Assembly (NCBI RefSeq): GCF_003386535.1
Contig: NZ_QTTN01000008.1
Span: forward strand, 62,001-126,000
Reading direction: 5' to 3'
Length of the DNA: 64,000 nucleotides
DNA from: Paenibacillus taihuensis
Lineage (GTDB): Bacteria > Bacillota > Bacilli > Paenibacillales > Paenibacillaceae
In this document: positions 1 through 64,000 of the stretch, in pieces
How positions within the stretch are numbered: position 1 is the stretch's first letter
Layout: each line of letters opens with the position of its first letter
The notes under the pieces: model-generated
Told to the model about the DNA's origin: nothing
The model's database searches: none
The model's input: only the letters and a program-made list of their open reading frames with translations
Position numbers and translations under genes: made by a program

Positions 1-151
1 TTAAATCGAACGGTATTTTCTTCAGCAGATCTAAAGCTTCGAATCCATCCTTGGCTTCAGTAACTTCATACCCTTCTTGAGTCAAACAGAGACGAAGGAG
101 ATTCCGCATATTGGTTTCATCGTCAACAATTAAGATATGACCCTGGATCAT
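1..151 (-). CDS. Response regulator, receiver domain start (partial)
   Basis: The first 50 residues of a two-component response regulator that continues beyond the left edge. The ATG at 151 follows a G-rich ribosome site and the protein opens with ILIVDDETNMRNLL, the beta-1 strand and paired acidic residues (DD) that bind Mg in CheY-like receiver domains. The window ends just at the strand where the phosphoacceptor Asp should lie (IPFDL), so the output domain and subfamily cannot be judged. The partner kinase is not visible here. Confidence 0.9.
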   Translation of the reverse strand, partial: MIQGHILIVDDETNMRNLLRLCLTQEGYEVTEAKDGFEALDLLKKIPFDL

Positions 152-308
152 GCAACCCCCCTATAATTTACAGAACAATTTTCCTTTCCTACTGCGCGTT
201 TGCAGAAACCCGCTATGCTTCTATTAGGAATCGCTAACCTAGACACCTGAGCATGATATAGCATACAAGATAAATTTGTTGAAATTGTGATGGTAGTAAT
301 CCCAAGTC

Positions 309-343
309 AAAAAGAGGAGGAGAGATGTGTTATCTCTCCTCCT
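309..343 (-). terminator. Rho-independent terminator of the nitroreductase operon
   Basis: A perfect 12-bp stem (AGGAGGAGAGAT at 315-326 with its complement at 332-343) with a 5-nt loop. Read on the minus strand it is followed by a run of five T (309-313). It lies 26 bases past the nitroreductase stop codon. Confidence 0.85.
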
Positions 344-368
344 TGTTTCAGCACAGATTCTAATGCAA

Positions 369-1040
369 TTATCTCCACTCAACAATCTCATCGAGGGGTT
401 GTCTAGTTTGTGGACGTTTGGGATCCTTTTGACGATATCCGAAAGCGACCATACAAGCTACTCCGAAATCGTCGCCGTTAATGATACCTTCATTTTGTAA
501 AATAGCGGTCACCTGCTTCTTATCAAACCCTTCGATCGGGCAAGAATCAATACCGATTTGAGCCGCAGCTGTCATCATGTTTCCCAATGCGATGTAGGTT
601 TGTCTGATTGACCACTCAAAAATGAGGCGGTCATTATCTTCGAGTTCCGTTTCGACGAAGGAATTGTAGAAATCGGACCAATCTTGCACAATTTCTTCAG
701 GCATATGATGAATGTGTTTAAACATTTTGTTCACGTGATCTGAGCCAATCCGTAAACCTTCTTCTCTTCTGGCCAATATAACTACAAAATGGCTGGCAGT
801 CGGCAGTTGTCCCTTGGCACCTCCAGATACAGGTATTAATTTTTCGCGAAGAGTTTCATTCTGAATCACGACGAACTTCCACGGCTCAAAGCCAAATGAA
901 CTTGGAGATAATCTTCCTGCCTCCAAAATAAAATGAAAATCTTCATCCGAAATTTTTTCGTTGGTATCAAATGCCTTGCAAGCATGTCTGAGCTGGTAAG
1001 CTTTTAGAATTTCTTGTTTTTTACTTTCCGTTCCTGTCAT
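369..1040 (-). CDS. Nitroreductase family NAD(P)H-dependent oxidoreductase (YfkO-like)
   Basis: A 223-residue FMN-dependent nitroreductase-family protein. The N-terminal RHACKAFD (about residues 18-25) resembles the RxSxRxFD FMN-phosphate contact, LSPSSFGFEPWKFVVI (about 45-60) is the typical second FMN segment, and the C-terminal end carries VAFGYR. Length and motifs match the YfkO/NfsB type, which reduces nitro compounds or quinones with NAD(P)H in the cytoplasm. It sits 34 bases downstream of a peroxiredoxin-like gene on the same strand and shares its terminator, suggesting a small redox or electrophile-stress operon. The physiological substrate cannot be told from sequence. Confidence 0.88.
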   Translation of the reverse strand: MTGTESKKQEILKAYQLRHACKAFDTNEKISDEDFHFILEAGRLSPSSFGFEPWKFVVIQNETLREKLIPVSGGAKGQLPTASHFVVILARREEGLRIGSDHVNKMFKHIHHMPEEIVQDWSDFYNSFVETELEDNDRLIFEWSIRQTYIALGNMMTAAAQIGIDSCPIEGFDKKQVTAILQNEGIINGDDFGVACMVAFGYRQKDPKRPQTRQPLDEIVEWR

Positions 1041-1074
1041 TTGAAATCATTCTTCCTTTCTATTTTTAAAATCG

Positions 1075-1725
1075 TTACAGCTTTTTTAGATCTCGCAAAA
1101 TCTTCTCAGGGCTTTGACGCTGCATAAAATTCGGATTTACATAGGAAGAGCGAATAATGGCGCTCTCATCAATTATGAAAGTAACCGGAACTGGTAAAAC
1201 CCATTGCGAGGTATTGTTGTACTCTGAAAGATCAACTCCGATGCCTTCCATTAGTTCCCTTACATCCTCCGGAACATCGAAGAGCAGATTGTACTGAGCT
1301 GTTACCAATCCATCCGGATCGCTAAGAACTTGAAATTCCAATCCTTCCTTTTCCTGAAGCGATAACGAATGATCCGGCTTTTGCGGACTGATCGCTATAA
1401 GCTGCGCTCCCATTGCTCGGATTTCCGGCAATATCTGCTGATAAGCATTTAATTGCATATTGCAAAATGGACACCAACCACCTCGATAAAAAGTCAGCAC
1501 AATCGGCCCTTTCTGGAGCTCTTCAAATAAAATCACATCCCCGCCTAGTGCATTTGTTAATTTAAAGTTCACTGCCTTTTCGCCTGTTTGTTTCCCAGAA
1601 GCGATCCCTGATTTCTGAAGATCATCAAACATTTGACCGATTTTCATTTGTGCTTCAATTGGTGCGTTGGCTTTAAATTGTTGTGTGGCTGCTACCAGCT
1701 GTTCGGTTAATTTTTGGTTACTCAT
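1075..1725 (-). CDS. Peroxiredoxin-like AhpC/TSA family thiol protein
   Basis: 216 residues with a thioredoxin-fold AhpC/TSA domain. The signature is FYRGGWCPFC (Cys about 85 and 88): a CPFC dithiol at the place of the peroxidatic Cys, as in the two-Cys peroxiredoxin-like family found next to reductases in Bacilli. About 60 residues of helical extension precede the fold. The start has AGGAATCAGGACG upstream as ribosome site. First gene of a two-gene operon with the nitroreductase. Probably reduces peroxides or acts as a thiol oxidoreductase; which of the two is not decided by sequence. Confidence 0.85.
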   Translation of the reverse strand: MSNQKLTEQLVAATQQFKANAPIEAQMKIGQMFDDLQKSGIASGKQTGEKAVNFKLTNALGGDVILFEELQKGPIVLTFYRGGWCPFCNMQLNAYQQILPEIRAMGAQLIAISPQKPDHSLSLQEKEGLEFQVLSDPDGLVTAQYNLLFDVPEDVRELMEGIGVDLSEYNNTSQWVLPVPVTFIIDESAIIRSSYVNPNFMQRQSPEKILRDLKKL

Positions 1726-1860
1726 CGTCCTGATTCCTCCAATATCGAATTTGTAACCTGATTATAAATTCAAATTTAAGAGGAGTTCTGTGAAGTAGAT
1801 TACAGTTCCCCCCTTCCTTCCTCCTTCCTTTAGACTTTTAAGTGAAATCTCATGATTGCT

Positions 1861-1889
1861 TTGACACGTAGAGTAATCTGTGTTAAATT
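1861..1889 (+). promoter_or_regulatory. Sigma-A promoter of the PadR operon
   Basis: TTGACA at 1861-1866, a 17-nt spacer and TAAATT at 1884-1889. The promoter is about 100 bases upstream of the padR start and immediately precedes a direct repeat that is a likely operator. Confidence 0.7.
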
Positions 1890-1896
1890 TACTCCA

Positions 1897-1928
1897 TCAG
1901 ATAGAGCTATGTCAGATAGAGCACTATG
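1897..1928 (+). promoter_or_regulatory. Direct-repeat operator candidate for PadR
   Basis: Two adjoining copies of TCAGATAGAGC-TATG (1897-1911 and 1912-1928, the second with two extra bases), starting 8 bases after the -10 box, so spanning the probable transcription start. Position suggests autorepression by the PadR protein encoded next; this is inference. Confidence 0.5.
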
Positions 1929-1990
1929 TAACAGAGTACTCATGGTCGCACACAAGAGACATAGGATTATGATTTTCAGGAGGACCTTGC

Positions 1991-2317
1991 ATGATTCGAA
2001 GTGACATCATTCGCGGACATCTCGATGCGATCATCCTGCGGCTCATTTACGAACAAGACCGCTATGGCTACGAGATCTCCAAGGAAATCAGCGAGCGGAC
2101 GGATGATCGATTCCAAATTAAGGAAGCTACGCTGTATGCCGTCTTTCAGCGGCTGGAGCGCAAAGAGCTGATCGAGTCGTATATGGGCGATGTATCGCAT
2201 GGCAGTAAGCGACGCTACTACAAGATCACGAAGCTTGGACGCGCGTATTTGAAAGAAACGGTTGAGGAATGGAACGAAATTAAAGAGATCGTCAATATTT
2301 TCATGGAGGGATTATAG
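1991..2317 (+). CDS. PadR family transcriptional regulator
   Basis: 108 residues with a PadR winged helix: IIRGHLDAIILRLI, YGYEISKEI, ATLYAVFQRLERKELIE and GSKRRYYKITKLGRAYL follow the family in order. Short PadR proteins (s-PadR) are repressors released by small ligands or by antimicrobial stress, and commonly control adjoining membrane-protein or ABC genes. The start has AGGAGG 7 nt upstream. The stop codon TAG is one base from the ATG of the following membrane protein, so the two are surely co-transcribed. Confidence 0.93.
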   Translation: MIRSDIIRGHLDAIILRLIYEQDRYGYEISKEISERTDDRFQIKEATLYAVFQRLERKELIESYMGDVSHGSKRRYYKITKLGRAYLKETVEEWNEIKEIVNIFMEGL

Positions 2318-2318
2318 G

Positions 2319-2735
2319 ATGAAGAAGATTAGAACACATGTTGAGGAATGGTTCCGCGATATTCCGGACAGCGAGCAGAAGCAAGCGATTCAAGAGGAAA
2401 TTACGCAAAATCTCGAAGAGAAAGTGTTCGACCTCATGCGTACTGGAAAAAGCGAAGAAGACGCGACGAACAAAGCGATCGTCGAATTCGGGGATATCTC
2501 CGATATTAAGCTGGAGCTTGGCGTCAATAACGGCAGCGGCATCTCAGCGAAGGATGTACGCAAGCGCTTCGGCTTGCATTTAGGCTTCTCGATCTGGGGC
2601 AGCTGCCTTATTATCGCCTTCTTCATCTTCATCAACTTTTACTACTCGCCTGACACGATTTGGTTCGTGTACCCTACCTTCGCCGTCTTATGGTGGCCGC
2701 TTGTGATGTTCTACAAGTGGCTCGGCTGGAAATGA
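2319..2735 (+). CDS. Permease-prefix-domain protein with one two-helix module
   Basis: 138 residues. The first 85 are an acidic, helical cytoplasmic domain (VEEWFRDIPDSEQKQAIQEE onward, with ATNKAIVEFGDISDI) of the type found after PadR genes and in front of permeases. The last 50 form two membrane helices joined by a short loop with SPDTIWFVYP and ending FAVLWWPLVMF. The start chosen is the ATG at 2319, overlapping the AGGATG after padR; a longer frame upstream lies inside padR. The C-terminal module is the same one repeated four times in the next protein. Function unknown; likely a membrane partner or sensor. Confidence 0.8.
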   Translation: MKKIRTHVEEWFRDIPDSEQKQAIQEEITQNLEEKVFDLMRTGKSEEDATNKAIVEFGDISDIKLELGVNNGSGISAKDVRKRFGLHLGFSIWGSCLIIAFFIFINFYYSPDTIWFVYPTFAVLWWPLVMFYKWLGWK

Positions 2736-2747
2736 GGAGGCGGCGAT

Positions 2748-3380
2748 ATGAATAGATACCGCGCAGGCTTCGCAGTGTCTGGCAGCCTTATGACGATCGT
2801 ATTCTTTATCATCGTGAACCTGATCACATCTCCGGATTACTTATGGTTCGTTCACCCTGCCTTCGCGCTCATCCAGTGGCCGCTGGCGATGTATTTTGCT
2901 AGTACGGGACGAATTAAGCTGTACTCCGTCGTAACGACGCTGCTCCTTATTCTATATCTCATCTGGGAAAATATCGCTCACGGCTCAAGCCATCCTTGGT
3001 TCTTATACCCTTCGATCGCAATTATCTGGTGGCCGATCATTATGTACGCCGGCCGTTACGCAGCAACGCTTGGCATGGCGATTATCGGAAGCATCCTCAT
3101 CATCGGATCCTATGGCTTACTCAACGTGCTCTTCTCGCCGGAGTATCCTTGGATTATTTTCGTCGCGTACGCTGTACTGTGGTGGCCAATGTCGCTCTAT
3201 TTCACACGCTCACGCAGATGGTTCGATTTCTCGCTTTGCGCCTCCCTGCTCACCAGCGCACTGTTCATCACGGTGAACGCGCTTTCGACTCCGGATGAGA
3301 TCTGGGCGATCTATCCGATCTTCGCCGTCATTTGGTGGCCGCTTAGCATGCATTTCTACGTCAAACGCCCGCCGGTTTGA
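2748..3380 (+). CDS. Membrane protein of four tandem two-helix modules
   Basis: 210 residues, almost wholly hydrophobic. Four copies of a roughly 46-residue unit can be read (about 8-51, 57-102, 108-153, 159-204), each with a helix, a loop with a form of SPDYLWFVHP and a second helix ending in WWPLSMYF or a variant. With the preceding gene this makes five copies, so the family grew by internal duplication. It follows AGGAGG and lies 12 bases after the previous stop. No enzymatic motif is visible. I do not recognise a named function; the context (PadR, prefix domain) suggests envelope stress or antimicrobial response. Confidence 0.75.
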   Translation: MNRYRAGFAVSGSLMTIVFFIIVNLITSPDYLWFVHPAFALIQWPLAMYFASTGRIKLYSVVTTLLLILYLIWENIAHGSSHPWFLYPSIAIIWWPIIMYAGRYAATLGMAIIGSILIIGSYGLLNVLFSPEYPWIIFVAYAVLWWPMSLYFTRSRRWFDFSLCASLLTSALFITVNALSTPDEIWAIYPIFAVIWWPLSMHFYVKRPPV

Positions 3381-3406
3381 GAGAATCCTGCCCTGAATGC
3401 TACAAT
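3377..3406 (+). promoter_or_regulatory. Sigma-A promoter of the GNAT gene
   Basis: TTGAGA at 3377-3382, an 18-nt spacer and TACAAT at 3401-3406. The -35 box overlaps the stop codon of the preceding membrane protein, so the acetyltransferase has its own start of transcription. Confidence 0.6.
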
Positions 3407-3449
3407 AGAGCTGTCTTAACTATAATTCAACTAAACGGAGAGCTCATCT

Positions 3450-3983
3450 ATGTTAGCATTCACTATGAAACAAGAGTACCTAAACGACCGCATTCGCGTC
3501 GTACAAGCTCAACCATCCGATTCAGATGATATCATGAACCTGCTCGTCTCCATAGCTCGTTGGCTGCAAAGCAAAGGATCTACGCAATGGAGCGGCCTGC
3601 TGCATGGCAATGACCATCATAATGTGACTGGCCATATCGAGAAAGGCGAGCTCTTCATGTTCAAGGACGGCGACACGCTCGCAGGCATCGTGCTGCTCAT
3701 GCAAGTGCCTGGCGAGTGGGATCACGGTCTGTGGGGCCCAGACGGACATGAATCAATCGTTTACCTGCACCGACTCGCGATTAGCCGCGAATATGCCGGA
3801 ACGGGACTCGGCGCTGACATCATTCGATGGACGGAGCAAGGCATCTCCTTCCCAGGCAAAGACCGTATCCGCCTCGACTGCATTGCGGACAACGAGTCGC
3901 TGAACAAGTTCTACAGCGGGATGGGCTACGAGTTTAAAGGCACCTCGCCAAGCGGCTTCTGCTTGTACGAGAAATATGTATAA
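3450..3983 (+). CDS. GNAT family N-acetyltransferase
   Basis: 177 residues. The GNAT fold is seen from LAGIVLLMQ (beta 3-4), VYLHRLAISREYAGTGLGADIIRW (about 105-130, acetyl-CoA pyrophosphate loop in the form EYAGTGLGA, replacing the usual Q/RxxGxG/A) and IRLDCIADNESLNKFYSGMGYEFKG (alpha-4 and beta-6/7). Transfers an acetyl group from acetyl-CoA to an amine; the acceptor is unknown. It is a single gene with its own promoter and a strong terminator. An in-frame second ATG six codons in is an alternative start. Confidence 0.88.
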   Translation: MLAFTMKQEYLNDRIRVVQAQPSDSDDIMNLLVSIARWLQSKGSTQWSGLLHGNDHHNVTGHIEKGELFMFKDGDTLAGIVLLMQVPGEWDHGLWGPDGHESIVYLHRLAISREYAGTGLGADIIRWTEQGISFPGKDRIRLDCIADNESLNKFYSGMGYEFKGTSPSGFCLYEKYV

Positions 3984-3987
3984 GAAA

Positions 3988-4020
3988 ACAAGGACCGAGA
4001 GCTAAGCTCTCGGTCCTTGT
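3988..4020. terminator. Bidirectional terminator between GNAT and aminopeptidase genes
   Basis: A perfect 16-bp inverted repeat (ACAAGGACCGAGAGCT and its complement) around one central base. It stands between converging genes, 4 bases from each stop; the minus-strand reading is followed by TTTTCTTA, the plus-strand reading by a shorter T run. Confidence 0.85.
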
Positions 4021-4024
4021 GATT

Positions 4025-5266
4025 TTAGAACGCCCAGTTGCCGCCGCGGAACACCGGTTCAACGGAACCGTCCTGGCGTACGCCGTCAATATCGAGATCT
4101 GCGTTGCCAATCATGAAATCGACATGCGTCAAGCTGTTGTTGAGTCCGCGCCCAGCCAGCTCTTCCTTGCTCTGGCCATTGCCGCCCTCGATGCAGAACG
4201 GGAAGGCAAAGCCAATTGCCAAGTGGCAAGCCGCATTCTCGTCGAACAACGTGTTGTAGAATGTCAAGTTCGTATCGGAGATTGGCGAGTGGAATGGAAC
4301 AAGCGCGATTTCGCCAAGGAAGTGCGAGCCTTCATCGGTCTCGACCAGCCCTTTGAGGGCATCGTAGCCTTGCTCTGCTTGGTACGCTGTGATGCGGCCA
4401 TTCGTGAACGTGATCGAGAATTTATCGATCAGATTGCCGTTGTAGCTGAGCGGCTTGCTGCTGTACACCGTGCCGTTAATGGTGTCTTTGTGCGGCGAAG
4501 TGAATACTTCCTCCGTCGGCATGTTCGGAATAAACACGCTGCCTTGCTTATTCTTCGCGCCTGCGCTGACCCAGATATGACCGTCCGGCAAGCCGATCGT
4601 CACGTCTGTGCCCGAAGCAGCGGAGCGGTAACGAAGCTCCTTGTATCTGCGCTCATTCAGACGTTCAGCCTTACTGTGGAGACCTTCCGCATGTTCTCGC
4701 CAAGATGCGATTGGATGGTCTGCATCCACACGAGTTGCTGCGAAGATCGCTTCCCACAGTGCTCCAACTTGCTCGCCTGATGACGCCAGGTCTGGGAATA
4801 CTTTCGCCGCCCACTCCGGTGTCGGTACCGCTACGATCGACCAAGCACAATCATTGCTGAGCGTATATTTGCGGAATGGCTGAAGCGCAGTCTGCGCCGG
4901 TTTCGTCACGGCAGAGATACGCGATGCGTCGATCCCGTTCAGCAGATCAGGATTGTCGGCTGTAATCCACAGGAACGCCGCTCCTTCTTCCGCCAGCTTC
5001 ACGCGACCGTCAACGATCCACTCCGGATAGAAAGTAAGACCTTCATCCGGCGATTTCTCCAGGCGTGTGCGAACGATCTGTTCGTCCGTCCACTCCACAT
5101 GAACGTAGCTTGCTCCAACCTCATACGCATGTTTGACGACGAGACGCACGAATGGCGCCGCCTCTACTTGGGTCATGATGCACAGCTTCTGACCTGGCTG
5201 GATGTTAACGCCTACTTCTACGGCCAGCGCCGCATATTGTTCTAATCGATGCCCGAATGAGTTCAT
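4025..5266 (-). CDS. Aminopeptidase, M29 (AmpS/AmpT) family
   Basis: 413 residues, the usual length for the M29 family of cytoplasmic two-metal aminopeptidases that remove N-terminal residues from peptides. The family order is visible: VEVGVNIQPGQKL near the N-terminus, YVHVEWTDEQIVRTRLEKSP, the central LPDGHIWVSAG, then FIPNMPTEEVFTSPHKDTING, where Glu and His are likely metal ligands, ITAYQAEQG, and HVDFMIG near the end. AGGAG stands 9 nt before the ATG. It is a stand-alone gene between a terminator and a divergent non-coding gap. Confidence 0.92.
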   Translation of the reverse strand: MNSFGHRLEQYAALAVEVGVNIQPGQKLCIMTQVEAAPFVRLVVKHAYEVGASYVHVEWTDEQIVRTRLEKSPDEGLTFYPEWIVDGRVKLAEEGAAFLWITADNPDLLNGIDASRISAVTKPAQTALQPFRKYTLSNDCAWSIVAVPTPEWAAKVFPDLASSGEQVGALWEAIFAATRVDADHPIASWREHAEGLHSKAERLNERRYKELRYRSAASGTDVTIGLPDGHIWVSAGAKNKQGSVFIPNMPTEEVFTSPHKDTINGTVYSSKPLSYNGNLIDKFSITFTNGRITAYQAEQGYDALKGLVETDEGSHFLGEIALVPFHSPISDTNLTFYNTLFDENAACHLAIGFAFPFCIEGGNGQSKEELAGRGLNNSLTHVDFMIGNADLDIDGVRQDGSVEPVFRGGNWAF

Positions 5267-5345
5267 TATGTATCGCTCCTTTTAATTGCGGTTACTTGAA
5301 ACGGCTTCCAGCAAAATATTATACCAGCGAGTTCCATCCAGATGC

Positions 5346-5368
5346 AAAAAAAGCGAGAAAGGTCGCTT
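5346..5368 (-). terminator. Terminator of the siderophore permease/exporter operon
   Basis: AAGCGA at 5351-5356 pairs with TCGCTT at 5363-5368 around a 6-nt loop. On the minus strand it is followed by seven T. It lies about 70 bases past the exporter stop codon. Confidence 0.7.
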
Positions 5369-5435
5369 GCCTCCGCCCGTCAGCTATTAGCATCTGGCAG
5401 TAGACAAGCCTCCTACTCGCTTCAATTAAAATCAT

Positions 5436-7154
5436 TTATGCATGCTGGAACTGTGCGTAGTGCAGCCTGCTGTAGTGTCCGCCTGCGGCAAGCAGCTCTT
5501 CGTGCCGTCCTTGCTCCGACACTCCGTCTTCGGTTACCACAACGATGCGGTCCGCGTTCTTGATTGTCGCGAGCCGATGCGCGATAACGAGCGTCGTACG
5601 CCCCTGCGACAGCTCTGCAAGCGACTGCTGAATCGCCGACTCTGTCTCTGTGTCTAGCGCCGAAGTCGCCTCGTCTAGAATGAGGATCGGCGGGTTCTTG
5701 AGGAACATGCGCGCGATGGCAACCCGCTGCTTCTGACCGCCGGACAGCTTCACGCCCCGCTCGCCGACGATCGTATCAAGACCCTCCGGCAGTGACGAGA
5801 TGAATGCCTCCAGCTGCGCTCTTCGCGCCGCTTCCATGAGTTCCTCGTCCGTTGCGTCCATTTTGCCATACTTGATATTCTCGCGGATCGTCCCCGAGAA
5901 CAAGAACACATCCTGCTGCACGATACCGATGTTCTTGCGAAGCGAAGCCAATGTCATGTCTCGAACGTCGGCGCCATCTACCGTAATGCTGCCGCCGACA
6001 ACATCATAGAAGCGAGGGAGCAAGCTGCACAGCGTTGTTTTGCCTGCGCCGGATGGACCGACGAACGCCACTGTCTCCCCTGCGCGGATCGACAGATTGA
6101 TATGCTCCAGCACGCTTGCTTCGTTCTCATAACCGAAGGAAACATCGCGGAATTGGATATTTCCTTGCAGCTTGCTCACCTCGCGCGCATTCGGACGGTC
6201 CGCCACTTCAGGATCTGTATCAAGCAGCTCGATGTACCGTTTGAACCCGGCAATGCCTTTCGGATAGCTCTCGATAACGGCGTTGATCTTCTCGATCGGA
6301 CCGATGAACACGTTCGCGAGGAGCAGGAAGCCGATGAACTCCCCGTATGTCAGCTCGCCGCGAATGACGAACCAAGTACCGCACACCATCGCGAACAAAG
6401 TAACGAGACGTTTCAACATATAGTTGATGGAAGAGTTGAACGCCATGATTTTGTAGGAGAGCAGCTTCGTTAACCGGAACTTGCCGTTGCTCACTTGGAA
6501 TTGCGCCTGCTCGAACGGCTCGTTAGCGAACGCTTGAACGACGCGCATTCCGCCCACGTTGTCTTCGACGCGGGCATTGAAATCAGCAATATCGGAGAAC
6601 AGCTGGTGGAACGCTTTGGTCATCTGGCGACTGAAGAAAATCGCGATATAGATCATAAACGGAACGACGACGAACGTAAGCACAGCAAGCTTCCAATTGA
6701 TATAGAGCATAAGTCCAAAAGAGCCGATGAGCGTCATCACAGCAATGAACAAGTCCTCTGGTCCGTGATGCGCCATTTCGCCGATTTCCATCAAGTCGTT
6801 CGTCAGCCGCGACATGAGATGGCCGGTCTTGTTGTTGTCGAAGAAGCGGAATGAGAGCTTCTGAATATGTTCGAACAGCTTGCGCCGCATATCGGTCTCG
6901 ATGTTGATGCCGAGCATGTGACCCCAGTATGTAACGATATAGTTAAGCAGCGCGATGAGTACGTACACAAGCAATAGGCCTGCGCACGCCCATGCGATAA
7001 GCGACCAATCTTTGCCCGGCAGCAGCTTATCGACAAATTGGTTGACCGCCAGCGGATAGCCGAGCTCTAGAAAGCCTGCGAAGATCGCGCAGAAGAAATC
7101 CAGGTAGAACAGCTTCTTGTACGGCTGGTAGTAGGAAAAGAATCTTGCGAGCAT
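5436..7154 (-). CDS. ABC exporter, fused membrane and ATPase domains
   Basis: 572 residues in the half-transporter layout: six membrane helices over about residues 1-310, then a nucleotide-binding domain with Walker A GPSGAGKTT, Q-loop [18 protein letters not shown], signature LSGGQKQR, Walker B ILILDEATSALD and the H-loop IAHRL. A half-transporter of this kind works as a homodimer and pumps lipids, peptides or drugs outward. The ATG at 7154 was chosen because GGGAGGA stands 9 nt before it; the open frame runs further up inside the permease gene. It is the third gene of a Fur-box operon, so export of a siderophore or its precursor, or import coupling, is a fair guess but not shown. Confidence 0.88.
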   Translation of the reverse strand: MLARFFSYYQPYKKLFYLDFFCAIFAGFLELGYPLAVNQFVDKLLPGKDWSLIAWACAGLLLVYVLIALLNYIVTYWGHMLGINIETDMRRKLFEHIQKLSFRFFDNNKTGHLMSRLTNDLMEIGEMAHHGPEDLFIAVMTLIGSFGLMLYINWKLAVLTFVVVPFMIYIAIFFSRQMTKAFHQLFSDIADFNARVEDNVGGMRVVQAFANEPFEQAQFQVSNGKFRLTKLLSYKIMAFNSSINYMLKRLVTLFAMVCGTWFVIRGELTYGEFIGFLLLANVFIGPIEKINAVIESYPKGIAGFKRYIELLDTDPEVADRPNAREVSKLQGNIQFRDVSFGYENEASVLEHINLSIRAGETVAFVGPSGAGKTTLCSLLPRFYDVVGGSITVDGADVRDMTLASLRKNIGIVQQDVFLFSGTIRENIKYGKMDATDEELMEAARRAQLEAFISSLPEGLDTIVGERGVKLSGGQKQRVAIARMFLKNPPILILDEATSALDTETESAIQQSLAELSQGRTTLVIAHRLATIKNADRIVVVTEDGVSEQGRHEELLAAGGHYSRLHYAQFQHA

Positions 7155-7177
7155 GATCGTAAATCCTCCCTCGAAGA

Positions 7178-8200
7178 TTAATTTTGGCCTTTCGTCCGCA
7201 TAAGCAGATAGAGAAAATATGGTGCGCCCAGCACCGCGACGACGATCCCCGTCGGGATGTTGTACAATCGCGCGAACGTGTCGGAGATGATCAGCAGCAG
7301 CGCGCCGGCAAGTGCTGAAGCCGGCAGCAAGTATGGATGCTGCGGGCCGACGAGCCTTCTCGCGACATGCGGGCCAATCAAGCCGACGAAGCCGATCGCG
7401 CCGCCAACGGCAACTGCCGCTCCTGCGAGTCCCACGGCAGAGGCGTACATGATGAGTCGCTCGCGGCTTAACGCGGCGCCAAGCCCTCGTGCAGTCAAAT
7501 CGCCGAGGTTCATGACGTCGAGCACGCGCGCTTTGACGAATACGAGCGGCAGCAGCACGACGAGCCACGGCACAAGCGCGAGCACGAAGCGCCAATCGGT
7601 GCCCCAAATGCTGCCGGCGAGCCAGACCTGCACGAACTTGAACTGCTCCGGATTGAGGCGGAGCGTCAGCACGAGCATCGTGGCCGAGATCCCTGCCGCC
7701 ACTGCAATGCCGACGAGCAGCATGCGGATCGTGGAGATGCCGTGATTGCGCCGGTACGAGAGCGAGAAGATAAGCGCGGCTGTACCGCCCGCGCCAAGCA
7801 ATGCCAGCAGCGGCAGGAGGAAGATCGTGCCGCTGACAGGCACGACGCTGATGAACAGCACAACGACTAGCCCTGCGCCTGCGTTAATGCCGAGAATACC
7901 CGGCTCTGCGAGCACGTTGCGAGTAACCCCTTGCAGGATGCAGCCCGACACTGCAAAAGCTGCGCCAACCAGCAGCGACATGACCATGCGAGGCAGCCTG
8001 AACTGAAACAGGATAAGCTCTTGCTTGGCATCGCCTTTACCCAATAAGGTGTTCAGCACCTCATGCGGCGTCAGCTTCAACTCGCCGGTATCCATGCTAA
8101 TGATAAAGACGATTACAATAAGAGCGAACAATATTGTCATTACGGAGAATGCCCGTTTACGGCGGGCAGATTCCACTGATTCAGCAATAGATGATGACAT
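7178..8200 (-). CDS. FecCD-type iron-siderophore ABC permease
   Basis: 340 residues with about ten hydrophobic segments and FecCD family signatures: LFQFRLPRMVMSLLVGAAFA, GILGINAGAGLVVVLF, GAAVAVGGAIGFVGLIGPHVARRLVG and the C-terminal PTGIVVAVLGAPYFLYLL. It would form the membrane channel of a type II importer for ferric siderophores together with the preceding gene, from which it is separated by 3 bases. Neither a binding lipoprotein nor a stand-alone FecE-type ATPase is found beside it, so these must be encoded elsewhere. YfhA/FeuC-type in organisation. Confidence 0.93.
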   Translation of the reverse strand: MSSSIAESVESARRKRAFSVMTILFALIVIVFIISMDTGELKLTPHEVLNTLLGKGDAKQELILFQFRLPRMVMSLLVGAAFAVSGCILQGVTRNVLAEPGILGINAGAGLVVVLFISVVPVSGTIFLLPLLALLGAGGTAALIFSLSYRRNHGISTIRMLLVGIAVAAGISATMLVLTLRLNPEQFKFVQVWLAGSIWGTDWRFVLALVPWLVVLLPLVFVKARVLDVMNLGDLTARGLGAALSRERLIMYASAVGLAGAAVAVGGAIGFVGLIGPHVARRLVGPQHPYLLPASALAGALLLIISDTFARLYNIPTGIVVAVLGAPYFLYLLMRTKGQN

Positions 8201-8203
8201 GAT

Positions 8204-9250
8204 TTACAGCTCCCTCCTCTCGTTCATAGCGAGGTAGAGGAAGAAAGGAACACCGATCACGGCGATGAGTGCGCCAAGCGGCGTCTCTGCGAACGGATTG
8301 AACATCCTTGCGCCGATATCAGCGAGCACGACAAGGAGCGAGCCGAGTACTGCAGAACATGGAATAATCCAGCGATAGTCAACGCCAACAAGGTAGCGTG
8401 ATACATGCGGGATGATCAAGCCGACGAAGCCTACCGCTCCGACAATCGATACCGATGCGCCGGCTAGAATAAGAATGAGCAATGCCCCTACTGCCTTGAC
8501 CAGCCCCGTCCGTTGACCAAGTCCTGTTGCGATATCTTCGCCGAGGCTAAGCAGTGTAATTGAGCGAGAGATCAGGATCGCAATCGCGATACTGCCAAGG
8601 ATCCACGGCGCAATTATTTTCACCTGGGCCCACTGGACGCCCTGCATGCCGCCTGCATACCAGAACGCGAGTTCTTGGCCTACATTGTAGTGAATCGCAA
8701 TCGCTTCGCTGATCGCTAGCATGAGCGCAGATACCGCTGCACCTGCGAGCACAAGGCGAACCGGCGTCAATCCGCCCTTCACCATCGAACCGGCGCCGAA
8801 CACGATACCCGCGGCTAGAGCAGCTCCGATGAACGAGAAGAATAGTAAATGAACGAACGACATGCCTGGGAAGAATGCGAAGCAAATCGCCAACAACAAG
8901 CCTGAGCCTGCATTAATGCCAAGCAAACCCGAATCTGCAATCGGATTGCGCGTCATCCCTTGCATGAGCGCGCCTGCTGTAGCGAAAGCAGCGCCTGTAA
9001 GCGCTCCAGCAATTACGCGCGGGATGCGCAGCTGATGAATGACCTGATGAGAGGTCAGATCCGGATTAAAATGGACGATCGATTCCCACACCGTGGCGAG
9101 TGAAATGTCTGCCGCACCGACGGCGATGGACAGCGCAGCGCTCAGCACGAGCAGCACGCTCCCGCCGATTAGGAGGATAACGGCGGCAATCGGACGAGAT
9201 TGAATCGATTCGGCCGACTGCCCCGATTGGGAGAATGGATGAGACTGCAC
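8204..9250 (-). CDS. FecCD-type iron-siderophore ABC permease, first gene of operon
   Basis: 348 residues from the GTG at 9250. Family signatures are HQLRIPRVIAGALTGAAFA, GLLGINAGSGLLLAI, GAVGFVGLIIPHVSRYLVG and PLGALIAVIGVPFFLYL. The frame stays open 32 codons further upstream, but that stretch overlaps the promoter and Fur box and lacks a ribosome site, whereas AAAGGTGG stands 9 nt before the GTG. It partners the next permease; two different FecCD subunits per transporter are usual. Expected to be repressed by iron through the Fur site just upstream. Confidence 0.92.
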   Translation of the reverse strand: MQSHPFSQSGQSAESIQSRPIAAVILLIGGSVLLVLSAALSIAVGAADISLATVWESIVHFNPDLTSHQVIHQLRIPRVIAGALTGAAFATAGALMQGMTRNPIADSGLLGINAGSGLLLAICFAFFPGMSFVHLLFFSFIGAALAAGIVFGAGSMVKGGLTPVRLVLAGAAVSALMLAISEAIAIHYNVGQELAFWYAGGMQGVQWAQVKIIAPWILGSIAIAILISRSITLLSLGEDIATGLGQRTGLVKAVGALLILILAGASVSIVGAVGFVGLIIPHVSRYLVGVDYRWIIPCSAVLGSLLVVLADIGARMFNPFAETPLGALIAVIGVPFFLYLAMNERREL

Positions 9251-9302
9251 AATGATAAACCACCTTTGCTTATGTACCTCTGGACACATGTCAGACTTCA
9301 AT

Positions 9303-9345
9303 TGAGAATTATTTTCATAATAAAGAGTTCCAGTGAAGTTGTCCA
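9303..9345 (-). promoter_or_regulatory. Fur box overlapping a sigma-A promoter
   Basis: On the minus strand TGGACA (9345-9340), a 17-nt spacer and TATTAT (9322-9317) form a promoter. It runs directly into TGAAAAT-A-ATTCTCA (9317-9303), a 7-1-7 inverted repeat with one mismatch per arm to the Fur consensus TGATAATNATTATCA. Fur bound here would cover the -10 box and transcription start, so the permease operon should be off when iron is plentiful. Confidence 0.85.
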
Positions 9346-9530
9346 TCCATTACGCGCATCTTTTCCTCTTTTCCTTGCAAGATGGAGCGAATTGTACTTT
9401 TTTGTCCCCATCTCTCCCCTATAAACGAATGAACGAAACCGTTAGCGTCATAGACTTATACCCGAAGGATTCTGGGCCGTAGATCCCGTTCCAACGAGCG
9501 GCTTATGCAGCCTGGGAAGGAGGTGCCGCT

Positions 9531-11423
9531 GTGCAGCTAGAGCTCAATCAGGTCCAAGCGGGCATCAATCTGCTCGTCAATCGTTTACTCCCAAGGCAAC
9601 AACTCGATGGCAGCTGGCGGCTTGGCTTCGTCGATGCCGGAACGTCCACAGATACAGCGGCCATTATGCTGCTGCAGAGCATGCAAGTACCGAAGCCTAA
9701 GCTGATCGCGGCACTACGGGAGCGTATTGAATCGATGCAAGGCGCGGACGGCGCATGGCGCATCTACCCGAACGAAGCATCGGGGAATGCAGCGGCTACG
9801 GCCGAGGGCTATTTTGCCCTTCAGTTCGCAGGCAAATCGCCGAACGAACCGCTTATGAAGCGAGCACGCGCCGCGCTGCTTGAGCTTGGCGGCTTATCCC
9901 GCATCGACAGCTTGTTAACGAAGTTTCTGCTCGCCACTGTCGGACAATACCGCTGGCCGCGCTGGTTTCCCGTTCCGCTGACACTGATGCTGCTGCCGAA
10001 GTCGGCTCCGATTCACTTTTTCAGATTTTCCGGTTACGCACGCGTCCACATGGCACCGATGCTTATACTCGGCGACCGTAAGCCTTCGTTCACATTGCCT
10101 TCGATCGTTCCGCTCCAGACCGAGCGGAGTGCGGATGAGGAAGTCAGGGTGCAGCAAGGCAGTTGGCAGCGTCATTTCCACTACAGCCTTCGGCGGCTTG
10201 ATGGAGATCGCCTTCAGCTGAATCAACAGGCGACCGATCGCGCTGTCTCCTTCATGCAAGAGCGGATTGAAGCAGACGGTACGCTGTACAGCTATGCGAC
10301 AGCAACTATTCTGATGGTTCATGCGCTCCGAGCACTAGGGTTTAAAGCAGATCACCCTCTCATCGCCAGAGCGATTCAAGGGCTGGAATCCTACCTCACT
10401 TCAGACTGGTCGCAGCATAATAGAGTGACCACGCTTCAAAATGTCACATCCGCCGTCTGGGACACCGCGCTCATCAGCCATGCACTGCAAGCAGCCGGAC
10501 TATCCGCGGCTCATCCGGCTATCTCCCGGGCTGGACAGTACCTGCTCTCGCGGCAGCATCAGAAGCTCGGCGACTGGCAGCTCGGTGTCGCGGAGCCGGA
10601 GCATGGCGGCTGGGGCTTCTCGGAATTCAATACGATAAATCCCGATAATGACGACACCACCGCTGCTCTGCGGGCGATTCATGCCTTGCCTGAGGACGCT
10701 GCCGCTGCGCGTGAGAGAGGGCTTCAATGGCTGCTCGCGATGCAGAACAGTGACGGCGGCTGGGCGGCGTTCGAACGGAACACGAACAGCAAGCTGATCA
10801 GCTGGGTGCCGCTCGAAGGTGCCGATGACGCGGCAACCGATCCGTCCACGCCGGACTTGACCGGCAGGACGCTGGAATATCTCGGCCGTTACGCCAGACT
10901 GACGACCGAGCACCGGTTCATCCGCCGTGCCGCAAATTGGCTGTACAGCTATCAAGAACCTGATGGCTCCTGGTATGGTCGTTGGGGCGTCTGCTACATC
11001 TATGGCACATGGGCCGCGCTAACCGGCCTCGCAGCGGTGAGTGAATCGCCGCAGCATCCGCAAATCCGCCGGGCGGTCAATTGGCTGCACAGCATCCAGC
11101 ACGAAGATGGCGGCTTCGGCGAATCCTGTGACAGCGACACCAAGAAGCGGTACGTTCCCCTGCCCGCTTCCACGCTGGTGCAAACCGCATGGGCGCTAGA
11201 TGCCCTCATCGCGGTGCATGACGCGCCGACCGATGCGATAGATCGCGCATGCGCTTATTTGCTGCGAGAGCTGCCTACCGAGCATCAGCAGCAGCTATCA
11301 CTAGCGGTGCGCTACCCGAATGGCGGTGCGCTGCCGGGCTATATGTATACGGCTTATGAGAGTTATCCGCTCGTCTGGCCGCTGCTCGCGCTGGCACACT
11401 ATCGCAGCAAATACGGCGGATAA
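9531..11423 (+). CDS. sqhC: Squalene-hopene / sporulenol-type triterpene cyclase
   Basis: 630 residues of the prenyltransferase/squalene-oxidase alpha-alpha barrel family. The catalytic acid motif is DNDDTT at about 372-377 (DxDD), which protonates the terminal double bond. QW-type repeats are seen as DGSWRLGF, DGAWRIYP, GGWGFSEF, DGGWAAFE, DGSWYGRW and DGGFGESC. Length and the DDTT variant resemble the Bacillus SqhC enzyme that makes sporulenol from tetraprenyl-curcumene; hopene formation from squalene is the alternative. Initiation is at a GTG with AAGGAGGTG 5 nt ahead. A single gene; no squalene synthase is nearby. Confidence 0.9.
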   Translation: MQLELNQVQAGINLLVNRLLPRQQLDGSWRLGFVDAGTSTDTAAIMLLQSMQVPKPKLIAALRERIESMQGADGAWRIYPNEASGNAAATAEGYFALQFAGKSPNEPLMKRARAALLELGGLSRIDSLLTKFLLATVGQYRWPRWFPVPLTLMLLPKSAPIHFFRFSGYARVHMAPMLILGDRKPSFTLPSIVPLQTERSADEEVRVQQGSWQRHFHYSLRRLDGDRLQLNQQATDRAVSFMQERIEADGTLYSYATATILMVHALRALGFKADHPLIARAIQGLESYLTSDWSQHNRVTTLQNVTSAVWDTALISHALQAAGLSAAHPAISRAGQYLLSRQHQKLGDWQLGVAEPEHGGWGFSEFNTINPDNDDTTAALRAIHALPEDAAAARERGLQWLLAMQNSDGGWAAFERNTNSKLISWVPLEGADDAATDPSTPDLTGRTLEYLGRYARLTTEHRFIRRAANWLYSYQEPDGSWYGRWGVCYIYGTWAALTGLAAVSESPQHPQIRRAVNWLHSIQHEDGGFGESCDSDTKKRYVPLPASTLVQTAWALDALIAVHDAPTDAIDRACAYLLRELPTEHQQQLSLAVRYPNGGALPGYMYTAYESYPLVWPLLALAHYRSKYGG

Positions 11424-11430
11424 TCCAACT

Positions 11431-11535
11431 AGCTTTGACCAGCTTTGACTAGCTTTGACTAGCTTTGACTAGCTTTGACTAGCTTTGACTAGCTTTGACT
11501 AGCTTTGACCTGACCTGCTCTGCTCTGCTCTGCTC
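11431..11535. repeat. Tandem 10-bp and 5-bp repeats after the cyclase gene
   Basis: Eight contiguous copies of AGCTTTGAC(T/C) at 11431-11510, starting 7 bases past the cyclase stop, followed after five bases by four copies of TGCTC at 11516-11535. The units are perfect apart from the last base of the first and eighth copy. The stretch lies between converging genes and includes no clear terminator hairpin. Confidence 0.95.
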
Positions 11536-11565
11536 TGATATATTTTCGCCTGTCTCTGCACCAAC

Positions 11566-12741
11566 CTACTTGCCTTCTCTCGCATCATTTGCATCATCGA
11601 TCTCCTCAAGCACATCTCTGCCCTTACCGTCTATCGCTGCTATCGATTCAATCTTCCACGGCTCTGCCGGTGACTCTCTGACGAACAGCAGCTTAAGCTT
11701 CAGCTTCAGCACCTTCTTGTTCACAGCAAGCATGTTCACATTCTGCGAGAGATCGAGGGCGAGCTCGTCTTCTACAGCGCTCGCTGCGATCTCCCTTCGC
11801 TGCTCCGTTGCAGCAATGCGTTCCACATTAGCAAGCAGCCGATCGAGCTTATCATTAAAAGGGTCATCGAACAGCATTCTCGCCGCTTGGGTTTCCCTCA
11901 AATTGAATGTTTTGAAGAAGGTGGCGACAATCTTGTCGGGGTTCATTGCACCAACATACTCCGGCAGCTTTCCGGCAGCTTTGAACACCATCAGCTGATG
12001 CTCCGGATCGACACTTTGGGTTTTATGCGTTGTACTGCCGAGAAAATGAACACAGAAGTGGCCGGGAAAATCATTATCCGGAATCCCGTCTCCGCCATGC
12101 GGCTTGCCGTGCATCGATGCTGCAAGTACCATGCCGTCTGCCCGCACGAGAACCGCTTTGCGCTTCCAGCTCCATCTGCCATTGTAGATACGCTTCATAA
12201 TTTCCGTATCCTCGCGCGTCAGCGGCTGGACATCCGCGTGGCTGCTTCCGGCGCGGCGCTGCACGTTGAAGGTCATGCCGGTATCAAGATCGGTAAGCGC
12301 GAAGCTCGCCATTCTCGGGACATAAACTTCTGCCTCGTCCCATGTCAGCAGCTTGCCATAGTAGGACTGCCGGAGCTCGCGGACCCGCTGGAGCAGCAGC
12401 CAACGATCTTGCTCGCGCAGAATCACCTTCTCATCCGTGCTCGCGTCGTACACCATTCCGTAACGATCAACCGGAAACGACAGCAACTCGCTCCCTTTTC
12501 GCAATGTGATGAATGTATCTGTAACAGGTATCGAATAGACTCTGACTCGAACGCCGCTATTCAACATTTTGACGATGGCTTCATCGCTCCCGATGGCCAG
12601 CTCTGATGCTCGAACGGATTCAGGGGTAGCCGCCACGCGCAGCTTTGCCCCTACATCCTCCGACGCAACCTGTTGGCCACCGAGCACGGAGCCGAGCAAG
12701 AGAACACAGACAACCTGCAAGATGTACCCTACTTTATGCAT
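11566..12741 (-). CDS. Secreted protein of unknown function with HFCVHF motif
   Basis: 391 residues. Residues 1-28 look like a signal peptide (HKVGYILQVVCVLLLGSVLG then Ala/Ser-rich). The middle holds a conserved-looking block: FNVQRRAGSSHADVQPLT, GRWSWKRKAVLV and GHFCVHFLGSTTH followed by VDPEHQ (about 170-260), rich in His and Cys. I recall similar blocks in exported proteins of spore formers that also carry cell-wall binding domains, but cannot name a function. The C-terminal 120 residues are helical and charged. It converges on the cyclase gene across a repeat tract and is divergent from tgl. Confidence 0.7.
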   Translation of the reverse strand: MHKVGYILQVVCVLLLGSVLGGQQVASEDVGAKLRVAATPESVRASELAIGSDEAIVKMLNSGVRVRVYSIPVTDTFITLRKGSELLSFPVDRYGMVYDASTDEKVILREQDRWLLLQRVRELRQSYYGKLLTWDEAEVYVPRMASFALTDLDTGMTFNVQRRAGSSHADVQPLTREDTEIMKRIYNGRWSWKRKAVLVRADGMVLAASMHGKPHGGDGIPDNDFPGHFCVHFLGSTTHKTQSVDPEHQLMVFKAAGKLPEYVGAMNPDKIVATFFKTFNLRETQAARMLFDDPFNDKLDRLLANVERIAATEQRREIAASAVEDELALDLSQNVNMLAVNKKVLKLKLKLLFVRESPAEPWKIESIAAIDGKGRDVLEEIDDANDAREGK

Positions 12742-12797
12742 GTTATTCCTCCACCATTTCTACGCATGTATCAACCTTTACAGCGTTTGCTAAATGC

Positions 12798-12825
12798 ACA
12801 AGCATTATCCTTTGCCCATACAATG
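12798..12825 (+). promoter_or_regulatory. Possible sigma-K-like promoter of tgl
   Basis: AC at 12798-12799, a 17-nt spacer and CATACAATG at 12817-12825, close to the sigma-K pattern AC-N16/17-CATANNNTA with one mismatch. It lies about 40 bases before the tgl start. Known Bacillus tgl is expressed late in the mother cell, which fits. The pattern is short, so chance is possible. Confidence 0.35.
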
Positions 12826-12864
12826 GCATAGGCATATGAACTGCTTAAGGAAGGTGGGAATGAG

Positions 12865-13560
12865 ATGAACTTCGAACCGGTATTACGGTCGAATATTTTG
12901 GTTGCGGCCAGAAACATGCATGACAGCGATGTGGGCTTCGCATCGTTTCGGAACTCGTATTGCAATAAGAATTATTGGAATTTAACAAGCGAGGGCGGCT
13001 TCGAGTTGAAGCGCGACGTCACAGCGGCGGATGCCATCCGCGATATCTTCTCGAACGGGAAGAAATATGGTTTTGAGTGCGCGACAGCGGTCATGATTAT
13101 TGAATATAAAGCCGTACTGGAAACACTCGGCGATGACAAATTCAATCCGTTGTTCCCGAAGCTATATCTGCACTCGTGGCAGTTTGACAACAACCTGGGC
13201 TTAACAAGAGAAGATGCCCCAAGCTCTTATTCGAAGCCTGGCGATGTCCTCTATTTCAAGAACCCTGAGGTCGATCCGGATGAACGGATCTGGCAAGGCG
13301 AGAACGTGATCAAGATGGGCGACGATCGATATTTCGGGCATGGGATCGGGATGGACGACAGCGAAGGCATCATAGCCGCGCTCAACAAGCACCGCGCGCA
13401 GGGAGCGACGGAATCGGCCTATCTGGAGGACCAGTTCATCTATCCGAATTTCTACTCGTTATCCAAATACGCGCCCTCTGACATCAGGTTAGTGCCGATG
13501 AAGGTTACGCCTGGTTCCGTAAGTGCGAGCATTGGCGTACGGCGATATATTATGCGGTGA
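12865..13560 (+). CDS. tgl: Protein-glutamine gamma-glutamyltransferase (spore coat)
   Basis: 231 residues of the bacterial Tgl family, which forms epsilon-(gamma-glutamyl)lysine cross-links between spore coat proteins such as GerQ. The active-site Cys is in GFECATAVMI (about residue 72), and the later HSWQFDNNLG and GDVLYFKNPEVDP blocks hold the remaining conserved residues (His and Asp/Glu of the triad). Slightly shorter than the Bacillus enzyme (245). A GGAAGGTGGGAAT ribosome site precedes the ATG. It stands alone, divergent from the secreted protein and ending at a terminator. Confidence 0.93.
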   Translation: MNFEPVLRSNILVAARNMHDSDVGFASFRNSYCNKNYWNLTSEGGFELKRDVTAADAIRDIFSNGKKYGFECATAVMIIEYKAVLETLGDDKFNPLFPKLYLHSWQFDNNLGLTREDAPSSYSKPGDVLYFKNPEVDPDERIWQGENVIKMGDDRYFGHGIGMDDSEGIIAALNKHRAQGATESAYLEDQFIYPNFYSLSKYAPSDIRLVPMKVTPGSVSASIGVRRYIMR

Positions 13561-13566
13561 CAGAAG

Positions 13567-13600
13567 AAGGCCAGGCAGAGCTCATGCTCCGCCTGGCCTT
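13567..13600. terminator. Hairpin between converging tgl and MFS genes
   Basis: AAGGCCAGGC at 13567-13576 pairs exactly with 13591-13600, extended inward by AGAGC/GCTC around a short loop. T runs on either side are weak, but the placement, 6 bases from each stop codon, supports a bidirectional terminator. Confidence 0.75.
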
Positions 13601-13606
13601 CACACT

Positions 13607-14869
13607 TTAACTAATGGCTTTATCTTTTCGAATCGCTTGGAGCACCGCTGATTTGGCAGCTGCCGATAATCTGGCGTGTTCACCAGCTCGATAGAACAAG
13701 ATCGCACTCATCGCCACGAATGCCATGGTCGTGAACAGTACCGATCCACTAAACCGGCTAAGCAGAATCCCGCCTATCCAAGGACCTATGAAATGTCCCA
13801 GATTACTGAAGGATTGGGCGCCGTAATAAGAACCTCGCATTCCTTCAGGAGCGATCCCGTCAACAAGCATGCTTCCTGCTGGATACGTAATGATTTCTCC
13901 CAGTGTAAAAACGATCATCGATACGATAAACGAAATCCAGCCTACTGAAAAAGCAAAGCCGACATTGCCGAGTGCATATAAGGAGACGCCCAATGTTAGC
14001 GCACCGATCACTGAGAACTTCTCCATCCACCTGCTGACCGGAATTTGCAAGGCGACGACCGTAATTGCATTCACGCTCATCATGACCGCGAAGAGAGTAA
14101 CGCCTTCAGCGAATTTATTTTCCACGAATTGCGACAACGTGACCGTCATTTGAGAATAGCCGATGGCAGTCACTATGCCGCCGATCAGATAATAGCGGAG
14201 CACGTAATCACGTTTGACCGCTTCCCATGCCATCGAGAAACTGCTGCCTGCTTTCTGCTCCCCTTCGATTTGCTTAATGCCGAACCGATTAAGCAGGCTA
14301 TACAGGCTGCATAAGTAGATGAAATAGATTGCACTCGTGATGATAAAAGGCAGCGTACTGCCCATTGCAGCAAACAGCGCGCCGAGCAAAGGCCCCACCG
14401 ATACCCCAATGTTGATGGCTAAGTATCGCAATGAAAATACGCTCATTCGACGTTCTTTCGGAGTCAGGTCGGCCATAAGTGCCTGCGAAACCGGTTCATA
14501 GAACGACCGGCACAGGCCATTCAACAAGCTGAACACGAAGAACAGCGCAGCACTCTTCGAGAGAGCGAAGCCGAGAAACACAACGGTCCAGCCGAATAGT
14601 GCCGCGAGCATTATTTTACGGCGTCCGAACTGATCTGACAGTGCGCCGCCAACGAACCCGCCTACGGTCGCCGCGAGTGAGCCTGCCCCAATAATGAGGC
14701 CGATCATGCCCGCGCCGAGCTCGGTATGCTTGGTTAGATAGATGGCAAGAAACGGTAAGCTCATCGAGGAAGCTGCGCGTGCCAATATCGTACCGACTAA
14801 CAAGGAATGTACGATAGGATGGTAATCTTGCGCGAACTGTTTGCTGCGGTTCAATAAATTGGCGATCAT
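13607..14869 (-). CDS. Major facilitator superfamily transporter
   Basis: 420 residues with 12 predicted membrane helices. The MFS loop 2-3 motif A is GGALSDQFGRRKIML (about 75-90), and the N-domain has RAASSMSLPFLAIYL in helix 1. The pattern resembles drug/H+ antiporters of the MdtH/YttB group. The ATG at 14869 is preferred because AGGGGAG lies 10 nt upstream; a frame starting at 14902 would begin inside an inverted repeat. It is divergent from an XRE regulator, with operator-like repeats in between. Substrate unknown. Confidence 0.88.
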   Translation of the reverse strand: MIANLLNRSKQFAQDYHPIVHSLLVGTILARAASSMSLPFLAIYLTKHTELGAGMIGLIIGAGSLAATVGGFVGGALSDQFGRRKIMLAALFGWTVVFLGFALSKSAALFFVFSLLNGLCRSFYEPVSQALMADLTPKERRMSVFSLRYLAINIGVSVGPLLGALFAAMGSTLPFIITSAIYFIYLCSLYSLLNRFGIKQIEGEQKAGSSFSMAWEAVKRDYVLRYYLIGGIVTAIGYSQMTVTLSQFVENKFAEGVTLFAVMMSVNAITVVALQIPVSRWMEKFSVIGALTLGVSLYALGNVGFAFSVGWISFIVSMIVFTLGEIITYPAGSMLVDGIAPEGMRGSYYGAQSFSNLGHFIGPWIGGILLSRFSGSVLFTTMAFVAMSAILFYRAGEHARLSAAAKSAVLQAIRKDKAIS

Positions 14870-14895
14870 GATAATCCAGCTCCCCTCTCGTTGTA

Positions 14896-14921
14896 GTTTC
14901 ATAAGATGAAACCAAGTTTCA
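14896..14921. promoter_or_regulatory. Overlapping dyads upstream of the MFS gene
   Basis: GTTTCAT-AAG-ATGAAAC (14896-14912) overlaps TGAAAC-CAA-GTTTCA (14907-14921): two perfect inverted repeats sharing one arm, 27 bases before the MFS start codon. Likely a binding site for a dimeric regulator acting on the pump gene; which regulator is unknown. Confidence 0.5.
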
Positions 14922-14988
14922 AATTATTTATGTTATCCCTATTTTAGCGAGGATTGCATAAAAAATCCACCCTCATTTCAAATTCCGC

Positions 14989-15017
14989 TTGACTTGATAC
15001 AATTTGTATCATAAAAT
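14989..15017 (+). promoter_or_regulatory. Promoter with a palindromic operator as spacer (XRE gene)
   Basis: TTGACT at 14989-14994 and TAAAAT at 15012-15017, exactly 17 nt apart. The whole spacer is a perfect palindrome, TGATACAA-T-TTGTATCA. A second half-site TTGTATCA lies at 15033-15040. A regulator on this palindrome would block RNA polymerase directly, so autorepression by the XRE protein is likely. Confidence 0.75.
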
Positions 15018-15072
15018 ACACAATAGGACATTTTGTATCAAAAATACGAACGAAACACGTGGTAAGGAGATT

Positions 15073-15405
15073 ATGATGATGACGATGGGAGATCGATTAC
15101 GAGAGCTGCGGCTGCGCGGCCATTACTCGCAAGAAGAGGTGGCAAGGCAGATCGGCATTACCCGCTCCGCCTATAGCCATTATGAGATTAACAATAGACA
15201 GCCTGTTTATGAGACATTGATGAAGCTTGCCACTCTGTTCGGCGTTTCGCTCGACTATATTATTGGCGGAGAGCAATCGAAGCGGGAATCAGCTACGCTG
15301 ACGCCTGAGACGATAGAGATTATCCGGCTCTTGAGCAGTATGGATCAGGACAAACGCAGAGCATCCATTGATCGGATGATGGCCGCCATCAAACAAGTCG
15401 ACTAA
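15073..15405 (+). CDS. XRE family transcriptional regulator
   Basis: 110 residues. An HTH_3 domain spans about 5-60: GDRLRELRLRGHYSQEEVA, GITRSAYSHYEINNRQP, and LMKLATLFGVSLDYIIGG, followed by a 45-residue helical tail, the compact layout of Bacillus SlrR/immunity-type or stress-type regulators. The start at 15073 has TAAGGAGA just ahead; upstream in-frame codons overlap the promoter. The gene faces the MFS pump and ends with a 4-base overlap with the converging kinase gene. Confidence 0.9.
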   Translation: MMMTMGDRLRELRLRGHYSQEEVARQIGITRSAYSHYEINNRQPVYETLMKLATLFGVSLDYIIGGEQSKRESATLTPETIEIIRLLSSMDQDKRRASIDRMMAAIKQVD

Positions 15406-17537
15406 ACCGCCTTCCGAACTTCTGCCGGGAGCATGAACCAAATCATCGTCCCCTTATCCACCGTACTGACCGCACCTATCGCACCTTCGTGCGCCTCCAC
15501 TATTTCTTTGGCAATCGCGAGTCCTAGCCCGCTTCCGCCATCTGCGGAATTCCGCGACACGTCTTTCTTGTAGAATCGGTCGAATATATAAGGCAGATGC
15601 TCTTCCTCGATGCCGCTGCCTGTATCGCTTACCGTTACGATGACCCGGCTGGTGTGCTCTTCGAAGAAGAACGAGAGCGTAATTTCGCCGCCCCTCGGCG
15701 TATGCTTAATCGCATTGTACACGACGTTCGCCATCACTTGGTCGATTCTCGCCAGGTCCAGACTTAGCAGAATGCGGTTCTGCTGTTCTTTCTCATGCGC
15801 GTGGCCTTCCTCCGTGGAGTTGACGCTGTGGAAGTCGCAGCTGAACCGCAACCCGCTGCTAATTACATCGATCTCATACATGTCATGCAGCTGTTGAATC
15901 CATTGCCCAAGCGGCACCTTCGCAAAATCAAACCGCGTCTGCCCCGCCTCCAGCTTCGTCAGCTCGAATAGATCGCGAATGAGCCGATTGAGCCCGCCAA
16001 CCTTGCCGAGCATCATCCGTATGTATCGCTGCTGCTGCTCCTCCGTCTGAACGACGCCATCCTGAAAAGCTTCCAGATACCCTTGCAGCAGCGTAATAGG
16101 CGTTCGTAAATCATGCGAAATGTTCGTCATGAGATGGCGCCGCGACGTCTCCGACCGCTGCAGCTCCCGATTCGTATGCGCCAGCGTTTCATTCGCCTCG
16201 CTCAGCGCGACCGTACGCTCTATGATCCGCTCCTCCAAGTGCGCGTTCAGCTCTCGCAGCTCAACCGATACATGCTCCACCTGGAACATCGCGTTCGAGA
16301 AACGCCTTGAAATGATGAACGATTGCATCAGCATGAAGAAGAAGAGGCCGAGCGGCACCAGCTGTGCGTAGACAAGCCACTCGTTGAAGAACAGCATGTC
16401 GTTCAAGACGGTAACGACGAAGACGGCAAGCCCGGTGAGGACGAAAGCGGATCCGATTCTTCGGTGCAAGCGCGCCGTAATGAGTACGGCCAGCGAATAG
16501 ACAGCCACTCCGACGACGAAGAGCTGGAACAAGGCCAGCTGCTTCGAGAATATGATTGCAGGAGTTGCGAGCACGAATACGCATAGCGACAAGCCGATTC
16601 CCGTCACAAAATGAATGACTCGTCTGGAAGCGTCCAGCGGGAACAACCGATACACGTAGAGGAAGCCCGTAACCGCGCTAAGCGCGAATGATATGTATTC
16701 AATCTTGAGGCCCGCTTCCCATGAGAGCGGAAATAACCGCAGCAGGAAGTTCTCTCCTGTTACGCTTGCCCTAGCGGCAACGAACAAACAGAGCAGGCCA
16801 AAATGCATCGTAAACTGCTCCTGTCTCCGAAACGCATACAGGCCGATATGATAGACGCCGATAATGATGAGGCTGCCGAGGATAATCATTTCCTTGGCGG
16901 TCGTTTTCATCTGCGCATCCACGATCGAATCGCTGTCTCCGAGCTGAATCGGTACCCAGATCCCGCCTTTGCGATGCTGGAAGTTCGACACTTGTATGAC
17001 AATCTCGAGCTTGTCCGAATCCGTGCTGAACGAAACGATTTTCGGAAACTGCTCCGCTCTCGAGCTGTCCCGGCTTGTGCCGACATGCCCAAGCTCCAGC
17101 AGCTCCTTCCCATTCACCCATAGCTTATAGCTGCTGAATATATTCGGCAGACGCATCGCAAGCACATGATCCGTCGGCTTGATGAGCGCAGTCAGCTTGT
17201 ACGTTGCATAGCCCTGACCCTCATCGATGCCCGGCACATTCCGATAGCTGTTCCATGACCGCGGCACTAGCGCCGTTGCCGCTTGCTGCTCCAGCGCTGG
17301 ATCGCCGGGCTGCAGCAGCTTGCTTGCATAGAAGGACCATTTTCCGGAGAGTTCGATCTGTCCGTTCTTCTCAAATTGCCAATTTCGCAGGTCCATGACC
17401 CCCTGCTTCGCTGTCGGCTGCAGCTCCTCGCTCTTAACCGAGCAGCCCGTTAGCAGCATAACTGTAATCATTAGTAGCAGAAAATAAGATAAATAACGCC
17501 GAATTGTGCTAACCTCCTGGAAACGCGGATTGCCCAC
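15402..17537 (-). CDS. 7TMR-DISM sensor histidine kinase with lipobox-like N-terminus
   Basis: 711 residues. Order: N-terminal hydrophobic segment ending LLTGC (Cys 32, a lipobox), an extracytoplasmic beta-sandwich of the 7TMR-DISM type (about 45-200, with LAMRLPNIFSSYKLWVNG), seven membrane helices (about 215-400), a short coil, the HisKA box NISHDLRTPITLLQGYLEAF (His about 474) and a HATPase domain with N box VMANVVYNAIKHTP, DTGSGIEEEHLPYIFDRFYK and GGSGLGLAIAKEIVEAHEG. Phosphorylates a response regulator, most likely the divergent neighbour. The GTG start has AAAGGAGA 6-7 nt upstream. The ligand of the DISM domain is usually a carbohydrate, here unknown. Confidence 0.9.
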   Translation of the reverse strand: MGNPRFQEVSTIRRYLSYFLLLMITVMLLTGCSVKSEELQPTAKQGVMDLRNWQFEKNGQIELSGKWSFYASKLLQPGDPALEQQAATALVPRSWNSYRNVPGIDEGQGYATYKLTALIKPTDHVLAMRLPNIFSSYKLWVNGKELLELGHVGTSRDSSRAEQFPKIVSFSTDSDKLEIVIQVSNFQHRKGGIWVPIQLGDSDSIVDAQMKTTAKEMIILGSLIIIGVYHIGLYAFRRQEQFTMHFGLLCLFVAARASVTGENFLLRLFPLSWEAGLKIEYISFALSAVTGFLYVYRLFPLDASRRVIHFVTGIGLSLCVFVLATPAIIFSKQLALFQLFVVGVAVYSLAVLITARLHRRIGSAFVLTGLAVFVVTVLNDMLFFNEWLVYAQLVPLGLFFFMLMQSFIISRRFSNAMFQVEHVSVELRELNAHLEERIIERTVALSEANETLAHTNRELQRSETSRRHLMTNISHDLRTPITLLQGYLEAFQDGVVQTEEQQQRYIRMMLGKVGGLNRLIRDLFELTKLEAGQTRFDFAKVPLGQWIQQLHDMYEIDVISSGLRFSCDFHSVNSTEEGHAHEKEQQNRILLSLDLARIDQVMANVVYNAIKHTPRGGEITLSFFFEEHTSRVIVTVSDTGSGIEEEHLPYIFDRFYKKDVSRNSADGGSGLGLAIAKEIVEAHEGAIGAVSTVDKGTMIWFMLPAEVRKAV

Positions 17538-17559
17538 CCCTGTCTCCTTTCGTTATAAT
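17530..17559 (+). promoter_or_regulatory. Sigma-A promoter of the response regulator operon
   Basis: TTGCCC at 17530-17535, an 18-nt spacer and a perfect TATAAT at 17554-17559. The -35 box overlaps the first codons of the divergent kinase gene, so the two genes share a very tight 50-base gap. Confidence 0.65.
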
Positions 17560-17587
17560 AGCCTAGGAAGAGGGGGAAGAAACGAAG

Positions 17588-18316
17588 ATGAGTGGGAGCA
17601 AAATATTAGTTGTAGACGATGAAGCAGACATTACCGAGCTAATTACGCTTTATATGGAACGCGAAGGATACGCAGTACATACAACAGACAACGGTGAGGA
17701 TGCCGTCAACATGGCGGAATCGATATCTCCAGACATGATCCTGCTCGATATTTCGCTCAAAAATTGGGACGGCTACGAGGTTTGCAAGCAAATTCGTACC
17801 GTTTCCAACGTTCCCATATTGTTTATCAGCTGTAAGAGCGACGATACTGACATTATACATGGTCTTACGGTAGGCGGCGACGATTATATGACGAAGCCGT
17901 TCAGCCCAAGCCAGCTCGTCGCGCGCGTTAAGGCACATCTGCGTCGCCAGTCCGTTAATGAGCAGCGTTCCGTTGAACGTCTTACTGGCGAGATACTTAG
18001 GTTCGACGGATTAGTGATCGATATGCCAGCAAGAACGGTCCATGTGCGGGATAAGGAAGTGTTTCTGTCCGCGAAGGAGTTCGAGCTGCTCGTTCGTCTC
18101 GCTAGAACGCCAAACCGCGCTTTTGCACTGGACGACCTCTATACGATCGTTTGGGGTCATGACAGTATGGGCGATACGCGCACGCTGATGGTACATATCA
18201 GCAATCTTCGCAAAAAAATCGAGCCCGATCCAGCTAACCCGACTTACATCGTTACTGTACGAGGTGTAGGCTACAAATTTAACGTCAAGGAAGGAAATCT
18301 TCATGTACAACGCTGA
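17588..18316 (+). CDS. OmpR/PhoB family response regulator
   Basis: 242 residues: receiver domain 1-120 with VVDDE, the phosphoacceptor Asp in MILLDIS (about residue 54) and Lys in MTKPFSPSQ, then a winged-helix DNA-binding domain (about 140-235) with LSAKEFELLVRLARTPNRAF, LMVHISNLRKKIEPDPANP and TVRGVGYKF. It would be phosphorylated by the divergent 7TMR-DISM kinase; the same-operon order common for such pairs is not used. AGAGGGGGAAG provides the ribosome site. Its last 14 bases overlap the next gene. Confidence 0.94.
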   Translation: MSGSKILVVDDEADITELITLYMEREGYAVHTTDNGEDAVNMAESISPDMILLDISLKNWDGYEVCKQIRTVSNVPILFISCKSDDTDIIHGLTVGGDDYMTKPFSPSQLVARVKAHLRRQSVNEQRSVERLTGEILRFDGLVIDMPARTVHVRDKEVFLSAKEFELLVRLARTPNRAFALDDLYTIVWGHDSMGDTRTLMVHISNLRKKIEPDPANPTYIVTVRGVGYKFNVKEGNLHVQR

Positions 18317-19169
18317 TTTATGGAAAGACTATGAGCTTCTCGATACCGGGGGCGGCGAGAAATTAGAACGTTGGGGCCGTTTCGTGCTTCGCAGACCGGA
18401 CCCGCAGACCATTTGGCCGATTGAGAATGAGACCGGCCAATGGAAGACGGCTGACGGCCACTATCACCGCAGCTCCTCAGGCGGCGGCGAATGGGAGTTC
18501 CGCACGAAAATGCCGGAGCGGTGGACCATCACTTATGGCGAGCTGAAGTTCCACATTAAGCCGACGAGCTTCAAGCATACCGGCTTATTCCCTGAACAGG
18601 CGGTCAACTGGACGTGGATGATGGACAAGATCCGGAATGCGGGACGTCCGATACGTGTTCTGAACCTGTTCGCTTACACGGGCGGCGCAACGGTTGCTGC
18701 TGCAGCTGCTGGCGCAGAAGTCTGTCATGTCGATGCGGCGAAAGGTATGGTTCAGTGGGCAAAAGAAAACGCTGAGCTGTCCGGCCTTGCATCCGCTCCA
18801 ATCCGCTATATCACGGATGATGTGTTCAAATTCGTTCAACGTGAAGAGCGCCGCGGCAACAAGTATGATGCAATCATTATGGACCCGCCGTCTTATGGAC
18901 GCGGACCGAACGGCGAGATGTGGAAGCTGGAGCAGAACTTGTTCCCGTTCCTTGATTTCTGTACGAACATTTTGTCGGAGAACCCGCTGTTCGTACTGAT
19001 CAACTCTTATACAACCGGCATCTCTCCGACTGTGCTGCACAACATGCTGCACATGACGGTCGGCCGTAAGTATAATGGATCGATTCATTGCGGAGAGATC
19101 GGGCTTCCGATTACGGCATCCGGACTTACACTGCCATGCGGTATTCTTGGTCGCTGGGAGGGCAAGTAA
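18303..19169 (+). CDS. Class I SAM-dependent methyltransferase (RlmI/RlmK-like)
   Basis: 288 residues. The SAM-binding fold shows motif I as VLNLFAYTGGATVAAAAAGA (about 118-137), an acidic loop VDAAKGMVQWAKENAELSG, and motif IV DPPSYGRGPNGE (about 197-208), the DPP(S/K/F)Y type used by COG1092 rRNA methyltransferases on cytosine or guanine. The N-terminal 100 residues replace the PUA domain of the longer RlmI proteins. It starts inside the response regulator gene (14-base overlap) with AAGGAAA ahead, so translation is probably coupled. The exact rRNA position is not known. Confidence 0.85.
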   Translation: MYNADLWKDYELLDTGGGEKLERWGRFVLRRPDPQTIWPIENETGQWKTADGHYHRSSSGGGEWEFRTKMPERWTITYGELKFHIKPTSFKHTGLFPEQAVNWTWMMDKIRNAGRPIRVLNLFAYTGGATVAAAAAGAEVCHVDAAKGMVQWAKENAELSGLASAPIRYITDDVFKFVQREERRGNKYDAIIMDPPSYGRGPNGEMWKLEQNLFPFLDFCTNILSENPLFVLINSYTTGISPTVLHNMLHMTVGRKYNGSIHCGEIGLPITASGLTLPCGILGRWEGK

Positions 19170-19170
19170 G

Positions 19171-19953
19171 ATGGCGATGGACAAGGAAGCGGAGTTAGGG
19201 CTCGGGTTAGAGCATGGGCCTGAGCCGCTCCTGCCCGTTCTTTACGAAGATAACCATCTGCTCGCTGTTGTGAAGCCACCTGGCGTGTTGTCCCAAGCTG
19301 ATGATACAGGCGAGCCGGACATGGTAACGCTGCTCAAGGAAGACTTGAAAGTGCGTTATCGGAAGCCTGGCAACGTCTATGTCGGGCTTGTACATCGCTT
19401 GGATCGTCCGGTTGGCGGGGCCATGCTGTTCGCTAAGACGTCGAAGGCCGCTAGTCGGTTGTCGGAGTCGGTGCGGAGCCGTAACTTTGACAAGCTGTAC
19501 TTGGCTGTCGTACACGGAGCTCCAGAAGCGAGTTCTGGACGGTTAAGACATTTCTTGCGCAAAGATGCGGGACGAAATATCGTCACTGTGCACACGAAGC
19601 AGGTGCAGGACGCCAAGGAAGCGATTCTCGACTATGCAGTCGTCGCCGCGCGAGGCGGTTACTCTCTCGTCGCAGTGAAGCTGCTCACCGGGCGCTCGCA
19701 CCAGATACGGGCACAAATGTCCTATATCGCCTGTCCGCTCGTTTACGACCGCAAGTACGGCGCTCCTGCCGTGCAAGGCGAGCAGGACATCGCGCTATGG
19801 TCTGCCATGGTCGGCGTGGCGCATCCTGTCACGAAGGAATGGCTGACGTTCGATGCCGCTCCACCGAAGGCGGAGCCTTGGAGCCGATTCAGCGAACAGG
19901 ATTACGCACGGGCAAGAACGATACTGCCGCAGAAAGGAACTGACGGCTCATGA
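19171..19953 (+). CDS. RluA family pseudouridine synthase
   Basis: 260 residues. The catalytic motif HRLDRPVGGAMLFAKT (about 78-93) carries the invariant Asp of RluA-type enzymes, which isomerise uridine to pseudouridine in rRNA or tRNA. The N-terminal YEDNHLLAVVKPPGVLSQ and the later LLTGRSHQIRAQ (about 170-181) are the other family blocks. No S4 domain precedes it, as in single-domain YjbO/YhcT-like members. The ATG at 19171, one base past the methyltransferase stop, has GGGAGGG upstream; a longer frame beginning at 19075 lies within that gene. Its stop overlaps the ATG of the next gene (ATGA). Confidence 0.92.
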   Translation: MAMDKEAELGLGLEHGPEPLLPVLYEDNHLLAVVKPPGVLSQADDTGEPDMVTLLKEDLKVRYRKPGNVYVGLVHRLDRPVGGAMLFAKTSKAASRLSESVRSRNFDKLYLAVVHGAPEASSGRLRHFLRKDAGRNIVTVHTKQVQDAKEAILDYAVVAARGGYSLVAVKLLTGRSHQIRAQMSYIACPLVYDRKYGAPAVQGEQDIALWSAMVGVAHPVTKEWLTFDAAPPKAEPWSRFSEQDYARARTILPQKGTDGS

Positions 19954-21305
19954 CCAAACAAATTCGATGGTTGTGGCTGCCGCTGCTGATCTTTCTGCTC
20001 TGCAGCTGCGGCAACGAACCGTCGCTTAATGGGCAGGCTCCGAACAAGCCTGATACGAGCGTGACGGAACCGGGAAACAACGCAGACAATAGTACTGGCG
20101 ATAGTGCAGGGAATAACAATGGAGCTAACACGGAGACGCCTTCGGGGAATGCAGGCTCTGTCGCGGATGGTAATTCTGAAACGGATACTGGTGCGGATGG
20201 TGGCGCTGATGCCACTCCTCCCCCTCCTGAGCCTGAGAAATCGGCCGATGCGACTTGGGTAGCTGTTGGCGATATAATGATGCACATGCCGCAGCTTCCA
20301 GGCGCGTACAACGAGAAGACGAATACGTATAACTTCAATTCGTTCTTCACTTCGGTTAAGCCGATTTTGGAGCAAGGGGATTGGACTTTGGCGAATCTGG
20401 AGACGCCGCTTGGCGGCAAGTCGCTTGGATACTCCGGCTATCCACGGTTTAATGCCCCGTCGGAGCTCGGCGATGCTCTGAAGGATGCGGGATTCACGAC
20501 GGTTACGAATGCGAACAACCATGCGCTCGACCGTGGCGCCAAAGGCATTTCGAATACGCTGGCGTATCTGGAGAAGCTCGGTTTTGACATTAAAGGCACG
20601 GCCCGTTCGAAGTATGAGTCCGAGAAAATTACCATCGTGGAACGTAAGGGCATCAAGATGGGGCTGCTCGCGTACACGTACGGCACGAATGGCATTCCGC
20701 TGCCGAAGGGGCAGCCTTACGCCGTTTCGCTGATTGATGAAGCGAAGATGCTGCAGGATATCAAGAAGGTACGCGCAGCTGGGGCGGATTTCATCACGGT
20801 CGTTCTTCACTTCGGCATCGAGTACCAAACTGCACCGAATGATATGCAGAAACAGCTCGCACGCAAGCTGATTGCAGCCGGAGCCGACATTATAGCAGGT
20901 TCACATCCGCACGTCGTCCAGCCTTATGAGATGGTCGAAGCCGCTCAGCCTGATGGCACCGTGCACAAGGGACTTATCATTTATTCCATGGGCAACTTCA
21001 TTTCCAGTCAGCAAGGCAATTCGAAGGATTTCGGAGTCATCTATAAGGTGCAGATTCACAAAGACGGTCCTACCAAGCAAACGACGATTACTGATGTTGA
21101 AGCCATTCCGACATGGGTCCACCGTGTCACCACGAAAGGCATCAGCAAATTCTCGGTCGTCCCGCTCAAGCAGACGATCGATACGAAGCCTTTGAAAGAC
21201 CTGTCTGCTGCCGATTACCGCAGCCTGACCAGCATGTACAGCCAGCTGACCAAGCGACTCCACGCAATGTCAGCTAAGCCGCTGCAGCTGCCTGCAGCAA
21301 GGTAA
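19950..21305 (+). CDS. CapA family lipoprotein (poly-glutamate/metallophosphatase fold)
   Basis: 451 residues. The signal region ends in LLCSCGN (lipidation Cys about 20), then a 75-residue low-complexity linker rich in Asn, Thr, Gly and Asp, then a CapA/PGA_cap domain: WVAVGDIMMH (about 106-115), LANLETPLG, TNANNHALDRGAKGI, VVLHFGIEY, AGADIIAGSHPHVVQPYE and IIYSMGNFISSQQ. These are the metal-binding blocks of the calcineurin-like fold shared by CapA proteins of poly-gamma-glutamate systems. No capB/capC is nearby, so it more likely acts on another surface polymer. Overlaps the RluA gene by four bases. Confidence 0.9.
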   Translation: MTKQIRWLWLPLLIFLLCSCGNEPSLNGQAPNKPDTSVTEPGNNADNSTGDSAGNNNGANTETPSGNAGSVADGNSETDTGADGGADATPPPPEPEKSADATWVAVGDIMMHMPQLPGAYNEKTNTYNFNSFFTSVKPILEQGDWTLANLETPLGGKSLGYSGYPRFNAPSELGDALKDAGFTTVTNANNHALDRGAKGISNTLAYLEKLGFDIKGTARSKYESEKITIVERKGIKMGLLAYTYGTNGIPLPKGQPYAVSLIDEAKMLQDIKKVRAAGADFITVVLHFGIEYQTAPNDMQKQLARKLIAAGADIIAGSHPHVVQPYEMVEAAQPDGTVHKGLIIYSMGNFISSQQGNSKDFGVIYKVQIHKDGPTKQTTITDVEAIPTWVHRVTTKGISKFSVVPLKQTIDTKPLKDLSAADYRSLTSMYSQLTKRLHAMSAKPLQLPAAR

Positions 21306-21318
21306 TTGTGCTTTTAAC

Positions 21319-21354
21319 GAACCCCCTCCAACTTTAGCGAGTTGGAGGGGGTTC
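21319..21354 (+). terminator. Terminator after the CapA-like gene
   Basis: A perfect 15-bp stem (GAACCCCCTCCAACT at 21319-21333 with 21340-21354) and a 6-nt loop, followed by TTGTTA. It ends the response-regulator-to-CapA transcript. Confidence 0.85.
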
Positions 21355-21401
21355 TTGTTATCTGGCCGGCTCTTCACGTGCTTTGGTGGTAGCAGTATGC
21401 C

Positions 21402-21689
21402 GAGAGAGGCTTTTTCCTCTCTCAGCCACTTCTTCGCCTACTCTCGCTCATCGAGAGCGGGTTTTCCCTCTCTCAAAGAATAGTTAGTTGGTTCCAGAGC
21501 TGAGAGAGCATATCTGCTCTCTCAGCCAACTTTTCGTGCGTTTCCGCTCCTGAGAGACCCGATTCAGCTATCTCAGCTCGAATTCGAATGGATGTACTTG
21601 AATTCCAGCGACGAGAGATCCCATACGGCACTCTCAACCAACTTTTCGTGTGTTTCTACTGCTGAGAGACCCTACTCGGCTCTCTCAGC
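21402..21689. repeat. Array of GAGAGA hairpins in a long gene-free stretch
   Basis: Six inverted repeats built on GAGAGA/TCTCTC: 21402-21423, 21453-21474, 21499-21526 (perfect 12-bp stem), 21551-21575 (imperfect), 21613-21635 and 21661-21689 (perfect 9-bp stem). They fall in three units of about 100-110 bases, each with two hairpins and a linker CCAACTTTTCGTGYGTTT that is nearly the same in units two and three (21526-21544 and 21638-21656). No open frame or promoter stands out. The 570-base gap between the CapA-like and marR genes otherwise holds only terminators and the G-rich repeat. Confidence 0.85.
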
Positions 21690-21710
21690 ACTATAGGTGT
21701 GCAAAGTGAC

Positions 21711-21745
21711 GGGGTTCGGGGTTCGGGGTTCGGGGTTCGGGGTTC
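21711..21745 (+). repeat. Five tandem GGGGTTC units, likely G-quadruplex
   Basis: Five exact 7-bp copies of GGGGTTC at 21711-21745. Runs of four G separated by three-base loops meet the usual pattern for an intramolecular G-quadruplex on the plus strand. Flanked on both sides by TGCAAAGTG (21700-21708 and 21765-21773), a 9-base direct repeat. Confidence 0.9.
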
Positions 21746-21821
21746 GGTTACTGCGAGGTGCTGAGTGCAAAGTGCGGGGATGCGGTAAACCTCGTGTCAG
21801 CATGAAACTCAACGCTTTAAA

Positions 21822-21860
21822 CAAAAAAAACAGCAGCGCAGGATCCCCTCCTGCACTGCC
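21822..21860 (-). terminator. Terminator of the marR gene
   Basis: GCAGGA pairs with TCCTGC around a 5-nt loop, extended by CAG/CTG with single-base bulges. On the minus strand it is followed by eight T. It lies 15 bases past the marR stop. Confidence 0.8.
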
Positions 21861-21875
21861 GCTTACTACGTACAT

Positions 21876-22295
21876 CTATGAATTCGCTACTTTACCGAGC
21901 AAATAAACGAGCAGCTGCTGATTATGCGACGAGATCCGGTCTAGCGCCTCCGTGATGTAGGCGTCGCGGATCGCTACGCCGCGTTCGGTCTCGATCACGC
22001 CTTTCTCGGTCATCGTCACCCACACGATGCGGCGGTCGCTCTCGTCGCGATTGCGCACGACCAGTCCGCCCCGCTCCATACGGTCCAGCAGCGTCGTGAT
22101 CGCTGCAGGGGTTGTCTCCAAATACCCCAGCAAATCAGACGGTTTCATCGGCTGATGCTGCTTCAGCAGTTCCAACACGCTTAGCTGGCCTTCCGTTAAA
22201 TTCGGCGCCAGCGCTTCCTCCAGATGCGATTTCCATTCCTTCGTCATCTTCATCCACAACCGGGCAAATTCCGCAGAAACGATTGTCTCCACCAT
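21876..22295 (-). CDS. MarR family transcriptional regulator
   Basis: 139 residues. The winged helix is seen in LTEGQLSVLELLKQHQPMKP, LLGYLETTPAAITTLLDRM (recognition helix about 60-78) and the wing RNRDESDRRIVWVTMTEKG, the DxRxxR signature of MarR proteins. Such dimers repress drug, aromatic or oxidative-stress genes and release DNA when they bind ligand. Ribosome site is weak (AGAAAG), and a GTG one codon on is an alternative start. It is a single gene; the target is not evident from its neighbours. Confidence 0.92.
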   Translation of the reverse strand: MVETIVSAEFARLWMKMTKEWKSHLEEALAPNLTEGQLSVLELLKQHQPMKPSDLLGYLETTPAAITTLLDRMERGGLVVRNRDESDRRIVWVTMTEKGVIETERGVAIRDAYITEALDRISSHNQQLLVYLLGKVANS

Positions 22296-22501
22296 CTTTC
22301 TGTCCGAGTTTTCTTAGCTTTATTATAGCATTCTATTTTGTCGAATATAAGGTTAACGCGGTTAATATTTTGTCTCATTAATCGCCTCAAAAGAGAACCA
22401 TTTGACAGTTTTAGACATAGATTGTTGCTATAGGCTGTTGTACCGACTCGAAGAAGTGCATGAAGCCCCTTACGCAAAACGGAATAGGAGCGTGATCGAT
22501 T

Positions 22502-22669
22502 ATGGATGAGCGCAAAGCTGAACTCGTACGTAAATTAGCGGATCTCGGCATAAAAAAAGACCCAAGATGGCTGGATCGTCTGGACGAACCTGCGCCATTA
22601 TGGGTCGTGCTTGATCTCATTATGCAAATGGTAGAGCGGAAAGAACCGCCCCATCTGCCTTTTGACTAA
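22502..22669 (+). CDS. Small conserved-looking protein, 55 residues
   Basis: An ATG at 22502 opens a 55-codon frame, MDERKAELVRKLADLGIKKD then PRWLDRLDEPAPLWVVL and a PPHLPFD end. AGGAG lies 12 nt ahead, and a TTGACA at 22402 may be the -35 box. Composition (amphipathic, charged N-terminus, proline-rich C-terminus) is that of a real small protein, and codon choice agrees with its neighbours. It points at parC with only 19 bases in between. No function is recognised. Confidence 0.6.
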   Translation: MDERKAELVRKLADLGIKKDPRWLDRLDEPAPLWVVLDLIMQMVERKEPPHLPFD

Positions 22670-22688
22670 CAACCTAACTGAGCTTATC

Positions 22689-25145
22689 TTACCCTTCCCG
22701 CGTCAATTCAGCGCGAACGAACAAGGAAGTAAGCACATCTTTCTTATCTACGGTTGCGAGCGCACGGCCTGTTGATTTTCGATCATCAATCGGCGCTTTC
22801 TCCGTAGATACTATGAGATTCGTGCCCGAAGAAGTAAATAGGACAAGCTCTCGCTCTTCCTTGCAATGTACGCCCCCGACCAGCTCATTGCCGTTCGTTC
22901 GAACGCCTTTGCCCACCTTGAACTCGAACGTCGCAACACCTTTGCCGGCGCGTGATTGAATCGGATAATCCAGCAGCAGCGAACGTTTCGCGAAACCAAG
23001 CTCGCTTATGACTAGCACTTCGCCCTCATCGCCAGAGACACGCTCAGCAGCAACGAGCTCATCGCCGTCCTTCAGCGTAATACCGCGAACGCCGGCAGCA
23101 ACGCGTCCCATCGGATTCACTTCATTTTCCGGGAATCGGATACTCATCCCTTGCTTCGTGATAAGCAGCAGTTCCATGCTGTTATCGCTCGTCATGACAC
23201 GCAATACGTCATCACCGTCTGCAACCTTCACAGCAGCAATCGCCGTTGAACGCGTCGACTTATATTCCTTCAGCTCCGTACGCTTCACTTGGCCGCGCTT
23301 CGTTACGAATACGAGCGACTGATCCGCCACAGCTTCAAAATCCTTCACCGGTATGACGCTGACAATGCTGTCATCCTTCGGCAACGGAACGACGTTGACG
23401 ACGGCTGTACCGGTATCCTTCCACTTGAACTCCGGAATTTGATGGACAGGCAGCTGATAGTATTGGCCTTTGCGCGTGAAGAGCAGCAACTGGTCAATGG
23501 TATTGACGTCCAGCAGCGTACGAATGACGTCGCCTTCCTTAACGCCCGCGTTATTCAGCTCACCGCCGGAACGCGTGAAGGAAAGCTTGGACGTCCGCTT
23601 GATATAGCCCTCTTGGCTCAACGTCACGAACACATCTTCAGCCGGAACCATAACTTCCAGGTTCACCTTCAGCTCTTCAACCTCGCCTTGAATATCCGAT
23701 CGGCGGTCGATGCCGAACTTCTCGCGGATTTCGAGCAGCTCTTCGCGAATCACGCCAACCAATTTCTTATCGCTGGCAAGAATGGAGCGCAGATAAGCGA
23801 TTTTCTTCTGGATATCCTTCAATTCTTTCTCGATCGAAGTGATCTCCAGATTCGTCAGACGGTACAATTGGAGCGTCAAGATCGCATCGGCTTGGCGTTC
23901 CGTGAACGTGAACTTCGCAACCAAGTTGTTTTGCGCGTCTTGGCGGTTCTTGGAAGCCTTAATCGTAGCAATGACTTCGTCAAGCAGATTAAGCGCCTTT
24001 GCTAGACCTTCCAAAACATGCGCGCGATCTTCCGCCTTTTCAAGCTCATACTGGGAACGGTGCGTCACCACTTCCCGCTGATGCGCGATGTACGCGGTCA
24101 GCATTTCCTTCAAGCCAAGCTGCTTCGGCGTCTTATTGACGATCGCAACCATGTTGAAGCTATATGCGACTTGAAGATCGGTCTTCTTGAACAGAAACGC
24201 AAGAATGCCTTGCGCGTCCGCATCCTTCTTCAGCTCAACGACGATGCGCAGACCGTTACGACCGCTCTCGTCGCGCACTTCCGCGATACCTTCAACCTTC
24301 TTCTCGATACGGATGTTCTCCATCGCGGTAACGAGGCGCGACTTGACGACCTGATACGGAATTTCCGTAACGACGATTTGCTGGCGTCCGCCCTTCATAT
24401 CCTCAATGGCCGCTTTGGATCGCAGGTATATACGGCCTTTGCCGCTCTGATATGCTTCCCGAATGCCGTCTTCGCCCATAATGAGGCCGCCTGTCGGGAA
24501 GTCAGGACCCTTCACAATCGACATCAGCTGAGCAAGCTCGATGTCCGGGTTCTCCATAATCGCATTACACGCATCAATAACTTCTCTCAAGTTATGAGGC
24601 GGAATTTCCGTTGCGAAACCGGACGAAATCCCGCTTACCCCGTTTACGAGCAGGTTCGGATAACGGGAGGGCAATACGACCGGTTCCTTCGTTGTATTAT
24701 CGAAATTGTCTTTGAATAAGACCGTTCTTTTCTCAATATCACGCAGAAGCTCCATCGCAATCGGCGATAGACGCGCTTCTGTATAACGCATCGCTGCAGC
24801 CGGGTCATCGTCGATCGAGCCCCAGTTGCCGTGGCCGTCAATGAGCATATGCGCCATTTTCCAAGGCTGTGCCATACGCACCATGCCTTCGTAGATCGAC
24901 GAGTCGCCGTGCGGGTGGTAGTTACCCATGACGTCGCCGACCGTCTTCGCAGACTTGCGGTAACCTTTGTCAGGCGTGTTGCCTGCGTCATACATCGCGT
25001 ACAGGATACGCCGCTGCACCGGCTTCAGCCCATCACGAACGTCAGGGATGGCGCGGTCTTGAATGATGTACTTGGAATAGCGTCCGAAGCGGTCGCCAAC
25101 GACCTCCTCCAGAAACGCCGGCAAAAACTGTTCCAGCATACTCAT
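22689..25145 (-). CDS. parC: DNA topoisomerase IV subunit A
   Basis: 818 residues, close to the Bacillus ParC length (806). The breakage-reunion domain has [20 protein letters not shown] near the N-terminus, the quinolone-resistance region [15 protein letters not shown] (about 77-91) with the Ser and Glu that are wild-type in sensitive strains, and the active-site Tyr in [10 protein letters not shown] (about 120). The C-terminal part has the six-bladed beta-pinwheel repeats with [12 protein letters not shown] and related strands. Together with ParE it unlinks daughter chromosomes. GGAGAG precedes the ATG by 7 nt. GyrA is the paralogue, but the [12 protein letters not shown] wording and the neighbouring parE favour ParC. 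Confidence 0.95.
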
Positions 25146-25157
25146 GCCGTTACTCTC

Positions 25158-27131
25158 CTATTCTTCATACTCCGTAAAATCAACGTTCTCAACGATCCAA
25201 CGTTTACGCGGGTCAACCTTGTCGCCCATGAGCGTCGATACGCGTCGTTCCGCTTTCGCAGCGTCCTCGATCTGAACTTGAAGAAGCGTACGCGTCTCCG
25301 AATTCATCGTCGTCTCCCACAGCTGATCCGGATTCATCTCGCCAAGTCCTTTATAACGCTGCAGCTCGAAGTTCTTGCCGAACTCCTTCAAGTAGTTCTG
25401 CAGCTGCTCATCAGACCAAGCATAGCGCACCGTCTCCAGCTTGCCGGATTTGCGCGTAATCTTGTAAAGCGGCGGTTGTGCGATGAAGACGCGCCCGAGA
25501 TCGATCAGCGGCTTCATGTAGCGGTAGAAGAACGTCAGGAGCAGCACTTGAATATGCGCGCCGTCCGTATCCGCATCGGTCATGATGATGATTTTGCTAT
25601 AGTTGCACGATTCCGCATCGAATTCAGGACCGATTCCGGCGCCGATCGCTGCGATAACCGCTTTATATTCGTCGTTCTTCAAGATATCCAGCAGCTTCGC
25701 CTTCTCTGGGTTCATCGGCTTACCCTTCAGCGGCAGGATCGCTTGATACTTCGAGTCGCGTCCTTGCTTCGCCGAACCGCCCGCCGAATCGCCTTCAACA
25801 ATGAACAGCTCGGTGCGCGTAACGTCCTTCGACTGCGCTGGCGACAGCTTGCCGCCGAGATTGGAGCTCTCGCTCTTCTTCTTGCCGCTGCGAATTTCAT
25901 CGCGGGCTTTACGAGCCGCTTCACGCGCCTTCGACGCTTGCACCGCTTTCTTCAACAGCATCTGCGCCACTTGCGGGTTCTCTTCGAGGAACACCTGCAT
26001 TTTGTCCGACACAATAGCATCGACCACACTTCTAGCAGAAGAACTGCCGAGCTGATCCTTCGTCTGTCCGACGAACTCAACCTCGCCCATCTTAATATTA
26101 ATGACGGCCATCATGCCTTCACGCAGATCATTGCCATCGAGGTTTTTGTCTTTCTCCTTGAGCAGACCATTCTTGCGTGCATAATCGTTCATGACACGCG
26201 TATAGGCTGTCTTGAAACCGGTCTCGTGCGTACCGCCGCCTCGTGTTGGAATCGAGTTAACGAACGAAGCCATCGTCTCCGTATAGCCATCGTTATACTG
26301 GAGCGCAACTTCAGCCTCGATATCCTCCTTCTCACCGACAAAATGAACGACTTCGTGCAGCACCGTTTTGTCCTCGTTCAAGTACTGAACAAACTGGCTC
26401 GCGCCGCCTTCGTAGTGGAATTGATCCTCTTTGCCGCTGCGTTTATCCGTAACCGTTACTTTCAAGCCCGAGTTCAGAAAAGCAATCTCTTGCAGCCGCT
26501 CGGACAGTGTATCGTAATTGATCGACGTATTGCCATGGAATACGCGCGCGTCTGGCTTGAACGTCACCTTCGTGCCTGTGCGGTTCGTATTGCCGATCAC
26601 TTCAAGACCGGTCACCGGCTCGCCGACATGCTCCTTGCCGTTCTCATCCACCCAATATTCGAAGCGCTGCTTATGGATTTTGCCTTCGCGGAAAATCTCC
26701 ACTTCCAGCCATTCGGACAATGCGTTCGTTACCGATGCGCCAACGCCGTGAAGGCCGCCGGACTTCTTGTATCCCCCGCCGCCGAACTTGCCGCCTGCAT
26801 GCAGCATCGTGAAAACAACCTGTGGCGTCGGAATGCCGGCTTTATGCATACCGGTCGGTATGCCGCGTCCATTGTCGCGAACGGTAATCGAACCGTCGTT
26901 ATGTATCGTCACGTCAATCGCGTTGCAGAACTTCGCGAGGTGCTCGTCCACCGCGTTATCGACAATCTCCCAGACGAGATGATGCAGGCCGGATGTGCTC
27001 GTGCTCCCGATATACATACCAGGGCGCTTACGGACTGCCGTCAGTCCCTCCAGCACTTGAATGTCGTCTGCATCATAATTGCCGGCAGCCGAATTCGTCT
27101 CGCCCGCAAACAGATTCAACTGCTCAGTCAT
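25158..27131 (-). CDS. parE: DNA topoisomerase IV subunit B
   Basis: 657 residues. GHKL ATPase blocks are VLEGLTAVRKRPGMYIG, EIVDNAVDEHLA (catalytic Glu and Mg-binding Asn), VRDNGRGIP and GGLHGVGASVTNALS; the TOPRIM part has ELFIVEGDSAGGSAKQGRD and IIMTDADTDGAHI, and the C-terminal QRYKGLGEMNPDQLWETTM. ATP hydrolysis here drives strand passage by ParC. AGGAGGAG precedes the ATG. The gene is followed after 12 bases by parC, the usual order parE-parC. Confidence 0.96.
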   Translation of the reverse strand: MTEQLNLFAGETNSAAGNYDADDIQVLEGLTAVRKRPGMYIGSTSTSGLHHLVWEIVDNAVDEHLAKFCNAIDVTIHNDGSITVRDNGRGIPTGMHKAGIPTPQVVFTMLHAGGKFGGGGYKKSGGLHGVGASVTNALSEWLEVEIFREGKIHKQRFEYWVDENGKEHVGEPVTGLEVIGNTNRTGTKVTFKPDARVFHGNTSINYDTLSERLQEIAFLNSGLKVTVTDKRSGKEDQFHYEGGASQFVQYLNEDKTVLHEVVHFVGEKEDIEAEVALQYNDGYTETMASFVNSIPTRGGGTHETGFKTAYTRVMNDYARKNGLLKEKDKNLDGNDLREGMMAVINIKMGEVEFVGQTKDQLGSSSARSVVDAIVSDKMQVFLEENPQVAQMLLKKAVQASKAREAARKARDEIRSGKKKSESSNLGGKLSPAQSKDVTRTELFIVEGDSAGGSAKQGRDSKYQAILPLKGKPMNPEKAKLLDILKNDEYKAVIAAIGAGIGPEFDAESCNYSKIIIMTDADTDGAHIQVLLLTFFYRYMKPLIDLGRVFIAQPPLYKITRKSGKLETVRYAWSDEQLQNYLKEFGKNFELQRYKGLGEMNPDQLWETTMNSETRTLLQVQIEDAAKAERRVSTLMGDKVDPRKRWIVENVDFTEYEE

Positions 27132-27202
27132 AGGCTCCTCCTCATTATTATCATTCTATCTTCTAACGCATTAACGCGCATCACTCTTCACTTCAAGCTA
27201 TT

Positions 27203-28198
27203 CTAATTCATGATGTCCTGTTTCGTAAAGACACGGAATGAGACGAACAAGCCGGCAGCCGCCCAAATCGCAAGGATGATCAGTGAAAAAGAAAGCGTCA
27301 TTCCTTGTATCGGCGGCGGAGAGCCAGCCAAATAGTCGGTAAGCTGCAAATTGACCGCGAAAATATATTTTGCGCTCTCCCAGGAGGACGACATGCTCGA
27401 GAGGATCGTCCCTGCGATAATCGCAGCCATCATCGTTACAATGCTTGCGGCCGTGCTTCGAACGAGCACAGACACCATCAGTGCCAGAATAGCGACCGTC
27501 ATCGATGATACCCAGATCAGTCCGCCTTCCATCAGCACGAAGAGCCATTGCGGCACGGCATGCACATAGGTGCTTTCTACGGTTGAGCCGTTAATCTCAA
27601 ACCCGGTGAAGACTGGCATCTTCCAGCCACCGTAGCCGAATACTGCGCCTGATATAAGATAACAGAGAATGGCGCTCGCGACAACGGTTAATGAAACATA
27701 AAAGATGAGCGCGACCAGTTTGCTAAACAATATTTTCCATCTACGGACTGGTCTGGTGAGAAGCATTTTGATTGTACCCGTCGATCGTTCGCCTGAAACA
27801 AGGTCCGATGCAACGGCCAGAACAAGCAGCGGATAGAACAGCGTCACCGCGTTGGACATGAAGCTGCGGGTGAACGTAACGCCATTCGGAGAGTTCGGGT
27901 TCACGTTGTGATCCAGATAGTATTGAAGCTGCTGAACGGCAATTCTGCGCTGGCGCTTCCACTCCTCCGGAATCCGATCGCTTGAGAGCATATTCTGATA
28001 TTCATTAATCTGCTGCACGAGCTGATTGCGCCAATCCTTGAAGTTCTTGTTATTGGTCTGCGCAATCTTCATCTGGGCATACGTAAAAATCGGAATAAGA
28101 ACGAGCAGGACGAGCAGAACGACGAAGAAACGCTTCTTCTTCCATATCTTCAGCGTCTCGTTCTGAATGAGCGGGAGCAGTCTATCCAATGCTTTCAC
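27203..28198 (-). CDS. ABC-2 type transporter permease
   Basis: 331 residues. A first membrane helix FFVVLLVLLVLIPIFTYA is followed by a large extracytoplasmic loop (about 45-110, with NNKNFKDW and YYLDHNVNPNSP) and then five more helices, the layout of ABC-2/NatB-type permeases. STGTIKMLLTRPVRRWKIL is the coupling region after helix two. It overlaps the ATPase gene by 17 bases and is the third gene of an operon beginning with an SGNH hydrolase. Likely a peptide or sodium/drug exporter subunit; the substrate is unknown. Confidence 0.87.
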   Translation of the reverse strand: MKALDRLLPLIQNETLKIWKKKRFFVVLLVLLVLIPIFTYAQMKIAQTNNKNFKDWRNQLVQQINEYQNMLSSDRIPEEWKRQRRIAVQQLQYYLDHNVNPNSPNGVTFTRSFMSNAVTLFYPLLVLAVASDLVSGERSTGTIKMLLTRPVRRWKILFSKLVALIFYVSLTVVASAILCYLISGAVFGYGGWKMPVFTGFEINGSTVESTYVHAVPQWLFVLMEGGLIWVSSMTVAILALMVSVLVRSTAASIVTMMAAIIAGTILSSMSSSWESAKYIFAVNLQLTDYLAGSPPPIQGMTLSFSLIILAIWAAAGLFVSFRVFTKQDIMN

Positions 28199-29153
28199 CT
28201 TCCGTCATTTGCAAAAATAGCTCTTCCAGCGTTGGCGCGACTTGCTGTACCGAGAGGACGCCAATACCAGCATGAACAGCCTTCTCGACCATTGCAGCAA
28301 TGCGTTCTGTATTCATCGTCGTGATGATAGGATCCGTCATCCCTGCGAGGATGCTCTCATCGATATGATGCTCATCGTGCCCGATGAGCTTGATGTCATT
28401 CTCGGCGGCGAGTAACCGCTTGCCCGCTTCCGGTTGATTGAACTGCCACAGCACATAATTGCCGGCTTGATTGACGAGCTCGTCAACAGTGCCAACAGCC
28501 AGCACCTCGCCGTGGCTGATGATCGCAACGCGGTCGCACATCAGCTGAATTTCGCTGAGCAAGTGGCTCGAGATGAACAAGCTCATCCCTTGATCGGCCA
28601 GCATCCGCACGAATTCGCGCAGCTCCTTGATTCCCTTCGGATCAAGCCCGTTCGTCGGTTCATCGAGAATGAGCAGCCTCGGCCTTCCGAGCAGCGCCTG
28701 CGCAATGCCAAGCCGCTGGCGCATCCCGAGCGAGTACGTCTTCACTTTATCGTGAATCCGCTGCTGCATGCCGACGATTTCGACGACTTCAGCGATTCGC
28801 TTCTCATCGATTCCCCGCTGCATGCGAGCAAAATGCTCCAGGTTCTCCCAGCCGGTCATATACGAGTAAACCTCAGGATTTTCAACGATACAACCGATAT
28901 AGCTGAGCGCTTGCTCCGGATCGCGCTGCACGTCGTGGCCGCATATTCGAATGACGCCTGACGTCGGCTTGATGAGATCGACGAGCATCCGAATCGTCGT
29001 CGTTTTGCCAGAGCCGTTCGGTCCGAGAAAGCCGAAGATTTCACCTTGTCTGACGTCGAAGGTGACGTTCTTAATGATCATTTTGCCGCCAATCCGCTTC
29101 TTCACATCCTGCACGGAGAGGACAACATCATCAGCTGCTGTATTCATGCGCAT
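28182..29153 (-). CDS. ABC transporter ATP-binding protein
   Basis: 323 residues: an ATPase domain with Walker A GPNGSGKTT, Q-loop CIVENPEVYSYMTGWENL, signature YSLGMRQRLGIAQALLG, Walker B LLILDEPTNGLD and SSHLLSEI, then an 80-residue C-terminal extension with DEHHIDESILAGM, as in CcmA/bacitracin-type exporters. It pairs with the ABC-2 permease, whose start overlaps its end by 17 bases. The signature is SLGMRQR rather than LSGGQ, usual for this branch. Confidence 0.93.
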   Translation of the reverse strand: MRMNTAADDVVLSVQDVKKRIGGKMIIKNVTFDVRQGEIFGFLGPNGSGKTTTIRMLVDLIKPTSGVIRICGHDVQRDPEQALSYIGCIVENPEVYSYMTGWENLEHFARMQRGIDEKRIAEVVEIVGMQQRIHDKVKTYSLGMRQRLGIAQALLGRPRLLILDEPTNGLDPKGIKELREFVRMLADQGMSLFISSHLLSEIQLMCDRVAIISHGEVLAVGTVDELVNQAGNYVLWQFNQPEAGKRLLAAENDIKLIGHDEHHIDESILAGMTDPIITTMNTERIAAMVEKAVHAGIGVLSVQQVAPTLEELFLQMTEGESIG

Positions 29154-29165
29154 AGACTCGCCCTC

Positions 29166-30002
29166 CTATTCGAGCGACTGTACGATTCGCTTCGCAATTT
29201 GCCCGTAACCGTCATGGTTCGGGTGAAAATGGTCATTCGATAAGTAGGTGCCGATCGTCCGTTCGAACAGATCAAACGTCGGAACCATCGTCATATTCGG
29301 ATATTGATGCATGATGGTGTACGCCTCTTCATTCCACTTCTGCACTTGAAGGCTGCCATCGCGCATATCGGCGAGATCGAAGAACGGATTATAAAGACCA
29401 GCGTACACGACTTGTGCTTTCGGATTGATGTCATGAATGAGCGTGACGACCTTCTTGAACCGCTCGATTCCTTTGGGCAGTTCAGCCTTAACCTGTTCGA
29501 GGCTGATATCGCCCTTCGATTGATTCGTAGATCCTCCGGAAGCAATTTGGAACAAGTCATTGCCGCCAATCGTGAAAATGATCAAATTCGCCTGTTGCAG
29601 TGCGTACCGATAGCCTTTGTCCGTGCTGAGCAGGTGCGCGAGCTGATCGGCGCGCAATCCGTTAAGCGCCAAGTTATTGCCCAACCTCACCGGAATGTCA
29701 GAGTATTTCGACTTTAATAGAGCGACCACCTGCTTGACGTAGCCTTCACCTGTTGAGTCGCCTGTCCCCTTCGTTAAGGAGTCGCCAATTGCCGCTACGG
29801 TGATGGATTTGCTATTGCTCAAACTGGTCTCTTCCGCAGGAGGAGCTGGCTCGGCAGCTGGCTCACCTTTGTATGTAGACGCTTGCGGCGCGATCATATC
29901 TTTGACGGCGTAGCCGAAGCCTGCAAGCAGCACGATCGTGGATGCGAGTGCACTTATGCCAATCGCCCGCCATAGTCCGTTCGATGACTTCCTGCTCATC
30001 AC
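29166..30002 (-). CDS. SGNH/GDSL hydrolase, membrane-anchored
   Basis: 278 residues. One N-terminal helix (about 12-35) and a Glu/Pro/Ala linker precede the SGNH domain: AAIGDSLTKGTG (block I, nucleophile Ser), NNLALNGLRADQLA (block II), TIGGNDLF (block III, Asn) and DHFHPNHDGYGQIA (block V, Asp and His). These form the Ser-Asp-His esterase of the LipI/TesA type, here facing outward. Gene order SGNH-ATPase-permease (12-base gap) suggests deacylation linked to the exported substrate. Start has GGGAGATG upstream. Confidence 0.88.
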   Translation of the reverse strand: MMSRKSSNGLWRAIGISALASTIVLLAGFGYAVKDMIAPQASTYKGEPAAEPAPPAEETSLSNSKSITVAAIGDSLTKGTGDSTGEGYVKQVVALLKSKYSDIPVRLGNNLALNGLRADQLAHLLSTDKGYRYALQQANLIIFTIGGNDLFQIASGGSTNQSKGDISLEQVKAELPKGIERFKKVVTLIHDINPKAQVVYAGLYNPFFDLADMRDGSLQVQKWNEEAYTIMHQYPNMTMVPTFDLFERTIGTYLSNDHFHPNHDGYGQIAKRIVQSLE

Positions 30003-30142
30003 GGCAGCATCTCCCTTCTAACCGCAATCTTAATCATTCGTTAAAAACTCGTTTTCTTTTTAAAGTAATGCTTTCGGGATCAATTTGCAAATTTCACCAT
30101 CGGAATCATGCGCTACAAGCACCATGCAGCGGCTGCCAGCAT

Positions 30143-30173
30143 AAAAAGAGCCAGCGCCTTAGCGCCAGCCCTC
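30143..30173 (-). terminator. Minus-strand terminator after purT
   Basis: Minus-strand RNA GAGGGCUGGCGC-UAAG-GCGCUGGCUCUU folds with several G-U pairs, followed by a U run (30143-30147). On the plus strand the same positions give A-C mismatches and do not fold, so it is strand-specific. It lies 10 bases past the purT stop. Confidence 0.7.
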
Positions 30174-30183
30174 CTAACTCTGA

Positions 30184-31362
30184 TTATTCGTATGAAATGC
30201 TCAGCAGCTCAGCCGCTTGCTTCGCTACCTTACGCGCCTCGTCGCATGAATTTGCCGAGCTCATCGCTACGGCCATCCGGCGGCCAGGCTTCGTCACAGG
30301 CTTGCCGAATACGCGCACTTGCGTATTTGGCAGCGCAAGCGCCTCATTCACGCCGCCGATACGGAAGTTGTCCGAATCGCGGTCAGCCTTAAGCGTGTAT
30401 GTCGCACCCGGAGTCAGCAGGCGGATGGTTGGCACAGGGAAGCCAAGAATGGCGCGCGCATGCAGCGCGAACTCAGACAGATCCTGCGTCACCATCGTAA
30501 CCATGCCAGTATCATGCGGACGCGGCGATACTTCGCTGAATAGAACGCCATCCCGCGTCAGGAACAGCTCCACGCCATAGATACCATAGCCGCCCAGCTC
30601 GTCCGTTACAGCGCGAGCGATAGACTGCGCCTCCTCGATCTGCTGCTGCGTCATCTCATGCGGCTGCCACGACTCGATGTAGTCGCCGTCCTTCTGAACA
30701 TGTCCAATCGGCGCGCAGAACGTCGTACCGGACGACGAACGAACGGTCAGAAGCGTAATTTCCGATTCAAACGTAATAAAGCCCTCCACGATGACGCGCT
30801 GCTTCTTCGCACGTCCGCCTTCCATCGCGTACTGCCAGCAGCTCTCCACATCAGCCTCGGTCTTGCAGACGCTCTGACCTTTGCCGGACGAGCTCATAAT
30901 CGGCTTAATAACGCAAGGCGTGCCTAGCTCCGCTACAGCCGTTCTCATCTCCTCCAGCGTATCTGCGAAACGGTACGGCGCAGTCGGCAGGTTCAGTGTC
31001 TCGGCAGCGAGACGGCGAATGCCTTCACGGTCCATCGTAAGCAGCGCAGCACGTGCGGTCGGGATGACGCGGAAGCCTTCCTGCTCCAGCTCAACAAGCG
31101 CACTCGTCGCAATAGCTTCGATCTCCGGCACGATGAAATCCGGCTTTTCCTTCTCGATAAGCGCACGAAGTGCAGCTGGATCCAGCATATCAATGACATA
31201 CGAACGGTGCGCAACCTGCATCGCTGGCGCGTTCTCATAACGATCTACGGCGATAGTCTCGACACCGAGGCGCTGCGCTTCGATGACGACTTCTTTGCCG
31301 AGCTCTCCGGAGCCAAGCAGCATGATTTTACGAGCGTTAGTAGAAAGCGGTGATCCGTACAT
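30184..31362 (-). CDS. purT: Formate-dependent phosphoribosylglycinamide formyltransferase
   Basis: 392 residues from the ATG at 31362, exactly the length of E. coli PurT; the longer frame above it covers a hairpin. The ATP-grasp order is [21 protein letters not shown] (about 13-33), [44 protein letters not shown] (ATP loop), [27 protein letters not shown]. It uses ATP and formate to make N-formyl-GAR in purine synthesis, bypassing the folate-dependent PurN. It is a solo gene. AGGAGG stands 12 nt upstream but within a long hairpin (31369-31413). Confidence 0.94.
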
Positions 31363-31368
31363 ATAAGA

Positions 31369-31413
31369 AAAGAACCTCCTGGAAGATGTTTTCTTCCATT
31401 GTGGAGGTTCTTT
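31369..31413 (-). promoter_or_regulatory. Hairpin that buries the purT ribosome site
   Basis: Arms AAAGAACCTCC (31369-31379) and GGAGGTTCTTT (31403-31413) are perfectly complementary, with an inner 7-bp stem TGGAAGA/TCTTCCA (31380-31386 and 31392-31398). In the purT message the AGGAGG is in the 3' arm, so it would be base-paired. The 3' arm ends in UUUUCUU, so the hairpin may also serve as a terminator for the ABC exporter genes upstream. Its stop codon is 16 bases away. Confidence 0.7.
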
Positions 31414-31429
31414 GGCGAAAAAGCAAGAA

Positions 31430-33265
31430 TTATGCCGACAAAAAGCGATACTGCGCTTCAATGAGTCCGTTGTACGTACCTTGCTCCCGAATCAGCTCAT
31501 CATGGCTGCCTTGCTCAACAATTTGACCATGATCCAGCACGACGATACGGTCTGCATTACGAATTGTGGAGAGACGATGCGCGACGATGAAGGACGTGCG
31601 GCCCTTCAACAGCTTCTTCAGCGCCTCCTGAATCTTCAGCTCGGTCTCCGTATCGATGCTCGCAGTCGCCTCATCGAGGATGAGTACTCGCGGATCTGCG
31701 AGGAGTGCCCGCGCGAAGGAAAGCAATTGACGCTGACCCATCGAGAGGCTGTTACCGCGCTCCTGCACCTCAGTGTCGTAGCCATCAGGCAGGCTCATAA
31801 TGAAATCATGCGCATCAACTGCTGTCGCTGCCTTCACAATTTCATCGTCCGTTGCATTAAGCCGGCCGAACCGAATATTTTCACGAATCGTACCTGAGAA
31901 AATAAACGTATCCTGCAGCACGACGCCGACCTGCGAACGCAAGCTCTCAATCGAAACATTGCGGATATCAATGCCGTCGATGCGTACTGCGCCATGAACC
32001 GGATCATAGAACCGGCAGAGCAGGTTCATAATCGTACTTTTACCAGAGCCGGTGTGGCCGACAAGGGCGATCGTTTGGCCTGCCTGCACATCAAGGCTGA
32101 TGCCCCGAAGCGCCGGTCTGCCCTTCTCATATTCGAACACAATAGAATCAAAGTTGACATCCCCGCGAATTCGTGGCAGCTCGATCGCATCCACCTGCTC
32201 GCCAACCGTCGGCTTCTCATCGATGAATTCGAAGATCCGCTCGGACGACGCCATCGCGATAAGCAGCTGCGCGTACATTTGGCCCAGACGGTTGATCGGG
32301 TCCCAGAAGTTGCCGATATAGTTCGCGAAGCCGACGAGGACGCCGACCGTAATCTCATCGGCTTGGATGAGATGCGCGCCGTACCAGAACAGAATGAGCG
32401 TGCCTACTGCAGAGGTAACCTCTATTATTGGGCCGAACATTTGGTTCATTGCCGAAGCTTTGTTCCACGCCTTAATGTTCGTGCTGTTGATGTTAGTGAA
32501 GAAGCTGAAGTTCGCTTTCTCTTGCGTATACGCTTGTGTAACGCGCATTCCTTGAATGCTTTCGTTCAAGTGCGCGTTAATCCGCGACTGCTTCATCCGA
32601 ACGTCCTGCCAAGCGAAACGAATCCGTCTGCGCAATGCAGTCGAGACGACGAACATGAGCGGAACCGTGATCATAATCGCAAGACCGAGCTTCCAATTCC
32701 ACAGAAGCAGGATGATGACGATACCGACGAGCTGAATGCAGTCCATCAGCAAGTTGACGACACCGTTCGTGAATAGATCCTGCAGCGCGTTAACGTCGTT
32801 CGTTACGCGGACGAGTACGGAACCTGCCGGGCGCTTATCGAAGAAACGGAACGATAGCTTCTGGATATGCTTGAACAAATCCGCCCGCAAATCATAAATG
32901 ACCTGCTGGCCAATCATATTCGTGTACTTAATCCGGTACGTGTTGGCTGCCCACTGAATAATATAGAGGGTAAGCATGAGCCCAGCATACAGATACAGCT
33001 TCGTATAGCTTGGATCTGCGCCCTTTGGCTGAATCGCATGGTCGATTGCCATAATGATAAGTGCCGGGATTGCCAGCCTCGTAAGCGTGCCGAGCACCAT
33101 CGTGATGATGATGACCGGCAGCAATTGCTTACGGTAAGGCTTCATATAAGAGAACAGCCTCGTTACTTGCGCCCAGTTAAACGGTTTCTCGATCGCATCG
33201 TCATCCTTGTAGATGAACCGTTCGTGGCTTGCGCGCGGCTGCCCTTTCTGCTGCTGCTCGCTCAA
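31430..33265 (-). CDS. ABC exporter subunit, second of a heterodimer
   Basis: 611 residues: an N-terminal 30-residue polar extension, six helices (about 40-330), then a nucleotide-binding domain with Walker [11 protein letters not shown]-loop [18 protein letters not shown], signature LSMGQRQLL, Walker [15 protein letters not shown] and IVAHRL. The signature LSMGQRQ departs from LSGGQ, as in one member of heterodimeric exporters. The TMD motif [19 protein letters not shown] is typical of BmrD-type subunits. Its start overlaps the stop of the preceding exporter gene by four bases, so the two surely act together, most likely as a multidrug or lipid exporter. Confidence 0.92.
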
Positions 33266-35052
33266 TGTGCAAACCTTCTTTCTACTTGCAAATTCGTACT
33301 TGCATCCTTCGGACGGTCTGCATATTGAATGTTGTACGTATCGAGATATGGACCTTCCTGCGCAATGAGCTGCTCGTGCTGACCGCGCTGCACGACATTC
33401 CCTTTATCGAGGACGAGAATCTCGTCCGCATGACGGAGCGAAGAAATTCTGTGCGCAATAATGAACGTTGTGCGCCCTGCCATCAGCTCGCTGAAGCCTG
33501 CTTGAATCTCGTGCTCTGTCTCCATATCGACGGCGCTTGTTGCATCGTCAAGGATAAGAATGCGCGGATTCTTGATCAGCGCGCGAGCAATGGCTATCCG
33601 CTGCTTCTGACCGCCCGAGAGACCCATCCCCCGTTCGCCGACGATCGTGTCGTAGCCTTCCGGCAGCTCCATGATGAAGTCATGCGCTTTGGCAAGCTTC
33701 GCCGCTTTAATAATTTCGTCCATCGAGACATTCTTCATTGCATATGCAATGTTGTCTCTGATCGAGCAGGAGAACAGGAAAGTCTCCTGGAACACGGTCG
33801 CGATCTGTGACCGAAGACTTTCGATCGAAATGTTGCGGATATCTGTGCCATCAAGCGTAATTGAACCAGTCTTGACGTTATAAGCACGCATCAGCAGCTG
33901 AATGATCGTCGATTTTCCTGAGCCTGTAGCCCCAAGCAGACCGATGACCATCCCCGGCTTCGCATCCAGGTTAACGTCTGTGATAGCCGGAGCTTTATCT
34001 GCAAAGTTGAACGTGACATTGTTGAACTCAACATGGCCTTTAACGTTCTTCTCGTCAAGGACGATAGGCGATTCAACGTCTTTCACGTGTACATATTCAT
34101 TCAACAGCTCAACGAGGCGTTCGCCGGATGCTTTCGACTGCGTAAAGTTGTTGATGAGGAAGCCCATGGACCACATTGGACCGATGATGTACCACAACAT
34201 ACTGAAAAATGCGACCATTTGCCCAAGCGTAATCGAGCCCCGAATGACGAGCGTACCGCCTGCAATGAGCAGAATAACGGCACAAAGCGATGAGAGAAGC
34301 TCCATGACTGGAAAATATTTGCCCCAAAGTCCAGACGCTGCGATCTGATTCTTTTTGTACGAGTCGCTGCGTGTCGAAAATTTATCCATCTCGAACGATT
34401 CGCGGGCGAAGGACTTTACAGTTCTAACGCCGGTAATGTTCTCTTGCACGGCCGTTGTCAGATGGCTCATCGCTTGGCGCATTTCGCGGAATGCCGGGTG
34501 GATGAGCCTCTCGAACTTCAGCGCGACGAACACGAGAACAGGCATCGTAATGAGTGTAATGAGTGTCAGCTGCCAGTGAATGGATAACATCATGCTGGCG
34601 CCAAAGACAACCATGAGCACCATGTTGAAAATTTGCGCAAAGCCGAAGCCGATGAAGTTGCGGACTGCTTCCAAATCTGCCGTGAGACGGGACATCAGGT
34701 CACCGGTCTTCGCCGTGTCATAGTACTGGAAGGATAGCGATTGCAATTTCGTGTAGCATGCGTTGCGCAGCCGGAATGCGACCCGGTTTCCAAGCCGTCC
34801 GCCGAAGAAACCGCTTAAGAATTGAAGACAGCCTTTAAGTGTTACGACCCCTACTACAGCTAGCGAAAGTTTTGGTACGAGTGCAAAATCTCTTGGCTTG
34901 ATGACATCGTCGATCAGAATCCGCAATAAATTCGGATACACGAGCCCCAGCGCAGTTGCGCAGATCAAACAGAAGATCGATGCAAACAAGTTCTTCCGTT
35001 CAACCCAATAAAACTCTTTTAGTTGCCTAAAGACGTCCAATGGGTAACCCAC
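33262..35052 (-). CDS. ABC exporter subunit, first of a heterodimer
   Basis: 596 residues with six helices (about 20-315) and a nucleotide-binding domain carrying Walker A GATGSGKST, Q-loop IATVFQETFLFSCSIRDN, signature LSGGQKQR, Walker B ILILDDATSAVD and IAHRISS. Walker B has DD instead of DE, so the catalytic Glu is replaced by Asp in this half, the asymmetry known from heterodimeric exporters with one degenerate ATP site. BmrC-like by position. The GTG at 35052 sits right after GGGAG; a TTG at 35040, with more room to the ribosome site, is an equally good start. Confidence 0.9.
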   Translation of the reverse strand: MGYPLDVFRQLKEFYWVERKNLFASIFCLICATALGLVYPNLLRILIDDVIKPRDFALVPKLSLAVVGVVTLKGCLQFLSGFFGGRLGNRVAFRLRNACYTKLQSLSFQYYDTAKTGDLMSRLTADLEAVRNFIGFGFAQIFNMVLMVVFGASMMLSIHWQLTLITLITMPVLVFVALKFERLIHPAFREMRQAMSHLTTAVQENITGVRTVKSFARESFEMDKFSTRSDSYKKNQIAASGLWGKYFPVMELLSSLCAVILLIAGGTLVIRGSITLGQMVAFFSMLWYIIGPMWSMGFLINNFTQSKASGERLVELLNEYVHVKDVESPIVLDEKNVKGHVEFNNVTFNFADKAPAITDVNLDAKPGMVIGLLGATGSGKSTIIQLLMRAYNVKTGSITLDGTDIRNISIESLRSQIATVFQETFLFSCSIRDNIAYAMKNVSMDEIIKAAKLAKAHDFIMELPEGYDTIVGERGMGLSGGQKQRIAIARALIKNPRILILDDATSAVDMETEHEIQAGFSELMAGRTTFIIAHRISSLRHADEILVLDKGNVVQRGQHEQLIAQEGPYLDTYNIQYADRPKDASTNLQVERRFAH

Positions 35053-35281
35053 TCCCTACAGTGTTTTGCTTTTTTTTGTGAATATGAGTGAATATTAACA
35101 GCATGAGTCCGGTACGGCAAACAGGGTGCTGGGGCATATAGTTGACAATTTTCGCTTTCTCTTCCATCTCGATCAAAAGTAAGGGGGTATTCTCCTAAAT
35201 CGTCACAAATCACCTGAAATGGTCCATAATGCTCCGTTTTTGCACATTTGCCCCCGTTTTTGCATGATTTCATTATGTAAA
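35053..35281. other. Leader region of the ABC exporter operon
   Basis: AT-rich and without a convincing gene. It holds two exact 11-bp direct repeats CCGTTTTTGCA (35234-35244 and 35254-35264) 20 bases apart, i.e. two helical turns, as expected for an activator or repressor site upstream of the exporter operon. A minus-strand frame across 35019-35300 overlaps the exporter start and has no ribosome site. No clear sigma-A promoter was found. Confidence 0.45.
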
Positions 35282-35374
35282 AATAAAGAAGCTTATACAC
35301 ATGAAAAGAAGCTTAGACAAAAGGAAAAGAAGCTTACACGCGAATAATTCGATTCGCTTGTGTAAGCTTCTTTT
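35282..35374 (-). terminator. Terminator of the dynamin gene with extra copies of one arm
   Basis: A 15-bp stem (AAAAGAAGCTTACAC at 35325-35339 with 35360-35374) caps an inner GCGAAT/ATTCGC stem. Two further copies of the left arm occur at 35284-35297 and 35304-35316 (AAAGAAGCTTA core). In the minus-strand transcript these form three successive 3' arms that could each pair with the single 5' arm. It lies about 100 bases past the dynamin-like gene stop. Confidence 0.7.
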
Positions 35375-35472
35375 CTGTTTATTTATGCAAATGTGAGAAT
35401 CCGCTCGTGAAAAAGCTAAGTGTAACAGCCAATTTAAATAGCTAACCTGCTAAGCCAACCAGCTCAAAAGTG

Positions 35473-38400
35473 TTAGATCGCTTGCAGTTCCGCATAGATG
35501 CTGCGAAGCTCTTCAAGGTTCGCATTATCCGACAGCGAGCTCAGCTTGCCTTCGCAGAAGGAGGAAATGTCTTGCTGCAGCGCAGAAGCGCAATTGTTCA
35601 TGGCTTGCTGCCACAGCTGAGCATAACGCTCGCTCCAATCCGCCTCTGCTTCGCTGATCCAGCTTTGCAGCGGCGCTGCCAGCTCGTTCTCGAGCAAGGC
35701 GCGAAGCGCCGGCTTGCCTTCCCCTTCGAAGAAGTGGCGCGGCGACTTGAATTTGCTCCACAAGAGCTTCGTGTCGATCGACTTCGCAGTCCAGGCAGCA
35801 CGCTCATCCGGAGTCGCAATCTCAAGCGGCTTGAAGCCGGATGGTGTGAACCCCGGAAGCAGCTGCGCCGCTTCTTCTGCCGTATCTGCAGCTTTCTTGG
35901 CCGCAAGCTTATTGAGTGCATTATCGAGACGCAGCGACGTCGCTTCAAGCTCCTGTGCGAGCTCGATTTGCAGCAGGCGCTGCAGTTCAAGCCAGCAAGT
36001 CAGCATCGCCTTCTTCAAATCCCGGCCATCGTCTTGCAGCACGGACGGGTTGAACGCGAAGTTATAATGATCGCCGAAACGTAGCTGCACGCGCTGCAGG
36101 ACGTAGAAGAGCAATTCCTTCAGCTCCTGCTGCAGCTGCGGATTGTTCGGCGATTCGCCAAGCGCTGCGGCAAGTAGCCGAGCTTCATTAGCGTTTGCTT
36201 GCAGAGCGGCGCGCGCCTGCTCGCGGGATGCAGCGTCGCCCGAAGCGGCCTCTAGCCAGTTCGCAATCGTGCGGCGGGCACGCTCGAGCTCTTGCTCAGC
36301 GGAGCTTACTGCGAGAGCGCCGAGATCATTTTGAGTGAAGCTGAGGAACGACGCTTCAAACGCGCTAATGCCGGATGATGCGATGAGTGCCGCATTGCCG
36401 CTTTGTTTGCCGTCCAGCGCCTGCAGGCTGGAAATCGGGAACATCCGCGGGAAGCGAATGCCGTGCTGCTGCAGATTGCGCTCTACGTGAGCAAGAACAT
36501 CGTCGCGTTCCTGATCGCTTGCGGCAAGATCGGCCGCATTGACGATAAAGAACATTTTATCAAGCTCGAATTGGTCCTTCACGCGGCCCAGCTGCATCAG
36601 GAACTGGCGGTCCGCTTGCGAGAACGCATGGTTATAGTAAGTAACGAACAGAATCGCGTCCGCATTCTTAATGTAGTTGAAGGCAACGCCTGTATGCCTT
36701 GCGTTCACCGAATCCGCCCCTGGCGTATCAACAAGGACGATGCCTTGCGCCGTCAGTGGGTTTCGGTGGTGCAGCTCGATCTCGCTGACGAAGCAGGAGC
36801 GCGACTCATCCGCAACATAGCTGCAGTACTCTTCGCCGTTCACTGCAAGCTTCTGACCGAGGAACGCTTCATGAGCAGCCCAGCCTCTGGCAGCTGCCTT
36901 CAAGAAGCTGTAATGCGGTCTGCCTCCAGCATGCACTTGCTCCGGCGTCAGCTTCACAATTGCGGCAAGCAATGCTGCATCGCTAAGCTCATGGCCATCC
37001 TCGCCAAGCAGCTTGAGCGAATAACGAAGGTCATCCAGCATCGCTTCGCGCGATTTCATGAGCACCGTTGCGGTGCCGTGCGGATTGGCCTCCGTCGGCG
37101 GCACGATCCGGTTGACCGCGGCCGTCGTCGGGTTCGGCGACACCGGCAGAACGGATTCGCCGAGCAGCGCGTTCGCGAGCGATGATTTGCCCGCGCTGAA
37201 TGCCCCGAACAGCGCGATCGTGAAGCGGCTGCTGCGCAGCCGCTCGGCTTTGTCGCGCATACCCGCGACTGTCGCGGCAAGCGCGGGTTGTGCCGCCAGC
37301 AGCGCGGCGGCACTGGCAAGCCGCTCCGCGGCTTGCCGCTGCGGCGCGAGCGCGTGCGGCGCCGCAGCGGCTGCGGTGTCGGCGAGGTCCTCCGCCGCCA
37401 CCGCAGTAGCCGCTTCGCGGGCGTGCGCATCGCCGCCCGCGAGAGCGGCAGCCGAAGCGTCGGCGGCTTCGCCGCCCGCCGGCGCTTCGGCTGTGCCAGG
37501 GGCGCTTCGCGCCCCGCTGCCGAGAGCCGCTGGTTGCGGCTTCGGCAGCTCCGGCATTGGCGGCGCCGGCGGCAGCAGCGCCGCCAGCCGCGCGAGATGC
37601 GCAGCCGCGCGCTGCTCTAGCGCGGCCAGCTGCGCGAGCGCGCCGGCTTGCTGGGCAAGCTCGGCAAGCCGCGCGCGCAGCGGCGCAGCGGCAGCTTCGC
37701 CAGCAGCTGCGGCACGTTCACCAAGCGCATCGATCCATTCGAGCGCGCGCTTGCGGAACAGCCCTTTGACTTCCGCGGCTAGATCGCGGCTATAGGTCAT
37801 CGTATATTCATTACCGAATACTGCGCCGGTATTAACGAGCTTTACAAGCAGGTCTGTCGTCAGCAAGCCTTCGAATTGACTTTTCAACTGCTGCTCAAGC
37901 GTCTCGTCGCGCCAGCCGATCTTATCGGCCGCTTTGCGCAGCACGTCAAGGACATGCCATTCGATTCCGGCGCGAACGCGATCGTCGAAATCCTCAAAGA
38001 ACGCACGCTGGCGGCGCTCCTGTTCCGCTGCCGTTTTTGCACCAGCGAACAGCAGACCAGTCTTGAAGCCTGGCTTGCGGCTCTCGAGAAACGAATGTGC
38101 CAAATCCCGCGTAGCAGCAGGCGTTATATTCGCATTGTCCAAAACACCTTGAATATCAAGACGCAGCTTCGTCTTCAGACCTTCACTCTCCGCTTTGTAG
38201 ACGCGAAGCTGCTCTTCCAAGCTCGCGATCTCTTCACGCAGTCGGTCTGCTTCGCCTTCGCCGCCCGCTTCTGCAAGTAGTCGCTCCCGTTCAGCCTCCG
38301 AAGCTTCTTCCAAGAACTTGCCGTGCATCCGGACGACATAACGAGCAGACGCATCTACACTGTTTACCGACAACGGTCCGCGAATGGATGCAAGCGACTC

Positions 38401-39168
38401 GAATAAGCCTTCAAGCGCGGACAGCTCGGAGTCCGGATGATCCGGCTCCCGAAGCGACAAGTAGATAATGCCGCTCGGCTCCAAGTGCCAGTTGCTGAAC
38501 GCTTCGTCTACGCTTTGCTTATAGGCTTCGAAGGACAGCTCGCGCTCCCGGTGCTTATCAATCTGGTTCACGATCAGATAGAGCGGTTTTCCCCACTCCT
38601 TCAGTTGCTTCGCGAACGTAAAATTGATCTCCGATTGGACATGGTTATAATCCATGACATAAAAAACGACGTCAGCCAAATGGAGCGCCGATTCGGTCGC
38701 CATCCGGTGCGCGTCGTCCGTCGAGTCAATCCCCGGCGTGTCCAGCAGCACCGTATGGTTGCCAAGTCGCGGGATCGGATAGGACAAGGAGACGGATAGC
38801 ACCGTTTCGCCGTCCTTGCAATACGCATTGACTTGATCAAGCGGTACTTCAATCGTTTGTTCAACGCCCGCGATCAGCTTCTTAATCGTTGCTTTCGCCT
38901 CGCCGTTCACGATGCTGACGACGTTCGCACTCGTTGGAATCGGACTCGATGGCAGCAGCTGAGTGCCGCAAAGCCGATTGACGAGCGTTGATTTCCCTGC
39001 TGAGAAGTGTCCGCAGAAAGCGACGGTCAGCTGACCGTTCCCCAGCTTTTCTTGCAGCTCCAGCAGTCTTGCCGCATCCGCTGTATCCCCTTGCTCCGCC
39101 ATAATCGGCGCAATCTCTGCAAGCGAGCTGGTAAGCGTTTGAGCGGCTTTCTCAATCGTTTGGCTCAT
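35473..39168 (-). CDS. dynA: Two-headed dynamin-like GTPase (DynA type)
   Basis: 1231 residues, with two dynamin GTPase units in one chain as in Bacillus DynA (YpbR). Head one: P-loop CGHFSAGKSTL (about 52), DTPGIDSTDD, NQIDKH. Head two: P-loop GAFSAGKSSL (about 660), DTPGADSVNARHTG, FIVNAADLA. Each is followed by long helical stalk segments. DynA tethers and fuses membranes and helps cells survive phage and antibiotics. The two halves are joined by an Ala/Pro-rich stretch (about residues 480-625) of very high GC. The ATG at 39168 has GGGGAGAG ahead; an upstream in-frame ATG is less well placed. Confidence 0.93.
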   Translation of the reverse strand: MSQTIEKAAQTLTSSLAEIAPIMAEQGDTADAARLLELQEKLGNGQLTVAFCGHFSAGKSTLVNRLCGTQLLPSSPIPTSANVVSIVNGEAKATIKKLIAGVEQTIEVPLDQVNAYCKDGETVLSVSLSYPIPRLGNHTVLLDTPGIDSTDDAHRMATESALHLADVVFYVMDYNHVQSEINFTFAKQLKEWGKPLYLIVNQIDKHRERELSFEAYKQSVDEAFSNWHLEPSGIIYLSLREPDHPDSELSALEGLFESLASIRGPLSVNSVDASARYVVRMHGKFLEEASEAERERLLAEAGGEGEADRLREEIASLEEQLRVYKAESEGLKTKLRLDIQGVLDNANITPAATRDLAHSFLESRKPGFKTGLLFAGAKTAAEQERRQRAFFEDFDDRVRAGIEWHVLDVLRKAADKIGWRDETLEQQLKSQFEGLLTTDLLVKLVNTGAVFGNEYTMTYSRDLAAEVKGLFRKRALEWIDALGERAAAAGEAAAAPLRARLAELAQQAGALAQLAALEQRAAAHLARLAALLPPAPPMPELPKPQPAALGSGARSAPGTAEAPAGGEAADASAAALAGGDAHAREAATAVAAEDLADTAAAAAPHALAPQRQAAERLASAAALLAAQPALAATVAGMRDKAERLRSSRFTIALFGAFSAGKSSLANALLGESVLPVSPNPTTAAVNRIVPPTEANPHGTATVLMKSREAMLDDLRYSLKLLGEDGHELSDAALLAAIVKLTPEQVHAGGRPHYSFLKAAARGWAAHEAFLGQKLAVNGEEYCSYVADESRSCFVSEIELHHRNPLTAQGIVLVDTPGADSVNARHTGVAFNYIKNADAILFVTYYNHAFSQADRQFLMQLGRVKDQFELDKMFFIVNAADLAASDQERDDVLAHVERNLQQHGIRFPRMFPISSLQALDGKQSGNAALIASSGISAFEASFLSFTQNDLGALAVSSAEQELERARRTIANWLEAASGDAASREQARAALQANANEARLLAAALGESPNNPQLQQELKELLFYVLQRVQLRFGDHYNFAFNPSVLQDDGRDLKKAMLTCWLELQRLLQIELAQELEATSLRLDNALNKLAAKKAADTAEEAAQLLPGFTPSGFKPLEIATPDERAAWTAKSIDTKLLWSKFKSPRHFFEGEGKPALRALLENELAAPLQSWISEAEADWSERYAQLWQQAMNNCASALQQDISSFCEGKLSSLSDNANLEELRSIYAELQAI

Positions 39169-39325
39169 TTCTCTCTCTCCCCGTCTTCTTCCCATTCATC
39201 ATGTCGTTATACGGAACGAAAGGACCACTGGAAGAACAAGCCTTTGCTAAGAGCAGCGTACTATCTTGACTGCTCCTAGCTAAGCTAGATCCCCTGTGAC
39301 CCTTTAAGTTCTGCTTCTATATTTC

Positions 39326-39592
39326 TTAAACCAATTGAACAGCCGGTACGCAAATTTCAAATACTTCGCCGTGCTGGAGAATCGTAATGTTACGCTCTTT
39401 CTCCTTCATAACGACGCATTCCGGTTTCAATCTCATACGTTCAATATATTGCTCAGGCACGTCGCCTGCGCCACTTACGGTTACGCCTTCAACGATAATT
39501 TCTTCGTTCTCTTCAGGAGGATTCTCCATGATTTGCTCATAGATATCGGAAAATAGAGAAAAATCTTTCGTGTATACGGAGATGCATTTCAT
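39326..39592 (-). CDS. Small conserved-looking acidic protein, 88 residues
   Basis: 88 residues, MKCISVYTKDFSLFSDIYEQ then an acidic PPEENEEIIVEGVTVSG and a C-terminal VVMKEKERNITILQHGEVFEI. The ATG follows AAGGATGATTGAACG, so translation is plausible. Mixed beta/alpha pattern with no membrane segment or known motif. It lies between nth and the dynamin-like gene, all on the minus strand with gaps of 50 to 150 bases. No function is recognised. Confidence 0.7.
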   Translation of the reverse strand: MKCISVYTKDFSLFSDIYEQIMENPPEENEEIIVEGVTVSGAGDVPEQYIERMRLKPECVVMKEKERNITILQHGEVFEICVPAVQLV

Positions 39593-39639
39593 CGTTCAAT
39601 CATCCTTCTCATTTTAAGTAGTTGTTGTGGTCCGCAATA

Positions 39640-40317
39640 TTACTTAGCCTTTCGGTTTGAGGCAGGTTTCATACGTACTTTGCCTTCTTTGCAAAACTCT
39701 ACCACCGGACAAACTTCGCACTGCGGGTTTTGCGCTTTGCAATGATACCTTCCGAAGAAAATAAGCCGATGATGGGTTTCGGTCCACAGCTCCCTGGGAA
39801 CAAGCCGCATCAATTTCTTCTCAACTTCAAGCACGCTATCGTCAGCCTTGGCGAATCCAAGTCGTTTGGAAACACGCTCAACGTGAGTGTCAACTGCTAT
39901 CGCTGGTACGCCAAAAGCGTTGGAGACGACGACGTTCGCTGTTTTACGGCCGACGCCAGGCAGCTTCGTTAGCTGCTCATGCTTCTCCGGCACTTCGCCG
40001 CCATGCTCATCGATCAGAATCTGGCATAATTTCTGGATAAACAGTGCTTTATTGCGGAATAGACCTATTCGCCTTATGTCGTGCTGCAGCTCTTCAAGCG
40101 GCACAGCTAGATAATCCGCTGGCGTCTTGTACTTCTCAAACAGATCTTTGGTTACTTTGTTGACCGTTTCATCCGTACACTGAGCGGACAACAGGACAGC
40201 GATTGTGAGCTCGAACGGATTGCGGTGATTGAGTTCACAATGGGCATCCGGAAACATTTCCCCCATGACGCGCAGAACATGATCCATTTTCTCTTTCGCC
40301 TTCAACCGATTACTCAC
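39640..40317 (-). CDS. nth: Endonuclease III
   Basis: 225 residues. The helix-hairpin-helix is KLPGVGRKTANVVVSNAFG (about 116-134) with the catalytic Lys in GRKTA and the Asp in VDTHVERVSKRLG. The iron-sulphur loop reads CKAQNPQCEVCPVVEFC, i.e. Cys-X6-Cys-X2-Cys-X5-Cys. It removes oxidised pyrimidines and nicks the AP site in base excision repair. A basic tail (MKPASNRKAK) ends the protein. It is the first of the genes transcribed leftward toward the dynamin-like gene. Confidence 0.96.
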   Translation of the reverse strand: MSNRLKAKEKMDHVLRVMGEMFPDAHCELNHRNPFELTIAVLLSAQCTDETVNKVTKDLFEKYKTPADYLAVPLEELQHDIRRIGLFRNKALFIQKLCQILIDEHGGEVPEKHEQLTKLPGVGRKTANVVVSNAFGVPAIAVDTHVERVSKRLGFAKADDSVLEVEKKLMRLVPRELWTETHHRLIFFGRYHCKAQNPQCEVCPVVEFCKEGKVRMKPASNRKAK

Positions 40318-40429
40318 TCCTATTCAACCATTGCCCTAAAGTGTAGCGAATATTGTCGTATTAATCAACCGCCAAGACCCATCAATATGACTCAGAAATT
40401 ATATTTTGTACCTGTTTTCACAGAATTGC

Positions 40430-40460
40430 AAAAAAGAAGTCCCGGCCTTTCAGCCAGGAC
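40430..40460 (-). terminator. Terminator of the SLH-amidase group
   Basis: GTCCTGGC pairs with GCCGGGAC (one U-G) around TGAAAG on the minus strand, followed by TTCTTTTTT. It lies 13 bases past the SLH gene stop. Confidence 0.8.
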
Positions 40461-40473
40461 ACGGATGAATGAA

Positions 40474-43185
40474 TTATAGCTTCTCAATCTCGATAATCGA
40501 ATTTTGATAGAGATAAATCACGATGGAATCGCCGTCGACTAACGAGCTGATCGGAATTACCGATCCAGCCTGCGTCACTTTCGTAGAAGCTGTCGCCATA
40601 TACGTGTAGGCATCAGTCAAATTCACACGCTTCACAGCTAACTCACCTGTAACGGCGTTGTATTTCCAGAAGTTCTTGCTCACACCGCTATAAACGGTAA
40701 CGATAACGCTATCCTGGATGTTCTTCTTCACGTCAACGCGGTCACCGACTGCAAGTACGGTAGAACTGCTGCTTGTCGTACCGTTCTTCAAAACCGAGAA
40801 GCCCGTTCCAAGCTGTACGTCTGAAGTAATGCCGTTATAGTCAATCACAGAGATATGGTCGGACGAAACTGCTGTAACACGTCCAGTTGTCACATTTACA
40901 AGTTTCACGTAAGCCACTGTTGTACCTACATAATTGAGGTTCACGGTCTGTCCCGATTTGAAACTTGCCAATGTCAGCTTATCTCCGTTTTCATTCACGA
41001 AATCCAGCGATGCAGCAGAGATGTCATACCCCAAGCCATCGCTTGTTCTCACACTAAGCTTTTTCGCCGTTGTATCAACAGCTGTAATTGTTGCTTGCTT
41101 AACGGTATGCAGCTGCAGCAATACAATTTTGTCTTGGTTTGCATTCAATACCGCTGTTACCGTATCGCCTGCTTTGATATCCGCAAGGGTAGCCGGGCTC
41201 TTGCCGTTCATTTCGACAGAACTAATAGTGTCCATCGGAAGTGTTACGGTCAGGCCATTCGACTGGGCAATCGTAATTTGCTTTGAATTTGTATTCACAG
41301 CCGCTGCAATACCGCTGTATTTGTATACGAACTGAATGAATACCGCTTGATCATTGGTATAACCGATCGTCAGCTTCTTGTTCTTGACAAGCAGCGAGGC
41401 CACTGCGCTTAGCGTAATCGGATTGCCGTTTGTTTCAAATCTTGTATCAGCTGTCAAATAAACAGAAACCAATGCTCCCTCGGATGATTTTAACAACAAT
41501 GCTTTCAGATCAGCATCATAGCTTACAACCGTCGCTCCGCCAAGCACTTCAACCTTACGGTTAATGGCTTTGATCGCCACAACTTGATCTTGATCATTGA
41601 GCGTAATGTCGATTACATCTCCTTTGACCAGATCCTTGAGCGTTGTGCCCGTCAGTCCATCGATCGTAACATCGACTACAGGGGATACGAATTTCGATTC
41701 CGGTTTACCTGCGCCGGAAGTACTCAGGTAAGAGATGAGTTTGCCGTCGCTGCTTACTGTGTAGAATTCACCGCGAACTAGCTTAGCGGAAGTTTTCTGA
41801 ATCGTCACTTTCGTAATAAGCGAGTTCTTCACTTCATAGGACACGACATCGCCAACTCGCAATGCGGATAAGCCGCCATCCAAAATTTGACCCTGCCACA
41901 CGACATCGACTTGCGGGGACGCCTGATACATGGATGTCGTACCAGCAACGCTATCTTTCACCGTAATTGCCGGTTGTGTCGTATCAATGGCACTGATCGT
42001 TCCTTGACCGGTTTTGTTGATTGGCGCTGATTTCACTTTAATGGAAACCGCAATCGGCTTCGCACGATACGTATCCTGCGTAATTTCTACCTGACTGTCA
42101 GCGCCTAGGCTTGTTACGGATACGACATTGCCTGATCCGTCCGTCACTTGCGTTGCATTGCTGTATGTAATTGGTATCATGTCTTCGTTAGCCCAAATCC
42201 AAATCTTGTTTTCACTTGAAGAGACACGCTGAACCGAACCTGTTAAGGTGCTTACCTGAGCTTTATCATCCAATTGCTCCACGTAGAGCGGCTTCGTGCC
42301 ATCTGCGATGACGAGCAGCTTCGTATTCGGCGTCAATTGGCTCACGGTTGCCGGCTTCTCTGAATCGAAGCGGTACACGTATGTATCAGGCGATAGAGCA
42401 ACCGATGTATCTTTGTCGTTCGCGAACAGATTCAGAGTGCTTTCATTTGCTCCAGTCAGGATCGCTGTGTACTGGCCAGTGTAGTTCACCGGGAACTGCG
42501 CTTCCGCTCTGCTGAAGATCGTAGCGATCGATGCGCGTGTAATCAAGCCACGCGGATCGAACGTGTCTGCCGTAATGCCTTTAATGAGGCCAAGCGATAC
42601 TGCAGCATTGATATAACCCGTATAACCGTCGTCAATTTTGCTCGCATCCTTGAATGTTACAGGGGAAGAGGACAGCTCGTCCGCAACCTTCTGTTTCTCG
42701 ATCGCTTTCACAATCAGCTTCGTAATCCATTCGCGGGATGCTTTCTTGAGGCCCCACTCTGTACCCGGGTTTGCCTCCGCTTGCTTGAACTCTTCTGCTT
42801 GGTCTAGCAAGCCGAGCTGAAATGCAAGAACAACATAAGGTTTAAAATAAGTGCTGACATCAAAGCTTTCCGGGAAGACGATCGCATCATCTGCTTTTAC
42901 GTTCTGCTCCTTGCCAATGAAACGAATCGCAAGCGCTATTGCTTCCTGCTGCGAGATGTTATCTGCCGGATTGAACTTACCGTTCGTACCTTTAATAATC
43001 CCTTGCATCGAGAGCTTCGCAATATGCTTCTCTGCCCAATGGCCAGCAGGGACATCACTGAATTTGGTAATGATCGGAGAAGCATCCGCATGCGCAAATG
43101 TGCTTCCGACTGCTGAGAATCCCGTAAGCAGCGAGAACACCATAATTGACGATACTGCTTTTACCCATTTCTTCTGTTGCGGCAT
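40474..43185 (-). CDS. S-layer-homology domain surface protein
   Basis: 903 residues. A signal peptide (about 1-32, cleaved near HADA) leads into two clear SLH domains: FSDVPAGHWAEKHIAKLSMQ with GIIKGTNGKFNPADNISQQE (about 40-95), and FKDASKIDDGYTGYINAAVS with GLIKGITADTFDPRGLITRA (about 178-230), with a weaker copy between. SLH domains bind pyruvylated secondary wall polymer. The remaining 650 residues are serial beta-strand modules of about 70 residues with DTTAKKLSV or similar at repeat borders. No enzyme motif is seen. It lies 15 bases after the GerMN gene stop, so the three genes probably share a transcript. Confidence 0.88.
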   Translation of the reverse strand: MPQQKKWVKAVSSIMVFSLLTGFSAVGSTFAHADASPIITKFSDVPAGHWAEKHIAKLSMQGIIKGTNGKFNPADNISQQEAIALAIRFIGKEQNVKADDAIVFPESFDVSTYFKPYVVLAFQLGLLDQAEEFKQAEANPGTEWGLKKASREWITKLIVKAIEKQKVADELSSSPVTFKDASKIDDGYTGYINAAVSLGLIKGITADTFDPRGLITRASIATIFSRAEAQFPVNYTGQYTAILTGANESTLNLFANDKDTSVALSPDTYVYRFDSEKPATVSQLTPNTKLLVIADGTKPLYVEQLDDKAQVSTLTGSVQRVSSSENKIWIWANEDMIPITYSNATQVTDGSGNVVSVTSLGADSQVEITQDTYRAKPIAVSIKVKSAPINKTGQGTISAIDTTQPAITVKDSVAGTTSMYQASPQVDVVWQGQILDGGLSALRVGDVVSYEVKNSLITKVTIQKTSAKLVRGEFYTVSSDGKLISYLSTSGAGKPESKFVSPVVDVTIDGLTGTTLKDLVKGDVIDITLNDQDQVVAIKAINRKVEVLGGATVVSYDADLKALLLKSSEGALVSVYLTADTRFETNGNPITLSAVASLLVKNKKLTIGYTNDQAVFIQFVYKYSGIAAAVNTNSKQITIAQSNGLTVTLPMDTISSVEMNGKSPATLADIKAGDTVTAVLNANQDKIVLLQLHTVKQATITAVDTTAKKLSVRTSDGLGYDISAASLDFVNENGDKLTLASFKSGQTVNLNYVGTTVAYVKLVNVTTGRVTAVSSDHISVIDYNGITSDVQLGTGFSVLKNGTTSSSSTVLAVGDRVDVKKNIQDSVIVTVYSGVSKNFWKYNAVTGELAVKRVNLTDAYTYMATASTKVTQAGSVIPISSLVDGDSIVIYLYQNSIIEIEKL

Positions 43186-43200
43186 CTCTGTAAGCTCCCT

Positions 43201-43845
43201 CTATTGTTTTGTAATTGGGTGATCCAAGTCCATATGCCCCATAAGACTGTCTACGGATTCGCCATCGACAAGCAGGTCAATGGAAGTTACGTCCTGGAAC
43301 TGGAAATACGTCTTCTCGATCGCATCTAATGCGAGCATTTCGCCTGGCGCTCCAAGTCTGGCATCGTCCGGCAAATGAAGATCAAGCGTGATTGCTGTGC
43401 CGTCTTGCTTGACACTGAGCAGCTCAGCATGCTTCCAGAGCGAAGGCTCACCCTTGTCGCTGTCTTTCTTCATCGCAGCAAAAGCCGCTTCCAGCTTCTG
43501 TTTGCTGTCGCTGTACTCGATCTCAGTCTTCTGTTCATGCAAGTCCAGCATTTCGTCATCGGTATAGTAGAGCGAGATCTGCTCCTTCTTCACCTCAGGC
43601 TTAGGAGGCTCAGCTTCTTGGTTCACCGAGCTTGAATCTGTATTCGTTTCATTACTTGTGACTGCCGACTCGTTCGACGTTTGCTGATTCGCGGATCCCG
43701 CTTGTGTCGTCTGCTCCTGAGAGCTTGTATTCTGCACCTGCTGCTGGTCTTCCTGCTTGACACGGCTGCCGCAGGCACTGAGAGGGACGATCATCGTTGC
43801 AGCAATGAGAACGGATATTAAAGAAGTTGTGTAATGACGTTTCAT
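43201..43845 (-). CDS. GerMN domain lipoprotein
   Basis: 214 residues. The lipobox is LSACGS (Cys 25), then a Gln/Ser/Thr/Asn-rich linker (about 28-80), then a GerMN domain: ISLYYTDDEMLDLHEQKTEI, LEAAFAAM, LWKHAELLSVKQDGTAITLD. GerMN domains occur in spore-germination GerM and in wall lipoproteins. Two ATGs lie two codons apart; the second is chosen because AGGAGG is 6 nt ahead of it. Located between the SLH protein and a cell-wall amidase, so a role in wall turnover is likely. Confidence 0.85.
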   Translation of the reverse strand: MKRHYTTSLISVLIAATMIVPLSACGSRVKQEDQQQVQNTSSQEQTTQAGSANQQTSNESAVTSNETNTDSSSVNQEAEPPKPEVKKEQISLYYTDDEMLDLHEQKTEIEYSDSKQKLEAAFAAMKKDSDKGEPSLWKHAELLSVKQDGTAITLDLHLPDDARLGAPGEMLALDAIEKTYFQFQDVTSIDLLVDGESVDSLMGHMDLDHPITKQ

Positions 43846-43859
43846 CGGCATCCTCCTAG

Positions 43860-45383
43860 CTAGCTAAGCTTCAAATATTCTTTTATTCCTTTGACGATTT
43901 CAGCGGCGATACGATCCTGTTTCTCAGCATTAAACAGAACTGAACTATCATTCGAATTGGACAAGTATCCTGCCTCAAGAAGCACAGCCGGCATCGTTGT
44001 CGCTTTTACGACGCGGAATGGCTCTGTTCTTACACCGCGGTCCTTAAGCCCGGCACCTGCTATCAGGTGTTTATGAATGATGTTCGCGAACGCTTTGCTA
44101 TAGTCATGATAGTAGTACGTCTCAGAACCGGTAGCGGATGCAGTTTCTGCTTTATTCGCGTGGAAAGAAATAAATAAGTCCGCTTTCATGTTGTTTGCAT
44201 AAGCTGCTCGATCATCAAGTTCAATGAACGTATCATTGGATCTTGTCAAATATGGCTTAATTCTCGTTTCTTTGTCAAGGAGTGCCTTCACTTTCAATGT
44301 AATGGCCAAATTGTACTCTTTCTCATTGCGGCCGTTGACGCTGGAAGCACCAGGGTCCTTACCTCCGTGACCGGCATCGAGCACAACTTTATAAACGCGC
44401 GGACCAGATGGCGTATCTGGCGTAGTACCATCTCCTGTCGGCGGTGTAACTACAGGCGGAGGCCCCGTCTGTTCGAGCACATCAATTCGGATTGATCCCT
44501 CTTCCTTCACCACGTTGTAATTCGTCGGCGCCAGCAAATCGAGCACAATACGAACGGTGGAAGGCTTGTCCGAATAATAAGAGAAACGGACCTTCTGCAA
44601 AGTTGGATGCGAATCAACGAGAATTTCCCCGAGCTTCGAAGCGCTGTTCGTGAAGCCAGGTGCAAAATCAGGCGCAAAGTTCATATTCGGCAAATCAATG
44701 ACGATACGTTCTGGACTGTGCAGCACTTCAGTATGTACATCGCCAAAATCACCGTCATACGGGAGAGAAATACTGCCAAGTCCATCATACTCAATGGATT
44801 TCAAGAGCGAAGTGGAACCTGCATTTGGATCCGTCGTTGATGGATCACTGCCAGACCCACCATTACCCGTATTACCGGAATCGCCGGTATTGCCAGAGCC
44901 ATTCGAACCGCCATTGCCGCTACCACTTCCATTATCAGATGGCGCGCCAGGTGTGGATACATCCGCGTACAGATGTACAGAACGTGACAGCTTGTCCCAA
45001 TAAACTTGTAACCCGAACTGTTCGCCAACGAATCTAAGGGGAACAAGTGTCGAGCCTGTGGAAATCATGGCAGGCTTCTCTAGCGGCGCTTCCTGACCAT
45101 TCACGATCGCCGTTTTGTCGCCGATCGTAAGCAGCATGTTCGTATCGCCATTTGAGATCGTGACGATAGGCTTCTCCCAGGAAACATCAAATCCAAGACC
45201 TTCAGTTACCGTGCGAATAGGCACAAAAGTGGTATCGCCGACAATTTGCGGATTTGAGCCGCTTAGCAGCTGCTTGCCATTAAGATACAGCTTCGGCGAC
45301 GCAGCTTCCGCAGCTCCGACTATAGCCGGAAACATAGAGATGAGGAACGACAACAACAGTACAGCGGTTACAAATTTCTTCAT
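43860..45383 (-). CDS. N-acetylmuramoyl-L-alanine amidase (CuAO-N, AMIN, Amidase_3)
   Basis: 507 residues: signal peptide (1-25), copper-amine-oxidase-N-type domain with YLNGKQLLSG and VPLRFVGEQFGL (about 30-140), a Gly/Ser/Asn linker with tandem NGSG-like units (about 150-190), an AMIN domain (about 195-300) and a zinc Amidase_3 domain (about 330-505). Zinc ligands are His in VLDAGHGG, Glu in NEKEYN and His in SFHAN; the catalytic Glu is in LLEAGYLSN. It cuts between MurNAc and L-Ala of peptidoglycan outside the cell. GAGGTGAAAG precedes the ATG. First of the three-gene wall group. Confidence 0.94.
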   Translation of the reverse strand: MKKFVTAVLLLSFLISMFPAIVGAAEAASPKLYLNGKQLLSGSNPQIVGDTTFVPIRTVTEGLGFDVSWEKPIVTISNGDTNMLLTIGDKTAIVNGQEAPLEKPAMISTGSTLVPLRFVGEQFGLQVYWDKLSRSVHLYADVSTPGAPSDNGSGSGNGGSNGSGNTGDSGNTGNGGSGSDPSTTDPNAGSTSLLKSIEYDGLGSISLPYDGDFGDVHTEVLHSPERIVIDLPNMNFAPDFAPGFTNSASKLGEILVDSHPTLQKVRFSYYSDKPSTVRIVLDLLAPTNYNVVKEEGSIRIDVLEQTGPPPVVTPPTGDGTTPDTPSGPRVYKVVLDAGHGGKDPGASSVNGRNEKEYNLAITLKVKALLDKETRIKPYLTRSNDTFIELDDRAAYANNMKADLFISFHANKAETASATGSETYYYHDYSKAFANIIHKHLIAGAGLKDRGVRTEPFRVVKATTMPAVLLEAGYLSNSNDSSVLFNAEKQDRIAAEIVKGIKEYLKLS

Positions 45384-45470
45384 CTTTCACCTCGGTGTCT
45401 TTATTCGCTTATTTAGACGCAATATGGCAGAAAAAGTTGCGTTTTGAGGAAATTTGTAGTACTTCGGCAT

Positions 45471-45507
45471 AAAAAAACAACTCCGGTATATCGATACCGG
45501 AGTTGTT
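45471..45507 (-). terminator. Terminator of leuCD
   Basis: A perfect 14-bp stem (AACAACTCCGGTAT at 45476-45489 with 45494-45507) and a 4-nt loop. The minus-strand reading continues in a run of seven T (45471-45477). It lies 33 bases past the leuD stop. Confidence 0.85.
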
Positions 45508-45540
45508 CTTATAAATCCGCTTGTTTTACGCGAAACTGGC

Positions 45541-46134
45541 TTAGAATGCTACGCGGTTTGCTTCGTAAGCTGAAATCTTGTCTTCATGCTGTAGCGTAAG
45601 ACCGATATCGTCAAGGCCGAGCAGCAAGAATTGGCGACGGTGCTCATCGAGATCGAAGGCGATGTTAATGTCAGCGCCATCCGTAATGGTTTTGCTCTCA
45701 AGATCAACAGTCAGCTTATAGCCTTCTGTCTTATTCGTGCGTTGGAACAAGTCTTCTACTTGCTCTTCGCTCAGACGAATTGGCAAAATGCCGTTCTTGA
45801 AGCAGTTGTTGTAGAAAATATCTGCGAACGATGGCGCGATTACGACTTTGAAGCCGTAGTCCATAATCGCCCATGGCGCATGCTCACGGGAAGAGCCGCA
45901 GCCGAAGTTTGCGCGGGAGATCAGCACTTCTGCACCTTGGTAACGCGGTTGATTCAGGCTGAAGCTGTCGATGACATTGCCTTTCTCGTCCCAGCGCCAT
46001 TCGAAGAACAGGAATTGGCCAAAGCCGCTGCGCTCGATGCGCTTCAGAAATTGTTTAGGGATGATTGCGTCTGTATCTACGTTCACACGGTCTACCGGGG
46101 CTACAAGACCGGTCAGTTGTTTGAAAGCTTCCAT
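45541..46134 (-). CDS. leuD: 3-isopropylmalate dehydratase small subunit
   Basis: 197 residues. The swivelling aconitase-D fold has [22 protein letters not shown] near the start and [21 protein letters not shown] (about 74-94) that contacts the substrate. With LeuC it isomerises 2-isopropylmalate to 3-isopropylmalate in leucine synthesis. AGGAG lies about 9 nt ahead of the ATG. It is 33 bases after leuC. leuA and leuB are not in the window. Confidence 0.96.
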
Positions 46135-46167
46135 GTTGATGAACTCCTCTCGAATCTATGAATTAGA

Positions 46168-47589
46168 CTAGTTCAGAACTTCGGATTTGATTTTCCAATC
46201 GCGAACGTCTGTGAATTTACCCATAATTGCAGCAGCTGCAGCCATTGCCGGAGATACGAGGTGCGTACGTCCGCCGCGGCCTTGACGACCTTCGAAGTTA
46301 CGGTTGGAAGTCGATGCGCAGCGTTGGCCTGGCTCAAGTACGTCAGGGTTCATCGCAAGGCACATGGAGCAACCAGCGTCACGCCATTCGAAGCCTGCTT
46401 CTGTGAAGATCTTATCAAGACCTTCCTTCTCTGCTTGCAGCTTAACGCGGCCAGAGCCCGGAACGACGATTGCTGTTACGCGGTCGCTGACTTGGTATCC
46501 GCGAGCAACTTCAGCAGCAGCGCGAAGGTCTTCGATACGGCCGTTTGTGCAAGAACCGATAAAGACATAGTCGATGTCGATTTCGCTCATAGGCGTACCT
46601 GGTGTAAGACCCATGTATTCAAGTGCTTTTTCAGCAGCTTTACGTTCATTTTCAGTTGGAAGCTCAGCTGGTACAGGTACATTTGCTGTGATGTCAGTAC
46701 CCATGCCTGGGCTTGTGCCCCAAGTTACTTGCGGGATCAAAGAATCTACGTCGAAATCAACGACAGTATCGAATGCTGCGCCTTCGTCAGTATTCAGCTC
46801 TTTCCATGCTGCAACTGCACGATCGAACGCTTCGCCTTGCGGTGCGTATTCGCGGCCGCGGAGGTATTCGAATGTTGTTTCGTCCGGAGCGATAAGGCCT
46901 GCACGAGCACCTGCCTCGATGGACATGTTACATACTGTCATACGCTCTTCCATCGACAGGCTGCGGATTGCTTCGCCAGTGTATTCCATTACGTAGCCAG
47001 TACCGAAGTCTGTGCCGTACTTGGCGATAACGCCAAGGATCATGTCCTTTGCAGTTACGCCTGGTTTACGCTTACCGATGAAACGAACTTCCATCGTCTT
47101 CGCTTTCGATTGCTGCAAGCATTGCGTAGCAAGTACGTGCTCAACCTCGGAAGTACCGATGCCGAAAGCAAGTGCGCCGAACGCGCCGTGCGTGGACGTG
47201 TGGCTGTCGCCGCAAACGATTGTTTTGCCTGGGTGCGTAAGACCAAGCTCGGGACCCATAACGTGAACCACGCCTTGATCGATGCTGTCCAGGTCGAACA
47301 ATGTTACGCCGAAGTCTTTACAGTTTTGCGTGAGCGTATCGATCTGTTGCTTGGAGATCGGATCGCTAATGTTGAAACGGTCTTTCGTCGGAACGTTGTG
47401 GTCCATCGTAGCAAAAGTCAGCTCAGGACGACGAACCGGGCGGCCTGTCATGCGAAGGCCTTCGAACGCTTGCGGCGAAGTTACTTCGTGTACAAGATGC
47501 AAATCAATATAGATAACACTTGGCTTGCCAGCTTCTGAATGGATGACGTGATTATCCCAAATTTTCTCAAACATCGTTCTTTTCGTCAT
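46168..47589 (-). CDS. leuC: 3-isopropylmalate dehydratase large subunit
   Basis: 473 residues of the aconitase family. Cluster ligands are Cys in [10 protein letters not shown] (about 347) and the two Cys of [13 protein letters not shown] (about 407 and 410); [19 protein letters not shown] is the substrate loop. Together with LeuD it dehydrates and rehydrates isopropylmalate. GAGGTGAATTCAT supplies the ribosome site. It is divergently arranged to a LysR gene, which may control it through a shared box. Confidence 0.96.
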
Positions 47590-47705
47590 ATGAATTCACC
47601 TCATAAGTTCGTTTGGTTCATTTCGTAGTTTAATTCATCGTGTTTCGTTGAAGCAATCATAACATTTCATTCTTCATTGTTCTAAGATATAATATCTATA
47701 ACAGC

Positions 47706-47722
47706 AATAGGTTAAACCTATT
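47706..47722. promoter_or_regulatory. LysR-type palindromic box between leuC and the LysR gene
   Basis: AATAGGTT-A-AACCTATT is a perfect 8-1-8 palindrome that includes the T-N11-A pattern of LysR sites. On the minus strand it overlaps a TTTAAC-N16-TATTAT promoter that would drive leuC. Expected to be bound by the protein encoded at 47764. Confidence 0.65.
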
Positions 47723-47763
47723 AGCGTAGTTACCATCCTAACTCAGTCATGGAGAGAAAATAT

Positions 47764-48666
47764 ATGGAATTTCGCCAGCTCCAATATGTCATTCAAATTG
47801 CCAAAGAGAAAAATTTCTCCAGAGCAGCCGAGAAGCTTCACATCGCGCAGCCTTCACTCAGCCAGCAGCTGTCGAAGCTGGAGAAAGAAATCGGCGTCCT
47901 ATTGTTCCGCCGCACGACGAATTCCGTTGAACTTACGCACGCAGGCTCTGTCTTCGTGGAGAAAGCACAGAACATCCTGGATAATATCGAGCAGCTGAAA
48001 CAAGAGCTCGATGACCTCGCCCATATGCGCAGAGGCAAACTCGTTGTCGGCAGCCTGTCCATTACCGGCTCCCACGTACTGCCGATCGTACTGCCGATTT
48101 TCGGTGAGCAATATCCCGAGATTGAGATTGTCCTTGTTGAGGACACCCCATCCAAGCTGGAGCAGCTTACTGCGAGCGGTCAAACCGACTTAAGCTTGCT
48201 CGCCCTCCCATTGTTCGAGCCATCGCTCGAGTGGGTGCCTATTATAGAAGAAGAAATTGTACTTGCCGTTCCTCCAGACCATCATTTGGCGAAGCTATCG
48301 GAGCCGATTCGAATCGAATCATTAAGGAACGAACCGTTCATCGTCCTTAAGAAAGGACAAGGCTTCCGGCAAAATGTGCTGGAAATCTGCGAAAATGCAG
48401 GCTTCGAGCCGCGAATCGTATTCGAGAGCACGAATATTGAAACGGTACAGTCCCTCGTTGCTGCCGGGATGGGCATCACTTTTATCCCGAAGATGATCAC
48501 GCGTACGAGCGCGAATTCGCTCACGCCTGTATATCTGCCGCTCGCTCCGCCTACGCCTATTCGAACGCTTGTTATCGCAAGCCGTAAAGGCCGCTATCTG
48601 TCGAGAGCGGCCGAAGCTTTTATTGATACGATGAAGCTGACGACGGAGCAGCATTTTGGCAGCTAA
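47764..48666 (+). CDS. LysR family transcriptional regulator
   Basis: 300 residues. The HTH is FRQLQYVIQIAKEKNFSRAA and LHIAQPSLSQQLSKLEKEIG (about 3-45), followed by the effector domain with GKLVVGSLSITGSHVLPIVL and IEIVLVEDTPSKL (about 90-290). The ATG at 47764 has GGAGAG 7 nt ahead; the in-frame ATG at 47749 lies before the site. Placed divergently from leuCD over a shared palindrome, it is the probable leuCD regulator; the effector is unknown. Confidence 0.92.
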   Translation: MEFRQLQYVIQIAKEKNFSRAAEKLHIAQPSLSQQLSKLEKEIGVLLFRRTTNSVELTHAGSVFVEKAQNILDNIEQLKQELDDLAHMRRGKLVVGSLSITGSHVLPIVLPIFGEQYPEIEIVLVEDTPSKLEQLTASGQTDLSLLALPLFEPSLEWVPIIEEEIVLAVPPDHHLAKLSEPIRIESLRNEPFIVLKKGQGFRQNVLEICENAGFEPRIVFESTNIETVQSLVAAGMGITFIPKMITRTSANSLTPVYLPLAPPTPIRTLVIASRKGRYLSRAAEAFIDTMKLTTEQHFGS

Positions 48667-48695
48667 CAGCCTGTGCTGTTCGTTAGTATGAGCTG

Positions 48696-49493
48696 TTAGT
48701 ACAGCGCTGGGCGGCGATCTTCGAACACTGGAATTTTCGCACGAACCGCGTCTACCATGGAGAGGTCGATTTCTGCACGCAGAATCGTCTCTTCCTCGCC
48801 CGCTTCCGCAATAATTTCGCCCCAAGGATCAATAATAAGCGAGTGGCCGAAGAACGTGCTGGAGCCGCTCGTTCCGCAGCGATTACATGCGATCACGAAC
48901 ATTTGGTTCTCGATCGCTCTTGCGAGCAGCAAGGTCCGCCAATGATGCAATCTCGGATTCGGCCATTGTGCCGGCACGAACATCGCCTTCGCCCCGCCGA
49001 GCGCCAGCTTGCGCGCAAGCTCTGGGAACCTGATGTCGTAGCAGATCATCATGCCTGCATCAGCGCCAGCAACTTTAAGCTGTCCGAGCTTCTCGCCCGC
49101 GAGCAGATGCTTCTCCTCGTCCATGAGACGGAACAGGTGGATTTTCGAATAATCAGCAATAACTTCACCATTCTCATCGAATGCGTAAATCGTATTATAG
49201 ACGCCATTCTCCCGCTTCTCAGCGATCGAACCGCCGATAAGTTGAACGCGATGCTCGCTCGCGAATGAAGACAGCATCACTTTGGTGCGTTCTCCGTTCA
49301 CATCAGCGATTTGATCGATTTGTTCCAGCGCATAACCGGTATTCCACATCTCCGGCAGCATGATGAGGTCCGGCTTTTCTGTACCTTGAACCGCTTCTTC
49401 CAGCTTCATCTTCAGCCGCTCATAATTGGCATCCGGATTCCCCGCATCCACATGCATTTGCACAAGCGCTATGCGCAACTTCTTATCTGACAT
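48696..49493 (-). CDS. mtnU: Carbon-nitrogen hydrolase (omega-amidase type, MtnU-like)
   Basis: 265 residues of the nitrilase family. The triad is Glu 48 (LPEMWN), Lys 117 (YSKIHLF) and Cys 151 (MMICYDIRFPE). The sequence style matches the Bacillus YkrU/MtnU enzyme and mammalian Nit2, which hydrolyse alpha-ketoglutaramate or alpha-ketosuccinamate, the amide by-product of glutamine-dependent KMTB transamination in methionine salvage. It converges on the LysR gene and is near mtnE, which supports the assignment. A single gene on the minus strand. Confidence 0.85.
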   Translation of the reverse strand: MSDKKLRIALVQMHVDAGNPDANYERLKMKLEEAVQGTEKPDLIMLPEMWNTGYALEQIDQIADVNGERTKVMLSSFASEHRVQLIGGSIAEKRENGVYNTIYAFDENGEVIADYSKIHLFRLMDEEKHLLAGEKLGQLKVAGADAGMMICYDIRFPELARKLALGGAKAMFVPAQWPNPRLHHWRTLLLARAIENQMFVIACNRCGTSGSSTFFGHSLIIDPWGEIIAEAGEEETILRAEIDLSMVDAVRAKIPVFEDRRPALY

Positions 49494-49630
49494 TGTTTTG
49501 CCTCCTTGATCACTAGCTGAACCGACCTTATTTGCTCAGTTTTACCTTATCATAACGTCTCATGCTTCGCTGTCAAGATGGGTACCGTAACTAGGAAACC
49601 ACCATGACCGACTTCAAAGGAGACTTCGTG

Positions 49631-50089
49631 ATGAACATGTTAAAAATGTACCGTAAGCACTTTATAGCCGTTATCGCCTTATTCCTCTGCTTGATGATTC
49701 CTGCTGCAGCAGGCGCTGCTATGCATGATGAAGGCGGAGGCGCAGATCAGCGGCCTGTCCAAGCATTTGACGTTGTTCAAGGCAAAGTCGTCAAGTCCGT
49801 TCCGAACAGCCCCGAGTTTCAAGGCTACGCTAAGTCTTGGCTGAATGGCGTGACAGGTTTGTCGCCGAAACTGTCCGCCGATGACAAATGCGGCTATGTG
49901 TTCCGTATTCCGCTTGACCAGCCAACAGCTGTGAAAGCTGGTAATGCGCAAGTGATGACACAGGACGTCTTCCTCTTCTACTGCCCGAAGAAGCCGCAGC
50001 TGCTACTCGTCTTCGATGAGAATCGCAAGCCGTACTTGCTCACCTTCAAAGGCAACATTAAGCCGTTCCTGAAGGCGATGGATTTGTAA
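49631..50089 (+). CDS. Exported protein of unknown function, 152 residues
   Basis: A signal peptide (about 1-29, KMYRKHFIAVIALFLCLMIP then AAAGAAM) precedes a 120-residue mature domain with VVQGKVVKSVPNSPEFQGYA and FRIPLDQPTAVKAGNAQVMT, ending TFKGNIKPFLKAMDL. The mature part has two Cys (DKCGYVFR, FYCPKK) which could form a disulphide. The ATG at 49631 is chosen because AAAGGAG lies 8 nt upstream; earlier in-frame starts overlap the ribosome site. No known family recognised; it lies between mtnU and mtnE. Confidence 0.78.
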   Translation: MNMLKMYRKHFIAVIALFLCLMIPAAAGAAMHDEGGGADQRPVQAFDVVQGKVVKSVPNSPEFQGYAKSWLNGVTGLSPKLSADDKCGYVFRIPLDQPTAVKAGNAQVMTQDVFLFYCPKKPQLLLVFDENRKPYLLTFKGNIKPFLKAMDL

Positions 50090-50142
50090 AATTTGCTATC
50101 CCCCCACCAAGAGCAAATCAATCTTGACTATTGGAGGCATTT

Positions 50143-50265
50143 GGTGCGCGGTAGGCGCAGTTCTCGAAATTGCGATTGGGAACGACTTTGGTGCGAAGCA
50201 CCACGGGAGTGACCATCGCAATTTCGAGGCGGAGCCGGCTCTGCACCTTACAGCTCTCCAAAGTC
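50143..50265. repeat. Large palindromic element before mtnE
   Basis: A perfect 14-bp inverted repeat, CTCGAAATTGCGAT (50163-50176) with 50215-50228, encloses an inner perfect hairpin GGTGC-GAA-GCACC (50190-50202) and is itself bordered by GGTGC (50143-50147) and GCACC (50243-50247). GACTTTGG (50184-50191) can also pair with CCAAAGTC (50258-50265). It ends 5 bases before a -35-like box of mtnE, so it is probably outside the mtnE message. It could be a mobile palindromic repeat or a structured RNA. Confidence 0.65.
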
Positions 50266-50270
50266 ATGCA

Positions 50271-50299
50271 TTGATGTCGCTCCCCACCTATGCTACATT
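50271..50299 (+). promoter_or_regulatory. Sigma-A-like promoter of mtnE
   Basis: TTGATG at 50271-50276, a 17-nt spacer and TACATT at 50294-50299, four of six bases in each box. The RNA would have a leader of about 40 bases with no room for a SAM riboswitch. Confidence 0.45.
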
Positions 50300-50342
50300 T
50301 AGGCGTAGAATTAGGCTTAGATCAATGGTGGAGTGATGACAT

Positions 50343-51530
50343 ATGGATGGCACAAAAACATTTCAAATCAACCCGGCAAACCGGATGACCGGTTTGCCTA
50401 CACAATTTTTTGCAGGACTTGTGCGTAAAGCGAATGCGCAGACGGCGAAAGGCCGCGATGTCATCAATCTCGGACAAGGCAATCCCGATCGTCCGACGCC
50501 TGAGCATATTGTGAAGGCATTGCAAGATGCAGCGCCGAACCCGCTCTACCATCGCTATCCGCCTTTCAGCGGCTACCCGTTCCTGAAGCAAGCGGTGGCA
50601 CAGCGTTATAAGGAAGACTACGGCGTCGATCTCGACCCGGAGAAGGAAGTTGCGATTCTGTTCGGCGGCAAAACCGGCCTTATCGAAATTTCGCAATGTC
50701 TGCTCAATCCCGGCGACATCTGCCTCGTACCCGATCCTGGCTATCCGGACTATTGGTCTGGCGTAGCAATTGCAGGCGGCCGCATGGAATACATGCCGCT
50801 CACAGCAGATAACGCCTTCCTGCCGGATTATGACCGCGTCAAGCCGGACATCGCGGACCAAGCGAAGCTGATGTTCATCAACTATCCGAACAATCCGACA
50901 GGTGCAACGGCGGATGGTGCCTTTTATGAGCGAACAGTTGAATTTGCTGCGAAGCACGGCATCGTCGTTGCCAGCGATTTTGCCTATGGCGCTATTGGCT
51001 TTGATGGCAAGCAGCCAGTAAGCTTCCTGCAAACTCCTGGCGCTAAGGAAGTTGGCGTAGAGTTCTATACGCTGTCCAAAACATATAACATGGCAGGCTG
51101 GCGTGTAGGCTTCGCACTCGGTAATTCAGAAATCATCTCGCTTATCAATCTTATCCAAGATCATTACTATTGCAGCCTGTTCGGCGGCATTCAAGCCGCA
51201 GCGGCAGAAGCACTCACCGGCTCGCAGCAATGTGTGAACGATCTCACTTCCGCCTATGAAAGCCGTCGAAATGCGCTCTTCGGAGCGATGGATGAAATCG
51301 GCTGGCACGCAGAGAAGCCAAGCGGCTCCTTCTTCTGCTGGCTTCCAGTGCCGAAAGGCCACACTTCTGCATCATTTTCCGATTATGTGCTGGAGCATGC
51401 GGATGTCGTTTTGGCGCCTGGTATCGGCTTCGGTACTCATGGCGAATCGTACGTCCGTCTTGGCTTGTTAGCGCCAGAAGAACGGCTGCAGGAAGCGATC
51501 CACCGCATCGGCAAATTGAATCTTTTCTAA
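50343..51530 (+). CDS. mtnE: Methionine-salvage aminotransferase
   Basis: 395 residues, fold-type I aminotransferase. NLGQGNPDRPTPEHIVKAL (about 42-60), LFGGKTGLIEISQCLLNPGD, NYPNNPTGATADG and the PLP-Lys site TLSKTYNMAGWRVGF (about 244-258) follow the Bacillus MtnE (YkrV) closely in wording. It transaminates 4-methylthio-2-oxobutyrate to methionine, last step of the salvage pathway. Ribosome site GGTGGAG 10 nt ahead. It is followed by a terminator, so it is a single gene, though mtnW, mtnX and mtnB lie 4 kb downstream. Confidence 0.9.
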   Translation: MDGTKTFQINPANRMTGLPTQFFAGLVRKANAQTAKGRDVINLGQGNPDRPTPEHIVKALQDAAPNPLYHRYPPFSGYPFLKQAVAQRYKEDYGVDLDPEKEVAILFGGKTGLIEISQCLLNPGDICLVPDPGYPDYWSGVAIAGGRMEYMPLTADNAFLPDYDRVKPDIADQAKLMFINYPNNPTGATADGAFYERTVEFAAKHGIVVASDFAYGAIGFDGKQPVSFLQTPGAKEVGVEFYTLSKTYNMAGWRVGFALGNSEIISLINLIQDHYYCSLFGGIQAAAAEALTGSQQCVNDLTSAYESRRNALFGAMDEIGWHAEKPSGSFFCWLPVPKGHTSASFSDYVLEHADVVLAPGIGFGTHGESYVRLGLLAPEERLQEAIHRIGKLNLF

Positions 51531-51542
51531 TCCGCACGACCC

Positions 51543-51573
51543 GCCCGTGAAGCTCATGCTTGACGGGCTTTTT
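51543..51573 (+). terminator. Terminator of mtnE
   Basis: GCCCGT pairs with ACGGGC and AAGC with GCTT around TCAT (one G-G mismatch), followed by TTTTT. It lies 12 bases past the mtnE stop. Confidence 0.8.
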
Positions 51574-51578
51574 ATTGC

Positions 51579-51608
51579 TTTACAGTACTAGCTCGGCCGT
51601 GATATGCT
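51579..51608 (+). promoter_or_regulatory. Promoter of the pro-mtn operon
   Basis: TTTACA at 51579-51584, an 18-nt spacer and TATGCT at 51603-51608, directly before the T-box leader. Confidence 0.5.
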
Positions 51609-51621
51609 TAGCGTTAATTAA

Positions 51622-51912
51622 ATACCAAGAACGTATTGATGGGGCTAAGTATGCGACCTGCAGATGCGATCAGAGAGTAAATTCATTAGCTGAGAGAATT
51701 TACTGTGTCTGCTGCAGAAACCTACCCCGGAACGGCCGGCGATAAGCCGGACAGCGGCCTGCTGTTAACAGGTCTTTGAGCGGAACAGTATGCCTCCATC
51801 CGATAAGACGGACGCAGCACTGTTAATAAAGGTGGTACCGCGGAAGTTTAAAGTGAGAACTTTCGTCCTTTGTAGATAACAACTACAAGGGATGGAAGTT
51901 TTTTTTATTTTA
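51622..51912 (+). promoter_or_regulatory. Proline-type T-box riboswitch
   Basis: Stem I has GGGG (51641-51644) with CCCC (51725-51728), GCAGA with TCTGC (51709-51713) and a perfect 9-bp distal helix AGTAAATTC/GAATTTACT. The specifier region reads GAAA-CCT-ACC with CCT (Pro) at 51721-51723. The T-box motif AAAGGTGGTACCGCGG is at 51828-51843; its UGGU would pair with ACCA of a tRNA with A at position 73, as tRNA-Pro has. An attenuator hairpin with a run of T ends near 51909. Uncharged tRNA-Pro should stabilise the antiterminator and allow transcription of proBAC and what follows. Confidence 0.92.
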
Positions 51913-51943
51913 TCTACATAGAAAGGTTTGGGGTGAACAAGAC

Positions 51944-53059
51944 ATGACAGAGACGATCGTTGTCAAAATCGGCAGCAGCTCCTTAACCTCCGAGGAAGGC
52001 GGCATAAACAAAGAGCGCATTGCCTTCTTCGCGAACGAGCTCGCCTCCCTGCACGATGCCGGCTATCAAGTGCTGCTCGTGACTTCCGGCGCGATTGCTG
52101 CAGGCTTTAAGAAAATCGGATACGCATCGCGGCCCAAGCTCGTCCATGAGAAGCAAGCTGCCGCAGCTGTTGGTCAAGCGCTGCTCATGCAGGCGTACCA
52201 AGAAGCGTTCGCTGCGCATGGAACGAACGGCGGCATCGGCGTCGCACAGATTTTGCTGACGCGCGCCGATTTCTCGAACCGCAAACGAGTCAACAATGCA
52301 CTCATGACGATCGAAGAGCTTCTTCACCGCCGCATGGTGCCAATTATCAACGAGAATGACACGGTCGCAACCGATGAGCTGAAATTCAGCGAAAATGATA
52401 CGTTATCCGCGCTAGTCGGCAATCTCGTGAAGGCGAAGAGGCTTATTATTCTCACCGACATGGACGGCTTGTATACAGAAGACCCGCGCAAAAATCCAAA
52501 TGCCATGAAGATCGACCGCGTCGACCACATCACGGATGATATTCTCCGCATTGCAGGCGGGGCTGGCTCGTCGGTCGGAACCGGCGGCATGCGCTCTAAG
52601 ATCGAAGCGGCACGCATCGCGATGCGCGGCGGCGTTCCTGTCTTCATCGGACGCGTCATGGAGCCTGGGGATTTGATGCTCGCTGTGAAGGATGACGGCA
52701 AAGGTACTTATTTTGATACGAACGAACATAACTTGCCGACCAAGAAGCAGTGGCTTGGCTTCCACTCGATGCCCCAAGGCCGAATTATTGTTGATGACGG
52801 CGCCGAGAGGGCACTCGTGCAAGGCGGCAAGAGCTTGCTGCCGGCAGGCATCCAATCGATCGATGGGGATTTCCACCCTGGCGACGTCGTGGAAGTGTTT
52901 AACGCACATCAGCAATCGCTCGGCCGCGGAGTCGTTAACTACGCCGCATGGCAAGTTCAAGCAGTCGCTGGGCTGAGCACCGAAGAAGTGCGCAGACGGG
53001 TTGAAGTATCACGTATTGAAGTCATCCACCGCGATGAATGGGTCACACTTAGAGCTTAA
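51944..53059 (+). CDS. proB: Glutamate 5-kinase
   Basis: 371 residues: amino-acid-kinase domain (about 1-255) with VVKIGSSSLT, VTSGAIAAGFKKIG, INENDTVATDELKFSENDTL and GTGGMRSKIEAARIAMRGG, then a PUA domain (about 275-360). Phosphorylates glutamate to gamma-glutamyl phosphate, first step of proline synthesis, normally feedback-inhibited by proline through residues of the loop near ENDT. First gene behind the T-box, and 28 bases ahead of proA. Confidence 0.96.
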   Translation: MTETIVVKIGSSSLTSEEGGINKERIAFFANELASLHDAGYQVLLVTSGAIAAGFKKIGYASRPKLVHEKQAAAAVGQALLMQAYQEAFAAHGTNGGIGVAQILLTRADFSNRKRVNNALMTIEELLHRRMVPIINENDTVATDELKFSENDTLSALVGNLVKAKRLIILTDMDGLYTEDPRKNPNAMKIDRVDHITDDILRIAGGAGSSVGTGGMRSKIEAARIAMRGGVPVFIGRVMEPGDLMLAVKDDGKGTYFDTNEHNLPTKKQWLGFHSMPQGRIIVDDGAERALVQGGKSLLPAGIQSIDGDFHPGDVVEVFNAHQQSLGRGVVNYAAWQVQAVAGLSTEEVRRRVEVSRIEVIHRDEWVTLRA

Positions 53060-53087
53060 GAGAACAGATATGGAGAGGGAGAGAGTT

Positions 53088-54335
53088 ATGAGCGAAGTGC
53101 GGGAAAAAGCAGCGTCAGCGAAACAAGCTGCGGCAGTCATGAACCGATTGACAACGAATGAGAAGAATAAAGCATTGCTAATGATGGCAGACCATCTGAT
53201 CCTGCAGCAGGATTCCATCATTGCAGCCAACCACATTGACATTGATCGCGGACGTGCGAACGGCACAAGCGAATCTTTGCTGGATCGTCTCACTTTAACG
53301 CAGAACCGTATTGCAGATATTGCCGAAGGCTTGCGCCAGGTAGCCGAGCTCCCCGATCCTGTCGGCAGAACGCTCGAATCGTTCGAGCGGCCGAATGGCC
53401 TGCGCGTTGAGAAAGTGTCGGTACCGCTAGGCGTCATCGGCATGATCTATGAAGCGCGCCCGAACGTCACTGTCGATGCAGCTGGTCTATGCCTCAAGAC
53501 TGGCAATGCGGTCGTTCTTCGCGGCGGCTCGGCGGCGCTCGAATCGAATCGCCGGATCGTCGAAGTGATGCGCGAAGCGCTCGCAGCCACTTCCCTCCCG
53601 CCTGACGCGCTGCAGCTTGTGGAAGACCCGTCCCGTGCTTCGGTAGACGAGATGCTGAAGCTGAACGGTCTGCTCGACGTTGTTATCCCGCGCGGCGGGG
53701 CGTCATTAATTCGCAATGTTGTTGAAAATGCGACCGTCCCTGTCATTGAAACCGGGGCAGGCATTTGTCATACTTATGTCGATGAAAGCGCGCAGCCAGC
53801 CATGGCAGCCGACATCGCCTTCAACGCCAAGGTGCAGCGCCCTTCCGTTTGCAACTCTATGGAGACGTTGCTCGTTCATGAAGCTTGGGCGGAACGCCAT
53901 CTCCGTGAGCTTGCGGAGCGCTTCCTCTCCGCGAATGTTGAGCTCCGCGGGTGCGAACGGACACTAAGCCTGATCCCCGAAGCGAAATCGGCAACAGAAG
54001 CCGACTATGCGACAGAATACAACGACTACATCATGAACATTCGAGTTGTCGCTAATGCAGACGAAGCGCTTGCGCATATCCGCACATTCGGCACGATGCA
54101 CTCGGAATGTATTGTGACGGACAATACGGAGAATGCGGATGCCTTCTTGCAGCAGGTCGATGCAGCAGCGGTATATCACAATGCTTCGACAAGATTTACA
54201 GACGGCTTCGAGTTTGGCTACGGCGCGGAAATCGGCATCAGTACACAGAAGCTGCATGCACGCGGACCGATGGGTCTGCCTGCGCTCACATCGGCGAAGT
54301 TTCGTGTTTACGGCAACGGACAAATTCGCGGATAA
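53088..54335 (+). CDS. proA: Gamma-glutamyl phosphate reductase
   Basis: 415 residues of the aldehyde dehydrogenase superfamily. Landmarks are PLGVIGMIYEARPNVTVDAAG, GNAVVLRGGSAALESNR, VIPRGGASLIRNV, VQRPSVCNSMETLLVH (catalytic Cys in SVCNS) and the C-terminal GFEFGYGAEIGISTQKLHARG with PMGLPALTS. NADPH-dependent reduction of gamma-glutamyl phosphate to the semialdehyde. The ATG at 53088 has GGGAG 6 nt before; the frame stays open further up, overlapping proB. Confidence 0.96.
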   Translation: MSEVREKAASAKQAAAVMNRLTTNEKNKALLMMADHLILQQDSIIAANHIDIDRGRANGTSESLLDRLTLTQNRIADIAEGLRQVAELPDPVGRTLESFERPNGLRVEKVSVPLGVIGMIYEARPNVTVDAAGLCLKTGNAVVLRGGSAALESNRRIVEVMREALAATSLPPDALQLVEDPSRASVDEMLKLNGLLDVVIPRGGASLIRNVVENATVPVIETGAGICHTYVDESAQPAMAADIAFNAKVQRPSVCNSMETLLVHEAWAERHLRELAERFLSANVELRGCERTLSLIPEAKSATEADYATEYNDYIMNIRVVANADEALAHIRTFGTMHSECIVTDNTENADAFLQQVDAAAVYHNASTRFTDGFEFGYGAEIGISTQKLHARGPMGLPALTSAKFRVYGNGQIRG

Positions 54336-54355
54336 GGACAGGAGGAGCTAGAGCA

Positions 54356-55243
54356 ATGACAACACTTTCGAACACAGATACGACTGCATTACAGCAAATC
54401 GGTTCGCTCAAAATGTGTTTTTACGGCGCAGGCTCCATGGCGGAAGCCATGGTTCGAGGCCTTCTGGACCGCGGGTTGACGGAGCCGGAGCAGGTAAGTA
54501 TGATGAATCGGCAAAATGTCGACCGGCTAGCTGAACTATCTACACGTTATGGCGTTCACACGTCTGCGGAAGACGAAGCAAAGGCAGCAATGCTGCGCGA
54601 AGCCGATATTATCTTCCTCGCGATGAAGCCGAAGGACGCAGCAGATGCAATCTCGCAAGTGCGCGAGCTGTTTCACCCTGGACAGCTCATTATCTCGATC
54701 ATCGCAGGGATGACAATCAAGACGCTCGAGACGCTCATCGGCAAACCGATGCCAATCGTGCGCACAATGCCGAACACTTCCAGCACAATCGGGCTCGGCG
54801 CAACGGGCGTCAGCTTCTCTTCATCGGTGTCGGCAGACCAGCGCGCACTTGCAGAGCTGATGTTCCAATCGGTCGGCTTAACGGCCGTCGTCGAAGAACC
54901 GAAGCTTGATGTGGTTACTGGACTCTCGGGAAGCGGCCCAGCCTATGTCTATTATCTGATGGAAGCGATGATTGCAGCTGGCGCTGAGCTTGGCTTAACG
55001 CAGGAAGCAGCGCGCGAGCTGACGATTCAAACCGTACTAGGAGCTGCCCATATGGTAAAAGCTACTGGTGAGAATCCGGCAGAATTGCGCCGCAAGGTCA
55101 CCTCTCCGAACGGAACGACCCAAGCGGCGATTGAAAAATTGGATGCGAACAATTTCTCCGGCAGCGTAATTAGCGCGATTGCTCGCGCGACAGAACGTGC
55201 TGCTGAGATGGGCGCAGAAATCGAAAGGAAAGCGACATCATGA
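54356..55243 (+). CDS. proC: Pyrroline-5-carboxylate reductase
   Basis: 295 residues: Rossmann start [17 protein letters not shown] (about 20-36, GxGxMA), [27 protein letters not shown] and the C-terminal signature [20 protein letters not shown] with [12 protein letters not shown]. Makes proline with NAD(P)H. The 19-residue N-terminal extension is extra to the usual start. AGGAGG lies 10 nt upstream. Its stop overlaps the ATG of mtnW (ATGA), so translation of the two is probably coupled. Confidence 0.96.
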
Positions 55244-56475
55244 GTAATGGTGCAGTATGTATAGCAACCTATCGCCTGCATGACGATAAGGCGGATTTTC
55301 AGAAAAAAGCGCTCGGCATCGCCGTCGGGCTTACAGTAGGCAGCTGGACAGATCTGCCGGAAGCGCGCAAAGCAGAGATGGAGAAGCATCTTGGCCGCGT
55401 CGTTTCGGTAGAAGCGCACGAGCCGGAAAACGCTGCGCCAGGGGAGCGTTATGCGGATATCCGCATCGCCTATCCTGACGTCAACTTCAGCCGTGACCTC
55501 CCTGCCCTGCTCGTGACGGTATTCGGCAAGCTGTCGATGGATGGCAAGATCAAGCTGCTTGATCTCGACTTCTCCTCCGACTTCGTGTCGGCATTCCCGG
55601 GACCGAAGTTCGGTATTTCGGGCGTTCGCGACTTGCTTGGCGTGTATAATCGCCCGCTGTTAATGAGTATTTTCAAATCGGTCATCGGTCATGACCTGAC
55701 GAACCTGCGCGACCAGTTCCACAAGCAAGCGCTTGGCGGCGTCGATCTGATTAAGGATGATGAGATTCTATTCGAGAACCCGCTCACACCGCTCGAGAAA
55801 CGTGTTGAAGCTTGTATGGAAGCGGCTCGTCAAGCAGAAGCAGAAACGGGTCAAAAGCTGCTCTATGCCGTGAACTTGACCGGTCCGACTTCGAAGCTGG
55901 CTTCCAATGCGAAGCGCGCGATTGCAACAGGCGCGAATGCGCTTCTCTTCAACGTCCTAGCTTACGGTTACGATGTTCTGCATGAGCTCAGCAGTGATCC
56001 GGAAATTTCAGTGCCTATTGCCGCTCATCCCGCGATGGCCGGAGCTCTCTATCCATCGCCGCATTACGGCATTTCTGCACCGCTTCTGCTCGGCAAGCTA
56101 ATGCGGCTCGCTGGCGCGGATCTCGCCCTCTTCCCTTCACCGTACGGCTCGGTCGTCATGCCAAGAGAAGAGAATCTCGCGGTTCAAGCCGCTCTTATCG
56201 ATTCGGCGCTGCCTGTGCGCACGAGCTTCCCGGTACCATCCGCAGGCATTCACCCTGGCCTCGTGCCGCTGATCCTGCGCGACTTCGGCTCCGAAGTTGT
56301 CGTGAATGCAGGCGGCGGCATCCACGGACATCCGATGGGAACCGCAGTTGGCGGTCATGCATTCCGCCAAGCGATCGTCGCGGCCAGCGCCGGTGTTCCG
56401 CTGCCGGATGCGGCAGCACAGCCCGGCAATGAAGCGCTCAAAGCCGCGATTGAATTGTGGGGGTATAAACAGTAA
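55240..56475 (+). CDS. mtnW: 2,3-diketo-5-methylthiopentyl-1-phosphate enolase (RuBisCO-like)
   Basis: 411 residues of RuBisCO form IV. Where RuBisCO has GxDFxKxDE it has [10 protein letters not shown], with the carbamylated Lys at about 172. Later blocks [22 protein letters not shown] and [14 protein letters not shown] fit the phosphate-binding and loop-6 region. It enolises the diketo sugar phosphate in methionine salvage and does not fix CO2. It starts inside the proC stop codon. Strong resemblance to the Bacillus YkrW/MtnW protein. Confidence 0.95.
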
Positions 56476-57167
56476 TGACAGTGAACAAACAACATGATGC
56501 AGGCAGCCTGAAGCGCGTCATTTTTTGTGATTTTGACGGAACGATTACCGAGAACGATAACATAGTCGCGATCATTCGCCACTTCAATCCTGCCGGCTGG
56601 GAAGCGATTGTGAACGATATCGTCGCGCAGCGCAAGACGATCCGGGAAGGTGTAGGCGAACTATTCCGCTTGCTTCCTGCTTCGATGAAGCGTGAGGTTG
56701 TCGACTACGCGATCTCGAATGCGAAGATTCGCGCAGGCTTTGCCGAGCTGCTTCAATTCTGCCAAGATGCCGGTATCGAGTTCTACGTAACGAGCGGCGG
56801 TATTGACTTCTTCGTGTATCCGCTGCTCGCGCCATTCGGCATTCCAGAGGAGCATATATACTGCAACGGCAGCGACTTCTCCGGCGAGCAGATTGAGATC
56901 ACTTGGCCTCATCCATGCGAAGGCGAATGTAAGACCGATTGCGGCATGTGCAAATCTTCCATCATCCGCCGCTTCCCTGGTGACCGCTATGAGCGAATCA
57001 TTATCGGCGACAGCGTGACGGATTTTGAAGGTGCGAAGCTCGTCGATACCGTATTCGCCCGCTCTCATCTGATTCTGAAATGTCAGGAGCTCGGACTTCC
57101 GTTCCATCCGTTCGAGACCTTCCATGATGTCATACAAGTATTGAAACTGCAGGAGGCTACGACTTAA
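56475..57167 (+). CDS. mtnX: 2-hydroxy-3-keto-5-methylthiopentenyl-1-phosphate phosphatase
   Basis: 230 residues of the HAD superfamily. Motif I is FCDFDGTIT (about 19-27), motif II YVTSGGIDFF (about 93-102), and motif III/IV IIGDSVTDFEGAK (about 176-188). The insert CEGECKTDCGMCK holds four Cys that could bind a metal. It removes phosphate from the enol product of MtnW. It overlaps mtnW by one base (TAATG). Confidence 0.93.
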   Translation: MTVNKQHDAGSLKRVIFCDFDGTITENDNIVAIIRHFNPAGWEAIVNDIVAQRKTIREGVGELFRLLPASMKREVVDYAISNAKIRAGFAELLQFCQDAGIEFYVTSGGIDFFVYPLLAPFGIPEEHIYCNGSDFSGEQIEITWPHPCEGECKTDCGMCKSSIIRRFPGDRYERIIIGDSVTDFEGAKLVDTVFARSHLILKCQELGLPFHPFETFHDVIQVLKLQEATT

Positions 57168-57170
57168 GCT

Positions 57171-57818
57171 ATGTCGACTTTTAATCAAATTGCTACAGAA
57201 GATAAACAGCGCGCGCTTGCAGAGCTTACCGAAGTGAAGAGCCTGTTCGCTTCCCGCGGCTGGTTCCCGGGCACAAGCGGCAATCTGTCCATCCGCGTTG
57301 GCGATTACACGCCGGATGAATTCCACTTCGCCATTACGGCGAGCGGCAAAGATAAGTCGTTGTCGACACCGGAGGACTTCCTGTTCGTCGATCAAACAGG
57401 CAAGCCGTGCGAGACAACGCGGTTGAAGCCTTCTGCAGAGACGCTGATCCACTGCGAGATTTACCGCCAGACTGGCGCCGGTGCGATCTTTCACATCCAT
57501 TCCGTGTTCAACAGCATCGTGTCCGAGCTGTTCTGGGAGCGCAAATCGATTCCGGTGGACGGTGTCGAGCTGATCAAGGCGTTCAACATTTGGGATGAAG
57601 AAGCGCATATCGATATTCCGATCGTATCGAACTTCGCGCATATTCCGAGCATCGTACCGGAAGTGACAGAGCGACTCGATCCCCGTATTCCGGGCATTAT
57701 GCTGCGTAAGCACGGCATTTACGCCTGGGGCGCGAACGCGTTCGAGGCGAAGCGCCATCTGGAAGCATTCGAATTCCTGTTTGAGTATGTGTACCGGTGG
57801 GAGCTTCTGAAGCGTTAG
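57171..57818 (+). CDS. mtnB: Methylthioribulose-1-phosphate dehydratase
   Basis: 215 residues, class II aldolase/adducin fold. FPGTSGNLSIRV (about 36-47) binds the phosphate; zinc ligands are in FHIHSVF (two His) and a further His in MLRKHGIYAWG. It converts methylthioribulose-1-phosphate to the diketo sugar phosphate used by MtnW. It starts three bases after mtnX, but the best ribosome site (AGGAGG) is a long 14 nt ahead. mtnD, mtnA and mtnK are not in the window. Confidence 0.94.
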   Translation: MSTFNQIATEDKQRALAELTEVKSLFASRGWFPGTSGNLSIRVGDYTPDEFHFAITASGKDKSLSTPEDFLFVDQTGKPCETTRLKPSAETLIHCEIYRQTGAGAIFHIHSVFNSIVSELFWERKSIPVDGVELIKAFNIWDEEAHIDIPIVSNFAHIPSIVPEVTERLDPRIPGIMLRKHGIYAWGANAFEAKRHLEAFEFLFEYVYRWELLKR

Positions 57819-57836
57819 AGGCTAACATTAGCAAAA

Positions 57837-57891
57837 AAAAGGCGATAAAAAGGGCTGCACGTGAATGCGTCAGCACGTTTTATCGCCTTTT
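57837..57891. terminator. Terminator between mtnB and the DUF2515 gene
   Basis: GGCGATAAAA (57841-57850) pairs with TTTTATCGCC (57878-57887), extended by AAAA/TTTT, with an inner CTG/CAG stem. It overlaps the stop region of the converging gene and serves both strands; plus-strand T run TTTTCTT follows. Confidence 0.8.
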
Positions 57892-59183
57892 CTTCTCTCG
57901 TGGAATGCCACTTGAAGCCCTTCAGCCGCAAGCACGGCAAGCTCGATTTTGTTAAGCGCGTAATAATGCTCCTCTGTCATATCGAAGACTCCCGGCAATG
58001 GTAGTTCTGCGAAATACTGATTTAACCTGTCCTTCTCATTCAATGAAATGAACCAATCCTCTCTATCCGGGGCCTCGAACGGGATGTCCTCCCATGCTGA
58101 AGACAGCACTAGGCTGGTCAGCTTTGAAGCACCTGCTCGCAGCTCACAGCCATCCAGCTTCTCGGTATATTTGTCCAAAGAAGCAACTGCATCATGCTCC
58201 TTAGTGAACAGCTGCGGCGCATAATCCGCTCTCGAGCCCGTATGAGGCACCGCACGAACGAAAGCATGCACGCCTGCCCTCACCTCGGGTACGCCGAATA
58301 AGATTGCATACATGCGTTTGCCGAATTCAATTCGCTCCTGCAGATCGCAGAAATTTTCGATAATGAGACCAGCCAGCTTCTTCTCCACTCTGTCAGGTGT
58401 ACAGTAAGGCATGAAAACGGCGTTCGTCTGCATCGGCGATTGCAGCTGAAAGGACAGCTGATTGAGTACATGCTCCTTGAAGAATGGACTTTGCACAATC
58501 GGCTCCTCGATGACATGCTGCTCATTCACGATCAGCGCTGTCGTAAGCAGTGCCGGGTCTCTACGCTTCCAGAACTGCGACCAGACCGGCTTCATAAACA
58601 CGGATACTTGGAAGGCCGGCAGCAAATCGAACAGCTCTCTGCCCGCTTTGCAAGAAGCTTCATAGAGCAGCAGCTGCGGGTAGGCATCATGGAAGATTAA
58701 TGAATTCACACGCTCGAGCAGCAGAAACGTTTCCTCGCGTTGACCATCATCAAGCAGCCTCGGCAGCAGATCGCCTTGCAAGTCCGTCATGTTCCAGCCG
58801 CCATTGCGGGAAACGACATGCGCGAGCAGCGCCCAGTGCAGCTCCTGACAGCGAAAATAAATCGATCGATACGCTTCCGTTCGCGTCACATTGTTCCGGT
58901 TAGCCTGCTCTGTTTCGTGGTGAATCCGATGGATGAGCGCACATTCCTCTTTGGTATATTCCTGCGCTCGACTATTCTCGCCTTGCCGTCCCTTTAACTG
59001 CTTCGCTTGTGCAGTCCAACCTTGCCGCAGCTCCCGGACATACTCCTTGTGCAGCTTCGGAGGCTCTGCATGCTGCAGCAGCTGCTCAGAGCTCATTCTA
59101 GCTCGCCGCTTCATCGCGATGTAGCCAATCAGCTTTAACGGCAGCCGCAATAAGAACAGTAACAGCTTGAGCAGTTGGCTCAT
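57870..59183 (-). CDS. DUF2515 family protein (YppC-like)
   Basis: 437 residues. A hydrophobic, probably membrane-touching N-terminus (SQLLKLLLFLLRLPLKLIGY) is followed by a helical soluble body with NRNNVTRTEAYRSIYFRCQE, LHWALLAHVVSRNGGWNMTDL and EERVNSLIFHDAYPQLLLYE-like segments (RVNSLIFHDAYPQLLLYE). These match my recollection of the DUF2515/YppC proteins of Bacilli, function unknown. The ATG at 59183 has GAGGAGGAAGAGG before it; the frame continues open 25 codons upstream without a site. Its 3' end lies in the shared terminator. Confidence 0.8.
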   Translation of the reverse strand: MSQLLKLLLFLLRLPLKLIGYIAMKRRARMSSEQLLQHAEPPKLHKEYVRELRQGWTAQAKQLKGRQGENSRAQEYTKEECALIHRIHHETEQANRNNVTRTEAYRSIYFRCQELHWALLAHVVSRNGGWNMTDLQGDLLPRLLDDGQREETFLLLERVNSLIFHDAYPQLLLYEASCKAGRELFDLLPAFQVSVFMKPVWSQFWKRRDPALLTTALIVNEQHVIEEPIVQSPFFKEHVLNQLSFQLQSPMQTNAVFMPYCTPDRVEKKLAGLIIENFCDLQERIEFGKRMYAILFGVPEVRAGVHAFVRAVPHTGSRADYAPQLFTKEHDAVASLDKYTEKLDGCELRAGASKLTSLVLSSAWEDIPFEAPDREDWFISLNEKDRLNQYFAELPLPGVFDMTEEHYYALNKIELAVLAAEGLQVAFHERRKGDKTC

Positions 59184-59311
59184 TACACCTCTTCCTCCTC
59201 GTATCAATTGCCTGCAACATCGTATAGTATCGGCTTCACTACCTTCGATTAGCCGCAAGTAGTATACTTAAGCAAGATGACTTTCGTCATGATAAAGGGG
59301 GCTGCAGCCGA

Positions 59312-59986
59312 ATGTGCGGACGGTATACGATCACGATTACGATGGAAGAGCTAATGCTACGATATTTCATCTCCCAAACGAATGCGCCTTTTCATAAACC
59401 CAAATACAACGTAGCCCCGGGCCAGATGATCATGGCGATTATCAATGACGGAGAGCAGAACCGCCTTGGCGAACTCAAATGGGGGCTTGTCCCTTCATGG
59501 TCAGAAAGTCCGAAGGTTGGTCCGAAGATGCTTAATGCGCGTGCGGAGACGGCTTGGGAGAAGCCTGCATTCCGCGAACTCATACGTCGTAAGCGCTGCA
59601 TTATACCGGCAGACGGGTTCTATGACTGGCGGCAAGACCCGGATGGCAAACAGCCGATGCGAATTGTGAGACAGGACCGTAAAGTGTTCAGCATGGCGGG
59701 ATTGTACGATACTTGGGTATCTCAAGAAGGCATTAAGCTAAGCACGTGCACCATCCTCACCACATCACCGAACGAGCTGATGGAACCGATTCACGATCGG
59801 ATGCCGGTTATTCTTCACGAAGAGGACGAGCATCTATGGCTGAACCGGCGCATTCAGAGCCGTGCCGAGCTTGATCAGCTGCTCATCCCGTTTCCGTCGG
59901 AACTGATGGATGCCTATCCAGTCGCGAAAACAGTGGGCAGCGTGAGCTATGACGATCCTTCCTGCATAGAGCCTCTTTCGAGCTAA
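59312..59986 (+). CDS. SOS response-associated peptidase (YedK/HMCES)
   Basis: 224 residues. The protein begins MCGRYTIT, with the catalytic Cys 2 exposed after removal of the start Met. Further blocks are KPKYNVAPGQ, MLNARAETAWEKPAFRE (Asn, Arg and Glu of the site), CIIPADGFYDW and PIHDRMPVIL (His). HMCES-type proteins form a covalent link with abasic sites in single-stranded DNA and protect them. Not preceded by a visible LexA box. It is a single gene, convergent with the SpoVIF-like gene. Confidence 0.93.
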   Translation: MCGRYTITITMEELMLRYFISQTNAPFHKPKYNVAPGQMIMAIINDGEQNRLGELKWGLVPSWSESPKVGPKMLNARAETAWEKPAFRELIRRKRCIIPADGFYDWRQDPDGKQPMRIVRQDRKVFSMAGLYDTWVSQEGIKLSTCTILTTSPNELMEPIHDRMPVILHEEDEHLWLNRRIQSRAELDQLLIPFPSELMDAYPVAKTVGSVSYDDPSCIEPLSS

Positions 59987-60017
59987 AAAAAAATCCGCCA
60001 ATCCGAAGATTAGCGGA
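59985..60017 (-). terminator. Terminator of the SpoVIF-like gene
   Basis: Minus-strand TCCGCTAATC-TTCG-GATTGGCGGA (59994-60017, one U-G pair) is followed by nine T (59985-59993). It overlaps the stop codon of the minus-strand gene and abuts the SOS peptidase stop. Confidence 0.85.
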
Positions 60018-60297
60018 ACATTGCCCATAATTTAATTAAATGCAGCGTATTGTTCGGGTCGATCTTCTGACCAAGCACGAACGAGATCAGCTGCTCTTCT
60101 TGGAGCTCCGTTAGCGGCTCTTGCAAAACCCCGGCCGCTGCCCGAACGAGCTTCTTTACCTTCAGTCGATCCTGCAAATCGTATTTAGTCACACCATTGA
60201 GCAGCATCTTCACTTTATCCTTGGTGACGGGGTTCTTCATCTTCACTTTCACACGCTCGACCAGATCCGGCCGTATGCCGTATTTCGTGTAGCTCAT
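60010..60297 (-). CDS. Stage VI sporulation protein F-like
   Basis: 95 residues without membrane segments: LVERVKVKMKNPVTKDKVKM, LLNGVTKYDLQDRLKVKKLV and FVLGQKIDPNNTLHLIKLW. The pattern agrees with proteins annotated as SpoVIF (YjcC-related) in Paenibacillus, needed late in spore assembly in Bacillus. Recognition is by memory of the family and moderate. It is a solo gene between recG and the SOS peptidase, ending at a strong terminator. Confidence 0.7.
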   Translation of the reverse strand: MSYTKYGIRPDLVERVKVKMKNPVTKDKVKMLLNGVTKYDLQDRLKVKKLVRAAAGVLQEPLTELQEEQLISFVLGQKIDPNNTLHLIKLWAMFR

Positions 60298-60371
60298 CTT
60301 CGATATAGCACCTCCGTCCGGCTTCTAAAAGCCATACGTTGTACTATATGCCGCGCGTCCGCGTTTAAAAA

Positions 60372-62420
60372 CTAGTCCAGCAGCTCACCCTGAAAAAGTT
60401 GCTCACGCCTAAGCACCTCGCGCAGTCTCGCGTATGCGGCTGCAGTCCAGAACTCCGGCTTGGCAGTCAGCTCTGCCGCATCATCCCTGGCATCCTCCAG
60501 CACGCCGAAATCAGCTGCCATATCGGCGAGCTTGAAGTCAGGAACCCCGCTCTGCTTCGTGCCGAAGAAGTCGCCTGGCCCGCGCAGTTCAAGGTCCCTC
60601 CGTGATACTTCGAAGCCATCGTCGGTCTCGGTCATAATCTTCATCCGCTCGCGGCCGTTCTCGGACTTCGGATCCGCAATGAGCACGCAATACGATTGAT
60701 GAGCGCCCCGTCCAACTCGTCCGCGCAGCTGATGAAGCTGCGACAACCCGAACCGCACCGCATCCATAATGACCATCAGCGTTGCATTCGGTACGTCCAC
60801 ACCAACCTCAACTACCGTCGTTGCGACAAGAACATGCACTTCGTTCTCGCTAAAAGCACGCATCACTTCGTCTTTCTCCGCGGTCGTCAGGCGTCCGTGC
60901 AATAAGCCAATCCGCAGATCCGGAAATGCCTGCTGAATCTGAATATGCAGGTCTATCGCGTTCTGCACATCGAGCTTGTCCGACTCTTCAATAAGCGGAC
61001 AGATGAAGTAGCATTGACGCCCTGCTCCCACTTCCCGGCGGATAAAGCCAAGGACCCGGTCCAGCATATTGTGCTTGACCCAGTTTGTCTGAATCGGCTT
61101 ACGTCCTGACGGGCGCTCGCGAAGTGTCGAGACATCCAGATCGCCGAACGCGGTAATGGCGAGCGTACGCGGAATTGGCGTCGCCGTCATCGTCAGCACG
61201 TCCGGATTCATTCCTTTGCGTCGCAGAACGCTTCGCTGGTTAACGCCGAACCGATGCTGCTCATCCGTCACGACGAGGCCAAGACTGCGGAAATTAACGC
61301 CTTCCTGAATAATCGCCTGCGTACCGACGATAACGTCGATAAGCCCCATTTGCAGCCCCGCAAGCACATCCCGCCGCTTCTTCTCAGTCAGGCTTCCCGT
61401 CAGCAAACCTACTTGCAGCCCTACGCCGCCCAGAAGCTTCTGCAGCGAGCGATGATGCTGCTCCGCTAGTATCTCCGTCGGCACCATGAGCGCGCCTTGA
61501 TGACCGGCTTTTACGGTCGCAAAGAGCGCAATAGCGGCCACGACCGTCTTCCCCGAGCCAACGTCGCCTTGAAGCAGTCTGTTCATGCACGAAGGATATC
61601 GCATGTCGATGAGAATCTCGTTGACAACCTTCTTCTGCGAATCCGTCAGCTCGAAAGGCAGCGTCCGCACAAAGACACGAATGGACTCCCCATCAACGAC
61701 ATGCGCCACGCCATCCATCCGTTTGCGATTCATCGAACGGTACGCTTGCAGCTTGAGCTGGAACAAGAACAGCTCCTCGTACACTAGCCGCCGCCTCGCC
61801 GTCTGTCCCATCGCGATATCCTCGGGATGATGGATATGCATGACCGCGTCTTTGCGCGGCATCAATCCATGCTTGTCCATAAGCTCGACCGGCAGCACCT
61901 CTTCAATCATCGCTCCGTATTGCAGAAGCGCCTGATCGATCGTTTTGCGAATCCATTGCTGCGTAATGCTGCCCCCAACGGAGTAGACCGACTGCAGCGT
62001 CCCGGACCGGGCTTTCCCTTTATCGGGGAACTCCGAATCGGACACCGTCATCTGCAGCCGATGCTGCTCCCACTTCCCCGTAATGACAATATCTCTTCCA
62101 GGGACTAGCTGCTCCTGTAGAAAATGCCGATTGAACCATACCGCAGTGATGAGCACGTTCTCGATGGCTATCTTGACGGTTAGTCGGGTCTTCGCCTTTC
62201 CGTAGCGCTGCAGCACGGGATTGCCCATAATTTTGCCTTCGAACGTCGCTTTCTCTCCGTCCTTCGTTTCCCCAATGTTCCGAATGCGGTAATCCTCATA
62301 CCGAAACGGAAAATAATCCAGCAAATCAGCGATCGTATGAACGCCAAAGGCGTGAAGCTCCTGTTCCTTCTGAGCACTCACGCCTTTTATTTGCCGGACT
62401 GAAAGTTCATCCAGCTTCAT
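60372..62420 (-). CDS. recG: ATP-dependent DNA helicase RecG
   Basis: 682 residues from the ATG at 62420, the same length as Bacillus RecG; a longer open frame extends into degV. The wedge/OB domain is about 1-180. Helicase motifs: I LLQGDVGSGKTVVAAIAL, Ia MVPTEILAEQHH, II VVTDEQHRFGVNQR (DEQH), III TMTATPIPRTLAI, V VATTVVEVGVDVPNATLMVI, VI QLHQLRGRVGRG. It reverses stalled replication forks and branch-migrates Holliday junctions. It follows degV after 10 bases; GAGG lies 8 nt ahead. Confidence 0.96.
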   Translation of the reverse strand: MKLDELSVRQIKGVSAQKEQELHAFGVHTIADLLDYFPFRYEDYRIRNIGETKDGEKATFEGKIMGNPVLQRYGKAKTRLTVKIAIENVLITAVWFNRHFLQEQLVPGRDIVITGKWEQHRLQMTVSDSEFPDKGKARSGTLQSVYSVGGSITQQWIRKTIDQALLQYGAMIEEVLPVELMDKHGLMPRKDAVMHIHHPEDIAMGQTARRRLVYEELFLFQLKLQAYRSMNRKRMDGVAHVVDGESIRVFVRTLPFELTDSQKKVVNEILIDMRYPSCMNRLLQGDVGSGKTVVAAIALFATVKAGHQGALMVPTEILAEQHHRSLQKLLGGVGLQVGLLTGSLTEKKRRDVLAGLQMGLIDVIVGTQAIIQEGVNFRSLGLVVTDEQHRFGVNQRSVLRRKGMNPDVLTMTATPIPRTLAITAFGDLDVSTLRERPSGRKPIQTNWVKHNMLDRVLGFIRREVGAGRQCYFICPLIEESDKLDVQNAIDLHIQIQQAFPDLRIGLLHGRLTTAEKDEVMRAFSENEVHVLVATTVVEVGVDVPNATLMVIMDAVRFGLSQLHQLRGRVGRGAHQSYCVLIADPKSENGRERMKIMTETDDGFEVSRRDLELRGPGDFFGTKQSGVPDFKLADMAADFGVLEDARDDAAELTAKPEFWTAAAYARLREVLRREQLFQGELLD

Positions 62421-62430
62421 CTCCCAAACC

Positions 62431-63285
62431 TCACACTCGCGTAATGAATAACGCCGCCGCACCAGGGCCAGCATGCGTTCCGATAACGGAGCCGATCTCC
62501 GTTTGTCTGATTGTTACGACTTTCAGCTGCGTCTGCGCCAGAGCTGCAAGCTCCTTCGCAAGCTCGCTCTTGTGCGTCCAGCCTACTGTCATCTCAACAG
62601 GATCGTCACCGAAGTCCTGCTTGAACAGATCAACGATGCGCTGCATCGCTTTCTTCGTGCCGCGCACCTTATCAACCGCTGTCACGACGCCTTCCTGATC
62701 GATCGACAGAATCGGCTTGATGTTCAGAATCGATCCGAACAATGCAGCCGCTTTGCCGATCCGGCCGCCCTTCTGCAAGTAGTCGAGCGTATCGAGCAAG
62801 AAATACATTTTACGATCCTGGATGATGTCATTAATCTTCTCGACGATTCGCTCTTTCGGCTCGCCGGCAGCAGCCATCTCAGCCGCTTTCACGACAAGCA
62901 TACCGCAGCCGTAAGAAGCCGACTTCGAGTCGATCACCGTAATATCGCCAGGTGTCTCAAGCAGATTCGAGCCCAGAACGGCGGACTGATAAGTGCCGCT
63001 AAGCGCGGAAGCCAGATGAATAGAAATAATCGATTGATCCGGTTTCTGGGCCAGCTGCCGCTCGTACATCTCCATAAATTCCGTCGGCGACGGCTGGGAC
63101 GTCTTCGGCAGCATATCGGCTTTCGCCAGACGCTCATAGAACTCGTTGTTCGTGATCGTCACTCCATCGAGAAACGATTGTTCTCCGAACAACACTTTCA
63201 AAGGCACCATCTCGATGCCATATTGTTCTCGAACGCGCTTCGGCACATCGGCCGTGCTGTCCGTAATGATTTTGACTGCGCTCAC
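62431..63285 (-). CDS. DegV family fatty-acid-binding protein (FakB type)
   Basis: 284 residues. DegV fold with VKIITDSTADVPKRVREQYG (about 4-23), SQPSPTEFMEMYER, IHLASALSGTYQSAV and VIDSKSASYGCGMLV, and a C-terminal IGTHAGPGAAALFI. FakB proteins hold a fatty acid whose carboxyl is phosphorylated by the FakA kinase. Its immediate neighbour upstream is fakA, which supports that role. 12 bases separate the two. Confidence 0.92.
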   Translation of the reverse strand: MSAVKIITDSTADVPKRVREQYGIEMVPLKVLFGEQSFLDGVTITNNEFYERLAKADMLPKTSQPSPTEFMEMYERQLAQKPDQSIISIHLASALSGTYQSAVLGSNLLETPGDITVIDSKSASYGCGMLVVKAAEMAAAGEPKERIVEKINDIIQDRKMYFLLDTLDYLQKGGRIGKAAALFGSILNIKPILSIDQEGVVTAVDKVRGTKKAMQRIVDLFKQDFGDDPVEMTVGWTHKSELAKELAALAQTQLKVVTIRQTEIGSVIGTHAGPGAAALFITRV

Positions 63286-63297
63286 ACTACATGCCCC

Positions 63298-64000
63298 CTA
63301 TTCCACTGCAAAAAGGTATGGATAAAGCGGTTGACCGCCAGCATGCACTTCGAATTCAGCCTCGTCAAACGTTCCCTGCGCCCATGTGACGAATTCCGTT
63401 GTCTCTGCTGCATTTGCCTGTTCACCAGTCAAAATCGTAACGAGTTCGCCCCCGTCCTCGAGCATCCGGCTCAGCAGCGCTTGGCATGTCTCTTGCAAGC
63501 TTGCAGACGACGCTACGATCGACTTCTCCATGATGCCGATGTAATCGCCCTCTTGGATTGTAATACCGTCAATTTCCGTATTTCGAACCGCGCTGGTCAC
63601 TTGTCCGGAACGGACGTTCTTGGAAGCGACGTTCATCGCCTCCGTGTTCTCCTCAGCCGTGCCCTCTTCTTTGAAAGCGAGCACTGCAGCAAGACCCTGT
63701 GGAATCGTCTTCGTACCGATAACCGTTACATGGCGTTCTGACAGTTCAGCAGCCTGCTGAGCAGCTAGAATGATGTTGCCATTGTTCGGCAGCAAGAAAA
63801 TATGTTCAGCAGATAGCGAATCGATCGCGTTGACGAAATCTTCTGTCGACGGGTTCATGGACTGGCCGCCGGAAAGCACTACGTCTACATTGTTATCGAG
63901 GAAAATCGAACCGATGCCTTCACCCATCGCTACCGCGATAATGCCGAACGGCGCCCACTCATGCGCTTGCTCTGCGGAGAGCGAAGTTGCCTGTGCGCCT
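63298..64000 (-). CDS. fakA: Fatty acid kinase catalytic subunit FakA (3' part)
   Basis: The C-terminal 233 residues of a DAK2-domain protein that runs off the right edge. FGIIAVAMGEGIGSIFLDNN and VVLSGGQSMNPSTEDFVNAI, then IFLLPNNGNIILAAQQAAEL are the conserved C-terminal blocks of FakA (YloV). It phosphorylates FakB-bound fatty acids for lipid synthesis. Order fakA-degV-recG is close to that in Bacillus (yloV to recG). Confidence 0.92.
   Translation of the reverse strand, partial: GAQATSLSAEQAHEWAPFGIIAVAMGEGIGSIFLDNNVDVVLSGGQSMNPSTEDFVNAIDSLSAEHIFLLPNNGNIILAAQQAAELSERHVTVIGTKTIPQGLAAVLAFKEEGTAEENTEAMNVASKNVRSGQVTSAVRNTEIDGITIQEGDYIGIMEKSIVASSASLQETCQALLSRMLEDGGELVTILTGEQANAAETTEFVTWAQGTFDEAEFEVHAGGQPLYPYLFAVE

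What the first reader, a model, noticed from the sequence alone, without database searches (positions are those of the whole stretch)
50143..50265. Nested palindromic element upstream of mtnE
A perfect 14-bp stem encloses a perfect GGTGC-GAA-GCACC hairpin and is bordered by GGTGC/GCACC again; GACTTTGG and CCAAAGTC offer an alternative pairing. It is in the gap between an exported protein gene and mtnE, ahead of the putative promoter. Such size and symmetry are typical for palindromic repeats that spread through genomes, or for a structured RNA.
Basis: partly seen in the sequence, partly recalled or inferred. Interest (0 to 1): 0.58.

Follow-up and report, generated by a model that had tools for sequence, protein, structure and literature searches.

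The report
Nested palindromic repeat family in Paenibacillus
The hairpin in front of the mtnE gene is one copy of a family of small DNA palindromes scattered through one group of Paenibacillus; copies swap their stem letters in matched pairs, sometimes nest inside each other, and also sit beside ribosomal RNA genes, but what spreads or keeps them is unknown.

Summary
The hairpin at 50126-50265 is one of 8 copies in its own genome. It belongs to a dispersed palindromic family found in 18 of 22 genomes of its genus (1-42 copies in those 18), rare in the rest of the order, and not found in plasmids, phages or Rfam. The family is defined by an asymmetric core (GCGACTTTGGTGC-GNA-GCACCACGGGAGC) inside a stem whose letters differ between copies while staying paired: 16 of 25 pairs show changes on both sides. 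At one conserved site (hxlR/sdhB) 13 genomes carry it in the same orientation with different, still matching stems. Copies nest concentrically: in one relative the mtnE element holds a near-copy of itself in its own loop. Other copies lie in pre-23S rRNA, next to the mature ends. No REP-type (Y1) transposase is present in any carrier genome. I read it as a new family of non-autonomous palindromic repeats of the REP/bcr class, with DNA-level upkeep of the hairpin the likelier mechanism. An RNA-processing role is the main rival and is not excluded. There is no evidence that it regulates mtnE.

The parts
50126..50265 (+). whole two-level nested palindromic element (outermost stem GACTATTGGAG / CTCCAAAGTC)
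50143..50247 (+). inner unit bounded by GGTGC ... GCACC (the unit that is doubled in relative G001)
50154..50160 (+). 5' half of base motif GGCGCAG
   Evidence: recurrent in A1
50163..50176 (+). 5' arm of the variable stem, CTCGAAATTGCGAT
50178..50189 (+). 5' strand of the conserved asymmetric internal loop (GGGAACGACTTT)
50190..50202 (+). apical hairpin GGTGC-GAA-GCACC (GNA triloop)
50202..50214 (+). 3' strand of the conserved asymmetric internal loop (CACGGGAGTGACC)
50215..50228 (+). 3' arm of the variable stem, ATCGCAATTTCGAG
50230..50236 (+). 3' half of base motif CGGAGCC
50343..51530 (+). neighbour: aminotransferase gene (mtnE-like), not part of the element
49604..50089 (+). neighbour: small protein gene of unknown family, ORF with a hydrophobic start; not part of the element

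Best explanation
It is one copy of a new family of non-autonomous, dispersed palindromic repeats of a Paenibacillus group. What defines a copy is a hairpin with a fixed asymmetric core (internal loop GCGAC-UUUGG / CCACGGGAGC, usually capped by a C-GNA-G triloop) on a stem whose letters are free as long as the two arms match. SHOWN: dispersal, copy-number variation, presence/absence at orthologous sites, paired change of the arms, tandem arrays, concentric nesting, and copies beside 23S rRNA ends. INFERRED: the folded single DNA strand (or cruciform) is the working form. Arms are kept matched by arm-to-arm template switching and/or selection for the fold. Units multiply locally by slippage or insertion at the recurring GGTGC/GCACC motif (giving nests and tandem arrays) and move to new gaps with an unknown host enzyme. 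The copy before mtnE is shared with two close relatives, so it is an inherited insertion, with no shown role for mtnE.
For: Copies: own genome 8, genus 18 of 22 genomes, 1-42 each in carriers; exact core only in Paenibacillus records, 25 stretches from 7 species or strains. Covariation: A1 (52 rows; 8 of 60 candidate rows with broken or partial hairpins dropped beforehand) 16 of 25 pairs with both sides changed, 150 such cells vs 37 in shuffles. Conserved hxlR/sdhB site (13 of 13 located copies kept): 36 cells changed on both sides, 1 on one side only. Among near-identical copies, single-sided differences make G-T 18 times and A-C 19 times, and many double changes are transversions. Nesting: 11 of 146 copies have both core halves again outside them, control 1 of 146; in G001 the mtnE element holds a near-copy of itself in its apex while G000 and G020 have the plain apex. 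Site L168 is occupied in G015 and lacks the element in G004 and G007. The flanking proteins scanned include no transposase (20 proteins).
Against: No mobilising enzyme was found, and Y1 transposases are absent. No clean insertion with a target duplication was seen; the L168 gap is too diverged to define the junction. All 6 sites of G000 fall into ortholog groups with other genomes, so recent movement is not shown there. Consistent orientation at the hxlR/sdhB site and in rRNA spacers would also suit a functional RNA. The wobble argument is weak: the element's G-T:A-C of 26:19 does not differ significantly from 53:22 in terminator-like hairpins (Fisher p 0.17).
Confidence: 0.6

Rival explanations
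1. A functional structured RNA element: the hairpin works in transcripts as a protein or RNase landing site (pre-23S leader/trailer and UTRs), and the dispersed copies are kept because the RNA fold is useful.
For: Copies lie in rRNA precursors, sense, 2-5 nt before the 23S start or about 15 nt after its end, inside the predicted long-range stalk, in two families of the order. Core U-G pair at columns 37/56 varies only to U-A or C-G, 10 of 10 changes kept. The hxlR/sdhB copies are kept in 13 genomes in one orientation.
Against: In G296 1 of 5 complete 23S genes lacks the 5' copy and another 1 of 5 lacks the 3' copy; G005 lacks it in 3 of 3 readable spacers. Orientation to the upstream gene shows no bias after orthologs are merged (21 same, 17 opposite, p 0.63). 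Wobble pairs are not favoured. No Rfam match at gathering score.
Confidence: 0.3
2. A classical REP element moved by a RAYT / IS200-IS605 type Y1 transposase.
For: Palindromic, mostly between genes, strand-asymmetric mismatches in the stem, tandem clusters.
Against: Y1_Tnp (PF01797) is absent from all 18 carrier genomes; its single hit in the genus is in G011, a genome without the element; the same search rings in 5 of 14 control genomes.
Confidence: 0.03
3. A cis-regulatory leader (riboswitch-like) or terminator dedicated to mtnE.
For: Located in the gap directly upstream of the gene, structured.
Against: mtnE is found in 22 of 22 genus genomes but the element precedes it only in G000, G001 and G020; other copies stand beside unrelated genes; no U-run follows it and the terminator scan does not list it.
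Confidence: 0.04

Closest known systems
bcr1-bcr18 interspersed repeats of the Bacillus cereus group
   Same: Intergenic dispersed repeats of a Bacillus group, often inside transcripts; some with conserved secondary structure (passages of PMC3446304).
   Different: Different hosts; no sequence link was tested. Concentric nesting and 23S-flanking copies are not mentioned in the passages read.
REP / BIME elements with RAYT (Y1) transposases
   Same: Imperfect palindromes with strand-specific mismatches, clustered between genes (REP features recalled).
   Different: No Y1 transposase in any carrier genome; stems are swapped wholesale while the core stays.
Intervening sequences of bacterial 23S rRNA (recalled)
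   Same: Variable-sequence hairpins in rRNA precursors, removed during maturation.
   Different: Here they lie outside the mature 23S, between its ends and the predicted processing stalk, and most copies are elsewhere in the genome.
Stem-loop repeat families of PMC2267715
   Same: A catalogue of repeated stem-loop families in 40 bacterial genomes, some within rRNA precursors (abstract start and passages).
   Different: The Firmicutes rows seen in its table (passages) list no Paenibacillus.

Membership tests
REP elements (RAYT-associated) | Y1 transposase (PF01797) in the host genome | tested here: not met
   0 of 18 carrier genomes; 1 of 22 genus genomes (G011, no element); control rings in 5 of 14
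REP elements (RAYT-associated) | imperfect palindrome, multi-copy, between genes | tested here: met
   (gene calls are rough; many ORFs over arrays are spurious)
MITE (miniature inverted-repeat element) | target-site duplication and terminal inverted repeats of a known transposase | tested here: inconclusive
   site presence/absence seen, but flanks too diverged for a junction; no parent transposon found
Known Rfam RNA family | match at or above gathering score | tested here: not met
   window, 0 matches; 5 loci with copies; 2 weak sub-threshold matches to other families
Conserved structured nucleic acid element | paired compensatory change beyond control | tested here: met
   A1: 150 both-side cells vs 37.4 shuffled, slides 22-37; A4: 36 vs 9.8
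Functional RNA (as opposed to DNA hairpin) | G-U wobble favoured over A-C in stems | tested here: inconclusive
   26 vs 19 (p 0.37); base region 34 vs 86 the other way; near-identical copies 18 vs 19; terminator control 53 vs 22
bcr1-bcr18 | sequence similarity to a bcr family | not tested
   bcr sequences were not at hand

The most novel reading that the evidence does not exclude
A self-nesting hairpin element: a palindrome that copies itself into the apex of its own kind ('Russian-doll' growth), keeps its two arms matched by arm-to-arm DNA copying rather than by selection on RNA, and repeatedly occupies the few nucleotides flanking mature 23S rRNA in two bacterial families, without any known transposase.
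Probability: 0.25. Interest if true: 0.75.

Novelty: new variant of a known kind. Interest (0 to 1): 0.52.

Why it matters
Matched arms in small palindromic repeats are usually put down to selection on RNA or to a Y1 transposase. This family has many copies, rapid paired stem turnover, no Y1 enzyme, and natural plain versus doubled alleles at one site, so it can test arm-to-arm template switching directly. Its presence at the 23S processing boundary also matters for anyone using Paenibacillus rRNA spacers for typing or studying rRNA maturation.

Tried and rejected
Rejected: Rfam family; REP/RAYT or IS200/605 mobilisation; a dedicated mtnE leader; plasmid or phage origin (blastn with the window element: no match; exact core in viral contigs: 0). 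An apparent excess of copies lying sense to the upstream gene in the raw sites (59 same, 31 opposite, 1 none of 91) vanished after better gene calls and merging of orthologous sites (21:17, 8 undecided of 46), so I do not use it. A first wobble count with a bad pattern used only 27 copies and skipped 147 and was replaced. One search, which mixed in the mismatch-rich base motif, gave A-C above G-T (105 vs 60), which is against an RNA reading of the + strand; restricted to the variable stem the two do not differ. The SAM riboswitch was meant as a control for stem turnover, but it is 90% identical over 22 genomes and too conserved to be an equal control. Empty-site junction: the L168 region in G004 and G007 lacks the element, but the gap is too diverged to read a junction. 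Paper searches gave no paper on this element among the listings; most subscription papers are not held, so absence from print is not claimed. Distribution counts: rRNA stretches in several genomes are masked (N), so rRNA-linked copies are undercounted, and the large-sample searches used stricter filters. Not tried: a second, broader covariance model for distant relatives; a search for other recombinase families.

Full report
WHAT IS THERE. The hairpin is real and exact. Arms 50163-50176 and 50215-50228 are perfectly complementary over 14 bp, the apex is GGTGC-GAA-GCACC (50190-50202), and two further layers surround it: GGTGC/GCACC at 50143/50243 and GACTATTGGAG/CTCCAAAGTC at 50126/50256. The + strand folds as RNA with z -6.8 (161 nt) and as DNA with z -5.9 (143 nt). 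The - strand folds well too (z -5.5 as RNA; -6.6 as DNA). Fifty shuffles of the window gave no comparable inverted repeat.

IT IS A FAMILY. Blast found further copies in the same genome and in 14 of 22 genomes of the genus. A covariance model (R1, from alignment A1, 52 rows; 8 of 60 candidates with broken or partial hairpins were left out by me) finds 8 copies in the window's genome and copies in 18 of 22 genus genomes, at most 42 in G015. An exact scan of a large genome collection found the core in 25 stretches, all Paenibacillus: P. sacheonensis, glycinis, artemisiicola, baekrokdamisoli, lycopersici and strains CF384 and OV219. By equal contig lengths these appear to be G015, G004, G002, G003, G007, G019 and G020 (inference). 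Outside the genus it is rare: 21 of 197 family genomes, 17 of them of the genus; 11 of 392 order genomes, including six of one genus (g37) in another family (f6) and three of genus g6; 1 of 398 phylum genomes, the window's own. There were no matches in plasmids, phages or viral contigs.

ANATOMY. The core is CGACTTTGGTGC-GNA-GCACCACGGGAG. Copies were first collected by this core (up to 4 substitutions), so its conservation is partly by selection of rows; the stems were not selected that way. Of 146 distinct copies in the genus set, 129 showed a triloop apex by my simple test and 117 of these have GNA (68 GAA, 38 GGA, 11 GCA); 17 showed no such hairpin. C-GNA-G loops are known as very stable DNA mini-hairpins (recalled; one search shows only listings on GCGAAGC). 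Four of the 17 (L152, L153, L177, L186; genomes G009, G018, G021) keep the internal loop GCGACTTTTG/CAACGGGAGC but carry a longer, unrelated apex, and an rRNA-spacer copy of G018 does the same. So the internal loop, not the apex, looks like the constant part.

STEMS CHANGE IN MATCHED PAIRS. In A1 16 of 25 pairs have changes on both sides, 94.1% of cells pair, and 150 cells changed on both sides (shuffles 37; slid controls 22-37). At the gap between an HxlR-type gene and the sdhB-like gene (domains), 13 genomes carry the element in the same orientation with different stems. In that alignment, with no row dropped, 36 cells changed on both sides and 1 on one side only. Among nearest-neighbour copies differing by 1-2 letters there are 15 fully paired double changes and 47 single changes; at 3-6 letters, 46 and 31. 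Single-sided changes give G-T 18 and A-C 19 in all, so wobble is not favoured. In the variable stem the counts are 26 and 19 (p 0.37), against 53 and 22 in terminator-like hairpins of the same DNA; the difference is not significant (Fisher p 0.17). I take this as a lean, not a proof, towards DNA-level upkeep of the palindrome.

NESTING. In G001 the orthologous mtnE element has, between its GGTGC and GCACC, a second near-identical unit instead of GAA; G000 and G020 have the simple apex. Both core halves recur outside 11 of 146 copies, against 1 of 146 in a control placed about 300 nt away; 8 of these 11 are the one hxlR/sdhB site in different genomes, so independent nests are fewer. Tandem arrays at 100-160 nt are common, including arrays of one arm only (L051).

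RIBOSOMAL RNA. Copies stand just before the 23S start, in sense, at 5 of 5 23S matches of G003, 2 of 3 of G014 (third masked), 1 of 2 of G017 (second masked) and the single match each of G001, G018 and G021; G005 has none at 3 of 3. The single matches of G007 (masked) and G013 (not readable on my printout) were not judged. In G296, of another family, 4 of 5 complete 23S genes have a 5' copy and 4 of 5 a 3' copy; G221 has a 5' copy. A predicted long-range stalk pairs the outer flanks, so the copies sit between stalk and mature ends. This is a place where extra hairpins would be cut off during maturation (inference), which suits both a tolerated insertion and a processing signal.

SETTING AND MOBILITY. 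The 91 genus sites fall into 46 groups by shared flanking proteins (single linkage, rough). All 6 sites of the window's genome are shared with other genomes, whereas G003, G004 and G015 have several of their own. Site L168 of G015 is unoccupied in G004 and G007. No orientation bias remains after merging. Twenty flanking proteins include no transposase. Y1_Tnp is absent from every carrier.

MECHANISM. Best reading: a non-autonomous palindromic repeat whose folded strand, marked by its asymmetric core, is what cell machinery recognises or is led astray by. Local growth by slippage or insertion at GGTGC/GCACC gives arrays and nests; arm-to-arm copying and/or selection keeps arms matched. The enzyme, if any, is unknown. 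Main rival: an RNA processing or stability element.

Noticed in passing
window 3980-4035, 21310-21370, 35315-35390, 45468-45525, 57828-57905: Five other perfect 14-bp inverted repeats in the window, with A- and T-rich flanks; look like ordinary (bidirectional) terminators.
   Followed up: partly
L152, L153 (G009), L176, L177 (G018), L186 (G021): Variants of the element whose GNA apex is replaced by a longer unrelated stem-loop while the internal loop is kept.
   Followed up: partly
L187-L191 (G167), L264 (G370): A more distant relative of the element in genus g6, with shorter apex TGCGAAGCA and core ACGACTTTTGCG, several copies per genome.
   Followed up: no
L051:5175-5607: Tandem array dominated by the 5' half of the element (about 69-nt unit), as if one arm had been copied repeatedly by slippage.
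   Followed up: no
L250-L257 (G238, family f6): Dispersed, partly tandem copies with core GACCTTTGTGCGAAGCACAACGGA in another family of the order; no rRNA match in the four of these eight loci scanned.
   Followed up: partly
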